Shown here piece after piece: positions 1-44,330 of a stretch of DNA of 44,330 nt. Every line of letters starts with the position of its first letter. Positions within the stretch are counted from its first letter, which is position 1. The stretch is from a virus: positions 1-44,330 of the IMG/VR virus record IMGVR_UViG_3300022745_000060; one strand, written 5' to 3'. The notes beneath the pieces were generated by a model, which worked only from the letters and a program-made list of their open reading frames with translations, did not search any database and was not told the DNA's origin. The translations under genes and the position numbers were made by a program.

Positions 1-200
1 TCAAGAGATTGAACCCAATTTTTATTTGGCGTTTTAGGGAGATTGAGCAAAGTTTTACCCTCAGTGCCGCGATACCAACATCTATCTTTTTCAAGAGGTC
101 TTGGCTTTTCCGCAAACCAGACCCAAGTTCCATCCTCATCCATCGCAATAAATTTTGCTTTGTCGGGCAGATCATCCCAATTTGGTTTATTTTCAAACAT
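1..200 (-). CDS. Small hypothetical protein, continues across the window ends
   Basis: Starts at the ATG at 200-198 and is open to base 1. It begins MFENKPNWDDLPDKAKF and is rich in Trp, Asp and Lys, with no recognised domain. Joined to base 44330 read downwards, the frame gives E-K-G-L and then TGA, for a 70-residue protein. That TGA overlaps the ATG of the gene at 44321 (ATGA), the same coupling used by neighbouring genes. This supports both the gene and a circular assembly. Function unknown; it lies in the leftward early operon. Confidence 0.8.
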   Translation of the reverse strand, partial: MFENKPNWDDLPDKAKFIAMDEDGTWVWFAEKPRPLEKDRCWYRGTEGKTLLNLPKTPNKNWVQSL

Positions 201-220
201 GGTTTTAAATTTTATTGGTT

Positions 221-706
221 TTATAAATCCTTTTTTGGATGCTTCAATTCTGCCCATTCATCACGGCTTAAACAACCGTCAGCGTCGTAACATCCCATTT
301 CGGTTAATTGCTGTATTACTTTTTCTTCAAATATCTGGTAAAAATTCGCGTCTTCCAACTTGGTAGAGCTTTCCGCAACCCGGAATAGTTCGCCTGTACT
401 TGTATTCACAACCTGGACGCTGTTAAATTCATAAAGCATACAAGTATGAAGTTGTGCGGTGGTTTCAATGAATTCAAAATCTTGCTTTTCAGGATTCCAA
501 ATCTTGTACTTTTTAGCCGCAACTTGCAAAGCGTCTTTGTAAACGCAGTCAAAAAGATATTTGTAGCGGGTAGGAGTGTAATTACGCTGCGTTGCTGTAA
601 TTGTCCAAACCTTTCCTTTTTCCCGCATCACATCAATTTGTTCCTTTAGGATTTGACGCGATACAGGGTGTAATTTGCCGTCCTGAAAGATGATTTTGAA
701 GTTCAT
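221..706 (-). CDS. Hypothetical early protein, possibly recombination-related
   Basis: 161 residues. The start at 706 overlaps the stop of the 30-residue ORF upstream (TGA at 705-703), so it is translationally coupled. The layout faintly resembles NinB-type recombination proteins of phages (basic N-terminal part, then an aromatic region with LHTCMLYEF, then an acidic C-terminus with GCYDADG), but I see no diagnostic catalytic motif. It sits downstream of the Sak4-like ATPase in the same operon, which fits DNA metabolism. The NinB suggestion is a weak inference. Confidence 0.75.
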   Translation of the reverse strand: MNFKIIFQDGKLHPVSRQILKEQIDVMREKGKVWTITATQRNYTPTRYKYLFDCVYKDALQVAAKKYKIWNPEKQDFEFIETTAQLHTCMLYEFNSVQVVNTSTGELFRVAESSTKLEDANFYQIFEEKVIQQLTEMGCYDADGCLSRDEWAELKHPKKDL

Positions 707-795
707 CCGGTAAAGTTTTCAATGAGCAACCACAGAAAGAGGAGCAACCCGATTGCCTCTGTGATTGTCATTACCGTTTTTTCTGGGTTTTTCAT
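703..795 (-). CDS. 30-residue single-pass membrane peptide, nested
   Basis: MKNPEKTVMTITEAIG is followed by a hydrophobic stretch GLLLFLWLLIENF, so one membrane helix is likely. Its stop overlaps the start of the 161-residue gene. Most of it lies inside the 59-residue ORF at 719-898 in another frame, so one of the two may not be translated. The coupled stop/start and a clean hydrophobic segment favour this being real. Confidence 0.5.
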   Translation of the reverse strand: MKNPEKTVMTITEAIGLLLFLWLLIENFTG

Positions 796-898
796 CGACT
801 TTGGTTTTTTCGCTTTTAACCGGATGCGGCAAAATTGTCTTGATTGGCTGCACTGGTATAGTGTCCAGGGCAATTGAGATCATGATAGTTAGGATCAT
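719..898 (-). CDS. Small hypothetical protein with hydrophobic N-terminus, overlapping ORF
   Basis: 59 residues. It starts with an ATG that overlaps the TGA of the upstream 50-residue gene (ATGA, 898-895). The N-terminus MILTIMISIALDTIP is moderately hydrophobic and the rest is basic (KSEKTKVDEKPRKNGND). It overlaps the 30-residue membrane ORF in a different frame. No family recognised. The coupled start supports translation. Confidence 0.5.
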   Translation of the reverse strand: MILTIMISIALDTIPVQPIKTILPHPVKSEKTKVDEKPRKNGNDNHRGNRVAPLSVVAH

Positions 899-1047
899 TG
901 GTTTCCAATTTTTGAAAGTGCTACAAAAATATTTTCAATTGTGAGCAAATCGTATTCATCGTAAAAAGCGCGGTTTTTATTTGCTTTAGGTTGAATTTCT
1001 TTCATAGCAAATTCATTAAAAACCAACTTTTCAAAATCTTCGCCCAT
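895..1047 (-). CDS. Small hypothetical protein
   Basis: 50 residues, beginning MGEDFEKLVFNEFAMKEI. Its start overlaps the stop of the upstream 21-residue ORF (TAATG), and its own stop overlaps the next start (ATGA), so it is one link in a tightly coupled run of tiny early genes. No domain seen. Confidence 0.6.
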   Translation of the reverse strand: MGEDFEKLVFNEFAMKEIQPKANKNRAFYDEYDLLTIENIFVALSKIGNQ

Positions 1048-1112
1048 TATTGAACTTCTTCGGGTTGTACGGCATTTTGTATTGCGTCTGCTATTTGCTC
1101 TGCTTTACTCAT
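1047..1112 (-). CDS. 21-residue micro-ORF
   Basis: Reads MSKAEQIADAIQNAVQPEEV plus Q; amphipathic and probably helical. It ends TAATG, sharing a base with the next start. It lies 59 bases downstream of the Sak4-like ATPase stop. Too short to assign; listed because both gene spacing and the coupled stop/start fit the operon style. Confidence 0.45.
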   Translation of the reverse strand: MSKAEQIADAIQNAVQPEEVQ

Positions 1113-1171
1113 TGTTTTTTGTTTTAAAATCCCCCAACCACAGAAGCCGGGGAAAACTGATACGTACTCGA

Positions 1172-2278
1172 TTAAATTAACCCATTATTCTTGATTCGAT
1201 AATCCAGCATTTCACCAATTTTCGTGGCTTCTGGCTTCTCGTTACTTGCGGCACAAATTTCCATGTAAGAAATATAGTCCTCAGCAAAACCCTTCAAAAG
1301 TCCTTCGCCTTTCTTCAATTTCTCGTTAGTGATTCCTTCAAGGGCATCAAGCGAAACAAACCCAAAAATCTTTTTCAGGATTGCAGCTTTGAGCTGCTTG
1401 TCAGATTGAGCCGTTCCAAACTTCATGTAATCGAAAGTTTTTTCAATTTCTGCAATCAGGATTTCGCGTTCTTTTTTCCAAGCGTGACCGCGTTCCTCGT
1501 TTTCTGCAAAGGTATCGGTGATTTCGCGCATGGTATCCTCTTTGACCTGGCCATTTAGGAAGACATCAAAAGCGGGTTTAAAATCTGCATAGGTAGGATT
1601 GATAAAAACTTTGCCATCGGTGCGGGTAGTACGGTCTTTCAAGACGGTTGCAACACGAGTGATTTTTTTGGTATCACCCAAAACGTCTTGGTGTTTCTCC
1701 ATCAATACAAGTACATCAGGTTCGAAAGCAGTTTCAGTTTCAGCTTTCATTTTGATTCCAGACTTGTGAATTTCACGTTTTCCAGTCTGTTCGTCTTTTT
1801 CGGTTTCGTATTCATACCCAGCCCGACCAGTAAAAAAAATGTGAATTTTGGCCTTCACAAATGGCGTAGAGAATTGTTGTTTCCATTGCGGCTTAATCAC
1901 TCCCCAATCTTGGAACTCCAAACGGGTGCGTTTTTTCTGGTTCATGTACGCTTGCAAAAATTCTTCCCAAACATGGGTGATAGAATCAATCACAAGAATA
2001 TCAGCGCCGCCTTCCTCGCACCAAGCAATAGCCTCGTTTAAGGCTTTGAGGCTGCGATGTTCATCATCAACAACGCATTCTATGCCAGCATCGGAGAAAA
2101 CGCCTACAAGGGCTTTGGCTGCCTTCTCTGTGTCAAATATAGCAATGGGCTTTTGGCTTTTAATTTGTTTGTGCAAGCCAATAGCGCACTGGACAGCGGT
2201 ATAAGTTTTACCGTCACCCGCAAAACCTTGAAAAGCCATTTTGATGAAAGGTCTGTTGTTTTCCAATTTTTTGAACAT
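1172..2278 (-). CDS. Sak4-like RecA-family ATPase (AAA_24)
   Basis: 368 residues. A P-loop GFAGDGKT lies at about residues 18-25 and a Walker B ILVIDS at about 94-99, with an IFDTEKAA segment after strand 2. This is the layout of the phage nucleotide-binding AAA_24 / Sak4 group, RecA-like proteins that help single-strand annealing recombination during phage replication. The last roughly 120 residues are charged and helical and are probably accessory. It stands in the leftward early operon with helicase and initiator genes. ATPase family is clear; the recombination role is known for the family, not shown here. Confidence 0.85.
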   Translation of the reverse strand: MFKKLENNRPFIKMAFQGFAGDGKTYTAVQCAIGLHKQIKSQKPIAIFDTEKAAKALVGVFSDAGIECVVDDEHRSLKALNEAIAWCEEGGADILVIDSITHVWEEFLQAYMNQKKRTRLEFQDWGVIKPQWKQQFSTPFVKAKIHIFFTGRAGYEYETEKDEQTGKREIHKSGIKMKAETETAFEPDVLVLMEKHQDVLGDTKKITRVATVLKDRTTRTDGKVFINPTYADFKPAFDVFLNGQVKEDTMREITDTFAENEERGHAWKKEREILIAEIEKTFDYMKFGTAQSDKQLKAAILKKIFGFVSLDALEGITNEKLKKGEGLLKGFAEDYISYMEICAASNEKPEATKIGEMLDYRIKNNGLI

Positions 2279-2296
2279 GGTTTTTGAGTTATGGGA

Positions 2297-2623
2297 TTAA
2301 ATATGTAATTCAAATTGCTGTACAGCAAGCAACTTTACGACCTCGGTGCGTTGGTCGCCTGATAATTCTTTGAGCAAATCCCAAAGCGGAATTGTAAGCG
2401 GTTTGTGATTACCATCTGACATCATTTGCCCAAGAAATGCAGGAGAGGCGTATACAGCGCCGTCTTTGTCCGCATCAATTGGTGCGTTAATGAAGTCAAG
2501 ATCAATCGCAGCCTCAAAGGCTTGCAATTGGGTAAAAGCAAAGTCAATTTCATTGTACCCATATGTTCCACGGGCAAAACCGTTTTTCAAGTCATAATCG
2601 TCGATAAAGATTCTTTGTTCCAT
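2297..2623 (-). CDS. Hypothetical early protein behind a palindrome promoter
   Basis: 108 residues, acidic, beginning MEQRIFIDDYDLKNG. No family recognised. It follows one of the five palindrome promoters (palindrome 2674-2695, -7 box on the minus strand at 2653-2646) and is separated from the ATPase gene by 18 bases, so this promoter probably also feeds the ATPase. That points to a DNA-metabolism role by position only. Confidence 0.75.
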   Translation of the reverse strand: MEQRIFIDDYDLKNGFARGTYGYNEIDFAFTQLQAFEAAIDLDFINAPIDADKDGAVYASPAFLGQMMSDGNHKPLTIPLWDLLKELSGDQRTEVVKLLAVQQFELHI

Positions 2624-2645
2624 GTTTTTTGCGTTTTGTTCCTTA

Positions 2646-2695
2646 CAAATATCGGCCTATTTCATGACCTGCGAAATACCCAAAACATGGTATTT
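2646..2695 (-). promoter_or_regulatory. Palindrome promoter, site 1
   Basis: AAATACC-CAAAACAT-GGTATTT at 2674-2695 on the plus strand. On the minus strand it is followed by exactly 20 bases and then GATATTTG (2653-2646), close to the Bacteroidota -7 box TAnnTTTG. The distal palindrome arm overlaps the expected -33 element. It drives the gene starting at 2623. Confidence 0.75.
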
Positions 2696-2968
2696 TTAAA
2701 ATGGCGTTTCATCATCCTGCACCGTCATATCTATCTCCTTTGGCAACTTATCGAAATACTCGAATAGTTCTTTTTCATACGGCGCATTTAACCTGTCTAG
2801 TAGCGCGGCAATTTGTATCAGCGTGTGCGCTTCATAATACCCCGGTTTGTCATTTGGGTAAAACACCCAAAAACCGGATTCCTCGCATACGGCTTGACCT
2901 ATGCAGACATTGTTTCCAAAGATGTTCAAGAATGCGGGAGACAGAGTAGGTATTGTGGTTATACTCAT
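2696..2968 (-). CDS. Small hypothetical acidic protein
   Basis: 90 residues from the ATG at 2968 (MSITTIPTLSPAFLN). An upstream in-frame ATG exists, but the extra N-terminus would be encoded by a hairpin region and has a cysteine-rich, unlikely sequence, so I reject it. The C-terminus is acidic (TVQDDETPF), a pattern also common in phage ssDNA-binding proteins, but there is no OB-fold signature to support that. Function unknown. Confidence 0.65.
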   Translation of the reverse strand: MSITTIPTLSPAFLNIFGNNVCIGQAVCEESGFWVFYPNDKPGYYEAHTLIQIAALLDRLNAPYEKELFEYFDKLPKEIDMTVQDDETPF

Positions 2969-3007
2969 TTTGCGAAAATTAAAAGGATTAGAATTAAACA
3001 AAAGCGG

Positions 3008-3034
3008 CCAGGAATTACCCCAGCCGCAAAACCT
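3008..3034 (-). terminator. Hairpin, probable minus-strand terminator
   Basis: GCGGC and GCCGC arms around a partly paired loop, followed on the minus strand by TTTTGTTT. It lies between the genes starting at 3395 and 2968. Confidence 0.4.
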
Positions 3035-3101
3035 TAACCTAAATAAATTACCCAAACAAAAAATGAATAATTGCGCTTGTTCAAGCAGTTGCGCTGCTGC
3101 T

Positions 3102-3395
3102 TTATTTTTCCCGTGCAATATGGATAATATCGCCCAATTCGCCTTGGATTAACGTCAAACCATGTTCTTTTGCCATATGGTCAAATAACTCATTGTGTGG
3201 AAAATCTTTTTTGCCTATAATCGGGAGTAGTTTTTCGGTAATCTCGGCGGCAATTTCTTGGCAAAATTTAGCGTGGGTAAAATATCCTGGATTTTTTACA
3301 CCAAAATCAACAACAATTCTATTGTCGCCAGGATTTACTAGGTTAGTTTCATTTTCAAAGTACTCCGCAATTACTTTTACAATTTCGTCTTTCAT
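3102..3395 (-). CDS. Hypothetical early protein
   Basis: 97 residues, beginning MKDEIVKVIAEYFENETN. Alternating helix/strand appearance (VVDFGVKNPGYFTHAKFC, then helices), no known motif. It starts 2 bases after the stop of the gene at 3398-3604, so the two are in one operon. Confidence 0.7.
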   Translation of the reverse strand: MKDEIVKVIAEYFENETNLVNPGDNRIVVDFGVKNPGYFTHAKFCQEIAAEITEKLLPIIGKKDFPHNELFDHMAKEHGLTLIQGELGDIIHIAREK

Positions 3396-3397
3396 GG

Positions 3398-3604
3398 TTA
3401 TTGATTTTGAAGTTCAACAAGTTCAGCGGGAACGTCAAACCAATTGTTGTAACGAGGGTGTTTAATTTGGTAATTTCCAAAAGCCCCACTACTGAATTTA
3501 ACCCGGCGACCTTCAAGCACCCGATTTTTTCCAGCAAATTTGTTCATTATCCAGCGTGGATTTTTGCCCTGTTTGATTAGTTTGAATTTGACGTACTCGA
3601 ACAT
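3398..3604 (-). CDS. Small basic hypothetical protein
   Basis: 68 residues with many Lys/Arg (FKLIKQGKNPRW, GKNRVLEGRRVKF). Predicted beta-rich; could bind nucleic acid, but nothing diagnostic. It is flanked closely by genes on both sides in the same direction. Confidence 0.65.
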   Translation of the reverse strand: MFEYVKFKLIKQGKNPRWIMNKFAGKNRVLEGRRVKFSSGAFGNYQIKHPRYNNWFDVPAELVELQNQ

Positions 3605-3613
3605 GGTATTGGT

Positions 3614-3784
3614 TTAAAACGGTTTACAATTTAATTCTTCCAACTTCTCCGCAGCCCCAGCGCATGCTATAACCAGTATTTCCGATGCATCCCAAAGCGG
3701 CACAAATACAGCGCCGCTGTTGGAATAAATGCGCAATTGTCCGTCGACTTGGCGCAGGGTAGGGGTTGTCCAGCCTTTAAGCAT
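3614..3784 (-). CDS. Small hypothetical protein
   Basis: 56 residues from the ATG at 3784 (MLKGWTTPTLRQVDG). A longer start at 3826 would overlap the upstream gene by 26 bases and is less likely. The C-terminal half has a VIACAGAAEKLEELN helix. No family recognised. Confidence 0.6.
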   Translation of the reverse strand: MLKGWTTPTLRQVDGQLRIYSNSGAVFVPLWDASEILVIACAGAAEKLEELNCKPF

Positions 3785-3800
3785 TGTAAAAAGATTCTTC

Positions 3801-4007
3801 CTATTTAGTAATCGCATCGCATTCAAAATCGTATTCAGCGGTTACTTTGCCAAACGTGTAATTTTCAAAGCATTCAATTTGAGATGTACGGAAAAACTCA
3901 ATTTCTTCCTTGTCAGCATTTGATTCAAAAGGGCATTCAATTATCCATTCTTGGAAGAAAATTCCGACACTTAGATCGCCGTGGTCAGTGATAAATAACT
4001 TTGCCAT
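3801..4007 (-). CDS. Small acidic hypothetical protein behind a palindrome promoter
   Basis: 68 residues, beginning MAKLFITDHGDLSVG, acidic with paired aromatics. It is the first gene after palindrome promoter site 2 and leads a run of four small leftward genes down to 3102. Unknown function. Confidence 0.7.
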   Translation of the reverse strand: MAKLFITDHGDLSVGIFFQEWIIECPFESNADKEEIEFFRTSQIECFENYTFGKVTAEYDFECDAITK

Positions 4008-4024
4008 ATTGTTTTGATTTTCAA

Positions 4025-4074
4025 CAAAGTTCTAAATTTAAATTCACGTCAGCAATACCATAAAAATGGTATTT
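4025..4074 (-). promoter_or_regulatory. Palindrome promoter, site 2
   Basis: CAATACC-ATAAAAAT-GGTATTT at 4053-4074, then on the minus strand exactly 20 bases and GAACTTTG (4032-4025), matching (T/G)AnnTTTG. It drives the gene starting at 4007. The central bases are identical to site 5. Confidence 0.75.
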
Positions 4075-4261
4075 ATTTTGCCGGAATTGCAAAAATAAAC
4101 CCACAAATAACTAGTTGTCTATGTGTAGACCAGTTTTCAAAAGAACAAAACCAAGCCCACAAAGGCTTATCTCCTGCTATCCAGGCCGTTGGTGTTGCGT
4201 ACCCTATGCCATAAAATCAAGAACTCCAAAACTGGATAACTCCATTGCTTAACTTTTTCAT
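4073..4261 (-). pseudogene. Small membrane-type ORF interrupted by an in-frame TGA
   Basis: From the ATG at 4261 the frame reads MKKLSNGVIQFWSS, then TGA (4219-4217), then 47 further codons (FYGIGYATPTAWIAG and on) to a TAA at 4075-4073. The sequence on both sides of the TGA looks like one continuous small Trp-rich, membrane-associated protein. TGA is an ordinary stop elsewhere in this genome, so a nonsense mutation is the simplest reading. Readthrough or an assembly error are alternatives. Confidence 0.4.
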
Positions 4262-4284
4262 GTTTTTGTTTAATTTAATTGTGA

Positions 4285-5790
4285 TTAAAACGGCAAATTC
4301 CCTTCAAAATTCCGGTTGTCTGACTGGATTGGTTCTTGCAACGGTACTATGTTCGGTTGCTCCGACTTGACTAGAAACTGGTTAGAGGCGGATTGTACCT
4401 GTTCTTCCTGCCATTCCCACCATGACCCGGTGCGACCGTCAAAAGCCCGGTTTTTAGCGATAATATATTCGCAGTCGTACCTATTGTAAGACGTTCCTTT
4501 ATAGTTATAGCGCGTCACGATTTGCCCGCCTTCGTGGTGTTGTTCGCTCCAATCCTCGTATGCACCAGGCCGAAACAAAAGCAGCATCCAATCCCCTGCG
4601 TGTTCCATTGCGCTAGACCCTAGTACATCCTCTTTATGAGGTCTTCTATCTGCGCGGGTGTCTACACCTCGGTTGAACTGAGTAAGCAGTACCCCAAGTA
4701 TACCAGCGGCTTTATTGAACGCTGAAAAGTCTTTTGATAGCTTTGAAAGCGTCTTTACATCGTTTCCGCTGTTGTCGATCTTATCTATTCCGGTTTCACA
4801 AAGTTGGATATAGTCCAGGCAATAGGCAAATAGATCATACTTGCGAATGCACCAGCGGATTTTTTGCCGTATCAGCGTTCCTTTGTTGGTCGTTTCCTTC
4901 ATATCGAAAACGTAAAAGGGTAGATTTGAAACCCGCTTCAAAGCGTCTGAAAGCATCTTCATTTTATACTCAGGTAGTACCAGTTTATACTTTCCAGTAG
5001 CTTCATCAAATACACGGCTTGACAAATCCTTCATCGACAATCCGCTTTCGATCTTGTACACCCGCTGCCAAATCTGTTTTTTGGTAAGCTCCATTGAGAA
5101 GAATGCAACAGGCTTTCCGCTTTTTGCCAAATCCAAAAGCAACTTCAAAGCCTTTTCGGTTTTCCCCGTTCCTGTCGTACCAGCAATAAACCCAGTTTGG
5201 CCTTTTTGGACGCCGCCTGTAATCTCGTCGAATTCAGGCCAACAGGTAGATACTCCAATTTGCCCTTGCTCTATGTCTTGCCAAGCTTCATACATTTCAT
5301 CGCCTCGCGTCTTTTCTGGTTCTGGTTCTGAATAATCTGCCATTCGTTCTTGTACATATGCCCATGTTTCGCTTGGGTGGTACTGGCTATATTGCCCATT
5401 TTTCCTATCAAGCATCTGAGCATAAGCATCTGCGTAAATACCCAAATGCAATTCAATGTCGTATTCCTCTTTTAAAAATTCGATTGCAGAACTACATGTT
5501 TCAGGCTGTGAGTCCATAATCAAATCTGTAATGTCTCCCCACTTCGATGCGGCAATTTGCACATCCCAAGACATCATTTTGTTTACGTCCAAATCGTACA
5601 TCCACTCATAAATGACTCGAAAATGCTTGAACATTTCAGGTTTCAAAACCTTGTTGGCAATTGAAAAATATTCAGGCGCACAAAGCAGTGTTCCAATGAT
5701 ACTAGACTCTACGTGGTAAGTCGTTTTGGCTACGTCTTTTTGTTGGTTCTTGTTCATATCGCTAAGATTGATTTGTAAACATTGCGCCAT
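4285..5790 (-). CDS. dnaB: DnaB-like replicative helicase
   Basis: 501 residues. The N-terminal domain ESSIIGTLL is typical of DnaB. A linker leads to a RecA-type core with Walker A GTTGTGKT at about 204-211, the FFSMELT segment, Walker B FAYCLDYIQL, a switch-type LLTQFNRG, and HKEDVLGSSAMEHAGD. It unwinds DNA ahead of the phage fork as a hexamer. It overlaps the 110-residue gene upstream by 37 bases; an internal Met at residue 12 would reduce this overlap, so the start is uncertain. Helicase assignment is firm. Confidence 0.93.
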   Translation of the reverse strand: MAQCLQINLSDMNKNQQKDVAKTTYHVESSIIGTLLCAPEYFSIANKVLKPEMFKHFRVIYEWMYDLDVNKMMSWDVQIAASKWGDITDLIMDSQPETCSSAIEFLKEEYDIELHLGIYADAYAQMLDRKNGQYSQYHPSETWAYVQERMADYSEPEPEKTRGDEMYEAWQDIEQGQIGVSTCWPEFDEITGGVQKGQTGFIAGTTGTGKTEKALKLLLDLAKSGKPVAFFSMELTKKQIWQRVYKIESGLSMKDLSSRVFDEATGKYKLVLPEYKMKMLSDALKRVSNLPFYVFDMKETTNKGTLIRQKIRWCIRKYDLFAYCLDYIQLCETGIDKIDNSGNDVKTLSKLSKDFSAFNKAAGILGVLLTQFNRGVDTRADRRPHKEDVLGSSAMEHAGDWMLLLFRPGAYEDWSEQHHEGGQIVTRYNYKGTSYNRYDCEYIIAKNRAFDGRTGSWWEWQEEQVQSASNQFLVKSEQPNIVPLQEPIQSDNRNFEGNLPF

Positions 5791-6086
5791 TCAGGCTTTT
5801 TACTTTCTTCCATGTGCTTCCCTATTTCGATAATATCAGCAAGCACTTTCTCTTTTGGCGTTCCGTTCTGGATTGCTTCCTTAAATAAAAATATGCAAAA
5901 CTGACACCAAATTTCATGTTCTTTTGGTGATAACGATAGAGTTAAATTTGCCTCTTTCTTTACCTCAGTCTTATATTCATTACTCCCTGATCCAAACTTT
6001 GCACCTATTGCGTTAGTGCGTACCTGTTGGCGTTGAAGCGGGGCATGTAGTTCCTGGATTGCTTTAGAAAATTCTGTTCGGTTCAT
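5754..6086 (-). CDS. Hypothetical protein between initiator and helicase
   Basis: 110 residues, beginning MNRTEFSKAIQELHAP. The N-terminal half is polar; the C-terminal half is helical (SPKEHEIWCQFCIFLF, VLADIIEIGKHMEES). It starts with ATGA overlapping the stop of the initiator gene and overlaps the helicase start. Position between an O-like initiator and a DnaB-like helicase is where lambda-type phages keep a helicase loader, but it is much shorter than lambda P and has no loader motif. Role is inference from position. Confidence 0.7.
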   Translation of the reverse strand: MNRTEFSKAIQELHAPLQRQQVRTNAIGAKFGSGSNEYKTEVKKEANLTLSLSPKEHEIWCQFCIFLFKEAIQNGTPKEKVLADIIEIGKHMEESKKPEWRNVYKSILAI

Positions 6087-7006
6087 ACTCTTACCCCCAT
6101 TTTGGAAAATACATCGCCAACGGCTTTCAAATGCGCGTTGCTGGCCTCGATATCTTGTATTGTCAATTCGGGTTTCTGCTCAGTGTTGCGGATAGGTTGA
6201 AAGGACTTTATTGTTTCTGGGTTGTTCTTGTACTGGATAGGGCAGGGAACGACGACGGTTTTGTATTGAATTGCTTTGTTGATCCATGTAGCAATTGCAC
6301 CTCCCAACTTTTCGATCTTCCATCCAGTCTTGTCGTGGTGTAACCAAAATGCCTCTGCCTGATGATTAGCCCAGTTCCAGCAATCAATAATCTGTGGATG
6401 ATCTCTTTTTTTAGCAATTAACTTTTCATAAATTGGCTGTACCAATTCCTCTTGAGTAGGGGGGTAGATGTATTTTATCTTCTTTGCTTTTGACGGAATG
6501 ATTTCTACAACCTTAACCGCTGTTTCATCTACTTGATCGTGAATGGTTGTTAGGATTTCAGTTTCTTCAATTTTGGTTTGTGGTTCTTTCTTTTCTATTT
6601 TATTTAAGACTTTAATTTCTTTCTTTATATACTGTTCATTTTCTGAACACTTACTGTTCATTTTCTGAACACCTACCTGTTCATTTTCTGAACACCCATC
6701 GTTTAGTTTCTGAACATCTTGCTCATAAGCAATAGAGTAGAACTTAGCTGTTGCCCTCTTCAAATCATCACCTATTCGCTCTAAAAGTCCAGCAGAATCC
6801 ATGCGGTCAAAAATCCCTTTGACTGTTCCGCTAGATAACCCTAAAAAATCAGCTATCTTATGGCATCCGGTTTTTGTCCAGCCGTTTACCCCATACTCGG
6901 GATGGGTTTGAGTCTTGTAGATGTAATCTAAAACGCAGTATTCCAGAACGGAAATACCTAAAGCTTTGCGCGGGTTGTGTAGGACGTTGGTGTAAATCCA
7001 GTTCAT
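6083..7006 (-). CDS. Replication initiator-like protein with winged-helix N-terminus
   Basis: 307 residues from the ATG at 7006 (MNWIYTNVLHNP); a longer frame to 7069 runs through a terminator hairpin and is rejected. Residues about 20-95 look like a winged helix (EYCVLDYIYKT, HKIADFLGLSSGTVKGIF, MDSAGLLER), as in lambda O and plasmid-type initiators. The middle is Lys/Glu-rich and contains DNA repeats (6633-6716) that fit an origin. The C-terminus probably contacts other replication proteins. It is the first gene of the leftward operon and has a structured, regulated leader. Confidence 0.75.
   Translation of the reverse strand: MNWIYTNVLHNPRKALGISVLEYCVLDYIYKTQTHPEYGVNGWTKTGCHKIADFLGLSSGTVKGIFDRMDSAGLLERIGDDLKRATAKFYSIAYEQDVQKLNDGCSENEQVGVQKMNSKCSENEQYIKKEIKVLNKIEKKEPQTKIEETEILTTIHDQVDETAVKVVEIIPSKAKKIKYIYPPTQEELVQPIYEKLIAKKRDHPQIIDCWNWANHQAEAFWLHHDKTGWKIEKLGGAIATWINKAIQYKTVVVPCPIQYKNNPETIKSFQPIRNTEQKPELTIQDIEASNAHLKAVGDVFSKMGVRV
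6633..6716. repeat. Four iteron-like repeats inside the initiator gene, candidate origin
   Basis: TGTTCA-TTTTC-TGAACA occurs at 6633-6649, 6655-6671 and 6678-6694, with a degraded copy at 6700-6716 that keeps TTTCTGAACA. Spacing is 22, 23 and 22 bases. The middle copy is translated in a different frame (VQKMN rather than CSENEQ), so the DNA, not the protein, is what is conserved. An A-rich tract (minus strand, below 6633) lies next to the repeats, like the unwinding element beside the iterons of lambda ori in gene O. Confidence 0.7.
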
Positions 7007-7036
7007 ATTCTTAATGTTAGTAGGTTTAAAAAGAAA

Positions 7037-7130
7037 ATGCCCGCCTAAAGTGTGAGACCCGGCGAGCATCCTTAGTTATAATCCCATTAAGAATATGACG
7101 TTTAGGGGTCTCACTTCCAAAAGTCATATT
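7037..7130 (-). ncRNA. Loop-loop complementary leader with terminator, upstream of initiator gene
   Basis: Minus-strand leader beginning about 5 bases after the -7 box. Hairpin 1 has an 8-pair stem AATATGAC/GTCATATT (7130-7123 with 7099-7092), and its loop carries GTGAGACCC (7114-7106). The terminator hairpin has a 9-pair stem ATGCTCGCC/GGCGGGCAT (7069-7061 with 7045-7037, one G-U pair) and a T-rich tail. Its loop carries GGGTCTCAC (7060-7052), the exact complement of hairpin 1's loop. The two hairpins can therefore kiss, or an alternative pairing can break the terminator. Confidence 0.7.
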
Positions 7131-7134
7131 TCTA

Positions 7135-7165
7135 CAAAGATACAAAATAAATTCAAAAAAATCAA
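7135..7165 (-). promoter_or_regulatory. Leftward early promoter
   Basis: On the minus strand TTG (7165-7163), a 20-base spacer and TATCTTTG (7142-7135), a perfect Bacteroidota -7 box TAnnTTTG. Transcription should start near 7129, at the first hairpin of the leader of the replication operon. Confidence 0.75.
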
Positions 7166-7237
7166 TTCTTTCCGGCCTACATCGGGGTAAATCCGTTGAC
7201 GTGATCGCTGGCAATTACCCGTCTGTGGCCTGATTTG

Positions 7238-7307
7238 CCTTGGACAGGATCGAAATTATAATTCGATGTCGCCTTCCCTGACCTCGCTTAATTACGGCTG
7301 TCCAAGG
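7238..7307. other. Branched inverted-repeat fold of unknown role
   Basis: Perfect 10-pair outer stem CCTTGGACAG (7238-7247) with CTGTCCAAGG (7298-7307). It encloses a second hairpin ATCGAA/TTCGAT (7249-7254 with 7262-7267) and about 30 further bases. Either strand could fold. It could be a structured RNA or a cruciform used in control or replication; nothing decides between these. Confidence 0.5.
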
Positions 7308-7367
7308 ATGGAATTTTCTAAATTAAACTACCTGCCAATATCTTAAACGGGATTTCCCGCTTCTTTC

Positions 7368-7438
7368 AAAAAATCCCGGCAATACACCGGGAACTAACCA
7401 AACAACATCCTCATGATATAAAAAGTACTCAATGCTAG
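7368..7438 (-). ncRNA. Candidate ~70-base leftward small RNA or attenuated leader
   Basis: Starts a few bases after the promoter at 7475-7444 and ends at a hairpin CCCGG/CCGGG (7391-7387 with 7379-7375) followed on the minus strand by ATTTTTT. It contains a possible six-residue leader peptide (MRMLFG, ATG at about 7414) ending just before the hairpin. Could be a free small RNA or an attenuator for read-through into the replication operon. Confidence 0.45.
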
Positions 7439-7443
7439 TGACA

Positions 7444-7475
7444 CAAATCTACAACCTATTTTTCAAACCTGCAAA
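7444..7475 (-). promoter_or_regulatory. Second leftward promoter in control region
   Basis: Minus strand TTTG (7475-7472), 20 bases, TAGATTTG (7451-7444): a full match to the Bacteroidota promoter consensus. The next thing downstream is the terminated short RNA at 7438-7368. Confidence 0.65.
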
Positions 7476-7515
7476 CTTTTTGCGATAAAACTATAAAAAA
7501 TATAAAGATAGTGTG

Positions 7516-7585
7516 TATCTTTGTTTTGCAGAGTTTACGTTTTTCATACTACTGATGTAGGCCGGGCATCTGCGTCCGGTTTTTA
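7516..7585 (+). promoter_or_regulatory. Rightward promoter and leader with terminator hairpin
   Basis: -7 box TATCTTTG at 7516-7523; no clear -33 TTG at the usual distance. The leader has a hairpin CCGGGC/GTCCGG (7562-7567 with 7574-7579) followed by TTTTT, ending only about 10 bases before the ATG at 7596. Five loop bases (TCTGC, 7569-7573) are complementary to GCAGA at the transcript start (7528-7532), a weaker form of the pairing seen in the other two leaders. Confidence 0.5.
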
Positions 7586-7595
7586 AACCAAAAAA

Positions 7596-7808
7596 ATGAG
7601 TGAAACAGATAAATACATTGATGAAATAGTCAATGATTCATGCGATGAATTAATACCAGAGGATTACTATTCTATTGCTGCAAAATTAGCAATAGCAATG
7701 GCAATAAGTGATTTATCAAAGAGTATTGATCGCGCATTTGGAACACAGATAGATGGTGTCCCAGCTTTTTTAGAAAAAATATCAATGGTTTTAGAGAATG
7801 GCAAATAA
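7596..7808 (+). CDS. Small acidic hypothetical protein, first rightward gene
   Basis: 70 residues, beginning MSETDKYIDEIVNDSCDEL. Acidic N-terminus and a helical middle (YYSIAAKLAIAMAISDLSKSI). No family recognised. Its start follows a leader terminator, so expression may depend on antitermination. Confidence 0.7.
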   Translation: MSETDKYIDEIVNDSCDELIPEDYYSIAAKLAIAMAISDLSKSIDRAFGTQIDGVPAFLEKISMVLENGK

Positions 7809-8049
7809 CGGCTTAATCAAAAAGAAATCAATCGCCCTTACCGAGGCAACGCATGCTCGGTTGATGGAGGTGATTGGATTTTTGCAAATAAAGCTTGGAT
7901 CGAACGTGACAGCAAACCAAGCTCTTGAAAAACTGATAGATTTTTGGAGGTACGAACACAGTATGGATGTGGAAGAAAAACAGCCGGGTGTACTTGAGCA
8001 AATCTTTTTCTCTAATGCATTTGAGTCACCTGAAAACGAAACAAAATGA
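7798..8049 (+). CDS. Small helical protein, possible ribbon-helix-helix type
   Basis: 83 residues overlapping the previous gene by 11 bases. The stretch KSIALTEATHARLMEVIGF followed by VTANQALEKLIDFW resembles small ribbon-helix-helix DNA-binding proteins (short strand, two helices). This is a look-alike call without a search. If right it could be a regulator of the late operon. Confidence 0.6.
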   Translation: MANNGLIKKKSIALTEATHARLMEVIGFLQIKLGSNVTANQALEKLIDFWRYEHSMDVEEKQPGVLEQIFFSNAFESPENETK

Positions 8050-8315
8050 TAGGACTGCTTTTTTTTATCTTTGCTTCCATTCAATCCTACTGGCTGTATT
8101 GCCTTTGGGTTGCCTCGGATAATCACGCTGTCCGTATTGCCGCACTTGAGCATAACAAGCCAAAAGCGGTAGTACAAGCTCCGCAGCCAACGAAACCGGA
8201 AAGGCAGATTTTTGAAAAGCCAGTCATTCCGGGCGCAAAAGAGGTGAAGCCATTCCAGATTGGTGATGGAAAATTGAAGTTTGATGAAGAGAACCAAGTA
8301 GCTGAATGGATATGA
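8046..8315 (+). CDS. Membrane-anchored proline-containing protein
   Basis: 89 residues. An N-terminal hydrophobic segment GLLFFIFASIQSYWLYCLWV anchors the protein; the rest is extended and Pro/Lys-rich (QAPQPTKPERQIFEKPVIPG). It overlaps the gene before it and the lipoprotein gene after it (ATGA at 8312). A membrane protein directly coupled to a lipoprotein recalls spanin pairs, but there is no coiled coil and the location is at the head of the late operon, so this is speculative. Confidence 0.65.
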   Translation: MIGLLFFIFASIQSYWLYCLWVASDNHAVRIAALEHNKPKAVVQAPQPTKPERQIFEKPVIPGAKEVKPFQIGDGKLKFDEENQVAEWI

Positions 8316-8554
8316 AACAAACAATCATACTCCTCGCTATTCTACTTCAATCCTGTTCATCTGCATGGATCACCAGAATGTATGAGCGAGAATGCTTGGT
8401 TTATCTGGAAAATGGAATCTACATCAAGAACGCCCGCACAGGGTTGTGTTATCTTGTGGCGAATAGTTACAGGTCGATGAATGCGGTTTGTTTGCCCTGT
8501 GATAGCTTGAAAAATGAACGGGTTTTGATTTATCATCCTCAGGACAGGAAGTAA
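8312..8554 (+). CDS. Small lipoprotein
   Basis: 80 residues from the ATG at 8312, which overlaps the upstream TGA; the ATG two codons earlier is less likely. The signal peptide MKQTIILLAILLQSC ends in a lipobox-like LLQSC, so lipidation at Cys15 is expected. The mature part holds further cysteines (RECLVYL, GLCYLV, VCLPCDSL) that could pair in the periplasm. It may be the outer-membrane half of a two-gene unit with the membrane protein upstream. Confidence 0.65.
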   Translation: MKQTIILLAILLQSCSSAWITRMYERECLVYLENGIYIKNARTGLCYLVANSYRSMNAVCLPCDSLKNERVLIYHPQDRK

Positions 8555-8563
8555 CAACCTGCT

Positions 8564-8593
8564 TTGATTTTATCACTTTTTCGCGTAATTTTG
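8564..8593 (+). promoter_or_regulatory. Promoter of the methyltransferase gene
   Basis: TTG at 8564-8566, 19 bases, TAATTTTG at 8586-8593, a full match to the Bacteroidota consensus. The start codon at 8611 is only about 11 bases beyond the expected transcription start, so the leader is very short. Confidence 0.7.
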
Positions 8594-8610
8594 TACTAAA
8601 TTGGTTACAA

Positions 8611-9711
8611 TTGAAATTAATCGACATACTGCAAAATCCAGAAAACCCGCGAGTGCTACGGGATGAAAAGTTTGCAAAGCTAAAGCAAAGCATTCAAGAG
8701 TTTCCAAGAATGATGTCACTCCGGCCTATTGTGATTGACAACATGGGAATGATACTTGGCGGTAACATGCGTTACAGGGCTTTACAGGATTTAGGGTTTA
8801 AGGAAATACCGGATGATTGGGTTAAGCGTGCAGACGAATTGACAGCGGAAGAAAAACGGCGGTTTATTATTGCGGATAACGTCGGATTTGGGGAGTGGGA
8901 TTTTGACGAGTTGTCAAATAATTGGGATGTCGAGGATTTGGAGGCATGGGGGCTTGATGTGCCAGGGTTTGAAGATGAAAAACTTGAGGCACAAGAGGAT
9001 GATTATGAAGAACCTGAAAACATTCAAACAGATATTATTTTAGGCGACTTGTTTCAAATCGGCAAACATCGCCTTTTGTGTGGGGATAGCACAATAAGTG
9101 AAAACATTGAAAAAGTAACTCAAAGGGAAAGTGTTGACTTTATCTTTACTGATCCTGATTACTCAATGGAAGATGAAGGATTATTTTCCTGCTATGCAAA
9201 CACATTACAATTGAAAGCAAAAGCATCTTTGTGGGTTTGTGCCGACAAACAAGCTGTAAAACTTGCAATGAATGATTTTGAGAACTTTAGCAGCTTTTTT
9301 ATCCATGATTTTAAAGTACCTACATTGATATCAAACACAAGGGCAATGCAGCGCCACAATATGATTGTTTGCTTTGGTAGTTGTGCAATCAAAAATAGGT
9401 CGGACGGGTTTGCAACGATTGTGCCTATTGCTACAGAAAGAACACTTGAAAGTCACAAGGTTTTTAGAATGGCAAAACGGGTCGGACTGCCAGCGGCTTT
9501 TATAGATCATTTTACAGATGCAGGCAATATAATTGTTGATATTTTTGCGCATAGCGGTTCGACAATTGTTGCAGCGCATCAATTACAACGCGTGTGCTAT
9601 GCAATAGAAATTGACCCGCGTTACTGTTATTTAATTATTGACCGCTTGTTGAAGCTCGACCCTAGTTTAGTTGTTTTGAAAAATGGGCAACCTTATTCAA
9701 ATATTCCGTAA
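8611..9711 (+). CDS. ParB-domain DNA methyltransferase with altered catalytic motifs
   Basis: 366 residues from a TTG start: the ParB-like domain (residues 1-60, NPENPRVLRDEKFAKLKQSI, RPIVID, LGGNMRYRAL) begins at once and no ATG precedes it in frame. The methyltransferase half has the order expected for N6-adenine/N4-cytosine enzymes, catalytic motif first, then the AdoMet motif. The catalytic motif is TDPDYS at 180-185 instead of DPPY, and the AdoMet loop is IFAHSGST (about 311-318) instead of a FxGSGT type. It may protect phage DNA or be inactive. It lies just before the terminase, a usual place in such phages. Confidence 0.8.
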   Translation: MKLIDILQNPENPRVLRDEKFAKLKQSIQEFPRMMSLRPIVIDNMGMILGGNMRYRALQDLGFKEIPDDWVKRADELTAEEKRRFIIADNVGFGEWDFDELSNNWDVEDLEAWGLDVPGFEDEKLEAQEDDYEEPENIQTDIILGDLFQIGKHRLLCGDSTISENIEKVTQRESVDFIFTDPDYSMEDEGLFSCYANTLQLKAKASLWVCADKQAVKLAMNDFENFSSFFIHDFKVPTLISNTRAMQRHNMIVCFGSCAIKNRSDGFATIVPIATERTLESHKVFRMAKRVGLPAAFIDHFTDAGNIIVDIFAHSGSTIVAAHQLQRVCYAIEIDPRYCYLIIDRLLKLDPSLVVLKNGQPYSNIP

Positions 9712-9723
9712 AATTTCCGTAAC

Positions 9724-10032
9724 ATGGAACAAATGCGACCGGGTAGAAATGGAGGCAAATTAAAGTCTGGCGGGGCGAAGAACCAAGGCAGGAAGAAGAG
9801 TTTGCCCGCGCTTGACCTACTCATTGCCGAAGTGCTTTCAGACGAACAAAACGGAATGAGCGCAGCGGAGGCGATCCTAAAGGTAATGCGGCAAAAGGCA
9901 ATCAAAGGCGACTTAAAAGCGGCTGAAATGCTGCTTAACCGGGCATACGGGAAACCAAAGGAAAGCATCGAGGTTAAGGTAACAGAGGTTGAAATTTCAT
10001 TCGATGACAGCAATACCACAGGAGAGGAATAA
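9724..10032 (+). CDS. terS: Small terminase subunit-like protein
   Basis: 102 residues. The basic N-terminus (RPGRNGGKLKSGGAKNQGRKK) is followed by a helical region (GMSAAEAILKVMRQKAIKGD, LKAAEMLLNRAYGKPKE) typical of small packaging subunits in Bacteroidota phages. It overlaps the large subunit gene by 29 bases. It would recognise phage DNA and load it onto the large subunit. The call rests on helix pattern and position. Confidence 0.75.
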   Translation: MEQMRPGRNGGKLKSGGAKNQGRKKSLPALDLLIAEVLSDEQNGMSAAEAILKVMRQKAIKGDLKAAEMLLNRAYGKPKESIEVKVTEVEISFDDSNTTGEE

Positions 10033-11332
10033 GATAAAAATAACCATCAAGCCGCCAAAGCTTGCAGACTACCAAAATGCTTTCCTGAATTGCCCGCAAC
10101 GCTTTTCGGTCGTTGAAGCATCTACAAAGACGGGTAAAACATTTTCACACATTTATTGGCTTTTCCGGTTAGCTCACGGTCTTGATCCGGTATGGTACAC
10201 GGACAATGTAAAACCCGGTCAAAATTATTGGTGGGTCGCTCCGGTATACTCTCAGGCTAAAATTGCCTTTGCTCGGATGAAACGCCATATCTTAAACGCG
10301 CCGGGCTATAAATTCAATAACTCGGATTTAGCTATCACAACCCCAAAAGGAACAATCATCTCATTTAAGTCTGCCGATACTCCTGATAACCTTTATGGGG
10401 AAGATGTATACGGCGTTGTTTTTGATGAGTTTACCCGCGCCAAACAAGCGGCTTGGTTTGCCCTACGCTCTACCGTCACGTTTACCAAAGCCCCGGTTAA
10501 ATTCATCGGTAACTACACCGGGCAATCTAATTGGGGGCATAAACTCACTAACAAAGCCAAAACCGACCCAACCGAGTACGCCGCTTTCCGAGTAACTGCA
10601 TACGATGCCGTTCGTGCCGGCATCCTGGATGAAAAGGAAATTGAACAAGCAAGGCAGGATTTGCCACTTTCAGTTTTCACGGCGCTGTACTTGGCCGAAG
10701 GAGTAAGTGACGATTCAATTTTGTTTCCAGAAAAAGCACTGGAAGATATGTTTACCAATTCCTTTGTGCAAGAAATGGGACAAAAGTACATTACAGCAGA
10801 CATCGCCTTGCATGGCTCTGACCGCTTTGTTATTCGTGTCTGGCATGGATGGGTAGTAATTGCAACGTATGTGGTCAACAAGTGCGATGCTGACGAAGTT
10901 GAAAAGCTACTAAGGGAAAAGGCATTGCAATACAATGTACCACAGCGCAATATTGCATACGATGCGGACGGGGTAGGGGCATTTTTACGGGGGTATCTCA
11001 AAACGGCGCAACCGTTCAACAACGGGGCTGCTCCAGTACAGGATGGTAAGCACAAGATCAACTACCTACATTTGAAAGCACAGTGCTTTTACATGCTGGC
11101 AAAGAAGATCAGCGATAACGGTATTTATATCAAGTCAACCGAGTACAAGGAACAAACCGTTTTGGAGTTGGAAAATATCCGAAAGCACCACACGGAAAAG
11201 GACGGGAAGATAACAACAACACCAAAGGAGGCGGTTAAGCAGGTTCTTGGGTTTTCGCCTGACCTGGCAGAATCGTTGATGATGCGCATGGTATTTGAGT
11301 TGCCGATCAAGAAGTTTGCCAAAATGATGTAA
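10004..11332 (+). CDS. terL: Large terminase subunit (ATPase and nuclease)
   Basis: 442 residues from the ATG at 10004; an upstream TTG at 9989 is possible. Walker A is STKTGKT at about 40-46 and Walker B GVVFDEFTRA. The RNase H-like nuclease domain shows its acidic residues in TADIALHGSD, AYDADGVGAFL and FSPDLAESLMM. It drives DNA into the procapsid and cuts it. The STKTGKT form of the P-loop is common in this terminase group. The gene ends inside palindrome site 3. Confidence 0.93.
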   Translation: MTAIPQERNKIKITIKPPKLADYQNAFLNCPQRFSVVEASTKTGKTFSHIYWLFRLAHGLDPVWYTDNVKPGQNYWWVAPVYSQAKIAFARMKRHILNAPGYKFNNSDLAITTPKGTIISFKSADTPDNLYGEDVYGVVFDEFTRAKQAAWFALRSTVTFTKAPVKFIGNYTGQSNWGHKLTNKAKTDPTEYAAFRVTAYDAVRAGILDEKEIEQARQDLPLSVFTALYLAEGVSDDSILFPEKALEDMFTNSFVQEMGQKYITADIALHGSDRFVIRVWHGWVVIATYVVNKCDADEVEKLLREKALQYNVPQRNIAYDADGVGAFLRGYLKTAQPFNNGAAPVQDGKHKINYLHLKAQCFYMLAKKISDNGIYIKSTEYKEQTVLELENIRKHHTEKDGKITTTPKEAVKQVLGFSPDLAESLMMRMVFELPIKKFAKMM

Positions 11333-11381
11333 AATACCATGTTTTGGGTATTTCTACTATCAAAAAGTCGAGCGATATTTG
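11332..11381 (+). promoter_or_regulatory. Palindrome promoter, site 3
   Basis: AAATACC-ATGTTTTG-GGTATTT at 11332-11353, exactly 20 bases, then GATATTTG at 11374-11381. It starts on the last base of the terminase stop codon and drives the small gene at 11413. This is the only site reading rightward; spacing is identical to the four leftward sites. Confidence 0.75.
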
Positions 11382-11412
11382 TGTAATCAATAACAACAAA
11401 AACAATTGCGAA

Positions 11413-11640
11413 ATGAAAAATTCAATTATCTCCAACGCTGCAATAAATCGGATTATCACTGCTCAGAAAGCTCAGGGTTTCGGAAAGTGGAAACTCAATT
11501 TTAGCGTTGCACAAGCAAAAGCGGAGGGCTTGACTGAAAAGCAAGTTTCAGATGCACACCAAGCTTTTTGTGATTATCATGGAGTTGTTACTACTAAGTC
11601 CGAAATGGTTGAAGCTGTTTACGCTGCAATCGTAGGCTAA
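11413..11640 (+). CDS. Small hypothetical moron-like protein
   Basis: 75 residues from the ATG at 11413 (MKNSIISNAAINRIITAQKA); the longer frame from 11344 runs through the promoter and is rejected. Helical, with the segment VAQAKAEGLTEKQVSDAHQAF. No family known. It has its own promoter (site 3) and its own terminator, between terminase and tail genes, so it behaves like a moron under phage control. Confidence 0.75.
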   Translation: MKNSIISNAAINRIITAQKAQGFGKWKLNFSVAQAKAEGLTEKQVSDAHQAFCDYHGVVTTKSEMVEAVYAAIVG

Positions 11641-11671
11641 AGAATCTCGCAATTGAACTATTTTGGGTTAT

Positions 11672-11700
11672 GCCCCTAGCACTTTTGCAGGGGCTTTTTT
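11672..11700 (+). terminator. Intrinsic terminator
   Basis: GCCCCT (11672-11677) pairs with AGGGGC (11689-11694), followed by six T. It ends the small gene at 11413, and its T-run sits exactly 17 bases before a late -7 box. Confidence 0.85.
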
Positions 11701-11725
11701 ATTTTCCATAATTTCCTTATCTTGC
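11695..11725 (+). promoter_or_regulatory. Late promoter fused to terminator, copy 1
   Basis: T-run at 11695-11700, 17 bases, TATCTTGC at 11718-11725. The same spacing occurs at 15088-15118 and 23301-23331. It drives the gene at 11742. Confidence 0.55.
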
Positions 11726-11741
11726 CCTCAAATTCAACGAC

Positions 11742-12860
11742 ATGGCGCAAGTCAATCCGTACAATATTATTGCTTTTTACTCCTACCAACCGGGCTTCGA
11801 CGAACCCGCGCCACTGGTATGCGCCCCGTCGTTACTGTCGTTTCAAATCCGAAAAACCACAATCACCACAGTAACCGAGTTCGTTATCATTGCCGAGGAT
11901 GGAACAGAGCAGGACATGGACACCAGCAGGATAGAAACGGCTTGCACTACGTCATATGGTCACTTTGCCACGTACAAAGCCAATGCAGCCCCGGCTGGTT
12001 TGGCAGATGGGAAGTATCAATTCAAGGTTGTACTAGATTCAACTACTTACTATTCGCATCCATTTTGCGTAGATAGCCGATTCAATCAGATGTACGAAAA
12101 GGTGATTGATTACACCATTACCCAAAGCGTAGTTGATGAATATGTACTTACCTTTTCGTTCACTACCGCAATAGGACACGGACGGCGCACAATCACCTTT
12201 GAGCAGTCCGGTAATACAGTTAACCGTACAGTGTGGAGCAGTGCAAATGTTTCCACATTGACACTCACAGAGGCAGACGGTACAGGAAGCGTTTCGACCG
12301 TCATAACGTTCACTCACGAATTTGATGGATCAACTTGGGTACAAACCTGGGTACTTACTTTCAATAGCTCTGACGTGGCGGGTACAATCTCGTTCACCTT
12401 GCTGGAAGAATCGTACAACATCGCAAATGAACAATACTACTTCATCGCATTCACCAATGCCAACGACATACGGGATTTGGGGTTGTTTTATCAGGACGGG
12501 TACATTCAAAAACTCTACTTTAAAGGCTATCAACGTGCGCCGCTGGTTGTTCAAGAAACCCGGCAACAGGCCAACGCGAAGGGAACACCGTTTTTCAACA
12601 GCCAAACCATTGCCGAAAAATTCACAATGGACTTTGCGCCCGTTCCTGACTACTTAGCCGCTGTATTGAATGCACTGCAAAATCATTCCAGTGTGACCAT
12701 TTACGACACAATGACCGGGCAAGGAACAAGCATAGCAACCGGACGGCCTACGTTCGAGTTTACACCAGTTGAATCGGATGTCATTATAAAAGGAACATTT
12801 TCGTACGAAACCAATCGGGCTTTTGTAGCCTGTGAGGATAATATGGAAGTATGCGTTTAA
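11742..12860 (+). CDS. Putative virion structural protein (tail-associated)
   Basis: 372 residues, rich in Thr/Ser/Val and beta-strand patterns (TYKANAAPAGLADGKYQF, YDTMTGQGTSIATGRPTF), few charged helices, no signal peptide. The composition and the place between terminase and portal suggest a tail or adsorption-apparatus protein. It ends NMEVCV with the next gene's ATG inside the last codons (12851). Precise role unknown. Confidence 0.65.
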   Translation: MAQVNPYNIIAFYSYQPGFDEPAPLVCAPSLLSFQIRKTTITTVTEFVIIAEDGTEQDMDTSRIETACTTSYGHFATYKANAAPAGLADGKYQFKVVLDSTTYYSHPFCVDSRFNQMYEKVIDYTITQSVVDEYVLTFSFTTAIGHGRRTITFEQSGNTVNRTVWSSANVSTLTLTEADGTGSVSTVITFTHEFDGSTWVQTWVLTFNSSDVAGTISFTLLEESYNIANEQYYFIAFTNANDIRDLGLFYQDGYIQKLYFKGYQRAPLVVQETRQQANAKGTPFFNSQTIAEKFTMDFAPVPDYLAAVLNALQNHSSVTIYDTMTGQGTSIATGRPTFEFTPVESDVIIKGTFSYETNRAFVACEDNMEVCV

Positions 12861-13078
12861 CCGTTCAAGAGGCACTTGTTTATTTGTGCCTGCCAAATCA
12901 AATTGTATTACTGCATGACATTTTATCTATCCCAATGAAGGGTGAAATGGTTATTTTTAATGACGTGCATTTTGTTGTAGAATCGGTTATCAATCGGTTT
13001 GACTTGAGCCATGATGGAACGCTTGATTATAAAATTGATATTGTTTGTCAGCCTAAAAACATGGAGGTATGCGCGTAG
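12851..13078 (+). CDS. Small hypothetical protein
   Basis: 75 residues, beginning MRLTVQEALVYLCLPNQIV. The start lies inside the last codons of the previous gene. It ends NMEVCA, nearly the same C-terminus as the previous protein (NMEVCV), and the next gene again starts within that sequence. Beta-rich; unknown, probably virion-associated. Confidence 0.65.
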   Translation: MRLTVQEALVYLCLPNQIVLLHDILSIPMKGEMVIFNDVHFVVESVINRFDLSHDGTLDYKIDIVCQPKNMEVCA

Positions 13079-13302
13079 ATCAAGAGCAAAAGGAAGAACA
13101 AACGATGCAGGGCGAGTTTACGTACTTTACTTTAAACCCTGGCATTTGCTTTCAATACTCCATTGAAGCAAGAAACGAAAAGGCATTGACGTGTATTCGT
13201 GACTTAGTTTTCAAGATGGAACAAGACATTGCTTTAATTAAAGCAACTGAGTTTTACAATCAAGTTGAGCATATATTTGTAAACGACAATGTGAAATTCT
13301 AA
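13069..13302 (+). CDS. Small hypothetical protein
   Basis: 77 residues (MRVDQEQKEEQTMQGEFTYF), overlapping its upstream neighbour by 10 bases and sharing one base with the next start (TAATG). An internal Met at residue 13 could also serve as start. No family recognised; position suggests a tail-related accessory. Confidence 0.6.
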   Translation: MRVDQEQKEEQTMQGEFTYFTLNPGICFQYSIEARNEKALTCIRDLVFKMEQDIALIKATEFYNQVEHIFVNDNVKF

Positions 13303-15035
13303 TGAGCTACACAATTCACGGCACGTTCACCAGTGGCACAGTCGATTTAACCGCCTCCACCGTCTACCAGTCCCTCAATTTCCAGGACACACGGGACGAC
13401 AAAACAGGCATTTACCGCCGCGTGCTAAATACTGAATTATTGTTCGTGGGTGCAGCTTATCAAGAAATCATTGCCGAACGCGATTTAGGCACGTGTGACA
13501 TTCCTATTCAGATCAAGTATAACGGGGTAACGAAATACACCGCCAACATCAAACTAAATACCAGCGTAACCAATATCAACGAATTACTTTGCACCGTTAC
13601 CGCTAAACTTGATAGCAACGATGCTTACACCTGTTTTTTGAAGGAATACGACCAGGAAATAAACATTCTGGAAGGAACGACCAAGCACAGCATCAAGCCG
13701 TTTTTGGGTACAATCGAGATCAAAACCGTTGTTGAACCAGCGCCCGCAACCCCTGCAACATGGCCACTATCCAGCCCTCAAACAGCACAATCCAGTTTTT
13801 ACACATCGGCGCAAGGCTGGACGATTATCCGCAATGAAATTAACGGTGTAACGCAAGTATCACCATTTTTATACCGCGCTGAGGTAAACATTACCACGAC
13901 CTACGCCCGTGAATTTGTAGCAGGTAGTACTACTCCACCGGGTGATGGTTGGATAAGTGTAAGTGGAGGCTTTGCGCGGCGTATCTCCCGCGTATACAGC
14001 CCGGCGCGGTCATCTATTCTTGACCCAAACTCGAACCAGATTATCCAAGCATACGACGTTACTGGATTAGGTGAGGATTTTTCCGCCGTGAATATCCCAA
14101 ATGGTGTGCGGTTGAGTGATATTTTGACCACTTTTACCCCTTGCTTACTAACTGTTATTTCCGACTTTTTCGGTATAAACCCAGATAGCACAGCCCCAAT
14201 GAATACCCCATACACAGAAGCACTAGAAAACTTACAAGACCTACTTTACTTCCAGAAAAGCGACGTTAAGAGGCCAATAGCAAGCAATATTGCAACTATT
14301 GGTCGCACGTCGTTCAAGAAAATAATGTCCTGGTTAGAGGTAGAGTACAATTGCCGTTACCGGATCACAGGGAGTGAATTGCGCATTGAACACGTTTCGT
14401 ATTTCACTCAGGTCACCGGGCTTGATTTGACCGCTTCACCTTACTCTGATCAGATCGATGGGAAAATTTCAACCACGTATGACAACGCCGACGCGGCAAA
14501 ATCCGAACGCTGGGTATGGATGGAGACAGTAAGCCCAATGTTCACCTGCGAACCAATCCGGTACGATGCCGAATGCCTGCTTTCAGATGCCACGGAAGAA
14601 ACAACGTACATAGCCGAGGACTTGAACAGTGATGTGCTTTATATCCAGAGCAACCCCGATAGGGTAGATGATAAGGGGTTTGTTCCAATCGCTGCGTATC
14701 GGAACGGGTCGGATTACTACCTAGTCCAAGAGACAAACCTTGTCGACGGCAATCTCTACCCAAATTCACATTTAGCTTGGGCGAATTTACTTGCGCATTA
14801 CCACACGTACGAACGCCTCTACCCTACTGGGACAATGAACGGCGACCCGATCACGTTCGATTCATCACGACGGCGCAAAGTTGGAGAACAGATAGAAATC
14901 ATTTTATCGAATGCAAGTTTTTGGGATGTATTTGATCCGGGGAGTATGGTTGAAACGGCGCTTGGGGTTGGTGAGGTGAAGCGGTCGAGTTATGAGACTT
15001 TGACTTGCCAGTTGAGTTTGAATGTACGGTATTGA
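13302..15035 (+). CDS. Putative tail tip or baseplate structural protein
   Basis: 577 residues. A beta-rich N-terminal domain (YRRVLNTELLFVGAAYQEII, GVTKYTANIKLNTS) is followed by a region with SYFTQVTGLDL and a C-terminal part with SSRRRKVGEQIEIILS and VETALGVGEVKRSSYETLT. The last segment, with a strand-rich surface-property look, resembles tail-associated or baseplate proteins of Bacteroidota siphophages. No enzyme motif found. It closes the gene block before the terminator at 15070. Confidence 0.6.
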   Translation: MSYTIHGTFTSGTVDLTASTVYQSLNFQDTRDDKTGIYRRVLNTELLFVGAAYQEIIAERDLGTCDIPIQIKYNGVTKYTANIKLNTSVTNINELLCTVTAKLDSNDAYTCFLKEYDQEINILEGTTKHSIKPFLGTIEIKTVVEPAPATPATWPLSSPQTAQSSFYTSAQGWTIIRNEINGVTQVSPFLYRAEVNITTTYAREFVAGSTTPPGDGWISVSGGFARRISRVYSPARSSILDPNSNQIIQAYDVTGLGEDFSAVNIPNGVRLSDILTTFTPCLLTVISDFFGINPDSTAPMNTPYTEALENLQDLLYFQKSDVKRPIASNIATIGRTSFKKIMSWLEVEYNCRYRITGSELRIEHVSYFTQVTGLDLTASPYSDQIDGKISTTYDNADAAKSERWVWMETVSPMFTCEPIRYDAECLLSDATEETTYIAEDLNSDVLYIQSNPDRVDDKGFVPIAAYRNGSDYYLVQETNLVDGNLYPNSHLAWANLLAHYHTYERLYPTGTMNGDPITFDSSRRRKVGEQIEIILSNASFWDVFDPGSMVETALGVGEVKRSSYETLTCQLSLNVRY

Positions 15036-15069
15036 AATAAAAGTCTAGTTTAGAGTTATATGGTTTTTC

Positions 15070-15093
15070 GCCCTGCTAATGTAGGGCTTTTTT
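15070..15093 (+). terminator. Intrinsic terminator
   Basis: GCCCTGC (15070-15076) pairs with GTAGGGC (15081-15087, one G-U), loop TAAT, then six T. Confidence 0.85.
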
Positions 15094-15118
15094 ATTCCCC
15101 ATCTTTTCCGTAACTTGC
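15088..15118 (+). promoter_or_regulatory. Late promoter fused to terminator, copy 2
   Basis: T-run at 15088-15093, 17 bases, TAACTTGC at 15111-15118, then a 14-base gap to the portal ATG at 15133. Confidence 0.55.
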
Positions 15119-15132
15119 GCCAAACTAGCGCA

Positions 15133-16932
15133 ATGGATCAAGATCAAATACTATCCATACTTTCTAATGTCATCCAAGGCGGATGCAGTCAATACCAAGA
15201 TGAAGCAACGGAAGCATATGAGTTTGCGGAAATGGTTTTTGCAAAGACCGCAGAGGATCAAGGCGACTACATCAATGAGCAGCGACTAAGGGAAACGCCG
15301 GAACAAAAAAAGCAGCGCATTCGGTTGACTAATCCAATCACAGCCGCCGCAATCAGTCCAGCACTTGCCTATGTTGAAGAATTGCAACGAACCGACGGTG
15401 TTAACCGGATAGGCATGTTTCAGGATACAACCCGCTTTCAGGAAGTCCAGCAAAGCCTAAGTCAATACTACGCCGGGCAATCAATTCAAGATTTTGCGTT
15501 CAACGCCGTGAAAATGGCAAATGAGCAAGACCCAAATAGCTGGTTGATTTTTGAGCGAAAAGAATTACCAAATGCATCCGGATACACATTTTACCCCGTC
15601 TTGGTTGAATCAGAGCGGGCAGTGGATTGGAAGTACGATGTGAACGGGAACTTGCAGTACTTTGTTTTCTCGGAAGAGGAATATCAAGCAACCCAAATAC
15701 AAGGCGGGCAAGAAATCGCGCAAGTAAATCATTATTATCTGTATGCGCCTGGTTATGCGGCATTTGCTCAATACATGGGCGATGATAGCACGCCACGTTA
15801 CGAAGATCAAGCCTATTCGATTGATGGAGTAGAAGACTACTTGATCTGGATATTTGAAACTGGCACACTTGAAACCCCTGCAATCCGATTAGGGGCTTAC
15901 CAGTCTGAACTAGATGTAAATGCACCATGTGAGTTACTGTATGAGGCGGCACGGGGGCACTTACTCGACTTGATGGGCTTAAAATCCAGTTACGACCTGA
16001 ACCGGATGCTGCACATGTATCCAAAGCTATTCCAGTACGTGAAGGCTTGCGAGGCAGTTGATAGTGAAGGATTGGCCTGTATTGGCGGATACTATGCAGC
16101 AGATCACAATCGACCTTGCGCAACATGCGGCGGTACTGGAAAGATCATTCATGGTGGCGAACAGGACGCGGTGACGTTTAAGTTTCCAGACTCCAAAGAC
16201 GAGTTTGTAGACCTCGCACAGGTGGCGCACTATATGTCCCTACCAATGGATGTACTTACCAACCAACAAGAACAGATCGACAAGCTATCAACGATCCTCA
16301 CATATGTGATCTATTCACAGGAACAAACCGAAGCAGTCAGCATCAAGACGGCTACCGAAATAACGATCAATTACAGCCGGATTTACAATAAGTTGTACCC
16401 CATCGCGCTAAAGGTAGGCCAAGTTGAATCATTGGCTTTTCGGGTTGCAATGCAGTATTACGGGGCTTTTCGGGACGGCGATAATTATTACGTTACATTC
16501 CCGATGGACTTCGCAATGAAAAAGGAAAGCGAATTGATCGCAGACCTCGCAGCGGCAAAACAAGCGGGTGCGCCGTACTCAGTCCAAAAAGCAATTTCAG
16601 ATGCACTGCTAAAGAAAAAATACAAGGATAATCCGGCCTTCGTGAACGATCAATTGGCATTTGATGCACTCAAGCCATTCTCTGACAAATCACCCGAAGA
16701 ATTTGCGATGATCCTTTCAACCCGTGCCAAAACTGATCCTAAGCGCGTAGCATGGGAGAACTGGCAGGAAATACAACATAATATCCAAGCCAGGTTAAAA
16801 GATCGTGGTGCGGCGTTCTACTTGTACCCATTAGAGGCACAACGCAAGGAAATAGCGGATGAGGTAGCGGCGATAATTGCTGAAATGCCAGTAGAAAACA
16901 ATTCTTTTAACCAGATGCCAGTGTTTCAATGA
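15133..16932 (+). CDS. Portal protein
   Basis: 599 residues from the ATG at 15133. Portal features: charged N-terminus, NPITAAAISPALAYVEELQR, a long helical C-terminal part with LTYVIYSQEQTEAVSIKTAT and the crown-like end. It forms the twelve-membered DNA gate of the head. An unusual insert, GLACIGGYYAADHNRPC followed by ATCGGTGK, contains a CxxCxGxG knuckle that could bind zinc. It is followed by a small gene and then MuF, the normal portal context. Confidence 0.8.
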   Translation: MDQDQILSILSNVIQGGCSQYQDEATEAYEFAEMVFAKTAEDQGDYINEQRLRETPEQKKQRIRLTNPITAAAISPALAYVEELQRTDGVNRIGMFQDTTRFQEVQQSLSQYYAGQSIQDFAFNAVKMANEQDPNSWLIFERKELPNASGYTFYPVLVESERAVDWKYDVNGNLQYFVFSEEEYQATQIQGGQEIAQVNHYYLYAPGYAAFAQYMGDDSTPRYEDQAYSIDGVEDYLIWIFETGTLETPAIRLGAYQSELDVNAPCELLYEAARGHLLDLMGLKSSYDLNRMLHMYPKLFQYVKACEAVDSEGLACIGGYYAADHNRPCATCGGTGKIIHGGEQDAVTFKFPDSKDEFVDLAQVAHYMSLPMDVLTNQQEQIDKLSTILTYVIYSQEQTEAVSIKTATEITINYSRIYNKLYPIALKVGQVESLAFRVAMQYYGAFRDGDNYYVTFPMDFAMKKESELIADLAAAKQAGAPYSVQKAISDALLKKKYKDNPAFVNDQLAFDALKPFSDKSPEEFAMILSTRAKTDPKRVAWENWQEIQHNIQARLKDRGAAFYLYPLEAQRKEIADEVAAIIAEMPVENNSFNQMPVFQ

Positions 16933-17222
16933 TCTTAACGATTAATACCGAATCCAAAACAATCCTATTTTCTGGCTGCGAAATATCGGAGGCGGTACAC
17001 TTTGCGCGATTGCATGAGCTTGATGATTATGAAATAAAAGAAGCGTATCCAATCCACAAAATAACCTATAAAGTAAACCTAGATAATGGGTTTATTGACC
17101 ATCCAGAAGGGTGCGAAAATGAAAGCATTTTAAAGTTGAAGTCGCATATTTACACTGAAATTGACGGTTTTGGATACTACTTTATGCAAGTGCCTACTTT
17201 TGACCCAACAAAACGAGTTTAA
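16929..17222 (+). CDS. Small hypothetical protein between portal and MuF
   Basis: 97 residues (MILTINTESKTILFSGCEIS), start overlapping the portal stop (ATGA) and stop sharing a base with the MuF start. Mixed alpha/beta, acidic. No family recognised; tight coupling suggests a head accessory role. Confidence 0.65.
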   Translation: MILTINTESKTILFSGCEISEAVHFARLHELDDYEIKEAYPIHKITYKVNLDNGFIDHPEGCENESILKLKSHIYTEIDGFGYYFMQVPTFDPTKRV

Positions 17223-18106
17223 TGGCAAAATTTGAAGACTTAATTAAACGCCGGGAACAGTTGATAGCTGATGCAGAAGCACAGGCTACAACCCGTTTGC
17301 GTGGTATCGAGTCGGACAGTTGGGGGTTTATTGCTGAGTTGGTGAACGGACTGGACACGGTTGAGGGTAGGCTAGTATTCAAAGCATCCAACGTACGCCG
17401 GGTACAATCAGGTGTGCTGTCTTTTTCCGGGTGGCTGCAAAATAAGCTATTTGACTTTGGCAAGTGGATTGCAAACCGTTTCCTTTCTTTGTTCGGAATA
17501 AATGTTTCTTACTTCAATCAAGTTGAAAAGCGACAAGAAAGCGCGTATGATGCTGCCAAACGTTTGGTATTACTTCGTTGGGGCTGGGATATTGATAAAC
17601 AAAAGCCTATTCCAGGAGGATTCCTACAAACCGCATTCAACGTGCAAAGCGTAGCTGAATCAGTAGGACAGCGGCTAATGTCGGGCATCGGTGGAGGTAT
17701 GGACTTAAAGACGTTCACCAAGACATTCAAAGCGGATTTTGTCAGCAATGCCCAGACGACAGGAACGGTTGTTAAAAACTTTCAACGGGCAGCACATGAC
17801 AGCTTCCAGATGTTCGACCGGACGGTGCAAAATACGGTTGCCACTGACTTGGGTTTGTCTTTTGCCCTATATGCTGGAACTGAGATTAAAACAAGCCGGG
17901 ACTTTTGTAAAAAGCGGAACGGGATAATTTACAGCCGCGAGGTTATTGAAAGCTGGAACGCGCAGAACTGGGAAGGGAAGATACTAGGAACGGACGTAAA
18001 AGAAACATTGGGGGGCTTCAATTGCCGCCATCACTTGTCTTGGTTATCTGCCGAGATGGTTGAACTACTGAAAAAGCGAGGCACAAAAATTGACGTTTAC
18101 GATTGA
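17222..18106 (+). CDS. MuF-like minor head protein
   Basis: 294 residues. The C-terminal third has the signature of the SPP1 gp7 / Mu F head morphogenesis domain: a DFCKKRNGIIYSREVI segment, then GGFNCRHHLSWLS with the conserved Cys-Arg-His. The N-terminal half is helical and may interact with portal or DNA. Such proteins sit inside the head near the portal. Gene order portal, small gene, MuF supports the call. Confidence 0.82.
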   Translation: MAKFEDLIKRREQLIADAEAQATTRLRGIESDSWGFIAELVNGLDTVEGRLVFKASNVRRVQSGVLSFSGWLQNKLFDFGKWIANRFLSLFGINVSYFNQVEKRQESAYDAAKRLVLLRWGWDIDKQKPIPGGFLQTAFNVQSVAESVGQRLMSGIGGGMDLKTFTKTFKADFVSNAQTTGTVVKNFQRAAHDSFQMFDRTVQNTVATDLGLSFALYAGTEIKTSRDFCKKRNGIIYSREVIESWNAQNWEGKILGTDVKETLGGFNCRHHLSWLSAEMVELLKKRGTKIDVYD

Positions 18107-18141
18107 TTTTTTTGTAAATTGCAGTAACAAAACCTGTAACA

Positions 18142-18582
18142 ATGACCGCCGCACAAACCGCTGCCAAAATCCGCCAAAATCTCGCTGACCTTAGAGCAAA
18201 CCGAGAACGGGAATTGCAAATAATCGGCGCTGACCTTTCAGCTCTAATAAAGTTGCGCATCCAAGGTAGTGGGGAGAACTACCTTAACACCAAGTTTAGC
18301 CCATACACGGCTGGTTATGAAAAGCAGCGGGTAAAAAAAGGCTTTCAAATCAATTACGTTGACTTCACCCGTACCGGACGACTTTTTGCAAGCGTCTACC
18401 CTGATCTAAAAGGCAATGGCTCAATTGTAGAGGTTGTAATTTCCGCACATGGGCAGGACAATATTGACAAGGTCGAAGGCGCTGTAAAGAAGCGAGGTAA
18501 CATTCTACGTCCATCGCAAGAGGAATTGGACTTAGCAGAACAGGCCAACAACGCACGTGTGCAAAAATATTTACAAATATGA
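18142..18582 (+). CDS. Head-tail joining / tail completion protein, HK97 gp10-like
   Basis: 146 residues. Pattern: N-terminal helix with RQNLADLRANRERELQIIG, then YVDFTRTGRLFASVYPDLKG and VVISAHGQDN, then GAVKKRGNILRPSQEELD. A core that ends with an aromatic/proline motif before a C-terminal helix is the layout of gp10-type neck proteins. Position after MuF fits. The call is by pattern, not by search. Confidence 0.6.
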   Translation: MTAAQTAAKIRQNLADLRANRERELQIIGADLSALIKLRIQGSGENYLNTKFSPYTAGYEKQRVKKGFQINYVDFTRTGRLFASVYPDLKGNGSIVEVVISAHGQDNIDKVEGAVKKRGNILRPSQEELDLAEQANNARVQKYLQI

Positions 18583-18773
18583 AGCCAGCATATGCAATTA
18601 GCATAACTATGTTTATTGAAGGCATTCAGCGTCACTTCAAACTAGGTGAAATAATGGCAAGTGGCAAAATCAAAGCAATTGAGGTTAAAGATGTGACGGT
18701 TTGTTTTATTTGCGAGGATGGAAAAATAATATACTCAAACATTCCATTCATCGCTAAATTTGAAAATAAATGA
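18579..18773 (+). CDS. Small hypothetical protein
   Basis: 64 residues with a start overlapping the previous stop (ATGA) and a stop overlapping the next start. Contains IKAIEVKDVTVCFICEDGKI, strand-rich. An internal start at residue 11 or 26 is possible. Unknown. Confidence 0.55.
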   Translation: MKPAYAISITMFIEGIQRHFKLGEIMASGKIKAIEVKDVTVCFICEDGKIIYSNIPFIAKFENK

Positions 18774-19369
18774 TCTATCTACTCGAACAAGTCTTTCGAC
18801 CCGCTATCCAGGCTTTGAACTGGGTTGAAAAATACGGTGGGGTCATAACCAAATACAACGACCCAAAAACAAATGAGGTTTACCCAATTGTAGCGTATAA
18901 CTCCGACCCAATGTGTAGCGAAACCGATCCTTACACGCCCATCACGCCGGACGATGCATTTAAAAGCGTGGTGTACTGGGAGCAAGCCGGGGCAACGCGA
19001 ATAGACAGTAATGAACGCCGATACGTTACTGGAACGACAACAATGCGCTTCGTGGCATGGCTTAATCCAAAAAAACAAGGTATAGCGCCGGCATACGGGT
19101 TAAGTTCAATCTATGCCAACGATTTTGTGAGCCGGGTTGCAAGTGTACAGTCTGCGACGGTTTCTAGCGTTCCGGTTACATTGTCAGTTACACGGGCAAG
19201 TATTACCGAGGTAGACGAAAACGCGATCTTTGGGGATTACAGTTACGCGGGCAAGAAACATTTGTTTGTACAACCGTTTGAGTTTTTCGCGGTTGATTTT
19301 GAATTTACGTTTGTAGTACCTAAGGCTTGCGCAAGCCTGATTACTATTGACGATCCAATTGAGTGCTAA
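18770..19369 (+). CDS. Putative neck or tail-terminator structural protein
   Basis: 199 residues: amphipathic first helix (MIYLLEQVFRPAIQALNWVE) and then beta-rich sequence with EFFAVDFEFTFVVPKACASL near the end. Size and location after the gp10-like gene fit a head-tail connector or tail terminator. No motif proves it. Confidence 0.6.
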   Translation: MIYLLEQVFRPAIQALNWVEKYGGVITKYNDPKTNEVYPIVAYNSDPMCSETDPYTPITPDDAFKSVVYWEQAGATRIDSNERRYVTGTTTMRFVAWLNPKKQGIAPAYGLSSIYANDFVSRVASVQSATVSSVPVTLSVTRASITEVDENAIFGDYSYAGKKHLFVQPFEFFAVDFEFTFVVPKACASLITIDDPIEC

Positions 19370-19836
19370 TGAAAGCAAAATTTGTACAGCGAAGAACGGT
19401 TGATTTCTTAGGGCTTGAAGTTATGCTATGTTGTGGAATGCGACAGGCCGAACTAGAAAAGCACTTTGAAAGCCTTGGGGAAGATTGGTCGAACTGGCTA
19501 CTTGGCATCCAGGGGGAAAACTTTGGATCAGGCGAGGCGTGGGGCGAACAGTACTGCACGACGATTTATAACGACTTGAATGAAAGTAGGCGATTGAATT
19601 ATATTTTCATGTACGATGGGTTTAACTTCAACAAAGATTACGACTACTGCGCACTTGCTCACGAGGTTTTACACTTGCTACAATTCACTTTACCGCGTTT
19701 TGGAATTGACATGCACAAGGAAACAGAAAGCTCTGCTTATCTTCACACACACGTAATGTCTGAATGTTTGGCAGCATTACGAAACAATACGAAAAATGCA
19801 AAGTCCAATAACCGGAAAGCCAATGAAGCGAATTGA
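19369..19836 (+). CDS. HExxH metallopeptidase-like protein
   Basis: 155 residues from the ATG that overlaps the previous stop (TAATG). Motif AHEVLHLLQ gives HExxH at residues 98-102, and a nearby acidic helix region (KETESS, 117-122, then AYLHTHVMSECL) can supply a third zinc ligand, as in gluzincin-like proteins. Similar small HExxH proteins are seen in head-tail modules of other phages, role unclear; virion maturation or accessory hydrolysis are possible. Confidence 0.65.
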   Translation: MKAKFVQRRTVDFLGLEVMLCCGMRQAELEKHFESLGEDWSNWLLGIQGENFGSGEAWGEQYCTTIYNDLNESRRLNYIFMYDGFNFNKDYDYCALAHEVLHLLQFTLPRFGIDMHKETESSAYLHTHVMSECLAALRNNTKNAKSNNRKANEAN

Positions 19837-19996
19837 AATAAATGTGGGAACGAAGGTCGGATATATGTTCATTGTAACATTGCAAGAATTTTGGCTTTGC
19901 GAGGATTCAAACCAGACGTTTTGCGATACTGAGATGATGCAAATAAACCTTGATAAAGTCAATAATGGCGTTTTTGAGTTATTAAATGCAGGCTAA
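19823..19996 (+). CDS. Small hypothetical protein
   Basis: 57 residues from the ATG at 19823 (MKRIEINVGTKVGYMF); a start nine codons upstream would lengthen the overlap with the metallopeptidase-like gene. Strand-rich N-terminus, LQEFWLCEDSNQTFCDTEM in the middle. Unknown. Confidence 0.55.
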   Translation: MKRIEINVGTKVGYMFIVTLQEFWLCEDSNQTFCDTEMMQINLDKVNNGVFELLNAG

Positions 19997-20316
19997 TGAC
20001 TAATATCCAAGCTTCGATTTACTGCCTAATGACCGCTTCTTTGGCAGTCACTTTTCGCCGCTACTTAATCCAGGATGGCGGATTATTGGCGTGGTGGCCT
20101 AGGTTGGTTTATAAAATCTTTCCAATTAATTACGACAAATGGAGCGGATTGCACAAGGCTACTGAAAAAATCCTCATCACTTGCGCAACTTGTCAGGCTG
20201 GTCAGTTTGCTTTTTGGATTTCAATTTCACGGGGTAATTCAGTTGTTGATAGTCTGCTTTGCGCTGGGTTGTCGAGTGTGATTGCGCACATTATCGATCA
20301 AAAATATTTTGCATAA
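19996..20316 (+). CDS. Small membrane protein, DUF1360-like pattern
   Basis: 106 residues with three hydrophobic stretches (SIYCLMTASLAVTF, ILITCATCQAGQFAFWISIS, VVDSLLCAGLSSVIAHII). The second has TCxxCxxxxFAFW, like the TCPxCxxFW motif of DUF1360-type phage membrane proteins. Function unknown. Its stop shares a base with the next start. Confidence 0.65.
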   Translation: MTNIQASIYCLMTASLAVTFRRYLIQDGGLLAWWPRLVYKIFPINYDKWSGLHKATEKILITCATCQAGQFAFWISISRGNSVVDSLLCAGLSSVIAHIIDQKYFA

Positions 20317-20834
20317 TGGTTAAAGAGAAAATTGCTAAATTCAGGGAATACCTTGATTATTTTGAACGGCATTATGATAACGTGCAAAAGGCATGGGATT
20401 TGATAAACGAGAAATGCCAAGGCAAAGGTTTTCGTTTTATTTCAGATGATTTTGTTTGGCACAGCATTGATATTGGGGTAAAGATGCATGATGAAAGTAA
20501 GCTTTCAAGCAGTGAATTCACTCAGTACCGCGCAAGGTTTTTCCCAACTAAGGATGAACTACAAAATGATGTTGAATACTTGGCTGCATTGGAGCATCAT
20601 AAAGAAAAGAACGATCATCACTGGGAGAATTGGACTGTAAATTATAGCGATCACATGTACGCTGACATTTTTCTTGTAAGCATGGTTATTGACTGGGTTG
20701 CAATGAGTTTTGAGTTTGGCGACACTGCAAAATCTTACTACGAAAAGAATAAGGATAAAATTATTCTTCCTGAATGGGCAGTGAAGTTAATGTATCAAAT
20801 TTTTGATTGCGTGTACCCTGAAAAAGCAGATTAA
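20316..20834 (+). CDS. DUF5662-like HD-type phage protein
   Basis: 172 residues from the ATG at 20316 (TAATG with the upstream stop). Motifs HDESKLSSSEFTQYRARFF and HHKEKNDHHWENW match the DUF5662 pattern HD-x-SK ... Y ... HHxxxNxHHWE. The histidines and aspartates suggest a metal-binding HD-like fold, perhaps a hydrolase. No substrate known. Common as an accessory gene in phages. Confidence 0.75.
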   Translation: MVKEKIAKFREYLDYFERHYDNVQKAWDLINEKCQGKGFRFISDDFVWHSIDIGVKMHDESKLSSSEFTQYRARFFPTKDELQNDVEYLAALEHHKEKNDHHWENWTVNYSDHMYADIFLVSMVIDWVAMSFEFGDTAKSYYEKNKDKIILPEWAVKLMYQIFDCVYPEKAD

Positions 20835-20837
20835 GCA

Positions 20838-21500
20838 ATGTTCAAAAAACGAAAAAGCAAAGCCGATGCGCTTAAAGAAAGGCTACAAGATACGCAGGAC
20901 ATGGCAGAAGTATTACGCACGACGTTGGGTGCAGACATTGCGGAATACTACACTACTAAGCAACAGGGTCAAGTTCAGCGGCTTGTTACAGAGGACGGAA
21001 CATGGCTACCTAGCTTCACGGCGAACGGAAAAACTTATTACATTCGCAACCCAAAGGACGGGCTACCGTTACGCCGCCAACGGGAACTAGAAAAAATGTC
21101 TGTTGTCGTGCCGTTCAATGCCGGATTAGGTGAAGTTATTTCTAGCCTTTCCAGAATGAAGCGTATTTGCAATTCTCTTGTAGGCAGTAAGGATGCAAAT
21201 TTTACCGGGCTAGTTGAAGAGATTGTCAATTTAGAACGCGGATTAAGTGAGTCAAATCGAAAATGGCAAGCGTCCCTAATCATGTGTACCCTATTTATTT
21301 ATGAACCAGGAGAAGACCTAAAAACCTGGGATATTGACCACGCAAACCGGAAAATCGAGGATTGGGCTGCGGAGGGCTTGATTGAGGATGATTTTTTTAC
21401 ATTAGCTATGCAATGGAGTACATACAAACTCACATTGCAAGCGCAATTGTTGGAAAAAGTCAAAAAGGCGGCGCGGGTGTTCGGCTTCACGGATTTGTAA
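20838..21500 (+). CDS. Putative tail assembly chaperone (first part)
   Basis: 220 residues. The N-terminal 30 residues are a charged helix (KSKADALKERLQDTQDMAE); the rest is helical with YIRNPKDGLPLRRQRELEKM and HANRKIEDWAAEGLIED. Its end overlaps by 88 bases an open frame displaced by -1 (21413-21706), and both precede the tape measure gene, the context of gpG/gpGT chaperones. A possible but non-standard slip site C-AAA-AAG lies at 21461-21467. Confidence 0.55.
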   Translation: MFKKRKSKADALKERLQDTQDMAEVLRTTLGADIAEYYTTKQQGQVQRLVTEDGTWLPSFTANGKTYYIRNPKDGLPLRRQRELEKMSVVVPFNAGLGEVISSLSRMKRICNSLVGSKDANFTGLVEEIVNLERGLSESNRKWQASLIMCTLFIYEPGEDLKTWDIDHANRKIEDWAAEGLIEDDFFTLAMQWSTYKLTLQAQLLEKVKKAARVFGFTDL

Positions 21501-21706
21501 CAAGCCAGCGCGGTAAGTGGGAAAGTACAGCGGATTTGATTGATGAAAAGTATACTGAAATGGTATTGTTTGTCGCTCAGATGCTCGAAATAGATATGTC
21601 CGATCTTTGGGCTATATCCTACCCTGAATTTCTGCGATTGCTGGTTAAAGCGGATGAAATTGCAGAAATGAGAATGAACCAAATTGAGAAAGCAAAAAGC
21701 AAGTAG
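21413..21706 (+). CDS. Overlapping -1 frame ORF, possible chaperone extension
   Basis: 97 residues if started at the ATG at 21413 (MEYIQTHIASAIVG). It lies in the -1 frame relative to the 220-residue gene and is helical (YTEMVLFVAQMLEI, EFLRLLVKADEIAEMRM). It may be a separate gene or the T-part of a frameshifted tail chaperone. The long overlap argues for one or the other of these special cases. Confidence 0.55.
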   Translation: MEYIQTHIASAIVGKSQKGGAGVRLHGFVTSQRGKWESTADLIDEKYTEMVLFVAQMLEIDMSDLWAISYPEFLRLLVKADEIAEMRMNQIEKAKSK

Positions 21707-21734
21707 TAACTTTCCATAAATCAGGTTTTGTTAA

Positions 21735-21762
21735 GGCCGTGCTGAAAAGTGCGGGCTTTTTT
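21735..21762 (+). terminator. Imperfect intrinsic terminator upstream of the RAMP cassette
   Basis: GGCC(G)TGC ... GTGCGGGC with mismatches/bulge, followed by six T (21757-21762). It closes the preceding operon. Confidence 0.65.
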
Positions 21763-21763
21763 A

Positions 21764-21794
21764 TTTTGTTATTAAAAATATTATATTATCTTTG
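21764..21794 (+). promoter_or_regulatory. Host-type promoter of the RAMP cassette
   Basis: TTG at 21766-21768, 18 bases, TATCTTTG at 21787-21794. The -7 box is identical to that of the leftward early promoter, unlike the TAACTTGC boxes of the neighbouring late operons. Transcription should start at about 21800. Confidence 0.7.
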
Positions 21795-21799
21795 ACTTA

Positions 21800-21890
21800 T
21801 CCTTTGAACGGAGTGATGTACGCTCAAAGGAACAATTAGCAAATAAAATTGCTAACCTTGGCTGTCTGTACATCACCGGACAGCCTTTTT
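21800..21890 (+). ncRNA. Three-hairpin leader with exact loop-loop complement and terminator
   Basis: Hairpin 1: TCCTTTGA (21800-21807) with TCAAAGGA (21824-21831), loop containing GTGATGTA (21813-21820). Hairpin 2: TTAGCAA (21836-21842) with TTGCTAA (21849-21855). Hairpin 3: nine-pair stem 21860-21868 with 21877-21885, loop exactly TACATCAC (21869-21876), then six T. Loop 3 is the full reverse complement of the GTGATGTA in loop 1. It ends 12 bases before the ATG of the RAMP-like gene, so it is a leader, or a stand-alone RNA that also acts as one. Confidence 0.75.
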
Positions 21891-21902
21891 TATTTTATTA
21901 AT

Positions 21903-22538
21903 ATGGCCACTAAAACAGTTCAAAGCCCAACGGTGCAAATTAAAGCACCAAATTTTCAAGTAATTGAAGTTGAAATTGTAGGAACTGCGCCTTTTATGCA
22001 AGCTCGCTTTTCTCAAAAGTCGATGCTACAAATGGCCGACAAGATGAAAGCAGGGTCTACCGCTACGGGTAAAAAAGTTAGAAACGCCCGTGACTTCGAC
22101 GAAGACTTTGAGCAGGCAAAGCACATTTCAATGGATGGATGGGTTGGCATTCCAGCTAGTGCCTTTCGTTCTGCCTGTATTCGGGTGTGTTCTCTTGTTG
22201 GGTTCAAAATGACTCAGGCAAAAATGTCAATCTTTTTTGAAGCCGATGGCGAGGACAAGGTAGACGGCATTCCACTTGTAAAATTAATCGCAGGCGAACC
22301 AGAAAAATCCATGATGGCAACCCGAAATGCTACGGGAGTTGCTGATTTGCGTTGCCGTCCACTATGGCGCAAATGGGGTGCAAAGCTTCGGGTAAAATTT
22401 GATGCCGATCAATTCACTGCTCAGGATGTAATCAACTTAGTTCACCGAGCTGGTGTTCAATGCGGCGTTGGCGAAGGTAGACCATTTTCAAAAGATTCAA
22501 ACGGCTTAGGCTATGGGACTTTCACAATCAAAAATTAA
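21903..22538 (+). CDS. RAMP (Cas7-like) fold candidate
   Basis: 211 residues from the ATG at 21903; an upstream frame to 21849 would run through the terminator hairpin. Signatures in RAMP order: strand and turn EVEIVGTAPFM (22-32), GIPASAFRSACIR (82-94), which fits the IPGSSLKGxxR helix of Cas7/Csm3 proteins, and a C-terminal glycine loop CGVGEGRPFSKDSNGLGYG (187-205). Similar proteins are known in other phages without a defined role. It may coat RNA. It overlaps its partner gene by 26 bases and is followed by the pentamer array. Confidence 0.6.
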   Translation: MATKTVQSPTVQIKAPNFQVIEVEIVGTAPFMQARFSQKSMLQMADKMKAGSTATGKKVRNARDFDEDFEQAKHISMDGWVGIPASAFRSACIRVCSLVGFKMTQAKMSIFFEADGEDKVDGIPLVKLIAGEPEKSMMATRNATGVADLRCRPLWRKWGAKLRVKFDADQFTAQDVINLVHRAGVQCGVGEGRPFSKDSNGLGYGTFTIKN

Positions 22539-23025
22539 ACAGATTGCAAAGTTTGCGGATGGCTACCATGCCCCCGCTGGACTTAAAGCACAGACTGCCC
22601 TTGATGCGCTTTCAGATATTGAAAGTACAATAGGGCTTACACCGAGAAATGTTGTTGAAGCTAGTCGAAGCCCTTTAGCCGCTTTGCATCCATGTTTTGA
22701 ATGGAGCGACGATGTAGCGGCGGATAAATTCAGGCTTCACCAGGCATCAACCTTGATTAGATCTGTAAAGGTTGTAATTGAGGATGCAGAACCGATTGAA
22801 TACAGGCCATTTGTTCACGTGGTTGAAAACAGTGAACCGCAATACAAAAACGTTTCTTTTTTGTCTATTGACCAGGAAAAGGAAGTTGAAGAGAGTTTGA
22901 AAAAGTTCTTACTGTCTGCTCAAAAATCTTTAGACGAGTTTATACAGATCACCAAAAACAAGAAACGCAAAGCCCAACTTCTGAAAGCTCAGAAAAATCT
23001 GCAATTGGCCATTGCTGCTGTTTAG
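22513..23025 (+). CDS. Partner protein of the RAMP-like gene
   Basis: 170 residues. Start within the RAMP-like gene. A central conserved-looking stretch RNVVEASRSPLAALHPCFEW, then SDDVAADKFRLHQASTLIRS, followed by a beta segment and a long basic C-terminal helix (SLKKFLLSAQKSLDEF, KNKKRKAQLLKAQKNLQ). I recognise the middle motif as one found in phage proteins, but know no function. Its stop codon TAG runs directly into the first tetramer of the pentamer array. Confidence 0.7.
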   Translation: MGLSQSKIKQIAKFADGYHAPAGLKAQTALDALSDIESTIGLTPRNVVEASRSPLAALHPCFEWSDDVAADKFRLHQASTLIRSVKVVIEDAEPIEYRPFVHVVENSEPQYKNVSFLSIDQEKEVEESLKKFLLSAQKSLDEFIQITKNKKRKAQLLKAQKNLQLAIAAV

Positions 23026-23273
23026 GCAGGTGCGCCTAGGCCTGCTGCGGAAGTGAATGCAGCCGATAGGCGAAGCAGGCGAGGATCGGCATGGTACGGA
23101 TCGGTAAGGACTAGACCGGAAAGGCAGGCGAGGTATGTCATGGAACGGAGGGGACGCGTGAGGACTGGATTAGCAGGATTGGAACGGTGCGGAGAGCAAA
23201 GGAGAGAACCGGAGAAATAAGGCAGGCACGGCGAGGCCTGGAACGGAGGGGTTGGGGCGGGAGAGCAGACGCA
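23025..23273 (+). repeat. GGNNN pentamer array with 49-base super-period
   Basis: Non-coding, purine-rich and T-poor. Five consecutive units of exactly 49 bases (23029, 23078, 23127, 23176, 23225), each nine pentamers plus a final NGCA tetramer. The tetramers (GGCA, AGCA, GGCA, AGCA, GGCA, CGCA) end at 23028, 23077, 23126, 23175, 23224 and 23273. Of 45 pentamers 33 begin GG and 40 begin G, while the other three positions vary. It spans the stop codon to just before the terminator. Not a CRISPR, not a simple tandem repeat. Confidence 0.85.
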
Positions 23274-23277
23274 ATCA

Positions 23278-23306
23278 GGGAATGGTCAAAAGCCATTCCC
23301 TTTTTT
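23278..23306 (+). terminator. Intrinsic terminator closing the RAMP cassette
   Basis: GGGAATGG (23278-23285) pairs with CCATTCCC (23293-23300), then six T. Confidence 0.9.
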
Positions 23307-23331
23307 ATTTTGTTGAATTTGCGTAACTTGC
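23301..23331 (+). promoter_or_regulatory. Late promoter fused to terminator, copy 3
   Basis: T-run 23301-23306, 17 bases, TAACTTGC at 23324-23331; drives the tape measure gene. Confidence 0.55.
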
Positions 23332-23347
23332 AAACAAATCTTTCGTA

Positions 23348-25903
23348 ATGGATACAACTTGGAGGGTAAAAGTAGATGACAGCAATGTTGAGCAATATTT
23401 GGAAGACTTAGCCAAAGGGGTTGATAAATCAACAGAAGAATTCAACCAACTTGAAAAAGCCGCCACCGATGCACTGCAATTAATAGCCCAAAATACCGCA
23501 GCTACTAATCAAAAGATGGATGAGTACATAAAGGCGCTGGAAAAATCAAAACAAAAAGGGAAGGAAGCTGCTGAAGAAACTAACAAGTTTAGCCGAGGAT
23601 TGAAAACCTTATTTGGTAACTTGTCAATCGGTGGTGTATCGCTCAACGACTTATCCGATAGCCTGCAAAACGTAAAAAGCGGGTTGAAAGATGTTGGCTC
23701 AAGCAGCCAAGGTGCAGCTAAGGACGCGGCTGGAGCTGCAAAAGGTTTCGGTGTGCTTCGTCTTGGTGCATTGGCTTTGGTTGCCGTCGTTGGTGCTGCG
23801 TTGGTTGCTGCATTTTCAAAGTTTCAAGGTAACTTAGACAAAGTGCGTGTAGGATTGGCACAGGGAAAAATTGCATTAGATATTAGCATTACTGCACTCG
23901 GAAAGTGGGGCAATCAGTTGATACAGGCCGCAACGGGTCAAAAGTCCTTGAGGGATGCAATAAAGGATGCGTCGGCAGAAACAGCAGATTTTAACATACA
24001 GATCAGGCAGCAAATTGCCCTTGAAGGCAAGCTCGAAAAGCAGCGCATTGGACTAGAGCGACAAAAGCAAGAACAAACCGCAACTGCCGCACTTAGAAAG
24101 CAAGAAATTGAGCAATTGAACCTGATTGCGGATGATACAACAAAATCCTTTGCAGCACGTGAAGCAGCAGCAAAAAAACGCGGCGCATTATCAGAGCAAC
24201 AAGCAAAAGCAGATGAAAAGCGGATTCTTACCGAAATTGGGTTAAACGCAAGAATATCAGGCGGGCAAGAACAGCAAATCAAATCTGCAAAACAGATTAT
24301 TGCACTATCAAAGGAAGGCACACTCACAACTGAGATATTGGCAAAGCGAATCGAACAATCAGGCGTTAGCCAGGCCGAATCATTCAAGCGGGCAACACAG
24401 ATTTTCGCGCAAATTGGAGAACTTGGAGACGCGCAAGAAACCCTGCTAGGCATTCAATCCGAGGCATTCAATCAAGCGCAATCTATCCGCGCTGAACAAT
24501 CACAGGCAGCATTAGCCGAAAAGCAGCGGATTGAAGGGTTACAAAAATCAATTCAAGACCTACTTGCTACAACCACAGAGGCACGGGTAAAGCTTGGTGA
24601 TGAAAACGATGGCATCCAATTACAATTTGCGAATGCTACTGCTGAGGTAGAACAGCTTAAAGCGGAATATACTCGACTTGCGAAAGAACTTGGAACAGGT
24701 GAAACTGCGCAAGATATTGAACGACTGTTCAAACCTTTACAGGATATTGCTAATATTGATTTTGAAAAGGCAAGCTTTGGCAAATCATTGGAAGTTGTAA
24801 CAGGCGGATTAGAGCGACTATTAAAAGCCGCTACTGATCCGATAACAGGAAATATTGCCGATCTTGTTTCTTCCCAAACTGCAAAGCCACTAGCTGAACG
24901 ATTACGTGCCGATGGGTTGGAAGCGGGAAAAGCACTTGCAGCCGCAATAACTCAAGGTCAAAGTTTAGAAGCAGCCCGGCAAAAAGAAAAAGGGAATGAA
25001 GCCGCAAAGCAGTTGATAGGCCAACTTGCACCGGAAGCCATAAACGCTTTTTTTGAGGCCGAACAAGCCCGGTTTGAGCTGCGAATAGCCCAACAAGACG
25101 CACTGATTGCAAAGACTCAAGAACGATTGGACATTGAAAAGAAAGCTCTGGAAGAACAGCAAAAATTAGCCGATGAAGGACTTGCAAATGATCTAGATGG
25201 AGCAAAGAAACGGGTAGCAGAGCAAGAGCGCCTACTTCGAGACAGCGAAAACAAGAAACTGGAAATTGAACGAAAGGCCGCAAATCAACGCAAGATAATT
25301 GCAGCGGGTCAACAGGCAGTTGAATTGACTTTAGCCGTTGCAAAACTGATTAGTGCGGAAGCGTCAAAAGGCTTAATTGGTCTTGTCCTGGCCGTTGGTG
25401 GACTAGCGATCATCTCCCGACTGGTTGCCGCTGGACGTTCACAGGCCGCAAGCGAAGCAGGAAAAACCCAGAATTTTGCCACAGGTACGGAGCGAGTCCA
25501 TGGCGAAGGAACATGGACAAGTGACAGTATACCTGTGAATCTATCCAAAGATGAACGGGTAATCAAATCTAGCGACAATGCCAAATTAGGCTTCGAGCGG
25601 ATGTCGAATAAACAATTAGTGCATTATGCCCTGCTTGGTCAGCGCGTTCACTCCGACCCACTTTTTGCTTTTGCCATGGGTTTGCGTGGGCAACAAAGCA
25701 AGTTGGAAGAAAGTAAGCTATCATTGCAAGTTGATGTGATGAAGGACGCGTATAAAGAAGCGGCATTAATGGCAGCAGATAAACAAATTGACTATTGGCG
25801 GACACGCCCTATCCAGTATCGTAATGATTTAGGCGAAATGGTGACGGAATGGAAGGAGGGGAATCGGGTTGTGAGAAAGATTGAAGTTTTGGGTGAGGTG
25901 TAA
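23348..25903 (+). CDS. Tail tape measure protein
   Basis: 851 residues, mostly coiled coil and Ala/Gln/Lys/Glu-rich. A hydrophobic segment lies at about 140-160 (GALALVAVVGAALVAAF) and another at about 680-705 (GLIGLVLAVGGLAIISRLVA). The C-terminal part (NFATGTERVHGEG, DSIPVNLSKDERVI) is the usual TMP tail region. At about 0.15 nm per residue a tail near 128 nm long is expected. It is the largest gene after the chaperone block and has its own late promoter. Confidence 0.85.
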   Translation: MDTTWRVKVDDSNVEQYLEDLAKGVDKSTEEFNQLEKAATDALQLIAQNTAATNQKMDEYIKALEKSKQKGKEAAEETNKFSRGLKTLFGNLSIGGVSLNDLSDSLQNVKSGLKDVGSSSQGAAKDAAGAAKGFGVLRLGALALVAVVGAALVAAFSKFQGNLDKVRVGLAQGKIALDISITALGKWGNQLIQAATGQKSLRDAIKDASAETADFNIQIRQQIALEGKLEKQRIGLERQKQEQTATAALRKQEIEQLNLIADDTTKSFAAREAAAKKRGALSEQQAKADEKRILTEIGLNARISGGQEQQIKSAKQIIALSKEGTLTTEILAKRIEQSGVSQAESFKRATQIFAQIGELGDAQETLLGIQSEAFNQAQSIRAEQSQAALAEKQRIEGLQKSIQDLLATTTEARVKLGDENDGIQLQFANATAEVEQLKAEYTRLAKELGTGETAQDIERLFKPLQDIANIDFEKASFGKSLEVVTGGLERLLKAATDPITGNIADLVSSQTAKPLAERLRADGLEAGKALAAAITQGQSLEAARQKEKGNEAAKQLIGQLAPEAINAFFEAEQARFELRIAQQDALIAKTQERLDIEKKALEEQQKLADEGLANDLDGAKKRVAEQERLLRDSENKKLEIERKAANQRKIIAAGQQAVELTLAVAKLISAEASKGLIGLVLAVGGLAIISRLVAAGRSQAASEAGKTQNFATGTERVHGEGTWTSDSIPVNLSKDERVIKSSDNAKLGFERMSNKQLVHYALLGQRVHSDPLFAFAMGLRGQQSKLEESKLSLQVDVMKDAYKEAALMAADKQIDYWRTRPIQYRNDLGEMVTEWKEGNRVVRKIEVLGEV

Positions 25904-25910
25904 TAAAAAA

Positions 25911-25930
25911 AGCCCGCTAAAGTGCGGGCT
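25911..25930 (-). terminator. Minus-strand terminator overlapping the end of the gene at 25917
   Basis: AGCCCGC/GCGGGCT hairpin followed on the minus strand by a run of seven T. The 20-base hairpin sequence recurs identically at 38070-38089. Confidence 0.75.
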
Positions 25931-26288
25931 GGGCTAAGTAAGATTCGAGCATTTGGTTCCAAGGTTTTTTTGATCTAGTAACAAGGAAAGCAAGTCGATA
26001 TTCTTCCCTGAGTCGAATAATCTCTTCTTCCAATTCAGGCGTACGACCATCGCCACGGGTAAAATTTTTACCGTCCGGGGTTATAATCCATCCCCATTGG
26101 TTTTGTTCATGGTTATTTGCTTGGATCATTGCACCGACCAGTGACAAACCTCTGAAAGTAGAACCCCCAGCACCCCAGCAATTTTCGTGGCGGGCTGTCC
26201 ACTTACCTTTTAATTCTGGGTGGTCGTTCATTATTGCAACAGCTTCTTTGTAGGAGTTGCATTTTTTTAATTGTTCTATCAATTTCAT
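25917..26288 (-). CDS. Antisense-oriented moron-like hypothetical protein
   Basis: 123 residues, opposite in direction to all neighbours. It has Trp-rich stretches (KGKWTARHENCWGAGGS, NQWGWIITPDGKNF) and a helical C-terminus (TPELEEEIIRLREEYRLAFL). No family recognised. It has its own palindrome promoter (site 4) and terminator, inserted between tape measure and scaffold operons, so it looks like a moron. Confidence 0.75.
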   Translation of the reverse strand: MKLIEQLKKCNSYKEAVAIMNDHPELKGKWTARHENCWGAGGSTFRGLSLVGAMIQANNHEQNQWGWIITPDGKNFTRGDGRTPELEEEIIRLREEYRLAFLVTRSKKPWNQMLESYLAQPAL

Positions 26289-26318
26289 CTTCGATTTGTT
26301 TAGTGGTTATTGATAGAA

Positions 26319-26368
26319 TAAAAATAGGGCTTTAATTTTCAACTACAAATACCCAAAACATGGTATTT
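26319..26368 (-). promoter_or_regulatory. Palindrome promoter, site 4
   Basis: AAATACC-CAAAACAT-GGTATTT at 26347-26368; on the minus strand exactly 20 bases, then TATTTTTA (26326-26319), one base from TAnnTTTG. Following bases ATCAATAAC resemble those after sites 3 and 5. Confidence 0.7.
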
Positions 26369-26387
26369 TTGCCACCTAAAAATTCAG

Positions 26388-26419
26388 TTTGGTTTATTCG
26401 CAAATGTTTCATACTTTTG
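26388..26419 (+). promoter_or_regulatory. Host-type promoter of the scaffold operon
   Basis: TTTG at 26388-26391, 20 bases, TACTTTTG at 26412-26419, 17 bases before the ATG at 26437. Confidence 0.65.
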
Positions 26420-26436
26420 TAAGCAAATAAGTTATT

Positions 26437-26703
26437 ATGGATTTGAGCGTATTTTTCAACGATGACCGGGTAAAGAAGTTTAAGACGCACATCGTTATGA
26501 AGTCGGTTGGAGTTGAAGCGGGTGACCAGTACAAGGGCTATTCAATCCCTCCAAAGAAAGATGAAAACGGCGATCAGGTGCATGAACTTTACCCGATCAA
26601 AAACAAAGCCGCAATGGAGTCTTTGGGATGGGTTGAAGTAAAGCCAGTTCCAGAACCAACCGACGCAAAAACCCGCAAAGCAAAAGAGAATGTGGAAGGA
26701 TAA
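26437..26703 (+). CDS. Small hypothetical virion-module protein
   Basis: 88 residues (MDLSVFFNDDRVKKFKTHIV). Lys-rich C-terminus (DAKTRKAKENVEG). Sits at the head of the scaffold/capsid block; unknown role. Confidence 0.65.
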   Translation: MDLSVFFNDDRVKKFKTHIVMKSVGVEAGDQYKGYSIPPKKDENGDQVHELYPIKNKAAMESLGWVEVKPVPEPTDAKTRKAKENVEG

Positions 26704-26935
26704 TCTAAGTGGAGCAACATATACGCAAAGCGATTACGACGCGATGAAAGCCAATCCGGTTTACAAAAACCTTGTAGCTCGTTTGGTTGAATTACCATCT
26801 GCACCTGCTCCAATAGATGCCCTACCAGACCAAGCCGAAAACGAAACGGTAAATGAAAATAGAATTTTCAATCCAGCAACTAACAAAGATAACGGGGCTA
26901 AAAGCGGACGATCTGGAAGAGTTGCTAAAGGGTGA
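26690..26935 (+). CDS. Small hypothetical protein
   Basis: 81 residues, overlapping the previous gene by 14 bases and the next by 83. N-terminal SGATYTQSDYDAMKANPVY, Pro-rich middle, low-complexity basic tail (NGAKSGRSGRVAKG). The long overlap means its last part is encoded twice. Confidence 0.55.
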   Translation: MWKDNLSGATYTQSDYDAMKANPVYKNLVARLVELPSAPAPIDALPDQAENETVNENRIFNPATNKDNGAKSGRSGRVAKG

Positions 26936-27734
26936 GGACGGCGAACCTCTTCAAAACGCGCCGGGAATTGTCGCTGATAAAGTAAGCGAAAGGATTACAG
27001 AAATAAAGAATGCTGAATTCAACAAAGCAAAATCCAAGACCGCAAAGGCAATCGAAAGTATCGTTAAGTCCGCCGGAATTGAAGAGTTTGAAGATGTTGA
27101 AGAAGCAGTACGGAAGTTAGCCGACAAGGCCAACGAGAAAGGGCAAAGCGGGGAAAGCCTCGATTTGTCAACATTGACACCATCACAGTTGGCTAAAATT
27201 CCTGCGTTCCAAGCGTTCAAGGAAACTAAAGATGCTGAACTTGCCACACTCAAGGCAGAACATGAAAAGACGGTAAAAGCCCAAAAAGCTCATGCCGTTG
27301 CCGCGAAAGCAAAAGAACAAGCCTTGTCTTTGCTTACCGAAAAGAATGCCAAATTCACCACACCAGACAAGCAACTGAATGCGCTTTTCAAATTGATCGG
27401 TACTGAAAGTCTCGATCTGGATGAAAATGGCAATATTGTTGTTTTGGACGAAAAAGGCGAACCGCGTATTGATTCACATCATAATAAGGTAAGTTTTAGT
27501 GATTTGATTTTGGAAGAATGGGAGCCGCTTTTTGGGTTCAATTCCGTTGATCCAAATAAGAAAACCCCACAACCAGCAGCAGGAAACAATAAGCCAACAC
27601 AGCAATCTACCGGAATTAAGTTTGATTCGTACGAAGCAGCCGATAAGGCTATTCGTACCTCGAACAATGCAAAAGATCGGATGGAATTGCAAAAAGCAAT
27701 GAATGCACAATTCCCAAACGGGAAGCCAAAATAA
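26853..27734 (+). CDS. Scaffolding protein-like
   Basis: 293 residues, highly charged and helical (Lys/Glu/Ala-rich), with TPSQLAKIPAFQAFKETKD in the middle and a Gln/Pro-rich linker before a C-terminal helix (AADKAIRTSNNAKDRMELQ). This is the usual composition of phage scaffolds, which guide capsid assembly and leave or are digested. It stands immediately before the capsid gene. Confidence 0.75.
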   Translation: MKIEFSIQQLTKITGLKADDLEELLKGEDGEPLQNAPGIVADKVSERITEIKNAEFNKAKSKTAKAIESIVKSAGIEEFEDVEEAVRKLADKANEKGQSGESLDLSTLTPSQLAKIPAFQAFKETKDAELATLKAEHEKTVKAQKAHAVAAKAKEQALSLLTEKNAKFTTPDKQLNALFKLIGTESLDLDENGNIVVLDEKGEPRIDSHHNKVSFSDLILEEWEPLFGFNSVDPNKKTPQPAAGNNKPTQQSTGIKFDSYEAADKAIRTSNNAKDRMELQKAMNAQFPNGKPK

Positions 27735-27762
27735 GATAGTCGCCCGAAAGCGGTCTATCAAG

Positions 27763-27796
27763 AGCCTCGATACTTCATTGTATCGGGGCTTTTTTT
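27763..27796 (+). terminator. Strong terminator hairpin just upstream of the capsid gene
   Basis: AGCCTCGATAC (27763-27773) with GTATCGGGGCT (27780-27790), one G-U, then seven T. A smaller hairpin GATAG/CTATC precedes it (27735-27759). It ends 29 bases before the capsid ATG. Confidence 0.8.
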
Positions 27797-27825
27797 ATTT
27801 GCGTAACCTTAAAAAAAAACGCCTT

Positions 27826-28935
27826 ATGGCAGCACAAAACGTTACCACGGGCGACTTGAACGATGTTCAGATCAAGTTGTCCGAAATGTACGCAGGCAAC
27901 ACGCCGTCGAAATACCCCTACAAGGATTTCATTGGTACAGCCCGCGCCATTACCGAAAACAACGACGGAACGCCCTCCACGACCATGATTATGGCGGACG
28001 GCGAATGCGTCGCAACTCAGGTGCATTGGTTAACTAAGGGAGGAACGTCCTTGAGTTACACGGGTACAGGGTCTAGCCCTTCCCTTTCCTTGTCTTGTGA
28101 TCTTGCAGCAGGTGAAGGAGCTATTGCCAACTCGCAAACCTACAACAACAACGTTGTAGAAATTGCGAATGTCAACATTCTCGACAATGTTTGCGGCAAT
28201 ATCTGGGACTTCCAGACCTTGAGCGCCGCACAGCTTGCCCGCGCCATGTTCGACATTCGCGCAAGTTTCAATGCCCGCGCAATCACATTTTTGGACGGTG
28301 CAAAGTCCGCCGTGAACAACGATGCAGATGTAACCGCTGGAAACGTAGACGGTGTATCTTTTGCCTCTTCAACGTTCAGCGTATCCTCAACCGTTCTGCC
28401 TTGGAACACGCCCGACAGCTTGACCGTACTCGATACGATTGTAGCCAATAACGCGATGGACACCGCCTTCTGGGTTGGTGGTCGCAACTCTTTCTACAAC
28501 GCAATCGTGAACGCTGAGTACCGCCGTTTGAATGCGGATGAAGCCGATTTGGTGCGCTTCGACAACTACAATATGTTTTTCGATGTAAAAAACCTGGATT
28601 CTTCACTGACCGGCAAAAACCTGTTCTCTGTTGGGGAGGGTTCATACCTGTTCTGGAATACCGAGGTATACGACAGCACGCAGTTTACCCAAATTGATGA
28701 AACCAAATGGGTTGCGATGATGCCCGACCCGATTTGGAAGTACAAGAATGGTACAGGCCAGCTTGTTCCAGTGATGTACAACGTCGTGTACCAAAAAGTG
28801 TGTAGTGCGCGGAATAGCTCTACGCTGAAGCACCAAATTTCACACAAGTACGAAGTGCGTCTTCAAGGTGGATTGGTTCAAGCCCCTGCCAGCGAAGATA
28901 ACCATACTGGTATCTTGAAATTCCAATTGGTGTAA
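27826..28935 (+). CDS. Major capsid protein
   Basis: 369 residues from the ATG at 27826; the longer frame to 27703 overlaps the terminator. Contents: helical N-terminus, MADGECVATQVHWLTKGG, DFQTLSAAQLARAMFDIRAS, ITFLDGAKSAVN, WVGGRNSFYNAIVNAEYRR, and a C-terminal beta region. Size, position after the scaffold and the mixed alpha/beta pattern fit an HK97-type capsid. Several cysteines are present. The assignment is by context. Confidence 0.75.
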   Translation: MAAQNVTTGDLNDVQIKLSEMYAGNTPSKYPYKDFIGTARAITENNDGTPSTTMIMADGECVATQVHWLTKGGTSLSYTGTGSSPSLSLSCDLAAGEGAIANSQTYNNNVVEIANVNILDNVCGNIWDFQTLSAAQLARAMFDIRASFNARAITFLDGAKSAVNNDADVTAGNVDGVSFASSTFSVSSTVLPWNTPDSLTVLDTIVANNAMDTAFWVGGRNSFYNAIVNAEYRRLNADEADLVRFDNYNMFFDVKNLDSSLTGKNLFSVGEGSYLFWNTEVYDSTQFTQIDETKWVAMMPDPIWKYKNGTGQLVPVMYNVVYQKVCSARNSSTLKHQISHKYEVRLQGGLVQAPASEDNHTGILKFQLV

Positions 28936-28965
28936 TTTTTCACAACCTTCAAAACTGATTTTGAA

Positions 28966-29400
28966 ATGAAACATTTGAAATATTTCGCGGGGCTTGTGAT
29001 TATTTGCGCCGCCTTGCTTTTTGCCAATACGTCGGTAAGTAACACTTATCGTTATGAACTTCCAGCGGGTAGTATTACCAACGCTGAAAACGACACAATT
29101 GCAATTCCGGCGCAACTGCTTGACGAATGGACTCCTTCGGTTTACCTTGAAACAACTAGGGCATCCGGAACAATGGCGATCAATTTAATTTTGCAGGAAA
29201 ACAGCCGATTAACTGGAACTACAAAATGGGTTTCAGTTGATACCGTCACCATTGGTAATGCTGCTACCGGGTTTACCCGCCTTGATTACCCTTTTGCTCC
29301 GTATCACATGAGAGGTCAGCGGGCGCGGGTAATTGTTGACGGTAGCGGTACTCAATCAGTGACTTACACAGGTATATTCATCGCAAAACGAGCGCAATAA
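28966..29400 (+). CDS. Putative capsid-associated protein with signal-peptide-like N-terminus
   Basis: 144 residues. MKHLKYFAGLVIICAALLF is followed by AN-type cleavage-site residues, a convincing Sec signal or membrane anchor. The rest is beta-rich (YRYELPAGSITN, VTIGNAATGFTRL, RARVIVDGSGTQSVTYTG). Placed directly after the capsid gene, where a decoration protein is expected. The signal peptide is odd for a virion protein assembled in the cytoplasm. Confidence 0.65.
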   Translation: MKHLKYFAGLVIICAALLFANTSVSNTYRYELPAGSITNAENDTIAIPAQLLDEWTPSVYLETTRASGTMAINLILQENSRLTGTTKWVSVDTVTIGNAATGFTRLDYPFAPYHMRGQRARVIVDGSGTQSVTYTGIFIAKRAQ

Positions 29401-29401
29401 C

Positions 29402-30469
29402 ATGAGCCTAACCTGCTTAGATACGATAATTGGGATTGCCCCGGGCGATTGCGCATGTTACGCCGCTGGGTGGAATGCTGGTTTTGCGACAAGCAGCACG
29501 GGCTATTACGCAACGGATAGGGAATTTGGCTATCCTGTTCTCGATTCGTTGCTGAACTCGAAAAATTGCCTCGAATCGGATGTGTGGGATTTGCTGGTAC
29601 AATGCCGGGCGGATGCCATACGGGATTTCAAAACCGATATGAGCGCAGCTTTGGCAACTACCCGGAAAAGCCGGATAGTTCAATGGAATGGCACAATTGG
29701 TAATGCTCAAGGGACAACGTTAAGCCAAACCGTAAACACTTACGCAGGTGCGCAAATTGCCCCACGTAAGGCGATCAAGGGCGGTGCTTTCGTACTTACA
29801 GCGGTTTGGTTTGGTGGCAATGTAACGGGGACAGTTGACTTAGAAGTAAGCAGCACAGACCCGGACTATGTGGCTAACACAATCACATTGAATGCCACCG
29901 CCAACCGGTTCGTTAAAACTACCCTTGAAACTCCTGAAACGCTGCCAATGTATGTTTCTGGAATTAATGACCTGTACTACAACTTCAAATACGAAGCATC
30001 GGGTATCAGGTTTTTCCAGAACAATGCAAAACGGTGTTGCGGTGGCGCAAATCCGGCCTGGATGGTGCATTTGAATGCAGGAGGGTTCACTACATCAAAT
30101 TTTGTCGAAACAAACGAATACATCGGCGGCACTGATTTTAACGGCCTAGCCTTTGAGGGTTACTTCACTTGCGCGTCACTAGACTGGATTTGTGAGCTTG
30201 AAAACATAGCACAATTCCAGATCAAAAATGTAGTAGGCCGAGCGATCCAGTCCAAAACAACCGTTAAGGCGATCAGTGCAACGATAGAAACGAACAGAAT
30301 TAACCAGCACATAATACTAGCAGGTGAGGCAGCCTTAGAACGGCGGGCGATGATGCAGCAAAGCTATGATGAAAAAATATTGTGGCTTGCTCAAAACCTT
30401 CCAGATAATGCTTCGGATTGCTGGGATTGCACAAAGAACAGCCCAACCGTTCGGGCAATATTGGTTTAA
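29402..30469 (+). CDS. Putative head/neck structural protein, cysteine-rich
   Basis: 355 residues starting 2 bases after its neighbour. Cysteine-rich N-terminus (TCLDTIIGIAPGDCACYAAG), a WNGTIGNAQGTTLSQTVNT beta domain, an AKRCCGGANP turn and a helical C-terminus (INQHIILAGEAALERRAMMQ). No family recognised. Between capsid and tail-tube genes a structural role is likely. Confidence 0.6.
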   Translation: MSLTCLDTIIGIAPGDCACYAAGWNAGFATSSTGYYATDREFGYPVLDSLLNSKNCLESDVWDLLVQCRADAIRDFKTDMSAALATTRKSRIVQWNGTIGNAQGTTLSQTVNTYAGAQIAPRKAIKGGAFVLTAVWFGGNVTGTVDLEVSSTDPDYVANTITLNATANRFVKTTLETPETLPMYVSGINDLYYNFKYEASGIRFFQNNAKRCCGGANPAWMVHLNAGGFTTSNFVETNEYIGGTDFNGLAFEGYFTCASLDWICELENIAQFQIKNVVGRAIQSKTTVKAISATIETNRINQHIILAGEAALERRAMMQQSYDEKILWLAQNLPDNASDCWDCTKNSPTVRAILV

Positions 30470-30486
30470 ATCAAAATTAAAAAACA

Positions 30487-31080
30487 ATGGCAGGAATTAA
30501 TATCAATACCTGGACTACTCCAACTTGCCCGGACGATTGCGCGGATGTACTACTGTTGCCCGCAATTGCTGCTGCTCAAGATTGCGGTATTGCTCCAAAG
30601 CTATCCCAAATCAATTGGCTCTACCTCACTCCATCAGGGGCTACTGTTCCTTTCACGCATTCAGGCGGAACAGCGACGGCGGTTTCCGGTGCGATAAATA
30701 ACACCCTTGGAGACAACACAAAATCCATTTCGCTGTATGGCAAGGGAGGTATTGCCGAACACACACCGATTACATATGAAGCCCCATCAGGCGCAATAAT
30801 CACGGTTTACCGAGATTACACGCTTACTTTCCGAGTTGTACCAACAGAGGCAGCAGTTTATACTTTGCTTCGATACTTGCAGTGCGGCAACGTCAACTAC
30901 ACATTTTGGTACGGTAACGCAGCAGATCAATTGTTTGGCGATACGGGCGGAATCAAAGTGAAGGACATAAATGTGCAAATGCCTCAAGGCGAAGGTGCAA
31001 CGGACTTTCAAGAAGCCCAAATTATCATCACTTACCGGACATCGAACGGCGATCCACTGAGGTTCACCAACCCATTGTAA
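30487..31080 (+). CDS. Tail tube-like protein, paralog 1
   Basis: 197 residues, beta-rich, with N-terminal cysteines (PTCPDDCADV, QDCGIAPKLSQI). The C-terminal half (YRDYTLTFRV, LLRYLQCGNVNYTFWYG, GIKVKDINVQMPQGEGATDF) aligns with the following protein over its full length. Tail tube subunits of siphophages have this size and fold class; the call is inference from paralogy, composition and position. Confidence 0.6.
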   Translation: MAGININTWTTPTCPDDCADVLLLPAIAAAQDCGIAPKLSQINWLYLTPSGATVPFTHSGGTATAVSGAINNTLGDNTKSISLYGKGGIAEHTPITYEAPSGAIITVYRDYTLTFRVVPTEAAVYTLLRYLQCGNVNYTFWYGNAADQLFGDTGGIKVKDINVQMPQGEGATDFQEAQIIITYRTSNGDPLRFTNPL

Positions 31081-31084
31081 GCGA

Positions 31085-31729
31085 ATGACTAGCAACCTTA
31101 ACACATATACGGATTGCAGCGGGTGCGACTTATACAGTCTCCCCGCTGCACCTGTGTGTGTACGCAAACCGATCTTTTCGCAAATTACCCGCTTGGTTAT
31201 CCTTCCAAATGCAGCGCAATTACCAGCGGATTGGACAGTTGGCGGAGATTGGGAAGCGGTTGTAAACAATGCAAGCACAACGATTGCTTTTGGGCGCATC
31301 CTTCACGGCAAAGGAGGGCTACCTGACCCAAGTGAGGCAAGTGTAAGTTTAGGTAAAATCGACCGACGCATTACCCGCCGTCGCTACAATCTGGATTTTG
31401 AATTGACTGTGAACAGCCAAACCCGTGAGATACTGCGAAAAATGCAACGTGGGTTGATTGATTTTCGGTTTTGGTACTTCACGGCGGGTGATTGGTTATT
31501 CGGTGGGGCTACTGGCATTAAGCCCTTGGTTGTTTCCGCTGTTTTGCCATTATTGCCAGGTGGCAATGACTTTGAATTAGGCCGAATCCGCATCGAATTT
31601 GCGGCGGATATTGACCCGCTTGGCGCTTATGTGCCTGATTTTGTAAATGCTGACTTGTATTCTGGCTACCTGATTGACAATGCAGGCGATTTCTTAACAG
31701 ATAACTCAGATAAATTTTTAGAGGTATGA
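31085..31729 (+). CDS. Tail tube-like protein, paralog 2
   Basis: 214 residues. Shares with the preceding protein the cysteine-bearing N-terminus (CSGCD, PVCVRKPIFSQI), RRYNLDFELTV, REILRKMQRGLIDFRFWYF, GATGIKPLVVSAVLPLLPGG and an acidic end. It has a 25-30 residue C-terminal extension (NADLYSGYLIDNAGDF). Its stop overlaps the fiber start. Confidence 0.6.
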   Translation: MTSNLNTYTDCSGCDLYSLPAAPVCVRKPIFSQITRLVILPNAAQLPADWTVGGDWEAVVNNASTTIAFGRILHGKGGLPDPSEASVSLGKIDRRITRRRYNLDFELTVNSQTREILRKMQRGLIDFRFWYFTAGDWLFGGATGIKPLVVSAVLPLLPGGNDFELGRIRIEFAADIDPLGAYVPDFVNADLYSGYLIDNAGDFLTDNSDKFLEV

Positions 31730-34700
31730 AAAATATCATCCTTTTTTTGGCTTTCCTTTTGCCTCTTTCGTTGATTGGGCAAATCAATTTTAACACACTG
31801 CCTAGCGCAACAGTTGTAACCCCTACAACTCCCTTCCCTACCGTAAATTCAGGTGGTAATTGGCGCAAGGTTTCAGCGGATTTGATGCGCGCTTTCATTA
31901 TGCCCCGGCCTGTTACAAGGGTATCCCCTACCAACCGCTATGTTTTGGGCTATGTAAATGCTTCAGATTCGCTTCAATACATCCCCGGTGGCCTTATGTC
32001 GCAATTACCGCTTGGTAGCGTAACAATTTCCGCTGCTACAAACTCTCTTACTCTTTCGGGGCTTGGTGGGCTTAACTTCAACACTACATCGTGGGGTTCT
32101 GGTTGGGTGAATAGACTTGCACTAACTAGATCAGGGTCTAGTACGTTGTCCTTACTCAAAGGTGGGCAGACAATATCAATCAGTGCCGATACTTTAACAG
32201 GTGCTTCAATGCGCTGGAATAACATTGGATTTAGAGCAAAATCGGATTCGATGTTCATTACCCCGGAAAGCTTGGACAGTATAACGGTTGGCGAGGCACT
32301 TATAGTTGCTACGAAGTTTTCCGATAAGGCATATATCAAGAGTAAATCTGTTTCAGTTTCTGGTACAGCAGGTGGTGACTTAACTGGAACTTATCCAAAC
32401 CCGACAATCGGCAACAACAAGGTAATTTCTGCTTATGTACTAGATGGAACTTTAGTAAATGCAGACTTTGCAAGTCAAACAATAGACAGCAACAAGGTTA
32501 AAAACGGGGCGATTACTCCAATCAAAATCAACAAAACAGGCGCAACAGGGGGGCAAGTGCTGAAATATAATTCTAGTACTGGTAATGTTGAATGGGCTAG
32601 AGACTCAAGCGTATATACAACTAATGGCAGAATTGCAACGACGCGCACAATAAACTTTGGGTCAGGTGCTACAAATAATAATTTCGGATCAACAGTTTAT
32701 ACTGTGGGGTTAAATCAAAGCAGTCCAGAATGGTCTAGTTTTATGAGGTCACCTAATACTCTTAATTCTACAACTTTTGATCAAAGAAATTCAAATTCAC
32801 TAACCTATATAGGTTTAATCGGTAATACTAAAAATAGGACAGCTAATCCAATTAGATACGATAATTATTTTTCAGGTGACAATAGTACTACATCACTTGT
32901 TGGTTTTTCTGCAACACTATTGGCAAAATCTAATAATCAAACAGGTGCAGTACAGGTAATAGATTCAACAAAAAACAGATACGGATCATTTTTATATTCC
33001 ACTTTTAACGCCACTCAAAAAAACTCAATTGTTGGTTTAGTAAAAGGGGGATTTGGAATTGGGAATACTTATACTAAGTCGTTGAAATCATCCTTTGTTG
33101 TACAAACAAGTTTTACGGATACTACAAACTTATTTAACTGGATCAAAATTGATGATATCGAAAATGATACAACTAGCAATCGAATATCTTTTTACAATGG
33201 TAAATACGTTTTCCCAAACTCAGCACCAGGATCAGGTAACAAAATTATTGAGTGGCAAAGTGGTGTACCAGTCTGGATTTCTACACCTTCGGGTGGCGGA
33301 TCAGGTATCACTGCTTTAACTGGAGATGTAACAGCAAGCGGGACAGGAAGTGTTGCAGCTACGATTGCGGCCAATGCGGTAACATCTGCTAAAGTTGCAA
33401 GTCAAACACTTGACTCTACTGATTTAAAAAATAGAGGAACTACCTTGCTTAAATTAGCTCAAAGTGGGGCTACAAATGGCCAAGTACCGAAGTACAACTC
33501 AACAACTGGCAATTGGGAGCCTGCTGCTGATAACAGCACAGGGGGAAGTACAATAACGGAAAAACGTATTTACTACAGAAATGAGGTATATAAAAACATG
33601 CTAATTAATACCTCAACTGGATTATTAAGTACAGATTCAACAAAAGATGTAACAGACCTTCTTCCAGTAAATCCTAGTGAATCAATAACTATTTACACTG
33701 CAAACGCTTCAAATGTAACTATTTACGGATGGTTTTATAATGCATCAAGACAACCTATTTCAGAAATTAGAAGTAGCTCACTCATAAGTACACCATTAAA
33801 CTCATATACAGTTACAACTCCAAGCAATACAAAGTATATTTGTATCTATGTTAGATATAATAATGGGGTAGACTTTTCCGCGCTACTTAAAATAGAAAGT
33901 ACTTCTAACTACACTTACAACATCCCGATTACACCAGAAAACTATACAGGTACGACATCTTCGAGAATACAGCAAGCTCTTGATTTTGCGAGATTTACAA
34001 CTTCTGCTGTTGAATTAAAGGGTCTTTACTTGATAGATTCTACGATTATCCTTCACTCAGGAAATACTTTGATTCTAAATAATGCACGAGTTAGAATGAA
34101 CACAGGTATGCGGACAAACATGGTGAGAAATGAATCCGTAAAATCGCAAGACTCTATTTTTTCTCGTGGAAATGTCAATATTAAAATCATTGGAATTGGG
34201 AATGCTATTTTTGAAGGGAATGACGACAATTGGGGTAGCGATAATCCAACTGGAGTTGGTTCTAAAAGATGGTCATCAATAGGGATACTTTTTGCTAACG
34301 TTCAAAGATTCGATGTTACTGGAATAATGATAAAAAATACAAAAGCGTGGTCTATGTGTTTTGAACAATGTCAAATTGGGTCAATTACAAATATTACGTT
34401 TGAACAAAATAAAGCTCAAGCAAATCAGGATGGGATAAACATCAGAAGAGGTTCCAACAGAATTACAATTGAAAATGTAAAAGGATACACATATGATGAT
34501 ATGATTGCATTAACAAATATAGAAGCTGCCCCAACAATAAATATATTAGGAGCAAGGAGCTATATGCCTACAAACCCTAAAAAAGAAATCAGAGATATTA
34601 TAATCAAAAATATACAAAGAAAAGCTGTTGGAGTGTTCCCTGCTAACATTCTATACTATGGTGGAATATTACTACTATGTGCTGACTCACTTAAAATACA

Positions 34701-36075
34701 TAATATTACTATTGATGGGGTCACTGGTATAGCACAAATAAATGTTGGATTTCTTGGGTATGCATTGGCATCTGAAGCTACTGTGAATGACCTTTATAAT
34801 ATAAATATTTCAAATACAAATAAAGCTCCAATTTACATTAATCAGCCTATAAAAAATAGTTCATTTACAAATATTGCTAGAATAGATAGCACAGGTTCCT
34901 TTGCGTCAGGTGTATTCCCAAGTGGGTCATATAACAATTTTAGAAAATATCAAGACGGATACCCTGAATTTTTTGATTCAAATAATAATAGGGCTATTTC
35001 AGAAATAAATTCTACAACTTTTGAAGACTTTTCACTTACAAATTCAAATGCGAGTGGGACAATTGGCCTTAAAGTGAAAAATAATCTAGGTAATTATGCT
35101 TATTTGAGAGCATACGGATCAACTGCTACTCCGTCAACACTTCAAAACAAAATGCTTTTTGGGGCTTCTAGTGGGGATTTAATTATTTCCTCAAACGTAA
35201 GTGTCTCTCCACCAACATCATCTAGGATAATACTTAATGCTAATTCATACACTACATCTAATTCAGCAATGGCTATCTTCGGCAGTACCAATAACGTAAG
35301 TATTGGAAATACAATAGATAATGGATACAAACTTGATGTAACAGGGTCTACTAGAACATCAGGTAATTTTGTGATTACATCAACAAATTCTAACGACCTT
35401 AGCAGTGTGACAATTACAAATGATGCTTCAACTAATGCTTTTTTTCGAGTATATGGATCAACTGCAAGTTTAAGCCATTTATCCAACAGAGCAGGATTTG
35501 GAACAACTAGCGATCTCTTACTTTTTACTGATTCCAATTCTGGAAGCGGAGGCTCAAAAGCAGTTAAAATATATGCAGGGGGCTATAATGCAGATCAGGA
35601 ACGAATCCACATAACAAAAGAAGGTGTTCGGATAAATTCACAGAGTAACGCTACGGCTGCATTACATCTTCCTGCGGTTACAGCAACAGCAGGAACTGCA
35701 CCTCTAAAATTCACATCAGGCACAAACTTAACCACACCTGAAGCGGGAGCAGTGGAGTACGACGGTACAGAATTTTACGCTACCAATTCAGGCGCAAGCA
35801 GGACTATTTTAGCCCGTGTCCTAAAAGGTAGCGCAACGCTAGACTTTGGAAGCACGGCGGCGGGGGCGGTAACTGATCTGACTATAACCGTAACAGGTGC
35901 AGCCGATGGTGATGTAGTAAGTTTAAGTGTACAAAATGCAAGCCAAACTGCAACGGGGTCATTTTCAGCGTGGGTAAGTGCTGCAAATACTGTTACGGTT
36001 CGATATAGAATTGCTGCTTTAACTGGATCAGAAGACCCCGCAAGTGGGACATTTAAAGTAACAGTAACGAAATAA
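31726..36075 (+). CDS. Large tail fiber / spike with signal peptide and beta-helix
   Basis: 1449 residues. The first 19 residues (MKNIILFLAFLLPLSLIGQ) are a textbook signal peptide. Then a repeat-rich shaft: GGDLTGTYPNPTIGNN and LTGDVTASGTGSVAATI, each followed by NxxxTSAKVxSQTLDSxxL-like segments and Gly-rich linkers. Residues about 720-1060 form a pectate-lyase-type right-handed beta-helix (SIGILFANVQRFDVTGI, NQDGINIRRGSNRITIENV), which may degrade host polysaccharide. The C-terminal domain is Thr/Ala/Gly-rich. The middle (about 32600-35600) is AT-rich, hinting at acquisition. Confidence 0.8.
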   Translation: MKNIILFLAFLLPLSLIGQINFNTLPSATVVTPTTPFPTVNSGGNWRKVSADLMRAFIMPRPVTRVSPTNRYVLGYVNASDSLQYIPGGLMSQLPLGSVTISAATNSLTLSGLGGLNFNTTSWGSGWVNRLALTRSGSSTLSLLKGGQTISISADTLTGASMRWNNIGFRAKSDSMFITPESLDSITVGEALIVATKFSDKAYIKSKSVSVSGTAGGDLTGTYPNPTIGNNKVISAYVLDGTLVNADFASQTIDSNKVKNGAITPIKINKTGATGGQVLKYNSSTGNVEWARDSSVYTTNGRIATTRTINFGSGATNNNFGSTVYTVGLNQSSPEWSSFMRSPNTLNSTTFDQRNSNSLTYIGLIGNTKNRTANPIRYDNYFSGDNSTTSLVGFSATLLAKSNNQTGAVQVIDSTKNRYGSFLYSTFNATQKNSIVGLVKGGFGIGNTYTKSLKSSFVVQTSFTDTTNLFNWIKIDDIENDTTSNRISFYNGKYVFPNSAPGSGNKIIEWQSGVPVWISTPSGGGSGITALTGDVTASGTGSVAATIAANAVTSAKVASQTLDSTDLKNRGTTLLKLAQSGATNGQVPKYNSTTGNWEPAADNSTGGSTITEKRIYYRNEVYKNMLINTSTGLLSTDSTKDVTDLLPVNPSESITIYTANASNVTIYGWFYNASRQPISEIRSSSLISTPLNSYTVTTPSNTKYICIYVRYNNGVDFSALLKIESTSNYTYNIPITPENYTGTTSSRIQQALDFARFTTSAVELKGLYLIDSTIILHSGNTLILNNARVRMNTGMRTNMVRNESVKSQDSIFSRGNVNIKIIGIGNAIFEGNDDNWGSDNPTGVGSKRWSSIGILFANVQRFDVTGIMIKNTKAWSMCFEQCQIGSITNITFEQNKAQANQDGINIRRGSNRITIENVKGYTYDDMIALTNIEAAPTINILGARSYMPTNPKKEIRDIIIKNIQRKAVGVFPANILYYGGILLLCADSLKIHNITIDGVTGIAQINVGFLGYALASEATVNDLYNINISNTNKAPIYINQPIKNSSFTNIARIDSTGSFASGVFPSGSYNNFRKYQDGYPEFFDSNNNRAISEINSTTFEDFSLTNSNASGTIGLKVKNNLGNYAYLRAYGSTATPSTLQNKMLFGASSGDLIISSNVSVSPPTSSRIILNANSYTTSNSAMAIFGSTNNVSIGNTIDNGYKLDVTGSTRTSGNFVITSTNSNDLSSVTITNDASTNAFFRVYGSTASLSHLSNRAGFGTTSDLLLFTDSNSGSGGSKAVKIYAGGYNADQERIHITKEGVRINSQSNATAALHLPAVTATAGTAPLKFTSGTNLTTPEAGAVEYDGTEFYATNSGASRTILARVLKGSATLDFGSTAAGAVTDLTITVTGAADGDVVSLSVQNASQTATGSFSAWVSAANTVTVRYRIAALTGSEDPASGTFKVTVTK

Positions 36076-36563
36076 TGGCAAGTTCAACCGCAATCGAAAA
36101 AATATCAATGTCGGGAACGTACGACTCTGTTCTTTCATTCACGTATGAAATCGCAGGTGTTCCAGTTGATCTTACAAGCGGGTACACAGGCGAATTGAGG
36201 CTATATCAGCGAGACACGGGTTTTCTAGTTGATTCATTCAATACGACAGACGTTGCTTTAGGTGATGAAATTGGAAACATTCAAGTACTTGTCGAAGCAT
36301 CACGAGTTATGGGCTATACTGTCAGAGCTGGAACTTTTGAGGTTGCCGTAAATGATGGGACAATAGACATTTCAGTTCTAAATGGTTGCTGGAATTTGAC
36401 TGAAACGCAAACAACAACAAGTATCGACACGGTTGTAGTGTACGACAGCGACCAAGACGCGGCGGATAATGGAATAGGACTTGGTGAATCTTATTTGCTT
36501 TCAGTTGGCAATATATACGGATTACCGATTGGAAGTGAAAAAACAATAGCTGATTGCATATGA
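36075..36563 (+). CDS. Hypothetical fiber-associated protein
   Basis: 162 residues, beta-rich N-terminal half (LSFTYEIAGVPVDLTSG, YTGELRLYQRDTG), acidic C-terminus with a glycine-rich loop (DNGIGLGESYLLSVGN, IYGLPIGSEKTI). It shares one base with the fiber stop. Could be a fiber accessory or chaperone; not recognised. Confidence 0.65.
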   Translation: MASSTAIEKISMSGTYDSVLSFTYEIAGVPVDLTSGYTGELRLYQRDTGFLVDSFNTTDVALGDEIGNIQVLVEASRVMGYTVRAGTFEVAVNDGTIDISVLNGCWNLTETQTTTSIDTVVVYDSDQDAADNGIGLGESYLLSVGNIYGLPIGSEKTIADCI

Positions 36564-37174
36564 ACGGAACACTCAAGGGCTTACTAAAGGAATTTTGGGT
36601 GTGGGTAATCCTCATTGCCGCGCTCATTTTCTGGTTATGCAGTTGCACTAACCCAGATGATACAACCGAGCAAATACCGAAAACCTACACCGTTCAGAAA
36701 GGCCAACACGATTTTAAGCCAACTCCGTTCCCATTGCCCGAACAGGCCAAAACCTACGTCGTTACATTTATGCTAGATTCGTCCTGTTACTACAATAGCC
36801 TAGGGGTTGATAATCTGGACTGGAATAAGCTATTCGGGGTATACCGCTGGGATGATTACAAAAAGAATAAGAATGCTGTCATGATCGCCTGGCGGCCTTA
36901 CTTGACCAAGCACAATGCGTTTGAAGTTTGCCTATATGAAAATATCAACAACGCTAACCGATCGCATGAAGACCGGATAATTTGTATCCTGAGCAATCGG
37001 TTCTACGCCGCTACCCTACTGGAACAGGATGGACAATACACTGCACTATTGAACCTCGATACACTTGGAACACAGCAAAACGAATTGAGATACCGAACAA
37101 TTGGGAAAAACTCCGCTTGGTTCGGAGGAAATCGAACAGCACCAAAACGAATGTCTTTGCAAATGACCTTTTAA
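36560..37174 (+). CDS. Membrane-anchored or lipidated hypothetical protein
   Basis: 204 residues from the ATG at 36560 (ATGA with the previous stop). The hydrophobic segment WVWVILIAALIFWLCSC ends in a lipobox-like LCSC. The periplasmic part has Trp-rich motifs (DNLDWNKLFGVYRW, AVMIAWRPYLTKHNAFE). It stands immediately before the holin, so a lysis accessory role is possible. Confidence 0.6.
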   Translation: MNGTLKGLLKEFWVWVILIAALIFWLCSCTNPDDTTEQIPKTYTVQKGQHDFKPTPFPLPEQAKTYVVTFMLDSSCYYNSLGVDNLDWNKLFGVYRWDDYKKNKNAVMIAWRPYLTKHNAFEVCLYENINNANRSHEDRIICILSNRFYAATLLEQDGQYTALLNLDTLGTQQNELRYRTIGKNSAWFGGNRTAPKRMSLQMTF

Positions 37175-37194
37175 CTACACCAGTTCCCCCGCAA

Positions 37195-37638
37195 ATGAAA
37201 ACATACATGAGTAAACTATTCAACACACTGGAAACTGTACTTGGAGGTATGGTAGGAATGGCTTTGGGTTTCATTATGCCTATTTGGCCTTTCATTGTTA
37301 CTGCAATATGCCTAGTTTTTGCCGATGCCGTGACGGGCGTTATTGCAGCTAAAAAACGAGGTGAGAAAATTACAAGCCGCGGTTTTTACCGGACATCGCA
37401 AAAGATTGTCGTATACATGGTTTCGATTCTTGCGTGCGAAGGCATCCGGGTTGTATTTGTGCCGGGCATTCCGGTTACTTATACAGCGGCGGCAGCTATA
37501 TCGGTAACGGAGCTAAAATCTATCTTGGAAAATACGCGATCGGTAAGCGGAGTAAATATCTTCGCGCAGATTGGCGGGCTATTGCCGGGTAAGAAAAAAT
37601 CCGTTGATGAAAAGGAACAAACGGAAGAAGAAAAGTGA
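37195..37638 (+). CDS. Phage holin (toxin secretion/lysis family)
   Basis: 147 residues; start at 37195 or at the Met four codons later. The stretches VLGGMVGMALGFIMPIW, IVTAICLVFADAVTGVIA and SQKIVVYMVSILACEGI are membrane segments, and LVFADAVTGVIAAKKRG with ITSRGFYRTSQKI is the signature of the Phage_holin_4 family. The acidic C-terminal tail (KKSVDEKEQTEEEK) is cytoplasmic. It times lysis. Confidence 0.85.
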   Translation: MKTYMSKLFNTLETVLGGMVGMALGFIMPIWPFIVTAICLVFADAVTGVIAAKKRGEKITSRGFYRTSQKIVVYMVSILACEGIRVVFVPGIPVTYTAAAAISVTELKSILENTRSVSGVNIFAQIGGLLPGKKKSVDEKEQTEEEK

Positions 37639-37654
37639 TTACGATTCAATAGCG

Positions 37655-37810
37655 TTACTGCTCAGTCACCTTTTTAGCTGATAACTTGACGTGGATTACC
37701 ACGACTTTAGGTAGCTTTTGGGCTATACGTTTAGCATATGCCTCATTTGTAGTTGCTTTGCCTGTTGTTTCAGGCGGAAAAGGTGGCAGTTTTGATTCGT
37801 TCTTTGACAT
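37655..37810 (-). CDS. Small basic hypothetical protein
   Basis: 51 residues from the ATG at 37810 (MSKNESKLPPFPPETTG), Pro-rich start and Lys-rich C-terminus (AQKLPKVVVIHVKLSAKK). Convergent with the holin gene. Unknown. Confidence 0.5.
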   Translation of the reverse strand: MSKNESKLPPFPPETTGKATTNEAYAKRIAQKLPKVVVIHVKLSAKKVTEQ

Positions 37811-37828
37811 TGTTTTTGATTTTGTATT

Positions 37829-37850
37829 AAAGAAAAGCCCCTTGCGGGGC
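37829..37850 (-). terminator. Minus-strand terminator
   Basis: GCCCC-TTGC-GGGGC hairpin (37837-37850); on the minus strand it is followed by TTTTCTTT. It ends the gene starting at 38047. Confidence 0.75.
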
Positions 37851-37855
37851 ATGAG

Positions 37856-38047
37856 TTATTTTGTTTCGATATAATGATCGGAAATTTCCAATGCTTGCTC
37901 AATCAAATCAATCAAACTTTTTTCTTCACCTATTTTTGGAAAAGAAAGATCGTTTAATAGTTGAATGATAAGCAACATGCTATTGTACTTTTCTCGATCA
38001 GTTTGGCCGGGGATTAAATTGTAAGCAAGTTTGTTATACGGTTCCAT
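37856..38047 (-). CDS. Small hypothetical protein
   Basis: 63 residues (MEPYNKLAYNLIPGQTDREK), helical C-terminus (LIDLIEQALEISDHYIET). Unknown. No promoter recognised directly upstream; it may be transcribed from palindrome site 5 together with the gene at 38351. Confidence 0.6.
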   Translation of the reverse strand: MEPYNKLAYNLIPGQTDREKYNSMLLIIQLLNDLSFPKIGEEKSLIDLIEQALEISDHYIETK

Positions 38048-38069
38048 ATTCTTGGTTTTTGATGGTGAA

Positions 38070-38089
38070 AGCCCGCTAAAGTGCGGGCT
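38070..38089 (-). terminator. Hairpin identical to the one at 25911-25930
   Basis: Identical 20-base hairpin, but here followed on the minus strand only by TTT, so a weak terminator or a processing site. Confidence 0.5.
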
Positions 38090-38198
38090 TAAAATATCCC
38101 AGCTTAATCCAATTGCGAGTCAAAAATTAACCTTTGATTGGGTTTAGTAAAACCATCTGAGCTTCAGATAGTTCAACCTTTGAAAGGCTAAGGATTTT

Positions 38199-38351
38199 TT
38201 AAAGGTTTTCAACAGAGGGATTTGAAACCAGATTACGAATTTCTTCTTGTGGTAGGCTAGCCAAATCAATCTGCTTTAAATGCCAGATTTTTCGGATACA
38301 ACCTGCAAATTCTTCTTTTGTGACACCTTCTTTGATTTTGAAATTTTTCAT
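38199..38351 (-). CDS. Small hypothetical protein behind a palindrome promoter
   Basis: 50 residues from the ATG at 38351 (MKNFKIKEGVTKEEFAGC); longer frames run through the promoter. Helical and charged. Unknown; the promoter at 38381-38430 drives it. Confidence 0.7.
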   Translation of the reverse strand: MKNFKIKEGVTKEEFAGCIRKIWHLKQIDLASLPQEEIRNLVSNPSVENL

Positions 38352-38380
38352 TGCAATCGTTTTTGTTGTTATTGATAACA

Positions 38381-38430
38381 CAAAGATAGGCCACACAACC
38401 ACGGGCAGCAATACCATAAAAATGGTATTT
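38381..38430 (-). promoter_or_regulatory. Palindrome promoter, site 5
   Basis: CAATACC-ATAAAAAT-GGTATTT at 38409-38430; on the minus strand exactly 20 bases, then TATCTTTG (38388-38381), a perfect -7 box. Followed by TTATCAATAACAACAAAAAC, very like the bases after site 3. Confidence 0.8.
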
Positions 38431-38435
38431 TCTAA

Positions 38436-38464
38436 AATAAAAAAGCCGAACAATCTGCCCGGCT
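38436..38464 (-). terminator. Minus-strand terminator upstream of palindrome site 5
   Basis: AGCCG/CGGCT hairpin (38444-38464) followed on the minus strand by TTTTTTATTTT. It would insulate site 5 from upstream transcription. Confidence 0.55.
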
Positions 38465-38558
38465 CGAAGTCATAATCACTTTGCATCAAAAAGAAAAAAC
38501 ACATATCTCAAAAACCAAAGGCAAGATAAAATTTTTCAACCATAAAATCAATATTGAC

Positions 38559-39140
38559 ATGTCTAAGGTTAAATTATTGAATCCTATTTCTGAGCTTATT
38601 GCGAAGCTCGGAGTGTCCTACCTAGATGACAAGGTTTTTGCTGCCCTTGAAGGAAAGCAGTTACCGCAAAAGTTGGCAGATCGTGGTTTTGACCGCGTGC
38701 GCCAAACCATTGCAGCCATTACGGACGATGACGCAAACAATTCTGAGCAGGTAGCAGCCGTTTGGTTGGCATACCTGAATGAAGACGTGATCCCCGCCGT
38801 TGGTGAAGCGATCACCCCTACCCTTGACAAGATCGAAAGTGCTGAAACGCGTGCGCTAGTGAAAAGCTTGGCTGGTACGCTGGTTGGTGCTGCATTACTT
38901 TTGACCGATGACCAGGACGGGAACAATGACCAGTTGAAAGCGTACTTCGACAGTTATGTGAAATCTGATGAGTTCCGTGCTGCAATCCTTGGCCAAGTGA
39001 AGGCGCTTGCTGAAAAGTACAGCAAAGATAAGGGCTTGATCGGTCTGATCGTATCAGTATTTGGAGCGTTCTTCGACTTGATCCAGAATAAAGCACTGAG
39101 CGCAGAAGATGCCAAAACGCTGGGTATCGAGACTGAGTAA
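38559..39140 (+). CDS. Hypothetical helical protein
   Basis: 193 residues from the ATG at 38559. Mostly helical, acidic, with KLADRGFDRVRQTIAAITDD, SLAGTLVGAALLLTDDQDG and a moderately hydrophobic C-terminal helix (GLIGLIVSVFGAFFDLIQ). No family recognised. Followed by a clear terminator. Confidence 0.65.
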   Translation: MSKVKLLNPISELIAKLGVSYLDDKVFAALEGKQLPQKLADRGFDRVRQTIAAITDDDANNSEQVAAVWLAYLNEDVIPAVGEAITPTLDKIESAETRALVKSLAGTLVGAALLLTDDQDGNNDQLKAYFDSYVKSDEFRAAILGQVKALAEKYSKDKGLIGLIVSVFGAFFDLIQNKALSAEDAKTLGIETE

Positions 39141-39166
39141 CCTTATGGGATTATAATTTGTTAGCG

Positions 39167-39197
39167 GGGCTATCGGGGTGACTTGGTAGCCCTTTTT
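39167..39197 (+). terminator. Intrinsic terminator
   Basis: GGGCTA (39167-39172) with TAGCCC (39187-39192), then five T. Confidence 0.7.
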
Positions 39198-39328
39198 ATT
39201 TTTCCTAAAATATTTCTTATAATTTTCTTGAACAACTGTTCAAAATGCCTTAATATTGTCCTAAATCTTTCTAAAAAGTTTCTGAAATCTTGCGTATATG
39301 CAAAGAATCAGAAAAAAAACATAAAATT

Positions 39329-40369
39329 ATGGGCAACATTATTGAAAAAATCAAAAAACTTTTTGCACTAGGGGAGGTAAACCCGGTGCAAGATGAAAAA
39401 CTAATCTTCAAAATCTTATTAGCCTGTGAGCGGGCTTCGATTGTGGTTGTCGCAATCGTTTCAGGGGTTGCGGTTGCGGCCTATGGTTACTTACTTGCTT
39501 CCGGTTACACCAATTGGGAGTGGGTGCGCTGGATTACTGCTATTGTCCTTTTTGGCCTGGCTACTGCGATTACGGATGTAGGAGTAAAGTACTTCATTCA
39601 AAAAGGGGCATTTGACTTTTTTGTCTTCTTCAAGTTTACATGGGTTAAGGGATTGAAAGAAACGCTATTCATGCGGGCAATGCAATTGGTTGCATGGGCT
39701 TGTATGTGCGCCCTGATCGCTGGCATGTTCCTTTTTGATTACTATTCCGTCGATGCAGTGCGCAACCCGGTTGCCAACATGGTCAAAAAAGAAAAGGCAA
39801 TCAACGCAGATAGTTTGCGCCGGGTAGTCGATGTGCAAGAACAGGCACGGGTTGGGGCTGTTGTCGAAGCGATCAACGCAGTGCAAGCCGATATTCGCAG
39901 TACTGAAAGGCAAATTGAAGCAACTAAAACCCGCGTATACAATTCAGAATCAGCACTGAAAAAGCTTATTGAGCGAGATCATAATGGATGGGCTAAGGGC
40001 GAAATGAAAGCAAAGCAGGAACGCGCGGTTACTGGATTGAATACCCAACTTGCAACCCTTCGCCAAAATAAAGCAGAGCTAGAGCAACAGCGCACACGCG
40101 ATCTTGCATATCGTTCGCAGATCATCGCTGCAACCGATTCAAGCGCATTGGCAGAAAATACCGCAATTGCAGATCGAAATAATGCGCTAGTTTCAGGCAC
40201 ATCTACTATGTTCATTTGGCTAGGCTTCTTTGCCAAGTGCATTGCTGGTCTGATCCGAATTATGCTTGTCGTACTATTCCTAGGCAATCCAGTAGACGCA
40301 AACCAGGACGGCAAAGTAGATTACCGAGACGTAACAAGCGCGGCCGCTGAGGGTTTTATCCAGGGGTAA
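39329..40369 (+). CDS. Multi-span membrane protein with coiled coil and calcium-loop motif, frameshifted
   Basis: 346 residues from the ATG at 39329. Membrane segments near 30-55 (ASIVVVAIVSGVAVAAYGYL), 60-85, 118-142 and 300-325; a coiled-coil region in between (QADIRSTERQIEATKTRV, LNTQLATLRQNKAELEQQ). The C-terminus carries DANQDGKVDYRDV, a dockerin/EF-hand-type calcium loop. A -1 frameshift signal at 40351 can extend it to 409 residues. Could be an envelope or exclusion protein; unknown. Confidence 0.7.
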   Translation: MGNIIEKIKKLFALGEVNPVQDEKLIFKILLACERASIVVVAIVSGVAVAAYGYLLASGYTNWEWVRWITAIVLFGLATAITDVGVKYFIQKGAFDFFVFFKFTWVKGLKETLFMRAMQLVAWACMCALIAGMFLFDYYSVDAVRNPVANMVKKEKAINADSLRRVVDVQEQARVGAVVEAINAVQADIRSTERQIEATKTRVYNSESALKKLIERDHNGWAKGEMKAKQERAVTGLNTQLATLRQNKAELEQQRTRDLAYRSQIIAATDSSALAENTAIADRNNALVSGTSTMFIWLGFFAKCIAGLIRIMLVVLFLGNPVDANQDGKVDYRDVTSAAAEGFIQG

Positions 40370-40396
40370 CAGAAAACGTTCAACCTGTTACCCCTG
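40351..40396 (+). promoter_or_regulatory. Programmed -1 ribosomal frameshift signal
   Basis: Slippery heptamer G-GGT-TTT at 40351-40357 in the correct reading phase. Three bases later comes a perfect 12-pair hairpin CAGGGGTAACAG (40361-40372) with CTGTTACCCCTG (40385-40396). The zero-frame stop TAA (40367-40369) lies in the stem. The -1 frame is closed by a TGA at 40348-40350, so slippage is possible only in this short window. Confidence 0.8.
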
Positions 40397-40557
40397 ATAT
40401 TGAAGAACTCGAATACGATGACGACGAAGAGAATGCAAGGATAGGGGCATTGATTGATGCCCTTGCAGCTTGTCTTCCACTCGAAACCGAACAAGAACAA
40501 AACAGAACCAAAATATTAATCAAGGCGCTCCAAGCTGCCAAAACCGTAGAGGCATGA
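40357..40557 (+). CDS. Frameshift extension of the membrane protein
   Basis: 66 codons in the -1 frame (YPGVTENVQPVTPDIEELEY and on), acidic then helical (ARIGALIDALAACLPLE, TKILIKALQAAKTVEA), ending with a TGA that overlaps the next ATG (ATGA at 40554). No start codon is available before 40454, so it should be made only as a fusion to the membrane protein. Confidence 0.7.
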   Translation, partial: YPGVTENVQPVTPDIEELEYDDDEENARIGALIDALAACLPLETEQEQNRTKILIKALQAAKTVEA

Positions 40558-41234
40558 CACCAGCAGAATTAAAAGCAACTATTCAGGACATTGAAAATGG
40601 GTTAGCAATGAACCCAACAGGCGAAATACTTGAGCGCCTAACCAATAGACTTGAAAGGGCAAAAGCTAAATTAGCTGAATTGAGCCAAAAAAAAAGCGAG
40701 GATCAGCTAACCGGAAATACCGGACAGTTGACCCAACCTATCGAAAAAGTCGAAGAGTTACCACAGCCCGGAAATATCCAGCAAGCAGCGGCAAAAGCAC
40801 CGGACAAGGCAAAGCAGCAAAAAGAAATACCACAAGAAATGAAAAATCTGATTGATTCAGGATGGGGAAAAATGACCGAAGTCCTTTCTGCTCCAACCAA
40901 AGCCATAGAGCGAACAATTCCGGTTCAATTGCTAGGTTGGGAACACCCCAAAGATATGAACCGGGCGCAAATCAGAGCCGAGGCAAGACGCTATTTTCAG
41001 GCTGTATTCACATCCGCAAAGTTCAAAAAAGCGCATGGTGAAAATAATCTAAGCACATTGTGGAGCATGAAAATGTACTGCAACTTGTGGGCATTGTGTG
41101 AAGCCTACAATCAGCTTACTAACGTCCGGTTTGAAATGATCGAACTACTTCAAAACCATTGGAGCTATTCAAAAGAAAACAGGGATATTGCAAATGATCT
41201 TGCAGAATTTTTGAAGCAACCACAACCGGAATAA
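40554..41234 (+). CDS. Hypothetical soluble protein
   Basis: 226 residues from the ATG at 40554 (overlap with the extension's stop). The N-terminal third is a charged coiled coil with a Gln/Pro/Lys-rich linker. The C-terminal part (AQIRAEARRYFQAVFTSAKF, LWSMKMYCNLWALCEAYNQL) is helical and aromatic. Coupled to the membrane protein, so the two may act together. Unknown. Confidence 0.65.
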   Translation: MTPAELKATIQDIENGLAMNPTGEILERLTNRLERAKAKLAELSQKKSEDQLTGNTGQLTQPIEKVEELPQPGNIQQAAAKAPDKAKQQKEIPQEMKNLIDSGWGKMTEVLSAPTKAIERTIPVQLLGWEHPKDMNRAQIRAEARRYFQAVFTSAKFKKAHGENNLSTLWSMKMYCNLWALCEAYNQLTNVRFEMIELLQNHWSYSKENRDIANDLAEFLKQPQPE

Positions 41235-41235
41235 A

Positions 41236-41439
41236 ATGAAAATAAGCGAAGATACGATCAAGCAATTTGAAACAGATTTTAAAGAGTGCATAAACGAACC
41301 GCGAATAGGTAAGTTTAAACGTAAACAAGCCGATTCGTGGATGGAAGGTTGGCTCAAAGCAAAAGGAATTTGGAGAAAATTTGAAGTTGCTATAAATAGC
41401 CATAGATTCATCGAAATTATAAATAAATATTATAAATAA
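41236..41439 (+). CDS. Small basic hypothetical protein
   Basis: 67 residues (MKISEDTIKQFETDFKECIN), basic and Trp-containing (GKFKRKQADSWMEGWLKAKG). Starts 1 base after the previous stop. Ends before the bidirectional terminator at 41444. Confidence 0.6.
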   Translation: MKISEDTIKQFETDFKECINEPRIGKFKRKQADSWMEGWLKAKGIWRKFEVAINSHRFIEIINKYYK

Positions 41440-41443
41440 AATA

Positions 41444-41475
41444 AGCCCGGCGCTGTTAATTCAGCGCCGGGCTTT
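41444..41475. terminator. Strong bidirectional terminator
   Basis: Perfect 12-pair stem AGCCCGGCGCTG (41444-41455) with CAGCGCCGGGCT (41462-41473), loop TTAATT. It separates the rightward genes from the leftward HTH gene. Confidence 0.85.
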
Positions 41476-41479
41476 GCAA

Positions 41480-41674
41480 TTATTCTATTTTCAATCCAAT
41501 CCCAACCGCCTCACACAATTTCAAAACCGTGTCTAAGCTAGGGCTATGCTCTCCGTTCAGTATCCGGTAGACGTGTCTAGCATCCAGCCAAGTAATTTTC
41601 GCCAGCGTATAACCGGAAATCTTTTTTTCCTTGGCTGCGCGGCGGATTGCGGCAAGTATTTCGGGTGCTGTCAT
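41480..41674 (-). CDS. Small HTH regulator (XRE/Cro-like)
   Basis: 64 residues. Helix-turn-helix GYTLAKITWLDARHVYRIL followed by NGEHSPSLDTVLKLCEAVG, the standard XRE order. No extra domain, so Cro- or antitoxin-sized. Coupled to the upstream 78-residue gene (TAATG). It could bind the ACACCAGGTGT palindrome in its own leader (41924-41934) or the AAATACC palindromes. A two-gene toxin-antitoxin layout is an alternative. Confidence 0.8.
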   Translation of the reverse strand: MTAPEILAAIRRAAKEKKISGYTLAKITWLDARHVYRILNGEHSPSLDTVLKLCEAVGIGLKIE

Positions 41675-41910
41675 TAGTGCTTAGAAATGAATGTGAAATC
41701 GGCAAGAACTCTGCCAATTGTGCTTACATCATCATTCTGTGCAAACACAACTCCACGCGGAGAGATTGCAATTTTGGTGTCTCCGTAAACTTTTGCTACT
41801 TGTTCTTTGACTTTTGCAAATTGTTCAGGAGTTGTTTTGCAAAACTTTTTATCTGCAATTGCATTGAGTTCATCAAGCTCAGAAACAGGTATAAGGTCGA
41901 AATAATTCAT
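41674..41910 (-). CDS. Hypothetical protein paired with the HTH regulator
   Basis: 78 residues (MNYFDLIPVSELDELNAIAD), acidic N-terminus, KIAISPRGVVFAQNDDVSTI in the C-terminal half. No family recognised. First gene of a two-gene operon with the HTH gene; promoter at 41987-41956. Confidence 0.65.
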   Translation of the reverse strand: MNYFDLIPVSELDELNAIADKKFCKTTPEQFAKVKEQVAKVYGDTKIAISPRGVVFAQNDDVSTIGRVLADFTFISKH

Positions 41911-41923
41911 GTTGTTTGATTTT

Positions 41924-41934
41924 ACACCAGGTGT
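41924..41934. promoter_or_regulatory. Candidate operator ACACC-A-GGTGT
   Basis: Perfect 11-base palindrome in the leader of the HTH operon, between the -7 box and the first ATG. A likely binding site for the HTH protein; inference only. Confidence 0.4.
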
Positions 41935-41955
41935 GTTTGTCTCCCGATTACCTTA

Positions 41956-41987
41956 CAAATATATAGGCAAATAACACCACATCCAAA
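41956..41987 (-). promoter_or_regulatory. Promoter of the HTH operon
   Basis: Minus strand TTTG (41987-41984), 20 bases, TATATTTG (41963-41956), a perfect consensus match. Confidence 0.75.
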
Positions 41988-42075
41988 TTTTTGAAGAACT
42001 ATTTTTAATAAAATATAAAAAATACTATAAATAGGGTAGTGGCTAAAAATAAATAAGTAAAAAATAAAACGAGAA

Positions 42076-42105
42076 ATAAAAAAGCCCCACCATAATGATG
42101 AGGCT
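42076..42105 (-). terminator. Terminator at the end of the leftward early operon
   Basis: AGCC/GGCT-based hairpin (42083-42105, with a mismatch) followed by a T-run on the minus strand. It closes the operon that runs from 7142 through the window ends. Between it and 41990 there is only AT-rich sequence. Confidence 0.6.
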
Positions 42106-42132
42106 GCAACAATACTATGAAAAACGCTAAAA

Positions 42133-42714
42133 TCACTCTGCTGCTTTAATAATGTCTCGAATCATTCGAGTACCGGGAATGGAGTAAACCATTCCATAAC
42201 TATCCATAACAACCCGCATTGCATTTCTCCAAGTGTTTTCGGAGAATTTACCGCCGTTTTTTTCAATGCAACCAGTTAGCACTTTCTCCCAAGCGCAACG
42301 CCTAACATAGGATTTGGTATTTGTTCCAAACAGGTTTGGTATCTGCGTTTTCATCCCTGCCAAAACTTCCTGAATGATAAACACTAATTTTGACTTATCC
42401 GCCTCGATGCGGGCTTGATACGCGGTTCGACCCGGGATAGTGGATACCTTGTAATCTACTTTTGGTTTTGGCTCTGCCTTGGGCTTGAAAACGGGCTTTT
42501 GGCTATCAATCGGAATAGATTTCACTTTTGGCGCTCCATAGGCATTGAACGCATGTTTATTTCCCGCCGTGTAAATGCTCCCATCCTTCACCATCAGACC
42601 GTAGCACTTTCTTACTTCCTGCCTTCCGGTATCGTAAACGCAACCAATTGAAAGCAACTCGATTTGGATTTCTTCCGCGTGGGCTTGGTTAATAAATTTG
42701 ATTTTGTAGTTCAT
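42133..42714 (-). CDS. Hypothetical early protein
   Basis: 193 residues from the ATG at 42714, coupled to the micro-ORF upstream (ATGA). A small N-terminal alpha/beta part (MNYKIKFINQAHAEEIQIEL), a basic Pro/Lys linker (KPVFKPKAEPKPKVDYK), then a helical domain with SYVRRCAWEKVLTGCI and NTWRNAMRVVMDSYG. It is the last gene of the leftward operon. Unknown; could bind nucleic acid. Confidence 0.65.
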   Translation of the reverse strand: MNYKIKFINQAHAEEIQIELLSIGCVYDTGRQEVRKCYGLMVKDGSIYTAGNKHAFNAYGAPKVKSIPIDSQKPVFKPKAEPKPKVDYKVSTIPGRTAYQARIEADKSKLVFIIQEVLAGMKTQIPNLFGTNTKSYVRRCAWEKVLTGCIEKNGGKFSENTWRNAMRVVMDSYGMVYSIPGTRMIRDIIKAAE

Positions 42715-42782
42715 TTTTCTGATTTTTGGTACAAAATGTAACCTACCGCGATACAAAGCAAGATACAAAAGATTGTTTCCAT
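42711..42782 (-). CDS. 23-residue membrane micro-protein
   Basis: METIFCILLCIAVGYILYQK followed by SEK: one short hydrophobic helix and a basic tail. Its TGA overlaps the next ATG. Too short for most gene finders, but coupling and membrane pattern support it. Confidence 0.5.
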   Translation of the reverse strand: METIFCILLCIAVGYILYQKSEK

Positions 42783-42792
42783 TTGGTTAGTT

Positions 42793-43254
42793 TTAAAATG
42801 GTTCTTCTAATCGCAGCCTAAATAGACGCAAGAAATCAGCATCGGAACAAACAGTAATTTTCTCACTTCCTGGTATTCTCAACTTCACTTTTTCCGGTTC
42901 TTCAGCAACAATAAAAGCTATGCCGCCTTTTTTCGACACGTCTTTCAGAAAGTTGTTTTGTTCAATGCTGATCGTATCACCTTTGCCTTTTACCTCCACA
43001 GCGATAAACATACCTTGTTTTGTAAATCCTATAACGTCAGATACTCCAAGTCTTTCGTGCGTTTTACGGAAGCTGGATTGAAGGCATTTTTTAAGCTCAG
43101 CAGTTGTGACCTTTCCGGATTGAATGCAACTCCAAATTTTTTTCAAGCCAATGGCCGCATCAAAAATGCCCCCTGTGTTATTTCTCCATGCTTCGCAGCC
43201 TTGTAAATTGATCTGTCGGATTATGTTTGTAGTGATTGCGTTGGCTCTACTCAT
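42793..43254 (-). CDS. VRR-NUC nuclease
   Basis: 153 residues from the ATG at 43254, overlapping the previous stop by 8 bases. Motifs of the PD-(D/E)XK VRR-NUC family: GVSDVIGFTKQGMFIAVEVK with Asp, Glu and Lys in order, then GDTISIEQNNFL and KKGGIAFIV. Stand-alone VRR-NUC proteins of phages cut branched or junction DNA and may replace a resolvase. Confidence 0.85.
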   Translation of the reverse strand: MSRANAITTNIIRQINLQGCEAWRNNTGGIFDAAIGLKKIWSCIQSGKVTTAELKKCLQSSFRKTHERLGVSDVIGFTKQGMFIAVEVKGKGDTISIEQNNFLKDVSKKGGIAFIVAEEPEKVKLRIPGSEKITVCSDADFLRLFRLRLEEPF

Positions 43255-43585
43255 TTCCCTCAAGTTTTGCAAATTCTTCAATCCATTCACTCAATTTAAA
43301 CTCTACATACTCAGTGATTTGCTTTCTCTTTGCGTTAGAAACGTATGACACGCTAAGCCCAGCCCACCGGCAAAATTCGTTTTGGCTTTTCTTTGGATCG
43401 GTAGGAATAAAATACTTGACATAAGGTAGCCAAGTTTCATGTATTGGATGAATCCTGGTTTTTCCGATTTTCCGAGGTTGGTTATACCATTCAAGCAAAG
43501 CTGCGTCGTATAAATCGCGGTCGCGTTCATCTTGCCAGCCTGTTTTTTTCGAGTAGCCGTATTCGCTACGGTTTGGTTTTTTCAT
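43247..43585 (-). CDS. Hypothetical protein with possible HTH segment
   Basis: 112 residues. The N-terminus is polar (NRSEYGYSKKTGWQDERDR); a segment QNEFCRWAGLSVSYVSNAKR resembles a helix-turn-helix. It is coupled on both sides (TAATG with the DUF5675 gene). Could be a DNA-binding early protein; low certainty. Confidence 0.6.
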   Translation of the reverse strand: MKKPNRSEYGYSKKTGWQDERDRDLYDAALLEWYNQPRKIGKTRIHPIHETWLPYVKYFIPTDPKKSQNEFCRWAGLSVSYVSNAKRKQITEYVEFKLSEWIEEFAKLEGNE

Positions 43586-44094
43586 TACGCAAATTGTTCA
43601 GTAATTCTCCAGAAAATGTCCTCCGAAAAGGATTTGGTTTCTGGATTAAAAAAAGGTTCAAGCAACTTGTAAAGCTTCAAATATGAAGATGTTGAAGTGC
43701 CAGCAAGCAATACAAAGTTTTTGTCGACGCTAGAAAACCGGATTTGGCCTACTAGGGGGCAGCCTTCGGTATCGGTTGACTTATTCCCTTTGTGCACTCT
43801 TACGTTGCCGTGACGGCCTGCGCGATCAATTGGCGGGTTATCCATCAAAGCAATTGCGAATTGGTGACCATGTGCTTCTCGGTACTTGTCGTAAAACTTC
43901 CCAAACTGAATTGGAACGACATGGTAAGTTCCCATGTCGATACGGGTTTTACCATGTTCTTTGACTTTTCGGTATCCGTCCTCAAGTACATCACAAACCC
44001 ATGTTGGAGTTGTGCCGTCCTTTTGGAATTGGGCTATTAATGTGCCGCGTGTACTATCTTGAGTTTGTTCGCAGCGAATGTGGTCTAAAATCAT
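43585..44094 (-). CDS. DUF5675 family protein, candidate cell-wall enzyme
   Basis: 169 residues. Matches the DUF5675 layout: N-terminal beta part (TLIAQFQKDGTTPTWVC), LEDGYRKVKEHGKTRID, MGTYHVVPIQF, then RVHKGNKSTDTEGCPLVG with conserved His, Asp and Cys. This resembles the active site of L,D-transpeptidase-like wall enzymes. DUF5675 proteins are frequent in Bacteroidota phages and are suspected lysis or wall-modifying proteins. No other endolysin is recognisable here, so this is the best candidate. Confidence 0.8.
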   Translation of the reverse strand: MILDHIRCEQTQDSTRGTLIAQFQKDGTTPTWVCDVLEDGYRKVKEHGKTRIDMGTYHVVPIQFGKFYDKYREAHGHQFAIALMDNPPIDRAGRHGNVRVHKGNKSTDTEGCPLVGQIRFSSVDKNFVLLAGTSTSSYLKLYKLLEPFFNPETKSFSEDIFWRITEQFA

Positions 44095-44321
44095 TGTTCA
44101 ATTATTTTTAGCAGCACTGCAAAGAGCCGCACATTATTTAGTGCAATAAATTCTTTGTCAACTCCATCACAGAGGCAAACCATTTGCGTTTTTGAAGAAA
44201 CAAAAAGCCATCCGTTCGCCCATTCCTTGCCATCCCATGCCAAAACCTCACATGTGGGTAAGTCTTTGCGGGGCGTTCCATCTAGGTTGTAGGGGCTTTG
44301 GACATAGAGTTCAATCTTCAT
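44091..44321 (-). CDS. Small hypothetical protein
   Basis: 76 residues (MKIELYVQSPYNLDGTPRKD), with EVLAWDGKEWANGWLFV. Its start overlaps, across the window ends, the stop of the gene at 200; its stop overlaps the DUF5675 start (ATGA). Unknown function. Confidence 0.7.
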   Translation of the reverse strand: MKIELYVQSPYNLDGTPRKDLPTCEVLAWDGKEWANGWLFVSSKTQMVCLCDGVDKEFIALNNVRLFAVLLKIIEQ

Positions 44322-44330
44322 AGGCCTTTC

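Follow-up and report, generated by a model that had tools for sequence, protein, structure and literature searches.

The window, by which we mean the whole 44,330-nucleotide stretch of DNA analyzed here (IMG/VR virus record IMGVR_UViG_3300022745_000060), carries a compact block at 21765 to 23306. The original prediction was of a self-contained cassette made up of a leader, a protein, a partner, and a periodic array, and all of these parts were found:

21765..21794, plus strand: Bacteroidetes-type promoter-like site, TTTG-N18-TATCTTTG (pattern match)
21796..21885, plus strand: structured leader with a hairpin, an AT hairpin, and a terminator-like hairpin plus T6 at 21860-21885 (folding)
21903..22538, plus strand: vipr, encoding a 211-aa RAMP/Cas7-fold protein, phrog_4652 (homology and predicted fold)
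22513..23025, plus strand: gene for a 170-aa Vap-like accessory protein, phrog_15946, adjoining vipr with a 26-nt overlap
23026..23270, plus strand: vrRNA-like array of five 49-nt units (starts at 23026, 23075, 23124, 23173, and 23222)
23277..23310, plus strand: hairpin terminator ending the operon and the array (10-bp stem, T-rich tail)

Boundaries, leader, and genomic setting of the block

Terminator-like sites were located at 21737-21754, 21860-21885, and 23277-23301. Since the region contained seven such sites where 2.9 would be expected, only these three, with long T runs, were considered convincing; the first and the last bound the block, as had been predicted. A host-type promoter had also been proposed, and the site at 21765-21794 does fit the Bacteroidetes consensus, but the pattern TTTG-N18-TATCTTTG occurred five times in the window versus 2.3 times expected by chance, so that the promoter is plausible rather than proven. 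The structured nature of the leader was confirmed, with a folding energy of -33 kcal/mol for 21796-21902 (z = -5.45 versus shuffles). The leader contains the hairpin UCCUUUGA..UCAAAGGA and the terminator hairpin at 21860-21885, followed by U6. Within 21796-21885, all 8 nt of the loop in the last hairpin (UACAUCAC) could pair with the loop of the first (GUGAUGUA), and the complementarity between the two loops spans 8 to 9 nt (GTGATGTAC / GTACATCAC). Judged by complementarity, a kissing-loop switch is possible, as is a small RNA with a terminator end just 5' of vipr. No Rfam family, the hammerhead included, was detected in the block or in the whole window.

Elsewhere in the window, a 1449-aa protein with a GH28-like domain (31726-36075) is partly related to Flavobacterium phage FL-1. 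This protein and the promoter type give the best hint of the host, which is probably a member of the Bacteroidota. A ParB-N / N6-N4 methyltransferase fusion (8611-9711) and a DnaB helicase (4285-5790) are typical phage modification and replication genes. A 22-bp repeat with the inner palindrome TGTTCA-TTTTC-TGAACA is present in about four copies at 6630-6716, inside a mechanically called ORF on the minus strand; the copies look like iterons or operator sites. The block had been placed just before the tape measure gene; the 851-aa ORF at 23348 is a plausible tape measure by its size and position, but it has no profile support.

The 211-aa protein is a Vipr homolog with a predicted RAMP fold

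VIPR, an RNA-guided DNA-silencing system related to CRISPR, was reported in 2026 (PMC13142463), and the structure of SUSP1 Vipr is present in the PDB (36pp). When the 211-aa protein of the window was used as the sole query, phmmer matched its C-terminal core to SUSP1 Vipr (36pp_D) with an E value of 5.9e-6, and the protein also matched a Felix-O1-like Vipr. SUSP1 Vipr was the only PDB sequence match, and Csm3 was not among the sequence matches. A profile search of the family against SUSP1 Vipr gave an E value of 5.5e-28, a figure that is inflated because the search profile included a Felix-type member. By tblastn, matches to the 211-aa protein were obtained in 150 phage records, among them a homolog with 62% identity in Cyanophage Cy-LDV1 and homologs in Mycobacterium and Gordonia phages, along with short matches in Felix-O1-like phages. 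Besides these phage groups, many IMG/VR contigs contain relatives of Vipr. The conserved motifs of the protein are IPASAFR and a C-terminal glycine loop, GVGEGRP, and residues G184, G188, R193, and G205 were invariant across 50 homologs.

A RAMP-like or Cas7-like protein had been predicted at this position, together with a structure prediction and a fold search against Cas7/Csm3 as the means of verification. An AlphaFold2 monomer model, built from an alignment of 46 sequences comprising the window protein and its IMG/VR homologs, had a pLDDT of 91.3 and possessed the Cas7/Csm3 (RAMP) fold. The top Foldseek matches in the PDB, using a PDB set that predates 36pp, were Csm3, Cmr, and other Cas7 subunits (best E value, 5e-6; probability, 1.0), and all 50 matches listed were CRISPR effector entries of the Cas7/Csm/Cmr/Cas7-11 type. 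Structural realignment of the model with a subunit of a Csm complex gave a Z score of 11.5 over 149 residues. Both sequence and model therefore identify the protein as a RAMP-fold homolog of a known Vipr.

The 170-aa partner has a conserved core, LHxxFEW-DD..QAR, and a helical hairpin, and its family adjoins vipr in most loci, as is the case for the accessory (vap) gene of VIPR. The helical C terminus that had been noted for the partner appeared in the model (pLDDT, 95.2) as a two-helix hairpin at residues 119-169. A fold search with this model yielded no credible match to a solved fold; the C-terminal helical hairpin alone resembles many proteins. No similarity between the Vap family and the Felix-type accessory was detectable with hhalign. 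Both phrog_4652 and phrog_15946 are PHROG families of unknown function, and searches of Pfam, NCBIfam, and PADLOC returned nothing useful for either protein.

A punctuated array of pentamers follows the two genes

The array extends from the stop codon of the partner gene (23026) up to the hairpin terminator. Each unit consists of GCAGG, then about nine H-NN-GG pentamers, and then a 4-nt register break. The register had been read as GGNNN; the five-base step was correct, but the actual pattern is H-NN-GG, interrupted at 49-nt intervals by a 4-nt break. The variable dinucleotides of the five units are as follows:

Unit 23026: GC TA CT GC AG AT GC TA GA
Unit 23075: GA TC AT AC TC AA CT CC AA
Unit 23124: GA AT AT AC GG CG GA CT TT
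Unit 23173: TT AC GC GA AA GA CC GA AA
Unit 23222: AC GA CT AC GG TG CG GA

The array was scored as a dynamic-programming chain of GG at five-base steps, with four-base breaks allowed. Its chain score was 22.9, whereas the scores of 2000 dinucleotide-preserving shuffles averaged 3.3 and reached 7.9 at most; no chain elsewhere in the 44-kb window came near this value. Autocorrelation of GG with GG gave peaks at 5, 10, and 49. A plain period-5 test for G with a single global phase detected no array signal because the 4-nt breaks shift the register.

The pentamer motif published for VIPR is GGY, with a pyrimidine as the third base, although "a related consensus" is also allowed (PMC13142463). In the window, tandem pentamers with a constant scaffold and a hypervariable NN were present, with GG intact at 28/39 positions and with a third base that was A in 24/44 pentamers (purine, 25/44; pyrimidine, 19/44). 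Conservation of GG was higher in the units at 23075-23123 (8/9) and 23222-23270 (7/8). By the chain measure, most arrays of the window's clade keep 85 to 100% of their GG pairs. The window array is therefore among the most degenerate of its clade, but it is not clearly an outlier, since the arrays of loci L196 and L172-L176 also keep only about 78 to 80% by the same measure; those of relatives L007 and L134 are similarly noisy and contain A.

Arrays and vipr genes occur together across loci

When 120 IMG/VR stretches were selected by an exact GGCNN array pattern alone, and not by protein, a Vipr homolog was present in the fetched DNA of 80. Conversely, a same-strand array lay beside vipr or vap in 68 of 74 Vipr loci, nearly all of which were protein selected; an array on the opposite strand was seen only as a single chain in L006 and its duplicate, L171. 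The DNA flanking tblastn-matched vipr genes nearly always held the partner gene and GGC NN GGC NN tracts. Steps within the arrays were five bases except at the four-base breaks, which were spaced by 5n+4 (modes, 44 and 49 nt). Alignment of 334 breaks gave the consensus AHGGCAGGC, and the interior NN carried about 0.00 to 0.07 bits of information. Units mostly comprised eight or nine dinucleotides, equivalent to 24 to 27 bp of target.

Several loci showed features of their own. Very long arrays, of up to 283 GG steps, were found in L080 (3192-4775), L046, and L090; those of L046 and L090 have almost no breaks, and guide delimitation must therefore differ there. In Mycobacterium phage Donkeykong (L002, 2471-2818), the array lies upstream of vipr inside an annotated protein gene, gp48, an annotation that is probably wrong because the array occupies that stretch. 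Complementarities of the form a-b-a'-b' (e.g., CCGGT/ACCGG with CCGGCT/AGCCGG) were observed in L134 (3945-3990), L137 (3140-3185), and L135 (5920-5965), directly 3' of upstream arrays and between these and vipr; comparison of L134 with L137 suggests covariation of the stems, which resemble the tail pseudoknot reported for SUSP1. In Gordonia phage ODay (L003, 2980-4735), a vipr-array-vap cassette is flanked by the tail assembly chaperones on one side and the tape measure gene on the other; vipr cassettes elsewhere were seen in early regions, close to genes for a repressor or an excisionase.

The variable dinucleotides resemble codon positions 1 and 2

In SUSP1 VIPR, the protein is led to double-stranded DNA by the variable dinucleotides, which form a guide with gaps; the GG scaffold does not carry the message, and the skipped target base is the codon wobble position (PMC13142463). 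Dinucleotides that resemble codon positions 1 and 2 are what would be expected if the skipped base is a wobble position. Interior dinucleotides were therefore fitted as a mixture of the six codon phases as observed in genes from the very loci that supplied the arrays. For 4328 dinucleotides from 131 loci, the mixture was 0.65 codon positions 1+2 in sense, 0.35 positions 1+2 in antisense, and 0.00 for the others; the other phase pairs were 183 and 718 log units worse, and reversal of each dinucleotide was 329 log units worse. In the 47 loci of the window's clade, the corresponding values were 0.72, 0.24, and 0.04 for the remainder. Even for the 44 dinucleotides of the window alone, codon positions 1+2 in sense were favored by 10.3 log units over readings in other phases, and only 0.025% of letter shuffles did as well (P = 0.00025). 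The test on the window alone rests on this letter-shuffle control and not on offsets, because the scaffold read at offset 4 also looks coding-like (GA, GC, and GT are common codon starts). The skip-one reading is supported, since only a three-base target step gives such a phase lock. A purine preference of the protein at the first variable base during RNA binding could contribute in part to the signal, but neither the antisense share nor the reversal control would be readily accounted for in this way.

The two halves of one unit were correlated in their sense-versus-antisense score (r = 0.22; confidence interval [CI], 0.14 to 0.30; 575 units), whereas the correlation across a break was 0.05 (CI, -0.09 to 0.20), as it was between distant units. 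The breaks thus appear to separate guides, given that the strand signal is common within units and not across breaks; the within-unit and cross-break intervals overlap, and the result is suggestive.

Searches for targets

Under the skip-one rule, the unit at 23075-23123 would specify the 27-bp site GANTCNATNACNTCNAANCTNCCNAA. Exact skip-one patterns derived from four window units revealed no natural target of the array in IMG/VR: the patterns had 2, 0, 1, and 0 matches, in unrelated phages, with about one chance match expected per pattern if the collection is assumed to hold some tens of Gb. The matched loci (L130, L131, and L201) were rejected as targets. A match, with one mismatch, between an L006 guide and rival vipr genes was likewise rejected when shuffled guides matched equally well, as was the guide's exact IMG/VR match, an RNA-polymerase-like gene read in another phase. 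With low-complexity guides removed, no skip rule stood out clearly in an all-versus-all search among the loci, and one guide of a Bradyrhizobium relative, searched against 242 genomes, gave only chance matches, the same as the control.

Comparison with known systems

The window shares with SUSP1 VIPR (type II; 36pp) a homologous RAMP-fold Vipr, a single adjoining accessory gene, carriage by a phage, and an intergenic run of tandem pentamers in which GG is constant while NN varies. In type II VIPR (SUSP1 and P. fulva), each guide is followed by an invariant structured 3' tail. In contrast, the units of the window abut with a 4-nt break, the sole hairpin terminator stands at the end of the array, no per-guide tail is present, the third base is mostly A, and the accessory protein has no detectable similarity to the Felix-type accessory. 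Given the lack of a per-guide tail and an accessory that is not demonstrably vap1, the window was not assigned to type II. Other counterparts are Cyanophage Cy-LDV1, Gordonia phages ODay and UmaThurman, and Mycobacterium phage Donkeykong, which have a vipr homolog and an accessory of the same family; the genes of their vipr loci are annotated as hypothetical. Their NNGGY arrays, with GGCAGGC breaks, are cleaner and richer in GGC than that of the window. In ODay, the cassette is directly 5' of the tape measure gene, as it plausibly is in the window. With the Cas7 proteins of type III CRISPR systems (Csm3/Cmr4), the window protein shares the fold and the glycine loop and probably also the coating of a guide RNA by subunits at a regular spacing. 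The step is six bases of RNA in type III and five in VIPR, however, and type III Cas7 recognizes RNA whereas the VIPR relative (SUSP1) recognizes DNA.

Discussion

We conclude, with a probability of roughly 0.87, that the block is a phage-carried VIPR operon encoding a Cas7-like Vipr, a Vap-like protein, and an array of about five guides for RNA-guided silencing. The fold, the homology to SUSP1 Vipr, the array, its unit structure, and the codon-phase signal, all computed here, form the basis of this reading. A new phage ribonucleoprotein system had been envisaged; the kind is not new, since VIPR was already reported in 2026 (PMC13142463) and a Vipr structure has been deposited. The window adds a member whose array lacks tails and is punctuated by breaks.

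Three other explanations were weighed. The best fold matches, Csm3 and other Cas7 proteins, would suit a stray csm3/cmr4-like gene left with a degenerate CRISPR array from a type III system. Yet PADLOC gave no matches for the four genes tested, Pfam likewise identified no cas gene among the genes tested, no repeat-spacer array (direct repeats with unique spacers) was found at the locus, the only PDB sequence match is a Vipr, and the layout of two genes plus pentamers recurs in unrelated phages; such a remnant is scarcely credible. That the array acts as a DNA or mRNA element (a packaging site, a G-rich regulator, or an mRNA 3' stabilizer) rather than as guide RNA is in accord with its G richness and its location in the operon's 3' untranslated region, ahead of the terminator. 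Against this, the array is on the coding strand of vipr, its dinucleotides carry coding-phase information, its units are punctuated, and such RNA copurifies with SUSP1 Vipr (PMC13142463). We regard this explanation as improbable, if less so than a CRISPR remnant.

The locus could also be a true family member in decay, a remnant whose array retains too few GG pairs for loading or targeting. Partial decay is possible, as the array ranks among the most degenerate of its clade: GG is intact at only 28/39 positions, where most clade arrays keep 85 to 100%, and 25/44 third positions are purines. Nevertheless, two units retain nearly all of their GG pairs, the units begin at exact 49-nt intervals, the codon-phase signal survives in the variable bases, both ORFs, the leader, and the terminator are intact, and several related arrays are comparably noisy. 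A nonfunctional remnant is therefore unlikely, though it is the strongest of the three alternatives to a VIPR operon.

In the proposed VIPR operon, a single transcript would encode Vipr and the Vap-like protein and carry the array of about five guides in its 3' untranslated part. Vipr subunits would coat the array RNA in five-base steps, so that the GG scaffold is bound and the two variable bases are displayed, and each unit of about nine dinucleotides would read a 27-bp DNA site with two bases paired and one skipped, the skipped base being the one at the codon wobble position. One guide would be parted from the next by a 4-nt register break (AHGGCAGGC). The likely effect would be sequence-specific silencing of rival phage or prophage genes in the same host. 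For SUSP1, formation of a Vipr-vrRNA complex, repression of target DNA, and copurification of the array RNA with Vipr have been described (PMC13142463), and by analogy with that work we would expect ribonucleoprotein formation, skip-one recognition of double-stranded DNA, and silencing here. The array RNA had been suggested to serve as the template of the protein; it is most likely the RNA partner of Vipr, but the guide role of the variable dinucleotides, as published for SUSP1, had been missed. More tentatively, and at somewhat below even odds, the window may represent a clade in which contiguous guides lie in the 3' end of the vipr mRNA instead of in separate tailed RNAs, are told apart only by a one-base register deletion (AHGGCAGGC), and have their ends set by Vipr itself or by slippage of the filament at the break, with a scaffold that in the window tolerates GGA and a missing G.

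Together, these results extend a family that was described only very recently, and has been proposed as an ancestor of CRISPR effectors, by a member that probably comes from a Bacteroidota phage. They indicate from sequence alone that in many natural arrays the dinucleotide code follows codon-sized steps, with guide boundaries probably marked by a small register break. The arrays of the window's clade can thus be decoded without knowledge of a target, and the sequence unit to be tested is thereby identified.

Follow-up and report, generated by a model that had tools for sequence, protein, structure and literature searches.

A Rho-independent terminator whose entire hairpin loop is complementary to the loop of an upstream hairpin was identified in an RNA unit of ∼90 nucleotides (nt) at positions 21799 to 21893 of the viral stretch analyzed here (44,330 nt; IMG/VR record IMGVR_UViG_3300022745_000060; referred to below as the window). 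The unit carries a sigma-A promoter followed by three stem-loops, SL1, SL2, and the terminator SL3, and with a probability of about 0.5 it serves an exchangeable accessory-gene slot as a leader RNA that lies close to its promoter and is mostly terminated (an attenuator), in which kissing between the SL1 and SL3 loops would set the level of read-through. The promoter, the three hairpins, the terminator, the covarying loop complementarity, and the exchange of the downstream gene can all be read directly from the DNA. The RNA unit was present in three contigs, L126 and L127, which share 98% identity with the window, and L125, with 77%, giving only two independent sequence versions, that shared by the window, L127, and L126 (nearly identical) and that of L125. 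Elements at the locus follow the order terminator, promoter, three hairpins, terminator, start codon:

21737 to 21762, plus strand: strong upstream intrinsic terminator (stem 21737 to 21754 plus U-tract), splitting the unit from the preceding tail-region genes
21765 to 21768, plus strand: −33 element TTTG, 18 nt 5′ of the −7 box
21787 to 21794, plus strand: −7 box TATCTTTG, fitting the Bacteroidota sigma-A consensus TAnnTTTG and identical in L125 and L127
21799, plus strand: predicted transcription start, with the −7 box placed at −12 to −5 (PMC9723704)
21800 to 21831, plus strand: SL1, an 11-level stem (21800 to 21810 with 21821 to 21831) with an A-C mismatch and a 10-nt loop
21836 to 21855, plus strand: SL2, a TTAGCAA/TTGCTAA hairpin, conserved in sequence with a variable loop
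21860 to 21885, plus strand: SL3, the terminator hairpin, in which a stem of 9 bp closes an 8-nt loop, TACATCAC, at 21869 to 21876
21886 to 21897, plus strand: U-tract TTTTTTATTTTA, where homology among the three phages stops and all blastn alignments to the relatives end

In Bacteroides, sigma-A promoters consist of TAnnTTTG at −7 and TTTG near −33 (PMC7366714), and the phage host is probably a member of the Bacteroidota. Because the −7 box spans −12 to −5 in Flavobacterium (PMC9723704), the +1 position is predicted at 21799, one base 5′ of SL1, which fits the proposal in an earlier note on this DNA that the RNA starts at the first hairpin. That note had also reported the coordinates of the stretch, the loop sequences, and the match of all eight loop bases, and these were correct; SL2, the strong upstream terminator, and the promoter were found in addition. 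The leader is predicted to fold at −33 kcal/mol (z = −5.4), much more stable than chance. Between 21786 and 21807, the start of SL1 (TTATCCTTTGAAC) nearly copies the −7 box (TTATCTTTGAC), a 12-nt tandem duplication that is absent in L125 and is perhaps the origin of the SL1 version found in the window.

SL3 reads GGCTGTCTG-TACATCAC-CGGACAGCC, followed by the U-tract, and all eight bases of its loop are the exact reverse complement of GTGATGTA (21813 to 21820), the last eight of the 10-nt SL1 loop GAGTGATGTA (GA plus GTGATGTA). A loop-loop match of 8 was not reached in any of 4,000 dinucleotide shuffles, and a match of 7 was reached once. Among the other terminator-like hairpins in the window (34 scanned), at most 6 complementary bases were identified within 130 nt upstream. 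It had been suggested that the pairing could be extended to nine; the pair C21821-G21868 can form, but the closing pairs of both stems must then open. In both sequence versions the complementarity stops at the loop borders, with at most 1 to 2 further pairs.

Comparison with L125, the one independent version besides that of the window, gives strong evidence that these loops interact. Both loops differ at four positions, TACATCAC/GTGATGTA being replaced by CACTCTAC/GTAGAGTG, and all four changes are compensated. The L125 SL3 loop CACTCTAC and SL1 loop AGGTAGAGTG are paired at 8/8 positions, again using the last eight of 10 nt after two purines, the extra 5′ purines being GA in the window and AG in L125. 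Independent variation of the loop bases in relatives, named earlier as the observation that would speak against the pairing, was not seen, as 4/4 loop changes in L125 were compensatory; the probability of all four compensating by chance is ∼2e−4. Within the kissing helix alone, four of the eight pairs were doubly changed, 100% of cells were paired, and none was broken. Counted over the whole pseudoknotted structure, including the kissing helix, 95% of cells pair and 11 pairs were changed on both sides, against a shuffle mean of 3.9 and 0 to 2 when partners were slid. Complementarity kept by compensatory changes characterizes kissing-loop RNAs, and here it covers 8/8 pairs in both versions with four double changes.

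The conservation of the loop match stands out against the divergence of SL1, in which only 10/32 bases are identical between the window and L125 and six stem pairs were changed on both sides. The 11+10+11 layout of SL1 is kept in L127 and L125 while its sequence has been rewritten, and its identity is lower than that of the fourfold-degenerate sites of neighboring genes (0.57 to 0.69; binomial P of 4e−5 to 0.002). By contrast, the upstream terminator (52/56 bases of 21707 to 21762 kept in L125), the −7 box, SL2, and the SL3 stem are conserved. As all four loop changes in L125 compensate though SL1 kept just 10/32 bases, it is very likely that the SL1 and SL3 loops truly pair.

Protein searches with the tape measure, MCP, upstream gene, portal, TerL, and P0001 identified no homologues of the unit beyond L125 and L126/L127. 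Four DNA patterns and a covariance model, run over phages, viral contigs, genome contigs, and 395 further genomes, likewise returned only these contigs. Eight genome matches to the covariance model (E values, 4e−5 to 0.009) and a weaker one in G018 were rejected as plain terminators lacking an SL1-SL3 match, and an antisense-strand match (27 bits) merely reflects the mirror symmetry of three hairpins.

The contigs of the relatives belong to close kin of the window phage and share its portal, head, tail-chaperone-like, and tape-measure genes. Homology between them and the window ends at 21897, where the U-tract stops, and picks up again near 23300, past the next terminator. The intervening slot lies between the tail-chaperone-like genes and the tape measure and in the window contains the following:

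21903 to 22538, plus strand: slot gene 1, encoding a RAMP/Cas7-like protein (211 amino acids; phrog_4652); L125 and L127 have a ParB-like gene in its place
22513 to 23025, plus strand: slot gene 2 (170 amino acids; phrog_15946), candidate vap, adjacent to the RAMP-like gene in other phages as well, with a homologue in 6/6 P0001 loci examined
23061 to 23270, plus strand: noncoding array of GGNNN pentanucleotides, similar to the vrRNA of VIPR systems (PMC13142463)

The ParB-like genes of L127 and L125 (phrog_5931) are 34% identical to each other and unrelated to the RAMP-like gene. The U-tract had been noted to end shortly before the start codon, and this spacing is 12 to 16 nt in all three phages despite the differing gene. 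A distant relative, G004 (64% TerL identity), has neither the RNA nor the slot; there, a small gene overlapping the chaperone-like gene leads straight into the tape measure. RNA and slot are therefore an insertion, of which the RNA is the constant part. RAMP-like homologues in three other viral contigs were found without such a leader. A dedicated regulator of the RAMP-like gene was therefore rejected, given these leaderless homologues and the presence of the same RNA before a different gene in L125 and L127.

No late-promoter-like motif was identified before the slot gene, the best site ranking about 469 window-wide; on this rank against the late motif, SL2 (TTGCTAACCTTGG) was rejected as the site of a late promoter. 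The only visible promoter for the slot gene is the one 5′ of the RNA, making read-through of SL3 the simplest route to its expression. Elsewhere in the window, a motif near GTAACTTGC (or GTAACCTTA) was found at 15111, 23324, and 27804, right after terminators and 22 to 24 nt 5′ of the portal, tape measure, and MCP start codons. It is a candidate late promoter and is similar to the SM5 promoter class of Flavobacterium, TAnnTTGY (PMC9723704). A second locus with the same logic as the RNA unit was identified at 7516 to 7597, where TATCTTTG at 7516, a second sigma-A promoter, is followed by a ∼45-nt leader, a terminator (7559 to 7582), and directly thereafter a gene. Two relatives have kept this promoter and terminator, and the gene differs in each (7597 to 7809 here); the loops at this locus have no kissing match. 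Upstream of the tape measure, the overlapping open reading frames at 20838 to 21500 and 21413 to 21706, the second in the −1 frame, look like tail assembly chaperones produced via programmed frameshifting.

VIPR systems, to which a 2026 preprint assigns a role in conflict between phages, consist of vipr, vap, and a GGY/NN vrRNA (PMC13142463), the last recognized by 9 to 16 YNNGG repeats and association with a vipr gene (PMC13142463). Foldseek returned Csm3/Cas7 as the best matches to the RAMP-like protein (E value, 4.7e−5) using a model of moderate confidence (pLDDT, 61), and this is probably a Vipr protein. The slot from 21903 to 23270 is very probably a VIPR system (vipr, vap, and vrRNA), with GGY in the window array less strict than in the published consensus. 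GGNNN arrays adjoin RAMP homologues in six other loci of unrelated phages, and none was found in L125 or L127. The leader RNA itself was rejected as a vrRNA, as no YNNGG repeats occur in 21799 to 21897 and it is also present in L125 and L127, which lack both the RAMP gene and the array. In Gordonia phage ODay (L355), a RAMP-like homologue (gp19) and a GGNNN array lie between the tail assembly chaperone and the tape measure (region 910 to 6582). The ODay phage is unrelated to the window phage, and the interval between chaperone and tape measure is thus a recurrent insertion slot.

Kissing geometry was estimated with a simple A-form model. With its two spare nucleotides, the SL1 loop can span the deep groove of a kissing helix of 8 bp, the distance being 16.3 Å and the reach up to 20.4 Å. 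The SL3 loop has no spare nucleotide and must bridge 16.3 Å with one step; on this model it probably pairs through 6 to 7 bp, not all 8, while its stem is closed. SL1 and SL3 are linked by 4 nt, SL2, and 4 nt in the window, and the two linkers are 7 and 5 nt in L125. For coaxial kissing in cis with SL2 folded, the window RNA has a reach of 75 to 86 Å against a span of 70 to 76 Å, which is barely enough, so that cis kissing is possible there but would be taut; the longer linkers of L125 permit it easily. Folding of the growing transcript identified a nested helix between loop 1 and loop 3 as the best intermediate, or near it, in all three RNAs (76 to 80 nt in the window, 76 to 84 nt in L127, and from 84 nt on in L125), when the 3′ arm of SL3 is incomplete.

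From these features we infer that the unit is transcribed, that kissing occurs in cis and influences termination in one direction or the other, and that the slot is expressed by read-through. The main sigma factor of the host would start constitutive transcription at about 21799, and the nascent RNA would fold SL1 and SL2. When the polymerase has made the 5′ half of the terminator, the future SL3 loop could pair with the SL1 loop; once the terminator stem closes, most transcripts would stop at 21886 to 21893, the main product being a compact ∼90-nt RNA held by SL1-SL3 kissing. The slot gene, whichever is present, would be expressed by those polymerases that pass the terminator, and kissing would most likely set their fraction by timing or by stabilizing the terminator. 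The attenuator layout of promoter, leader, intrinsic terminator, and gene is present in all three phages. A leader role is supported by conservation of the upstream terminator, the sigma-A promoter, and the SL3 terminator and by the 7516 to 7597 locus, which repeats the arrangement of promoter, short leader, terminator, and varying gene. It is further favored because the nested helix is the best nascent fold just before the 3′ arm of the terminator is synthesized.

The unit could instead be a stand-alone small RNA gene with its own promoter and terminator, the downstream gene being incidental, and perhaps a homodimer in which SL1 kisses SL3 of another molecule. This possibility, which we regard as somewhat doubtful, is consistent with retention of the RNA unit while the downstream gene was swapped, with the strength of the terminator, and with sequence conservation of SL2 and the linkers. 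The window linkers, almost too short for coaxial kissing in cis, would suit a dimer, as two molecules could pair SL1 and SL3 reciprocally, but the longer linkers of L125 easily allow cis kissing. The unit also always lies 12 to 16 nt before a gene without a visible promoter of its own, so that some read-through seems needed, and this favors the leader role; position alone is no proof of it, since gene starts right after terminators are common in compact phage genomes. Action in trans also features in a distinctly improbable proposal, that the SL1/SL3 loop pair is a specificity lock diversifying between competing relatives, through which the RNA would tune an inter-phage-warfare slot, occupied here by a VIPR-like system, without cross-talk. 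Its targets would be the leader of a co-infecting relative or its own read-through mRNA, as in plasmid copy-control RNAs and the P4/P1 immunity RNAs, to which the lock may be likened. It draws on the observation that SL1 is less identical than fourfold-degenerate sites while the promoter, SL2, and the terminator stem are conserved.

Alternatively, the covarying 8 bp could lie at the center of a nested antiterminator helix whose formation precludes both SL1 and SL3, in the manner of classical attenuators, with kissing never forming. Loop covariation alone fits both structures and cannot separate them, and the nested helix is the best, or near best, fold of the 76- to 84-nt intermediate in all three RNAs. 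In the finished L125 RNA it equals the three-hairpin fold (−37.9 versus −37.3 kcal/mol), but for the complete RNA the three hairpins are favored over it by 9.1 kcal/mol in the window and by 5.5 kcal/mol in L127. An antiterminator should also sequester the 5′ arm of the terminator, yet the complementarity ends with the loops in both versions, and this explanation is unlikely. Finally, an ordinary promoter and terminator might flank an accessory cassette, with a structured 5′ leader and a functionless loop match. Phages often carry cassettes that have a promoter and a terminator to themselves, and chance 8-base matches can arise in a large scan, but the absence of such a match from all 4,000 shuffles and its retention at 8/8 through four double changes in an independently diverged relative make this highly improbable.

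Comparison with known families returned no assignment. No Rfam match at the gathering level was found in the window, the best permissive match being PyrR (26 bits versus 54 required). This PyrR-binding attenuator (RF00515), a family with anti-antiterminator, antiterminator, and terminator structures and a conserved PyrR-binding loop, was rejected as subthreshold, and the match rests on UCCUUU/AAAGGA, which is absent from L125 (15.5 bits). The Rfam family ctRNA_pT181 matched only at E values of 2.7 to 4.1, far under the gathering score. A trp-type leader-peptide attenuator was also rejected, as the window sequence ATG TAC GCT CAA AGG AAC AAT TAG is not conserved as a short open reading frame, its L125 counterpart being open into the next gene. 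In type III toxin-antitoxin (ToxIN-like) systems, an RNA of tandem repeats lies upstream of a terminator and a ToxN-like gene. Such a system was rejected, as aside from the −7 box duplication the RNA lacks tandem repeats, and no PADLOC or Pfam match was found for the downstream slot proteins.

The closest working precedent is IsrK of the Gifsy-1 prophage, which has its own promoter and yields both a short terminated RNA and a read-through transcript with the RNA as its leader (PMC4825925); IsrK differs in that it works in trans, controlling how its own read-through mRNA is translated (PMC4825925). Both are phage loci in which one promoter would give a short terminated RNA and read-through, the latter inferred here. 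The likeness is one of layout, and SL1-SL3 kissing is not described for IsrK. In the Q-controlled pR′-6S RNA-tR′ region of lambda, a promoter yields a short terminated RNA, and genes are reached only by read-through. In the present phage a Q-type factor was not found, and the slot is an accessory one, whereas lambda controls its whole late operon; terminator-loop kissing is not a defining feature of the 6S leader. RNA-RNA complementarity decides leader termination in pT181-type antisense attenuators and the P4/P1 c4 immunity RNAs, the P4 CI RNA pairing with seqA and seqC; the partner there is a separate antisense or processed RNA, whereas both loops lie here in one short transcript. The kissing loops of HIV-1 DIS and ColE1 RNAI-RNAII are fully or nearly fully paired and intermolecular. 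The two 5′ purines of the SL1 loop resemble the HIV-1 DIS loop, but neither of these systems has a Rho-independent terminator hairpin as a partner. HK022 putRNA, which binds RNA polymerase and suppresses termination (PMC9378689), resembles the unit in general description, both being folded RNAs at the start of a phage transcript, while its polymerase binding and suppression of termination set it apart.

An incomplete search of the literature returned no report of an intrinsic terminator whose whole loop kisses an upstream hairpin in cis. Structured phage leaders, attenuators, and kissing loops are already known; what would be new is an upstream hairpin kissing the whole terminator loop within one transcript. 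If the pairing sets termination, the unit would be a protein-free dial placed before an exchangeable phage gene slot, with a loop specificity that can be rewritten, and this rewritable specificity makes control in cis versus in trans directly testable.

What the first reader, a model, noticed from the sequence alone, without database searches (positions are those of the whole stretch)
23025..23273. Hidden 5-base / 49-base periodic array that is not a tandem repeat
After the stop codon of the 170-residue gene, GG recurs every 5 bases with freely varying NNN between. The phase slips by exactly one base at 23078, 23127, 23176 and 23225, always 49 bases apart, and each slip falls on a tetramer NGCA. 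The structure is therefore five units of (nine GGNNN + one NGCA). 33 of 45 pentamers begin GG. Such strict register with free sequence suggests a ruler read by regularly spaced protein subunits, each contacting 5 bases, with one subunit in ten contacting 4. I know of no described element with this pattern, though similar G-rich tracts may exist beside homologous genes in other phages.
Basis: seen in the sequence. Interest (0 to 1): 0.95.

Follow-up and report, generated by a model that had tools for sequence, protein, structure and literature searches.

The report
Phage VIPR guide-RNA array
The odd "GG every five bases" stretch is the guide-RNA array of a VIPR system, a recently described CRISPR-like weapon that phages use against rival phages, here carried by an uncultivated virus just upstream of its tape-measure gene.

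Summary
33 of 45 pentamers start GG, in five 49-base units of nine pentamers, each unit bounded by an NGCA tetramer. Shuffles reach at most 17 GG in this frame, and nothing else in the window exceeds 10.

It is not a ruler and not undescribed. The 211-aa gene upstream is a Vipr (an ancestral Cas7-type RAMP). A profile of its clade hits the solved "SUSP1 Vipr protein" (PDB 36pp, E 1.3e-5), and its predicted fold matches Csm3/Cas7. The 170-aa gene sits where the vap gene belongs. The array matches the GGY/NN vrRNAs of VIPR systems (bioRxiv 2026.04.26.720920 / PMC13142463). Similar arrays lie beside 73 of 79 related vipr genes; on the reverse strand, 1 of 79.

New details here:
- Units are discrete modules that turn over wholesale between phages with identical vipr genes.
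- The third base of this array is mostly A (25/45), not Y.
- Under the published one-base-skip code the last unit matches, 18/18 and codon-aligned, the tape-measure genes of two other viruses (suggestive).
- The first unit of a relative's array matches the vipr gene itself, 17/18 in this window.

Known kind; new member with a slightly deviant consensus.

The parts
21903..22538 (+). vipr gene (211 aa, RAMP/Cas7-like protein, PHROG 4652 'unknown function')
   Evidence: Profile of the clade hits PDB 36pp 'SUSP1 Vipr protein' E 1.3e-5; hhalign to SUSP1+VSe11 Vipr 95.5%; AlphaFold model (mean pLDDT 68) best matched by Csm3/Cas7 chains, top E 8.7e-6; G-loop GVGEGRP..GYGTF conserved
22513..23025 (+). 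vap-position accessory gene (170 aa, PHROG 15946), overlapping the end of vipr
   Evidence: Homologues beside vipr in about 80 loci; confident model, pLDDT 93.6, no solved fold match; not similar to SUSP1 vap1
23025..23273 (+). vrRNA array: five units of nine GG-N-NN pentamers, bounded by NGCA tetramers
   Evidence: same architecture beside 73 of 79 related vipr genes
23029..23073 (+). unit U0 (least regular; 4 of 9 pentamers begin GG)
23078..23122 (+). unit U1; NN = GA TC AT AC TC AA CT CC AA
   Evidence: two unrelated 18/18 skip-rule matches
23127..23171 (+). unit U2; NN = GA AT AT AC GG CG GA CT TT
   Evidence: no convincing target
23176..23220 (+). unit U3; NN = TT AC GC GA AA GA CC GA AA
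   Evidence: one 18/18 codon-aligned match in a phage replication-initiation gene
23225..23269 (+). unit U4; NN = AC GA CT AC GG TG CG GA GA; predicted guide against tape-measure genes
   Evidence: 18/18 codon-aligned matches in two different tape-measure genes
23277..23301 (+). terminator-like hairpin followed by a T run, just after the array
21860..21885 (+). terminator-like hairpin and T run just before vipr
22392..22417 (-). site in this vipr gene matching (17/18, skip rule) the first array unit of the relative L001

Best explanation
The array encodes the guide RNAs (vrRNAs) of a VIPR system. The RNA is transcribed with vipr and vap and ends at the hairpin at 23277-23301 (inferred). Vipr subunits, small Cas7-like proteins, polymerise along it, each gripping one GG(N) (inferred from the RAMP fold and the published SUSP1 work). 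The two remaining bases of each pentamer are left free to pair with DNA. In the target, each GGN is replaced by a single unread base, so a unit of nine pentamers reads NNxNNxNN..., 18 bases over 26, with the unread base usually at the codon wobble position (the published rule). The NGCA tetramers delimit separate guide units, here five. Binding silences genes of competing phages. For the last unit the predicted target is a tape-measure gene. Shown here: homology of Vipr, the fold match, conservation of the array architecture, module-wise turnover of units, and the U4 match. Inferred: transcription, processing, silencing, and the identity of the real targets.
For: Vipr clade profile hits the solved SUSP1 Vipr, and fold search returns Csm3/Cas7. 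Every relative fetched first had a GG lag-5 array. Of 79 further loci, 73 have one on the coding strand and 1 on the reverse strand, with tetramers mostly GGCA/CGCA and 8-9 pentamers per unit most common. Phages with 100% identical vipr genes (L029, L032, L035) differ by whole units, as expected of exchangeable guides. VSe11 and SUSP1 carry the published type beside the homologous gene. U4 searched with its first 16 code bases gave five distinct sites; the two that also match the last two bases are both tape-measure genes, in frame, with different synonymous codons. A scrambled-order control gave 2 hits. An L001 unit matches vipr codons VKFDADQF antisense. Published mechanism: PMC13142463.
Against: Third base is mostly A, where the published consensus is Y. 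The vap gene shows no similarity to SUSP1 vap1. No structured, pseudoknotted tail was found after this array. Targets of U1-U3 are at or near chance level, and U4's targets are phages with no shown link to this one. In the loci held, the skip-1 excess over shuffled order is small. No RNA data.
Confidence: 0.94

Rival explanations
1. A structural ruler or scaffold RNA: a fixed-register nucleic acid coated by protein subunits that sets a length (for example of the tail, since the tape-measure gene is next door); the variable bases mean nothing.
For: Strict register; place just upstream of the tape-measure gene, as in Gordonia phages ODay and Ecliptus.
Against: In most other phages fetched the cassette lies in early or lysogeny regions far from tail genes. 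Array length varies from a few to more than 20 units among relatives and between phages with identical vipr genes. The homologous SUSP1 system is a guide (PMC13142463).
Confidence: 0.02
2. A VIPR locus whose array has decayed or is no longer used: the third-base and GG consensus has drifted (12 of 45 pentamers lack GG; U0 has only 4 of 9).
For: Weaker consensus than in relatives (33/45 here against 4962/5863 pentamers starting GG there); the Paludibacter MAG L019 has vipr and vap but almost no array left.
Against: 49-base spacing and all six tetramers are intact, vipr and vap are open, and a terminator-like hairpin follows. Random decay would break the frame.
Confidence: 0.1
3. The GG spacing is a by-product of a coding sequence or of G-rich composition.
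For: A 55-codon frame overlaps part of it.
Against: Shuffles never approach the observed value; period 5 fits no codon frame; conserved across about 90 loci with free sequence.
Confidence: 0.005

Closest known systems
VIPR (Viral Interference Programmable Repeat) systems, PMC13142463; SUSP1 (type II) is the tested example
   Same: Homologous Vipr RAMP; two-gene locus in a phage; flanking noncoding array of GG-N-NN pentamers with hypervariable NN; units of about 9 repeats. The preprint also reports staggered arrays.
   Different: Third base mostly A rather than Y; accessory protein not similar to SUSP1 vap1; no structured tail seen after the array; fixed 49-base units with NGCA delimiters. The type number could not be assigned because the supplement was not readable.
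Class 1 CRISPR-Cas effectors (Cas7/Csm3 backbones)
   Same: RAMP fold with G-loop; by inference, subunits spaced regularly along a guide RNA; units behave as exchangeable modules.
   Different: No CRISPR repeats; none of the window proteins scanned matched a cas family; guide is noncontiguous, with 5-base rather than 6-base register.

Membership tests
VIPR | Vipr: small RAMP with G-loop, homologous to known Vipr | tested here: met
VIPR | Accessory vap gene next to vipr | tested here: inconclusive
VIPR | vrRNA of 9-16 YNNGG repeats with conserved GGY and hypervariable NN | tested here: met
   Nine pentamers per unit, 33/45 begin GG; NN hypervariable in the clade. Deviation: third base A 25, C 10, T 9, G 1 in this array (the preprint allows 'a related consensus')
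VIPR | Structured 3' tail after the repeat tract (pseudoknot in the SUSP1 clade) | tested here: inconclusive
   Only a terminator-like hairpin follows; some relatives have a recurring structured tail
VIPR | Targets follow the 1-base-skip (xNN) rule, skip at wobble | tested here: inconclusive
   U4 matches two tape-measure genes 18/18 in frame; L001 unit matches vipr 17/18; other units at chance level
VIPR | RNA expressed, bound by Vipr, silences target DNA | not testable with these tools
   needs RNA-seq, pull-down, reporter assay
VIPR | Carried mainly by viruses | tested here: met
   Window is a 44-kb virus record with terminase, portal and DnaB-like genes
CRISPR-Cas | Array of identical direct repeats with spacers plus cas genes | tested here: not met
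   No repeat array; no cas family in the window proteins scanned
Rfam RNA families | Match to a curated RNA family | tested here: not met
   No match up to E 1 in 21500-23500

The most novel reading that the evidence does not exclude
In this staggered-array branch of VIPR, NGCA-bounded units are acquired and exchanged as whole guides, at the delimiter, fast enough that phages with identical vipr genes already differ. VIPR arrays would then be an updatable memory of rivals, with guides chosen against conserved protein motifs of rival phages such as the tape measure and vipr itself.
Probability: 0.25. Interest if true: 0.85.

Novelty: new member of a known kind. Interest (0 to 1): 0.5.

Why it matters
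VIPR is a proposed ancestor of CRISPR effectors, known from one 2026 preprint. A raw-sequence reader found it from periodicity alone, which gives an independent, homology-free route to such arrays. The comparative data add that this array branch is widespread (338 confirmed relatives in one scan of viral contigs), that guide units turn over as modules between phages with identical vipr genes, and that predicted targets include a tape-measure gene and the vipr gene of competitors. Each can be tested directly.

Tried and rejected
A ruler role and a coding or compositional artefact were rejected (see rivals). Skip-rule searches for U1 and U3 (18 code bases) gave 2 and 1 hits in unrelated genes, not convincing; U2 (16 bases) gave two distinct sites, neither matching the last dinucleotide. 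No unit matched elsewhere in the stretches held of the U4 target contigs. A test of skips 0-3 with 447 units against the loci held shows an excess for skip 1, but most comes from one guide hitting many homologous vipr genes, so it is not independent proof. No megablast relative in the phage records. Bacteroidota genomes: 1 of 395 carries this Vipr clade, the query genome itself. The vap fold has no solved match.

Full report
CHECK OF THE OBSERVATION. The periodicity is exactly as described. Six NGCA tetramers start at 23025, 23074, 23123, 23172, 23221 and 23270, always 49 bases apart, with nine pentamers between them; 33 of 45 pentamers begin GG. Against 1000 dinucleotide shuffles the same frame holds at most 17, and the next best place in the window holds 10. 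GG autocorrelation at lags 5, 10, 49 and 98 has z of 6.8 to 7.0. The 55-codon frame overlapping it is unremarkable, and no curated RNA family matches.

SURROUNDINGS. Upstream lie a 211-aa gene (21903-22538) and a 170-aa gene (22513-23025). Neither matches a named family: PHROG 4652 and 15946, both of unknown function; no Pfam hit above cut-off and no PADLOC hit. Terminator-like hairpins lie at 21737, 21860 and 23277. Downstream is an 851-aa gene that by its length and place looks like the tape measure; no family named it. The window is a 44-kb virus record with terminase, portal and DnaB-like helicase genes. The best terminase match is Flavobacterium phage 11b, so a Bacteroidota host is likely but not shown.

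RELATIVES. tblastn found the 211-aa protein in Mycobacterium, Gordonia and Salmonella phages and a cyanophage. Every one of the 13 loci first fetched carries a GG lag-5 array on the coding strand. They parse as runs of GG-C/T/A-NN pentamers broken by GGCA tetramers. A profile scan gave 338 relatives in viral contigs, of which 80 loci were kept, 79 of them newly numbered. 73 of these 79 have an array; 706 tetramers were found, 512 of them GGCA and 97 CGCA; 8 and 9 pentamers between tetramers are commonest. On the reverse strand 1 of 79 has one.

IDENTITY. The pattern and the RAMP-like glycine loop led to the preprint on VIPR systems (PMC13142463, bioRxiv 2026.04.26.720920). It describes a Vipr RAMP, a vap gene and vrRNAs of alternating GGY/NN, read with a one-base skip in double-stranded DNA. 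Four tests tie the window to it. (1) A profile of the window's clade, without any SUSP1-like member, hits PDB 36pp "SUSP1 Vipr protein" at E 1.3e-5. (2) hhalign to SUSP1 and VSe11 Vipr gives 95.5%. (3) The AlphaFold model (mean pLDDT 68, so modest) is best matched by Csm3/Cas7 chains, top E 8.7e-6. (4) In SUSP1 itself the GG/NN tracts lie one upstream and several downstream of the two genes, as published. The 170-aa neighbour holds the vap position but is unlike SUSP1 vap1; its model is confident (pLDDT 93.6) and has no solved match.

WHAT THE TETRAMER IS. In 334 distinct units the pentamer before the tetramer is GGC-R-H and the one after usually GGC-R-N, while inner NN positions are near-free. 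The unit therefore has fixed ends and a free middle. Phages L029, L032 and L035 have 100% identical vipr genes yet their upstream arrays are u01-u18-u19, u01-u31-u32-u31-u33-u34-u19 and u01-u41-u31-u33-u34-u19. Units come and go whole. This supports the tetramer as a boundary between guides rather than a four-base contact. How each mature vrRNA is cut, and whether neighbours overlap as the preprint says of staggered arrays, cannot be read from sequence.

TARGETS. Reading only the last two bases of each pentamer and one free base between, U4 gives ACxGAxCTxACxGGxTGxCGxGAxGA. Searched with its first 16 code bases, it gave nine contigs, five distinct sites by my reading of the hits. Two sites also match the ninth dinucleotide (chance 1 in 16 each), and both encode TDLTGWRDE in frame in the N-terminus of tape-measure genes (PHROG tape measure) from two different viruses. 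Their skip bases differ at most codons while the code bases are identical. A scrambled-order pattern gave two contigs. This is suggestive, not proof. U1 and U3 gave 18/18 hits in unrelated genes. Separately, the first unit of L001 reads antisense as codons of the conserved Vipr motif (VKFDADQF region): 17/18 in this window, L002, L020 and L021, and 16/18 in L001's own gene. That would be a guide against competing VIPRs, which the preprint also reports in another clade.

DIFFERENCES FROM THE PUBLISHED CONSENSUS. The third base here is A 25, C 10, T 9, G 1, against mostly C in relatives. The array ends in a terminator-like hairpin with no separate structured tail, whereas several relatives carry recurring structured tails.

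VERDICT. A real, well-conserved element of an already described kind, found independently. A new member of VIPR with a slightly deviant consensus; no new category is needed.

Noticed in passing
21413-25903; L008 and L012 around 2900-6735: The VIPR cassette lies between tail-chaperone-like genes and the tape-measure-like gene here; in the Gordonia phages ODay and Ecliptus it also lies between the tail assembly chaperone and the tape-measure gene, while in other phages fetched it sits near repressor or excisionase genes.
   Followed up: partly
L026-L042 after each array; L070, L076, L087, L090, L094: Recurring structured tails follow arrays in some relatives (for example GGCGTGATGGGCATCACTATAAAAGGCCC, and ACCGCGACCGGAGAGCGGGGTAAAAATGGCCGG), possibly pseudoknots; none was seen in the window.
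   Followed up: partly
L019 4669-5354: Paludibacter MAG contig with vipr and vap but only a short GG remnant before a terminator-like hairpin: array apparently lost.
   Followed up: partly
L029, L032, L035 (also L033, L038, L042 and L082, L083): Arrays of phages with identical or near-identical vipr genes differ by whole units, including one unit duplicated in L032.
   Followed up: partly
L010, L116 and the phage records: 131 phage records, mostly Felixounavirus-like coliphages, carry a SUSP1-like Vipr gene; in the records listed it is annotated as a hypothetical protein or not at all.
   Followed up: no
6630-6716: 22-base unit repeated 3.9 times (TACTGTTCATTTTCTGAACACC), partly palindromic; could be iterons or operators.
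   Followed up: no
20259-20834: Gene with a DUF5662 domain (E 3.5e-20) amid the tail genes.
   Followed up: no
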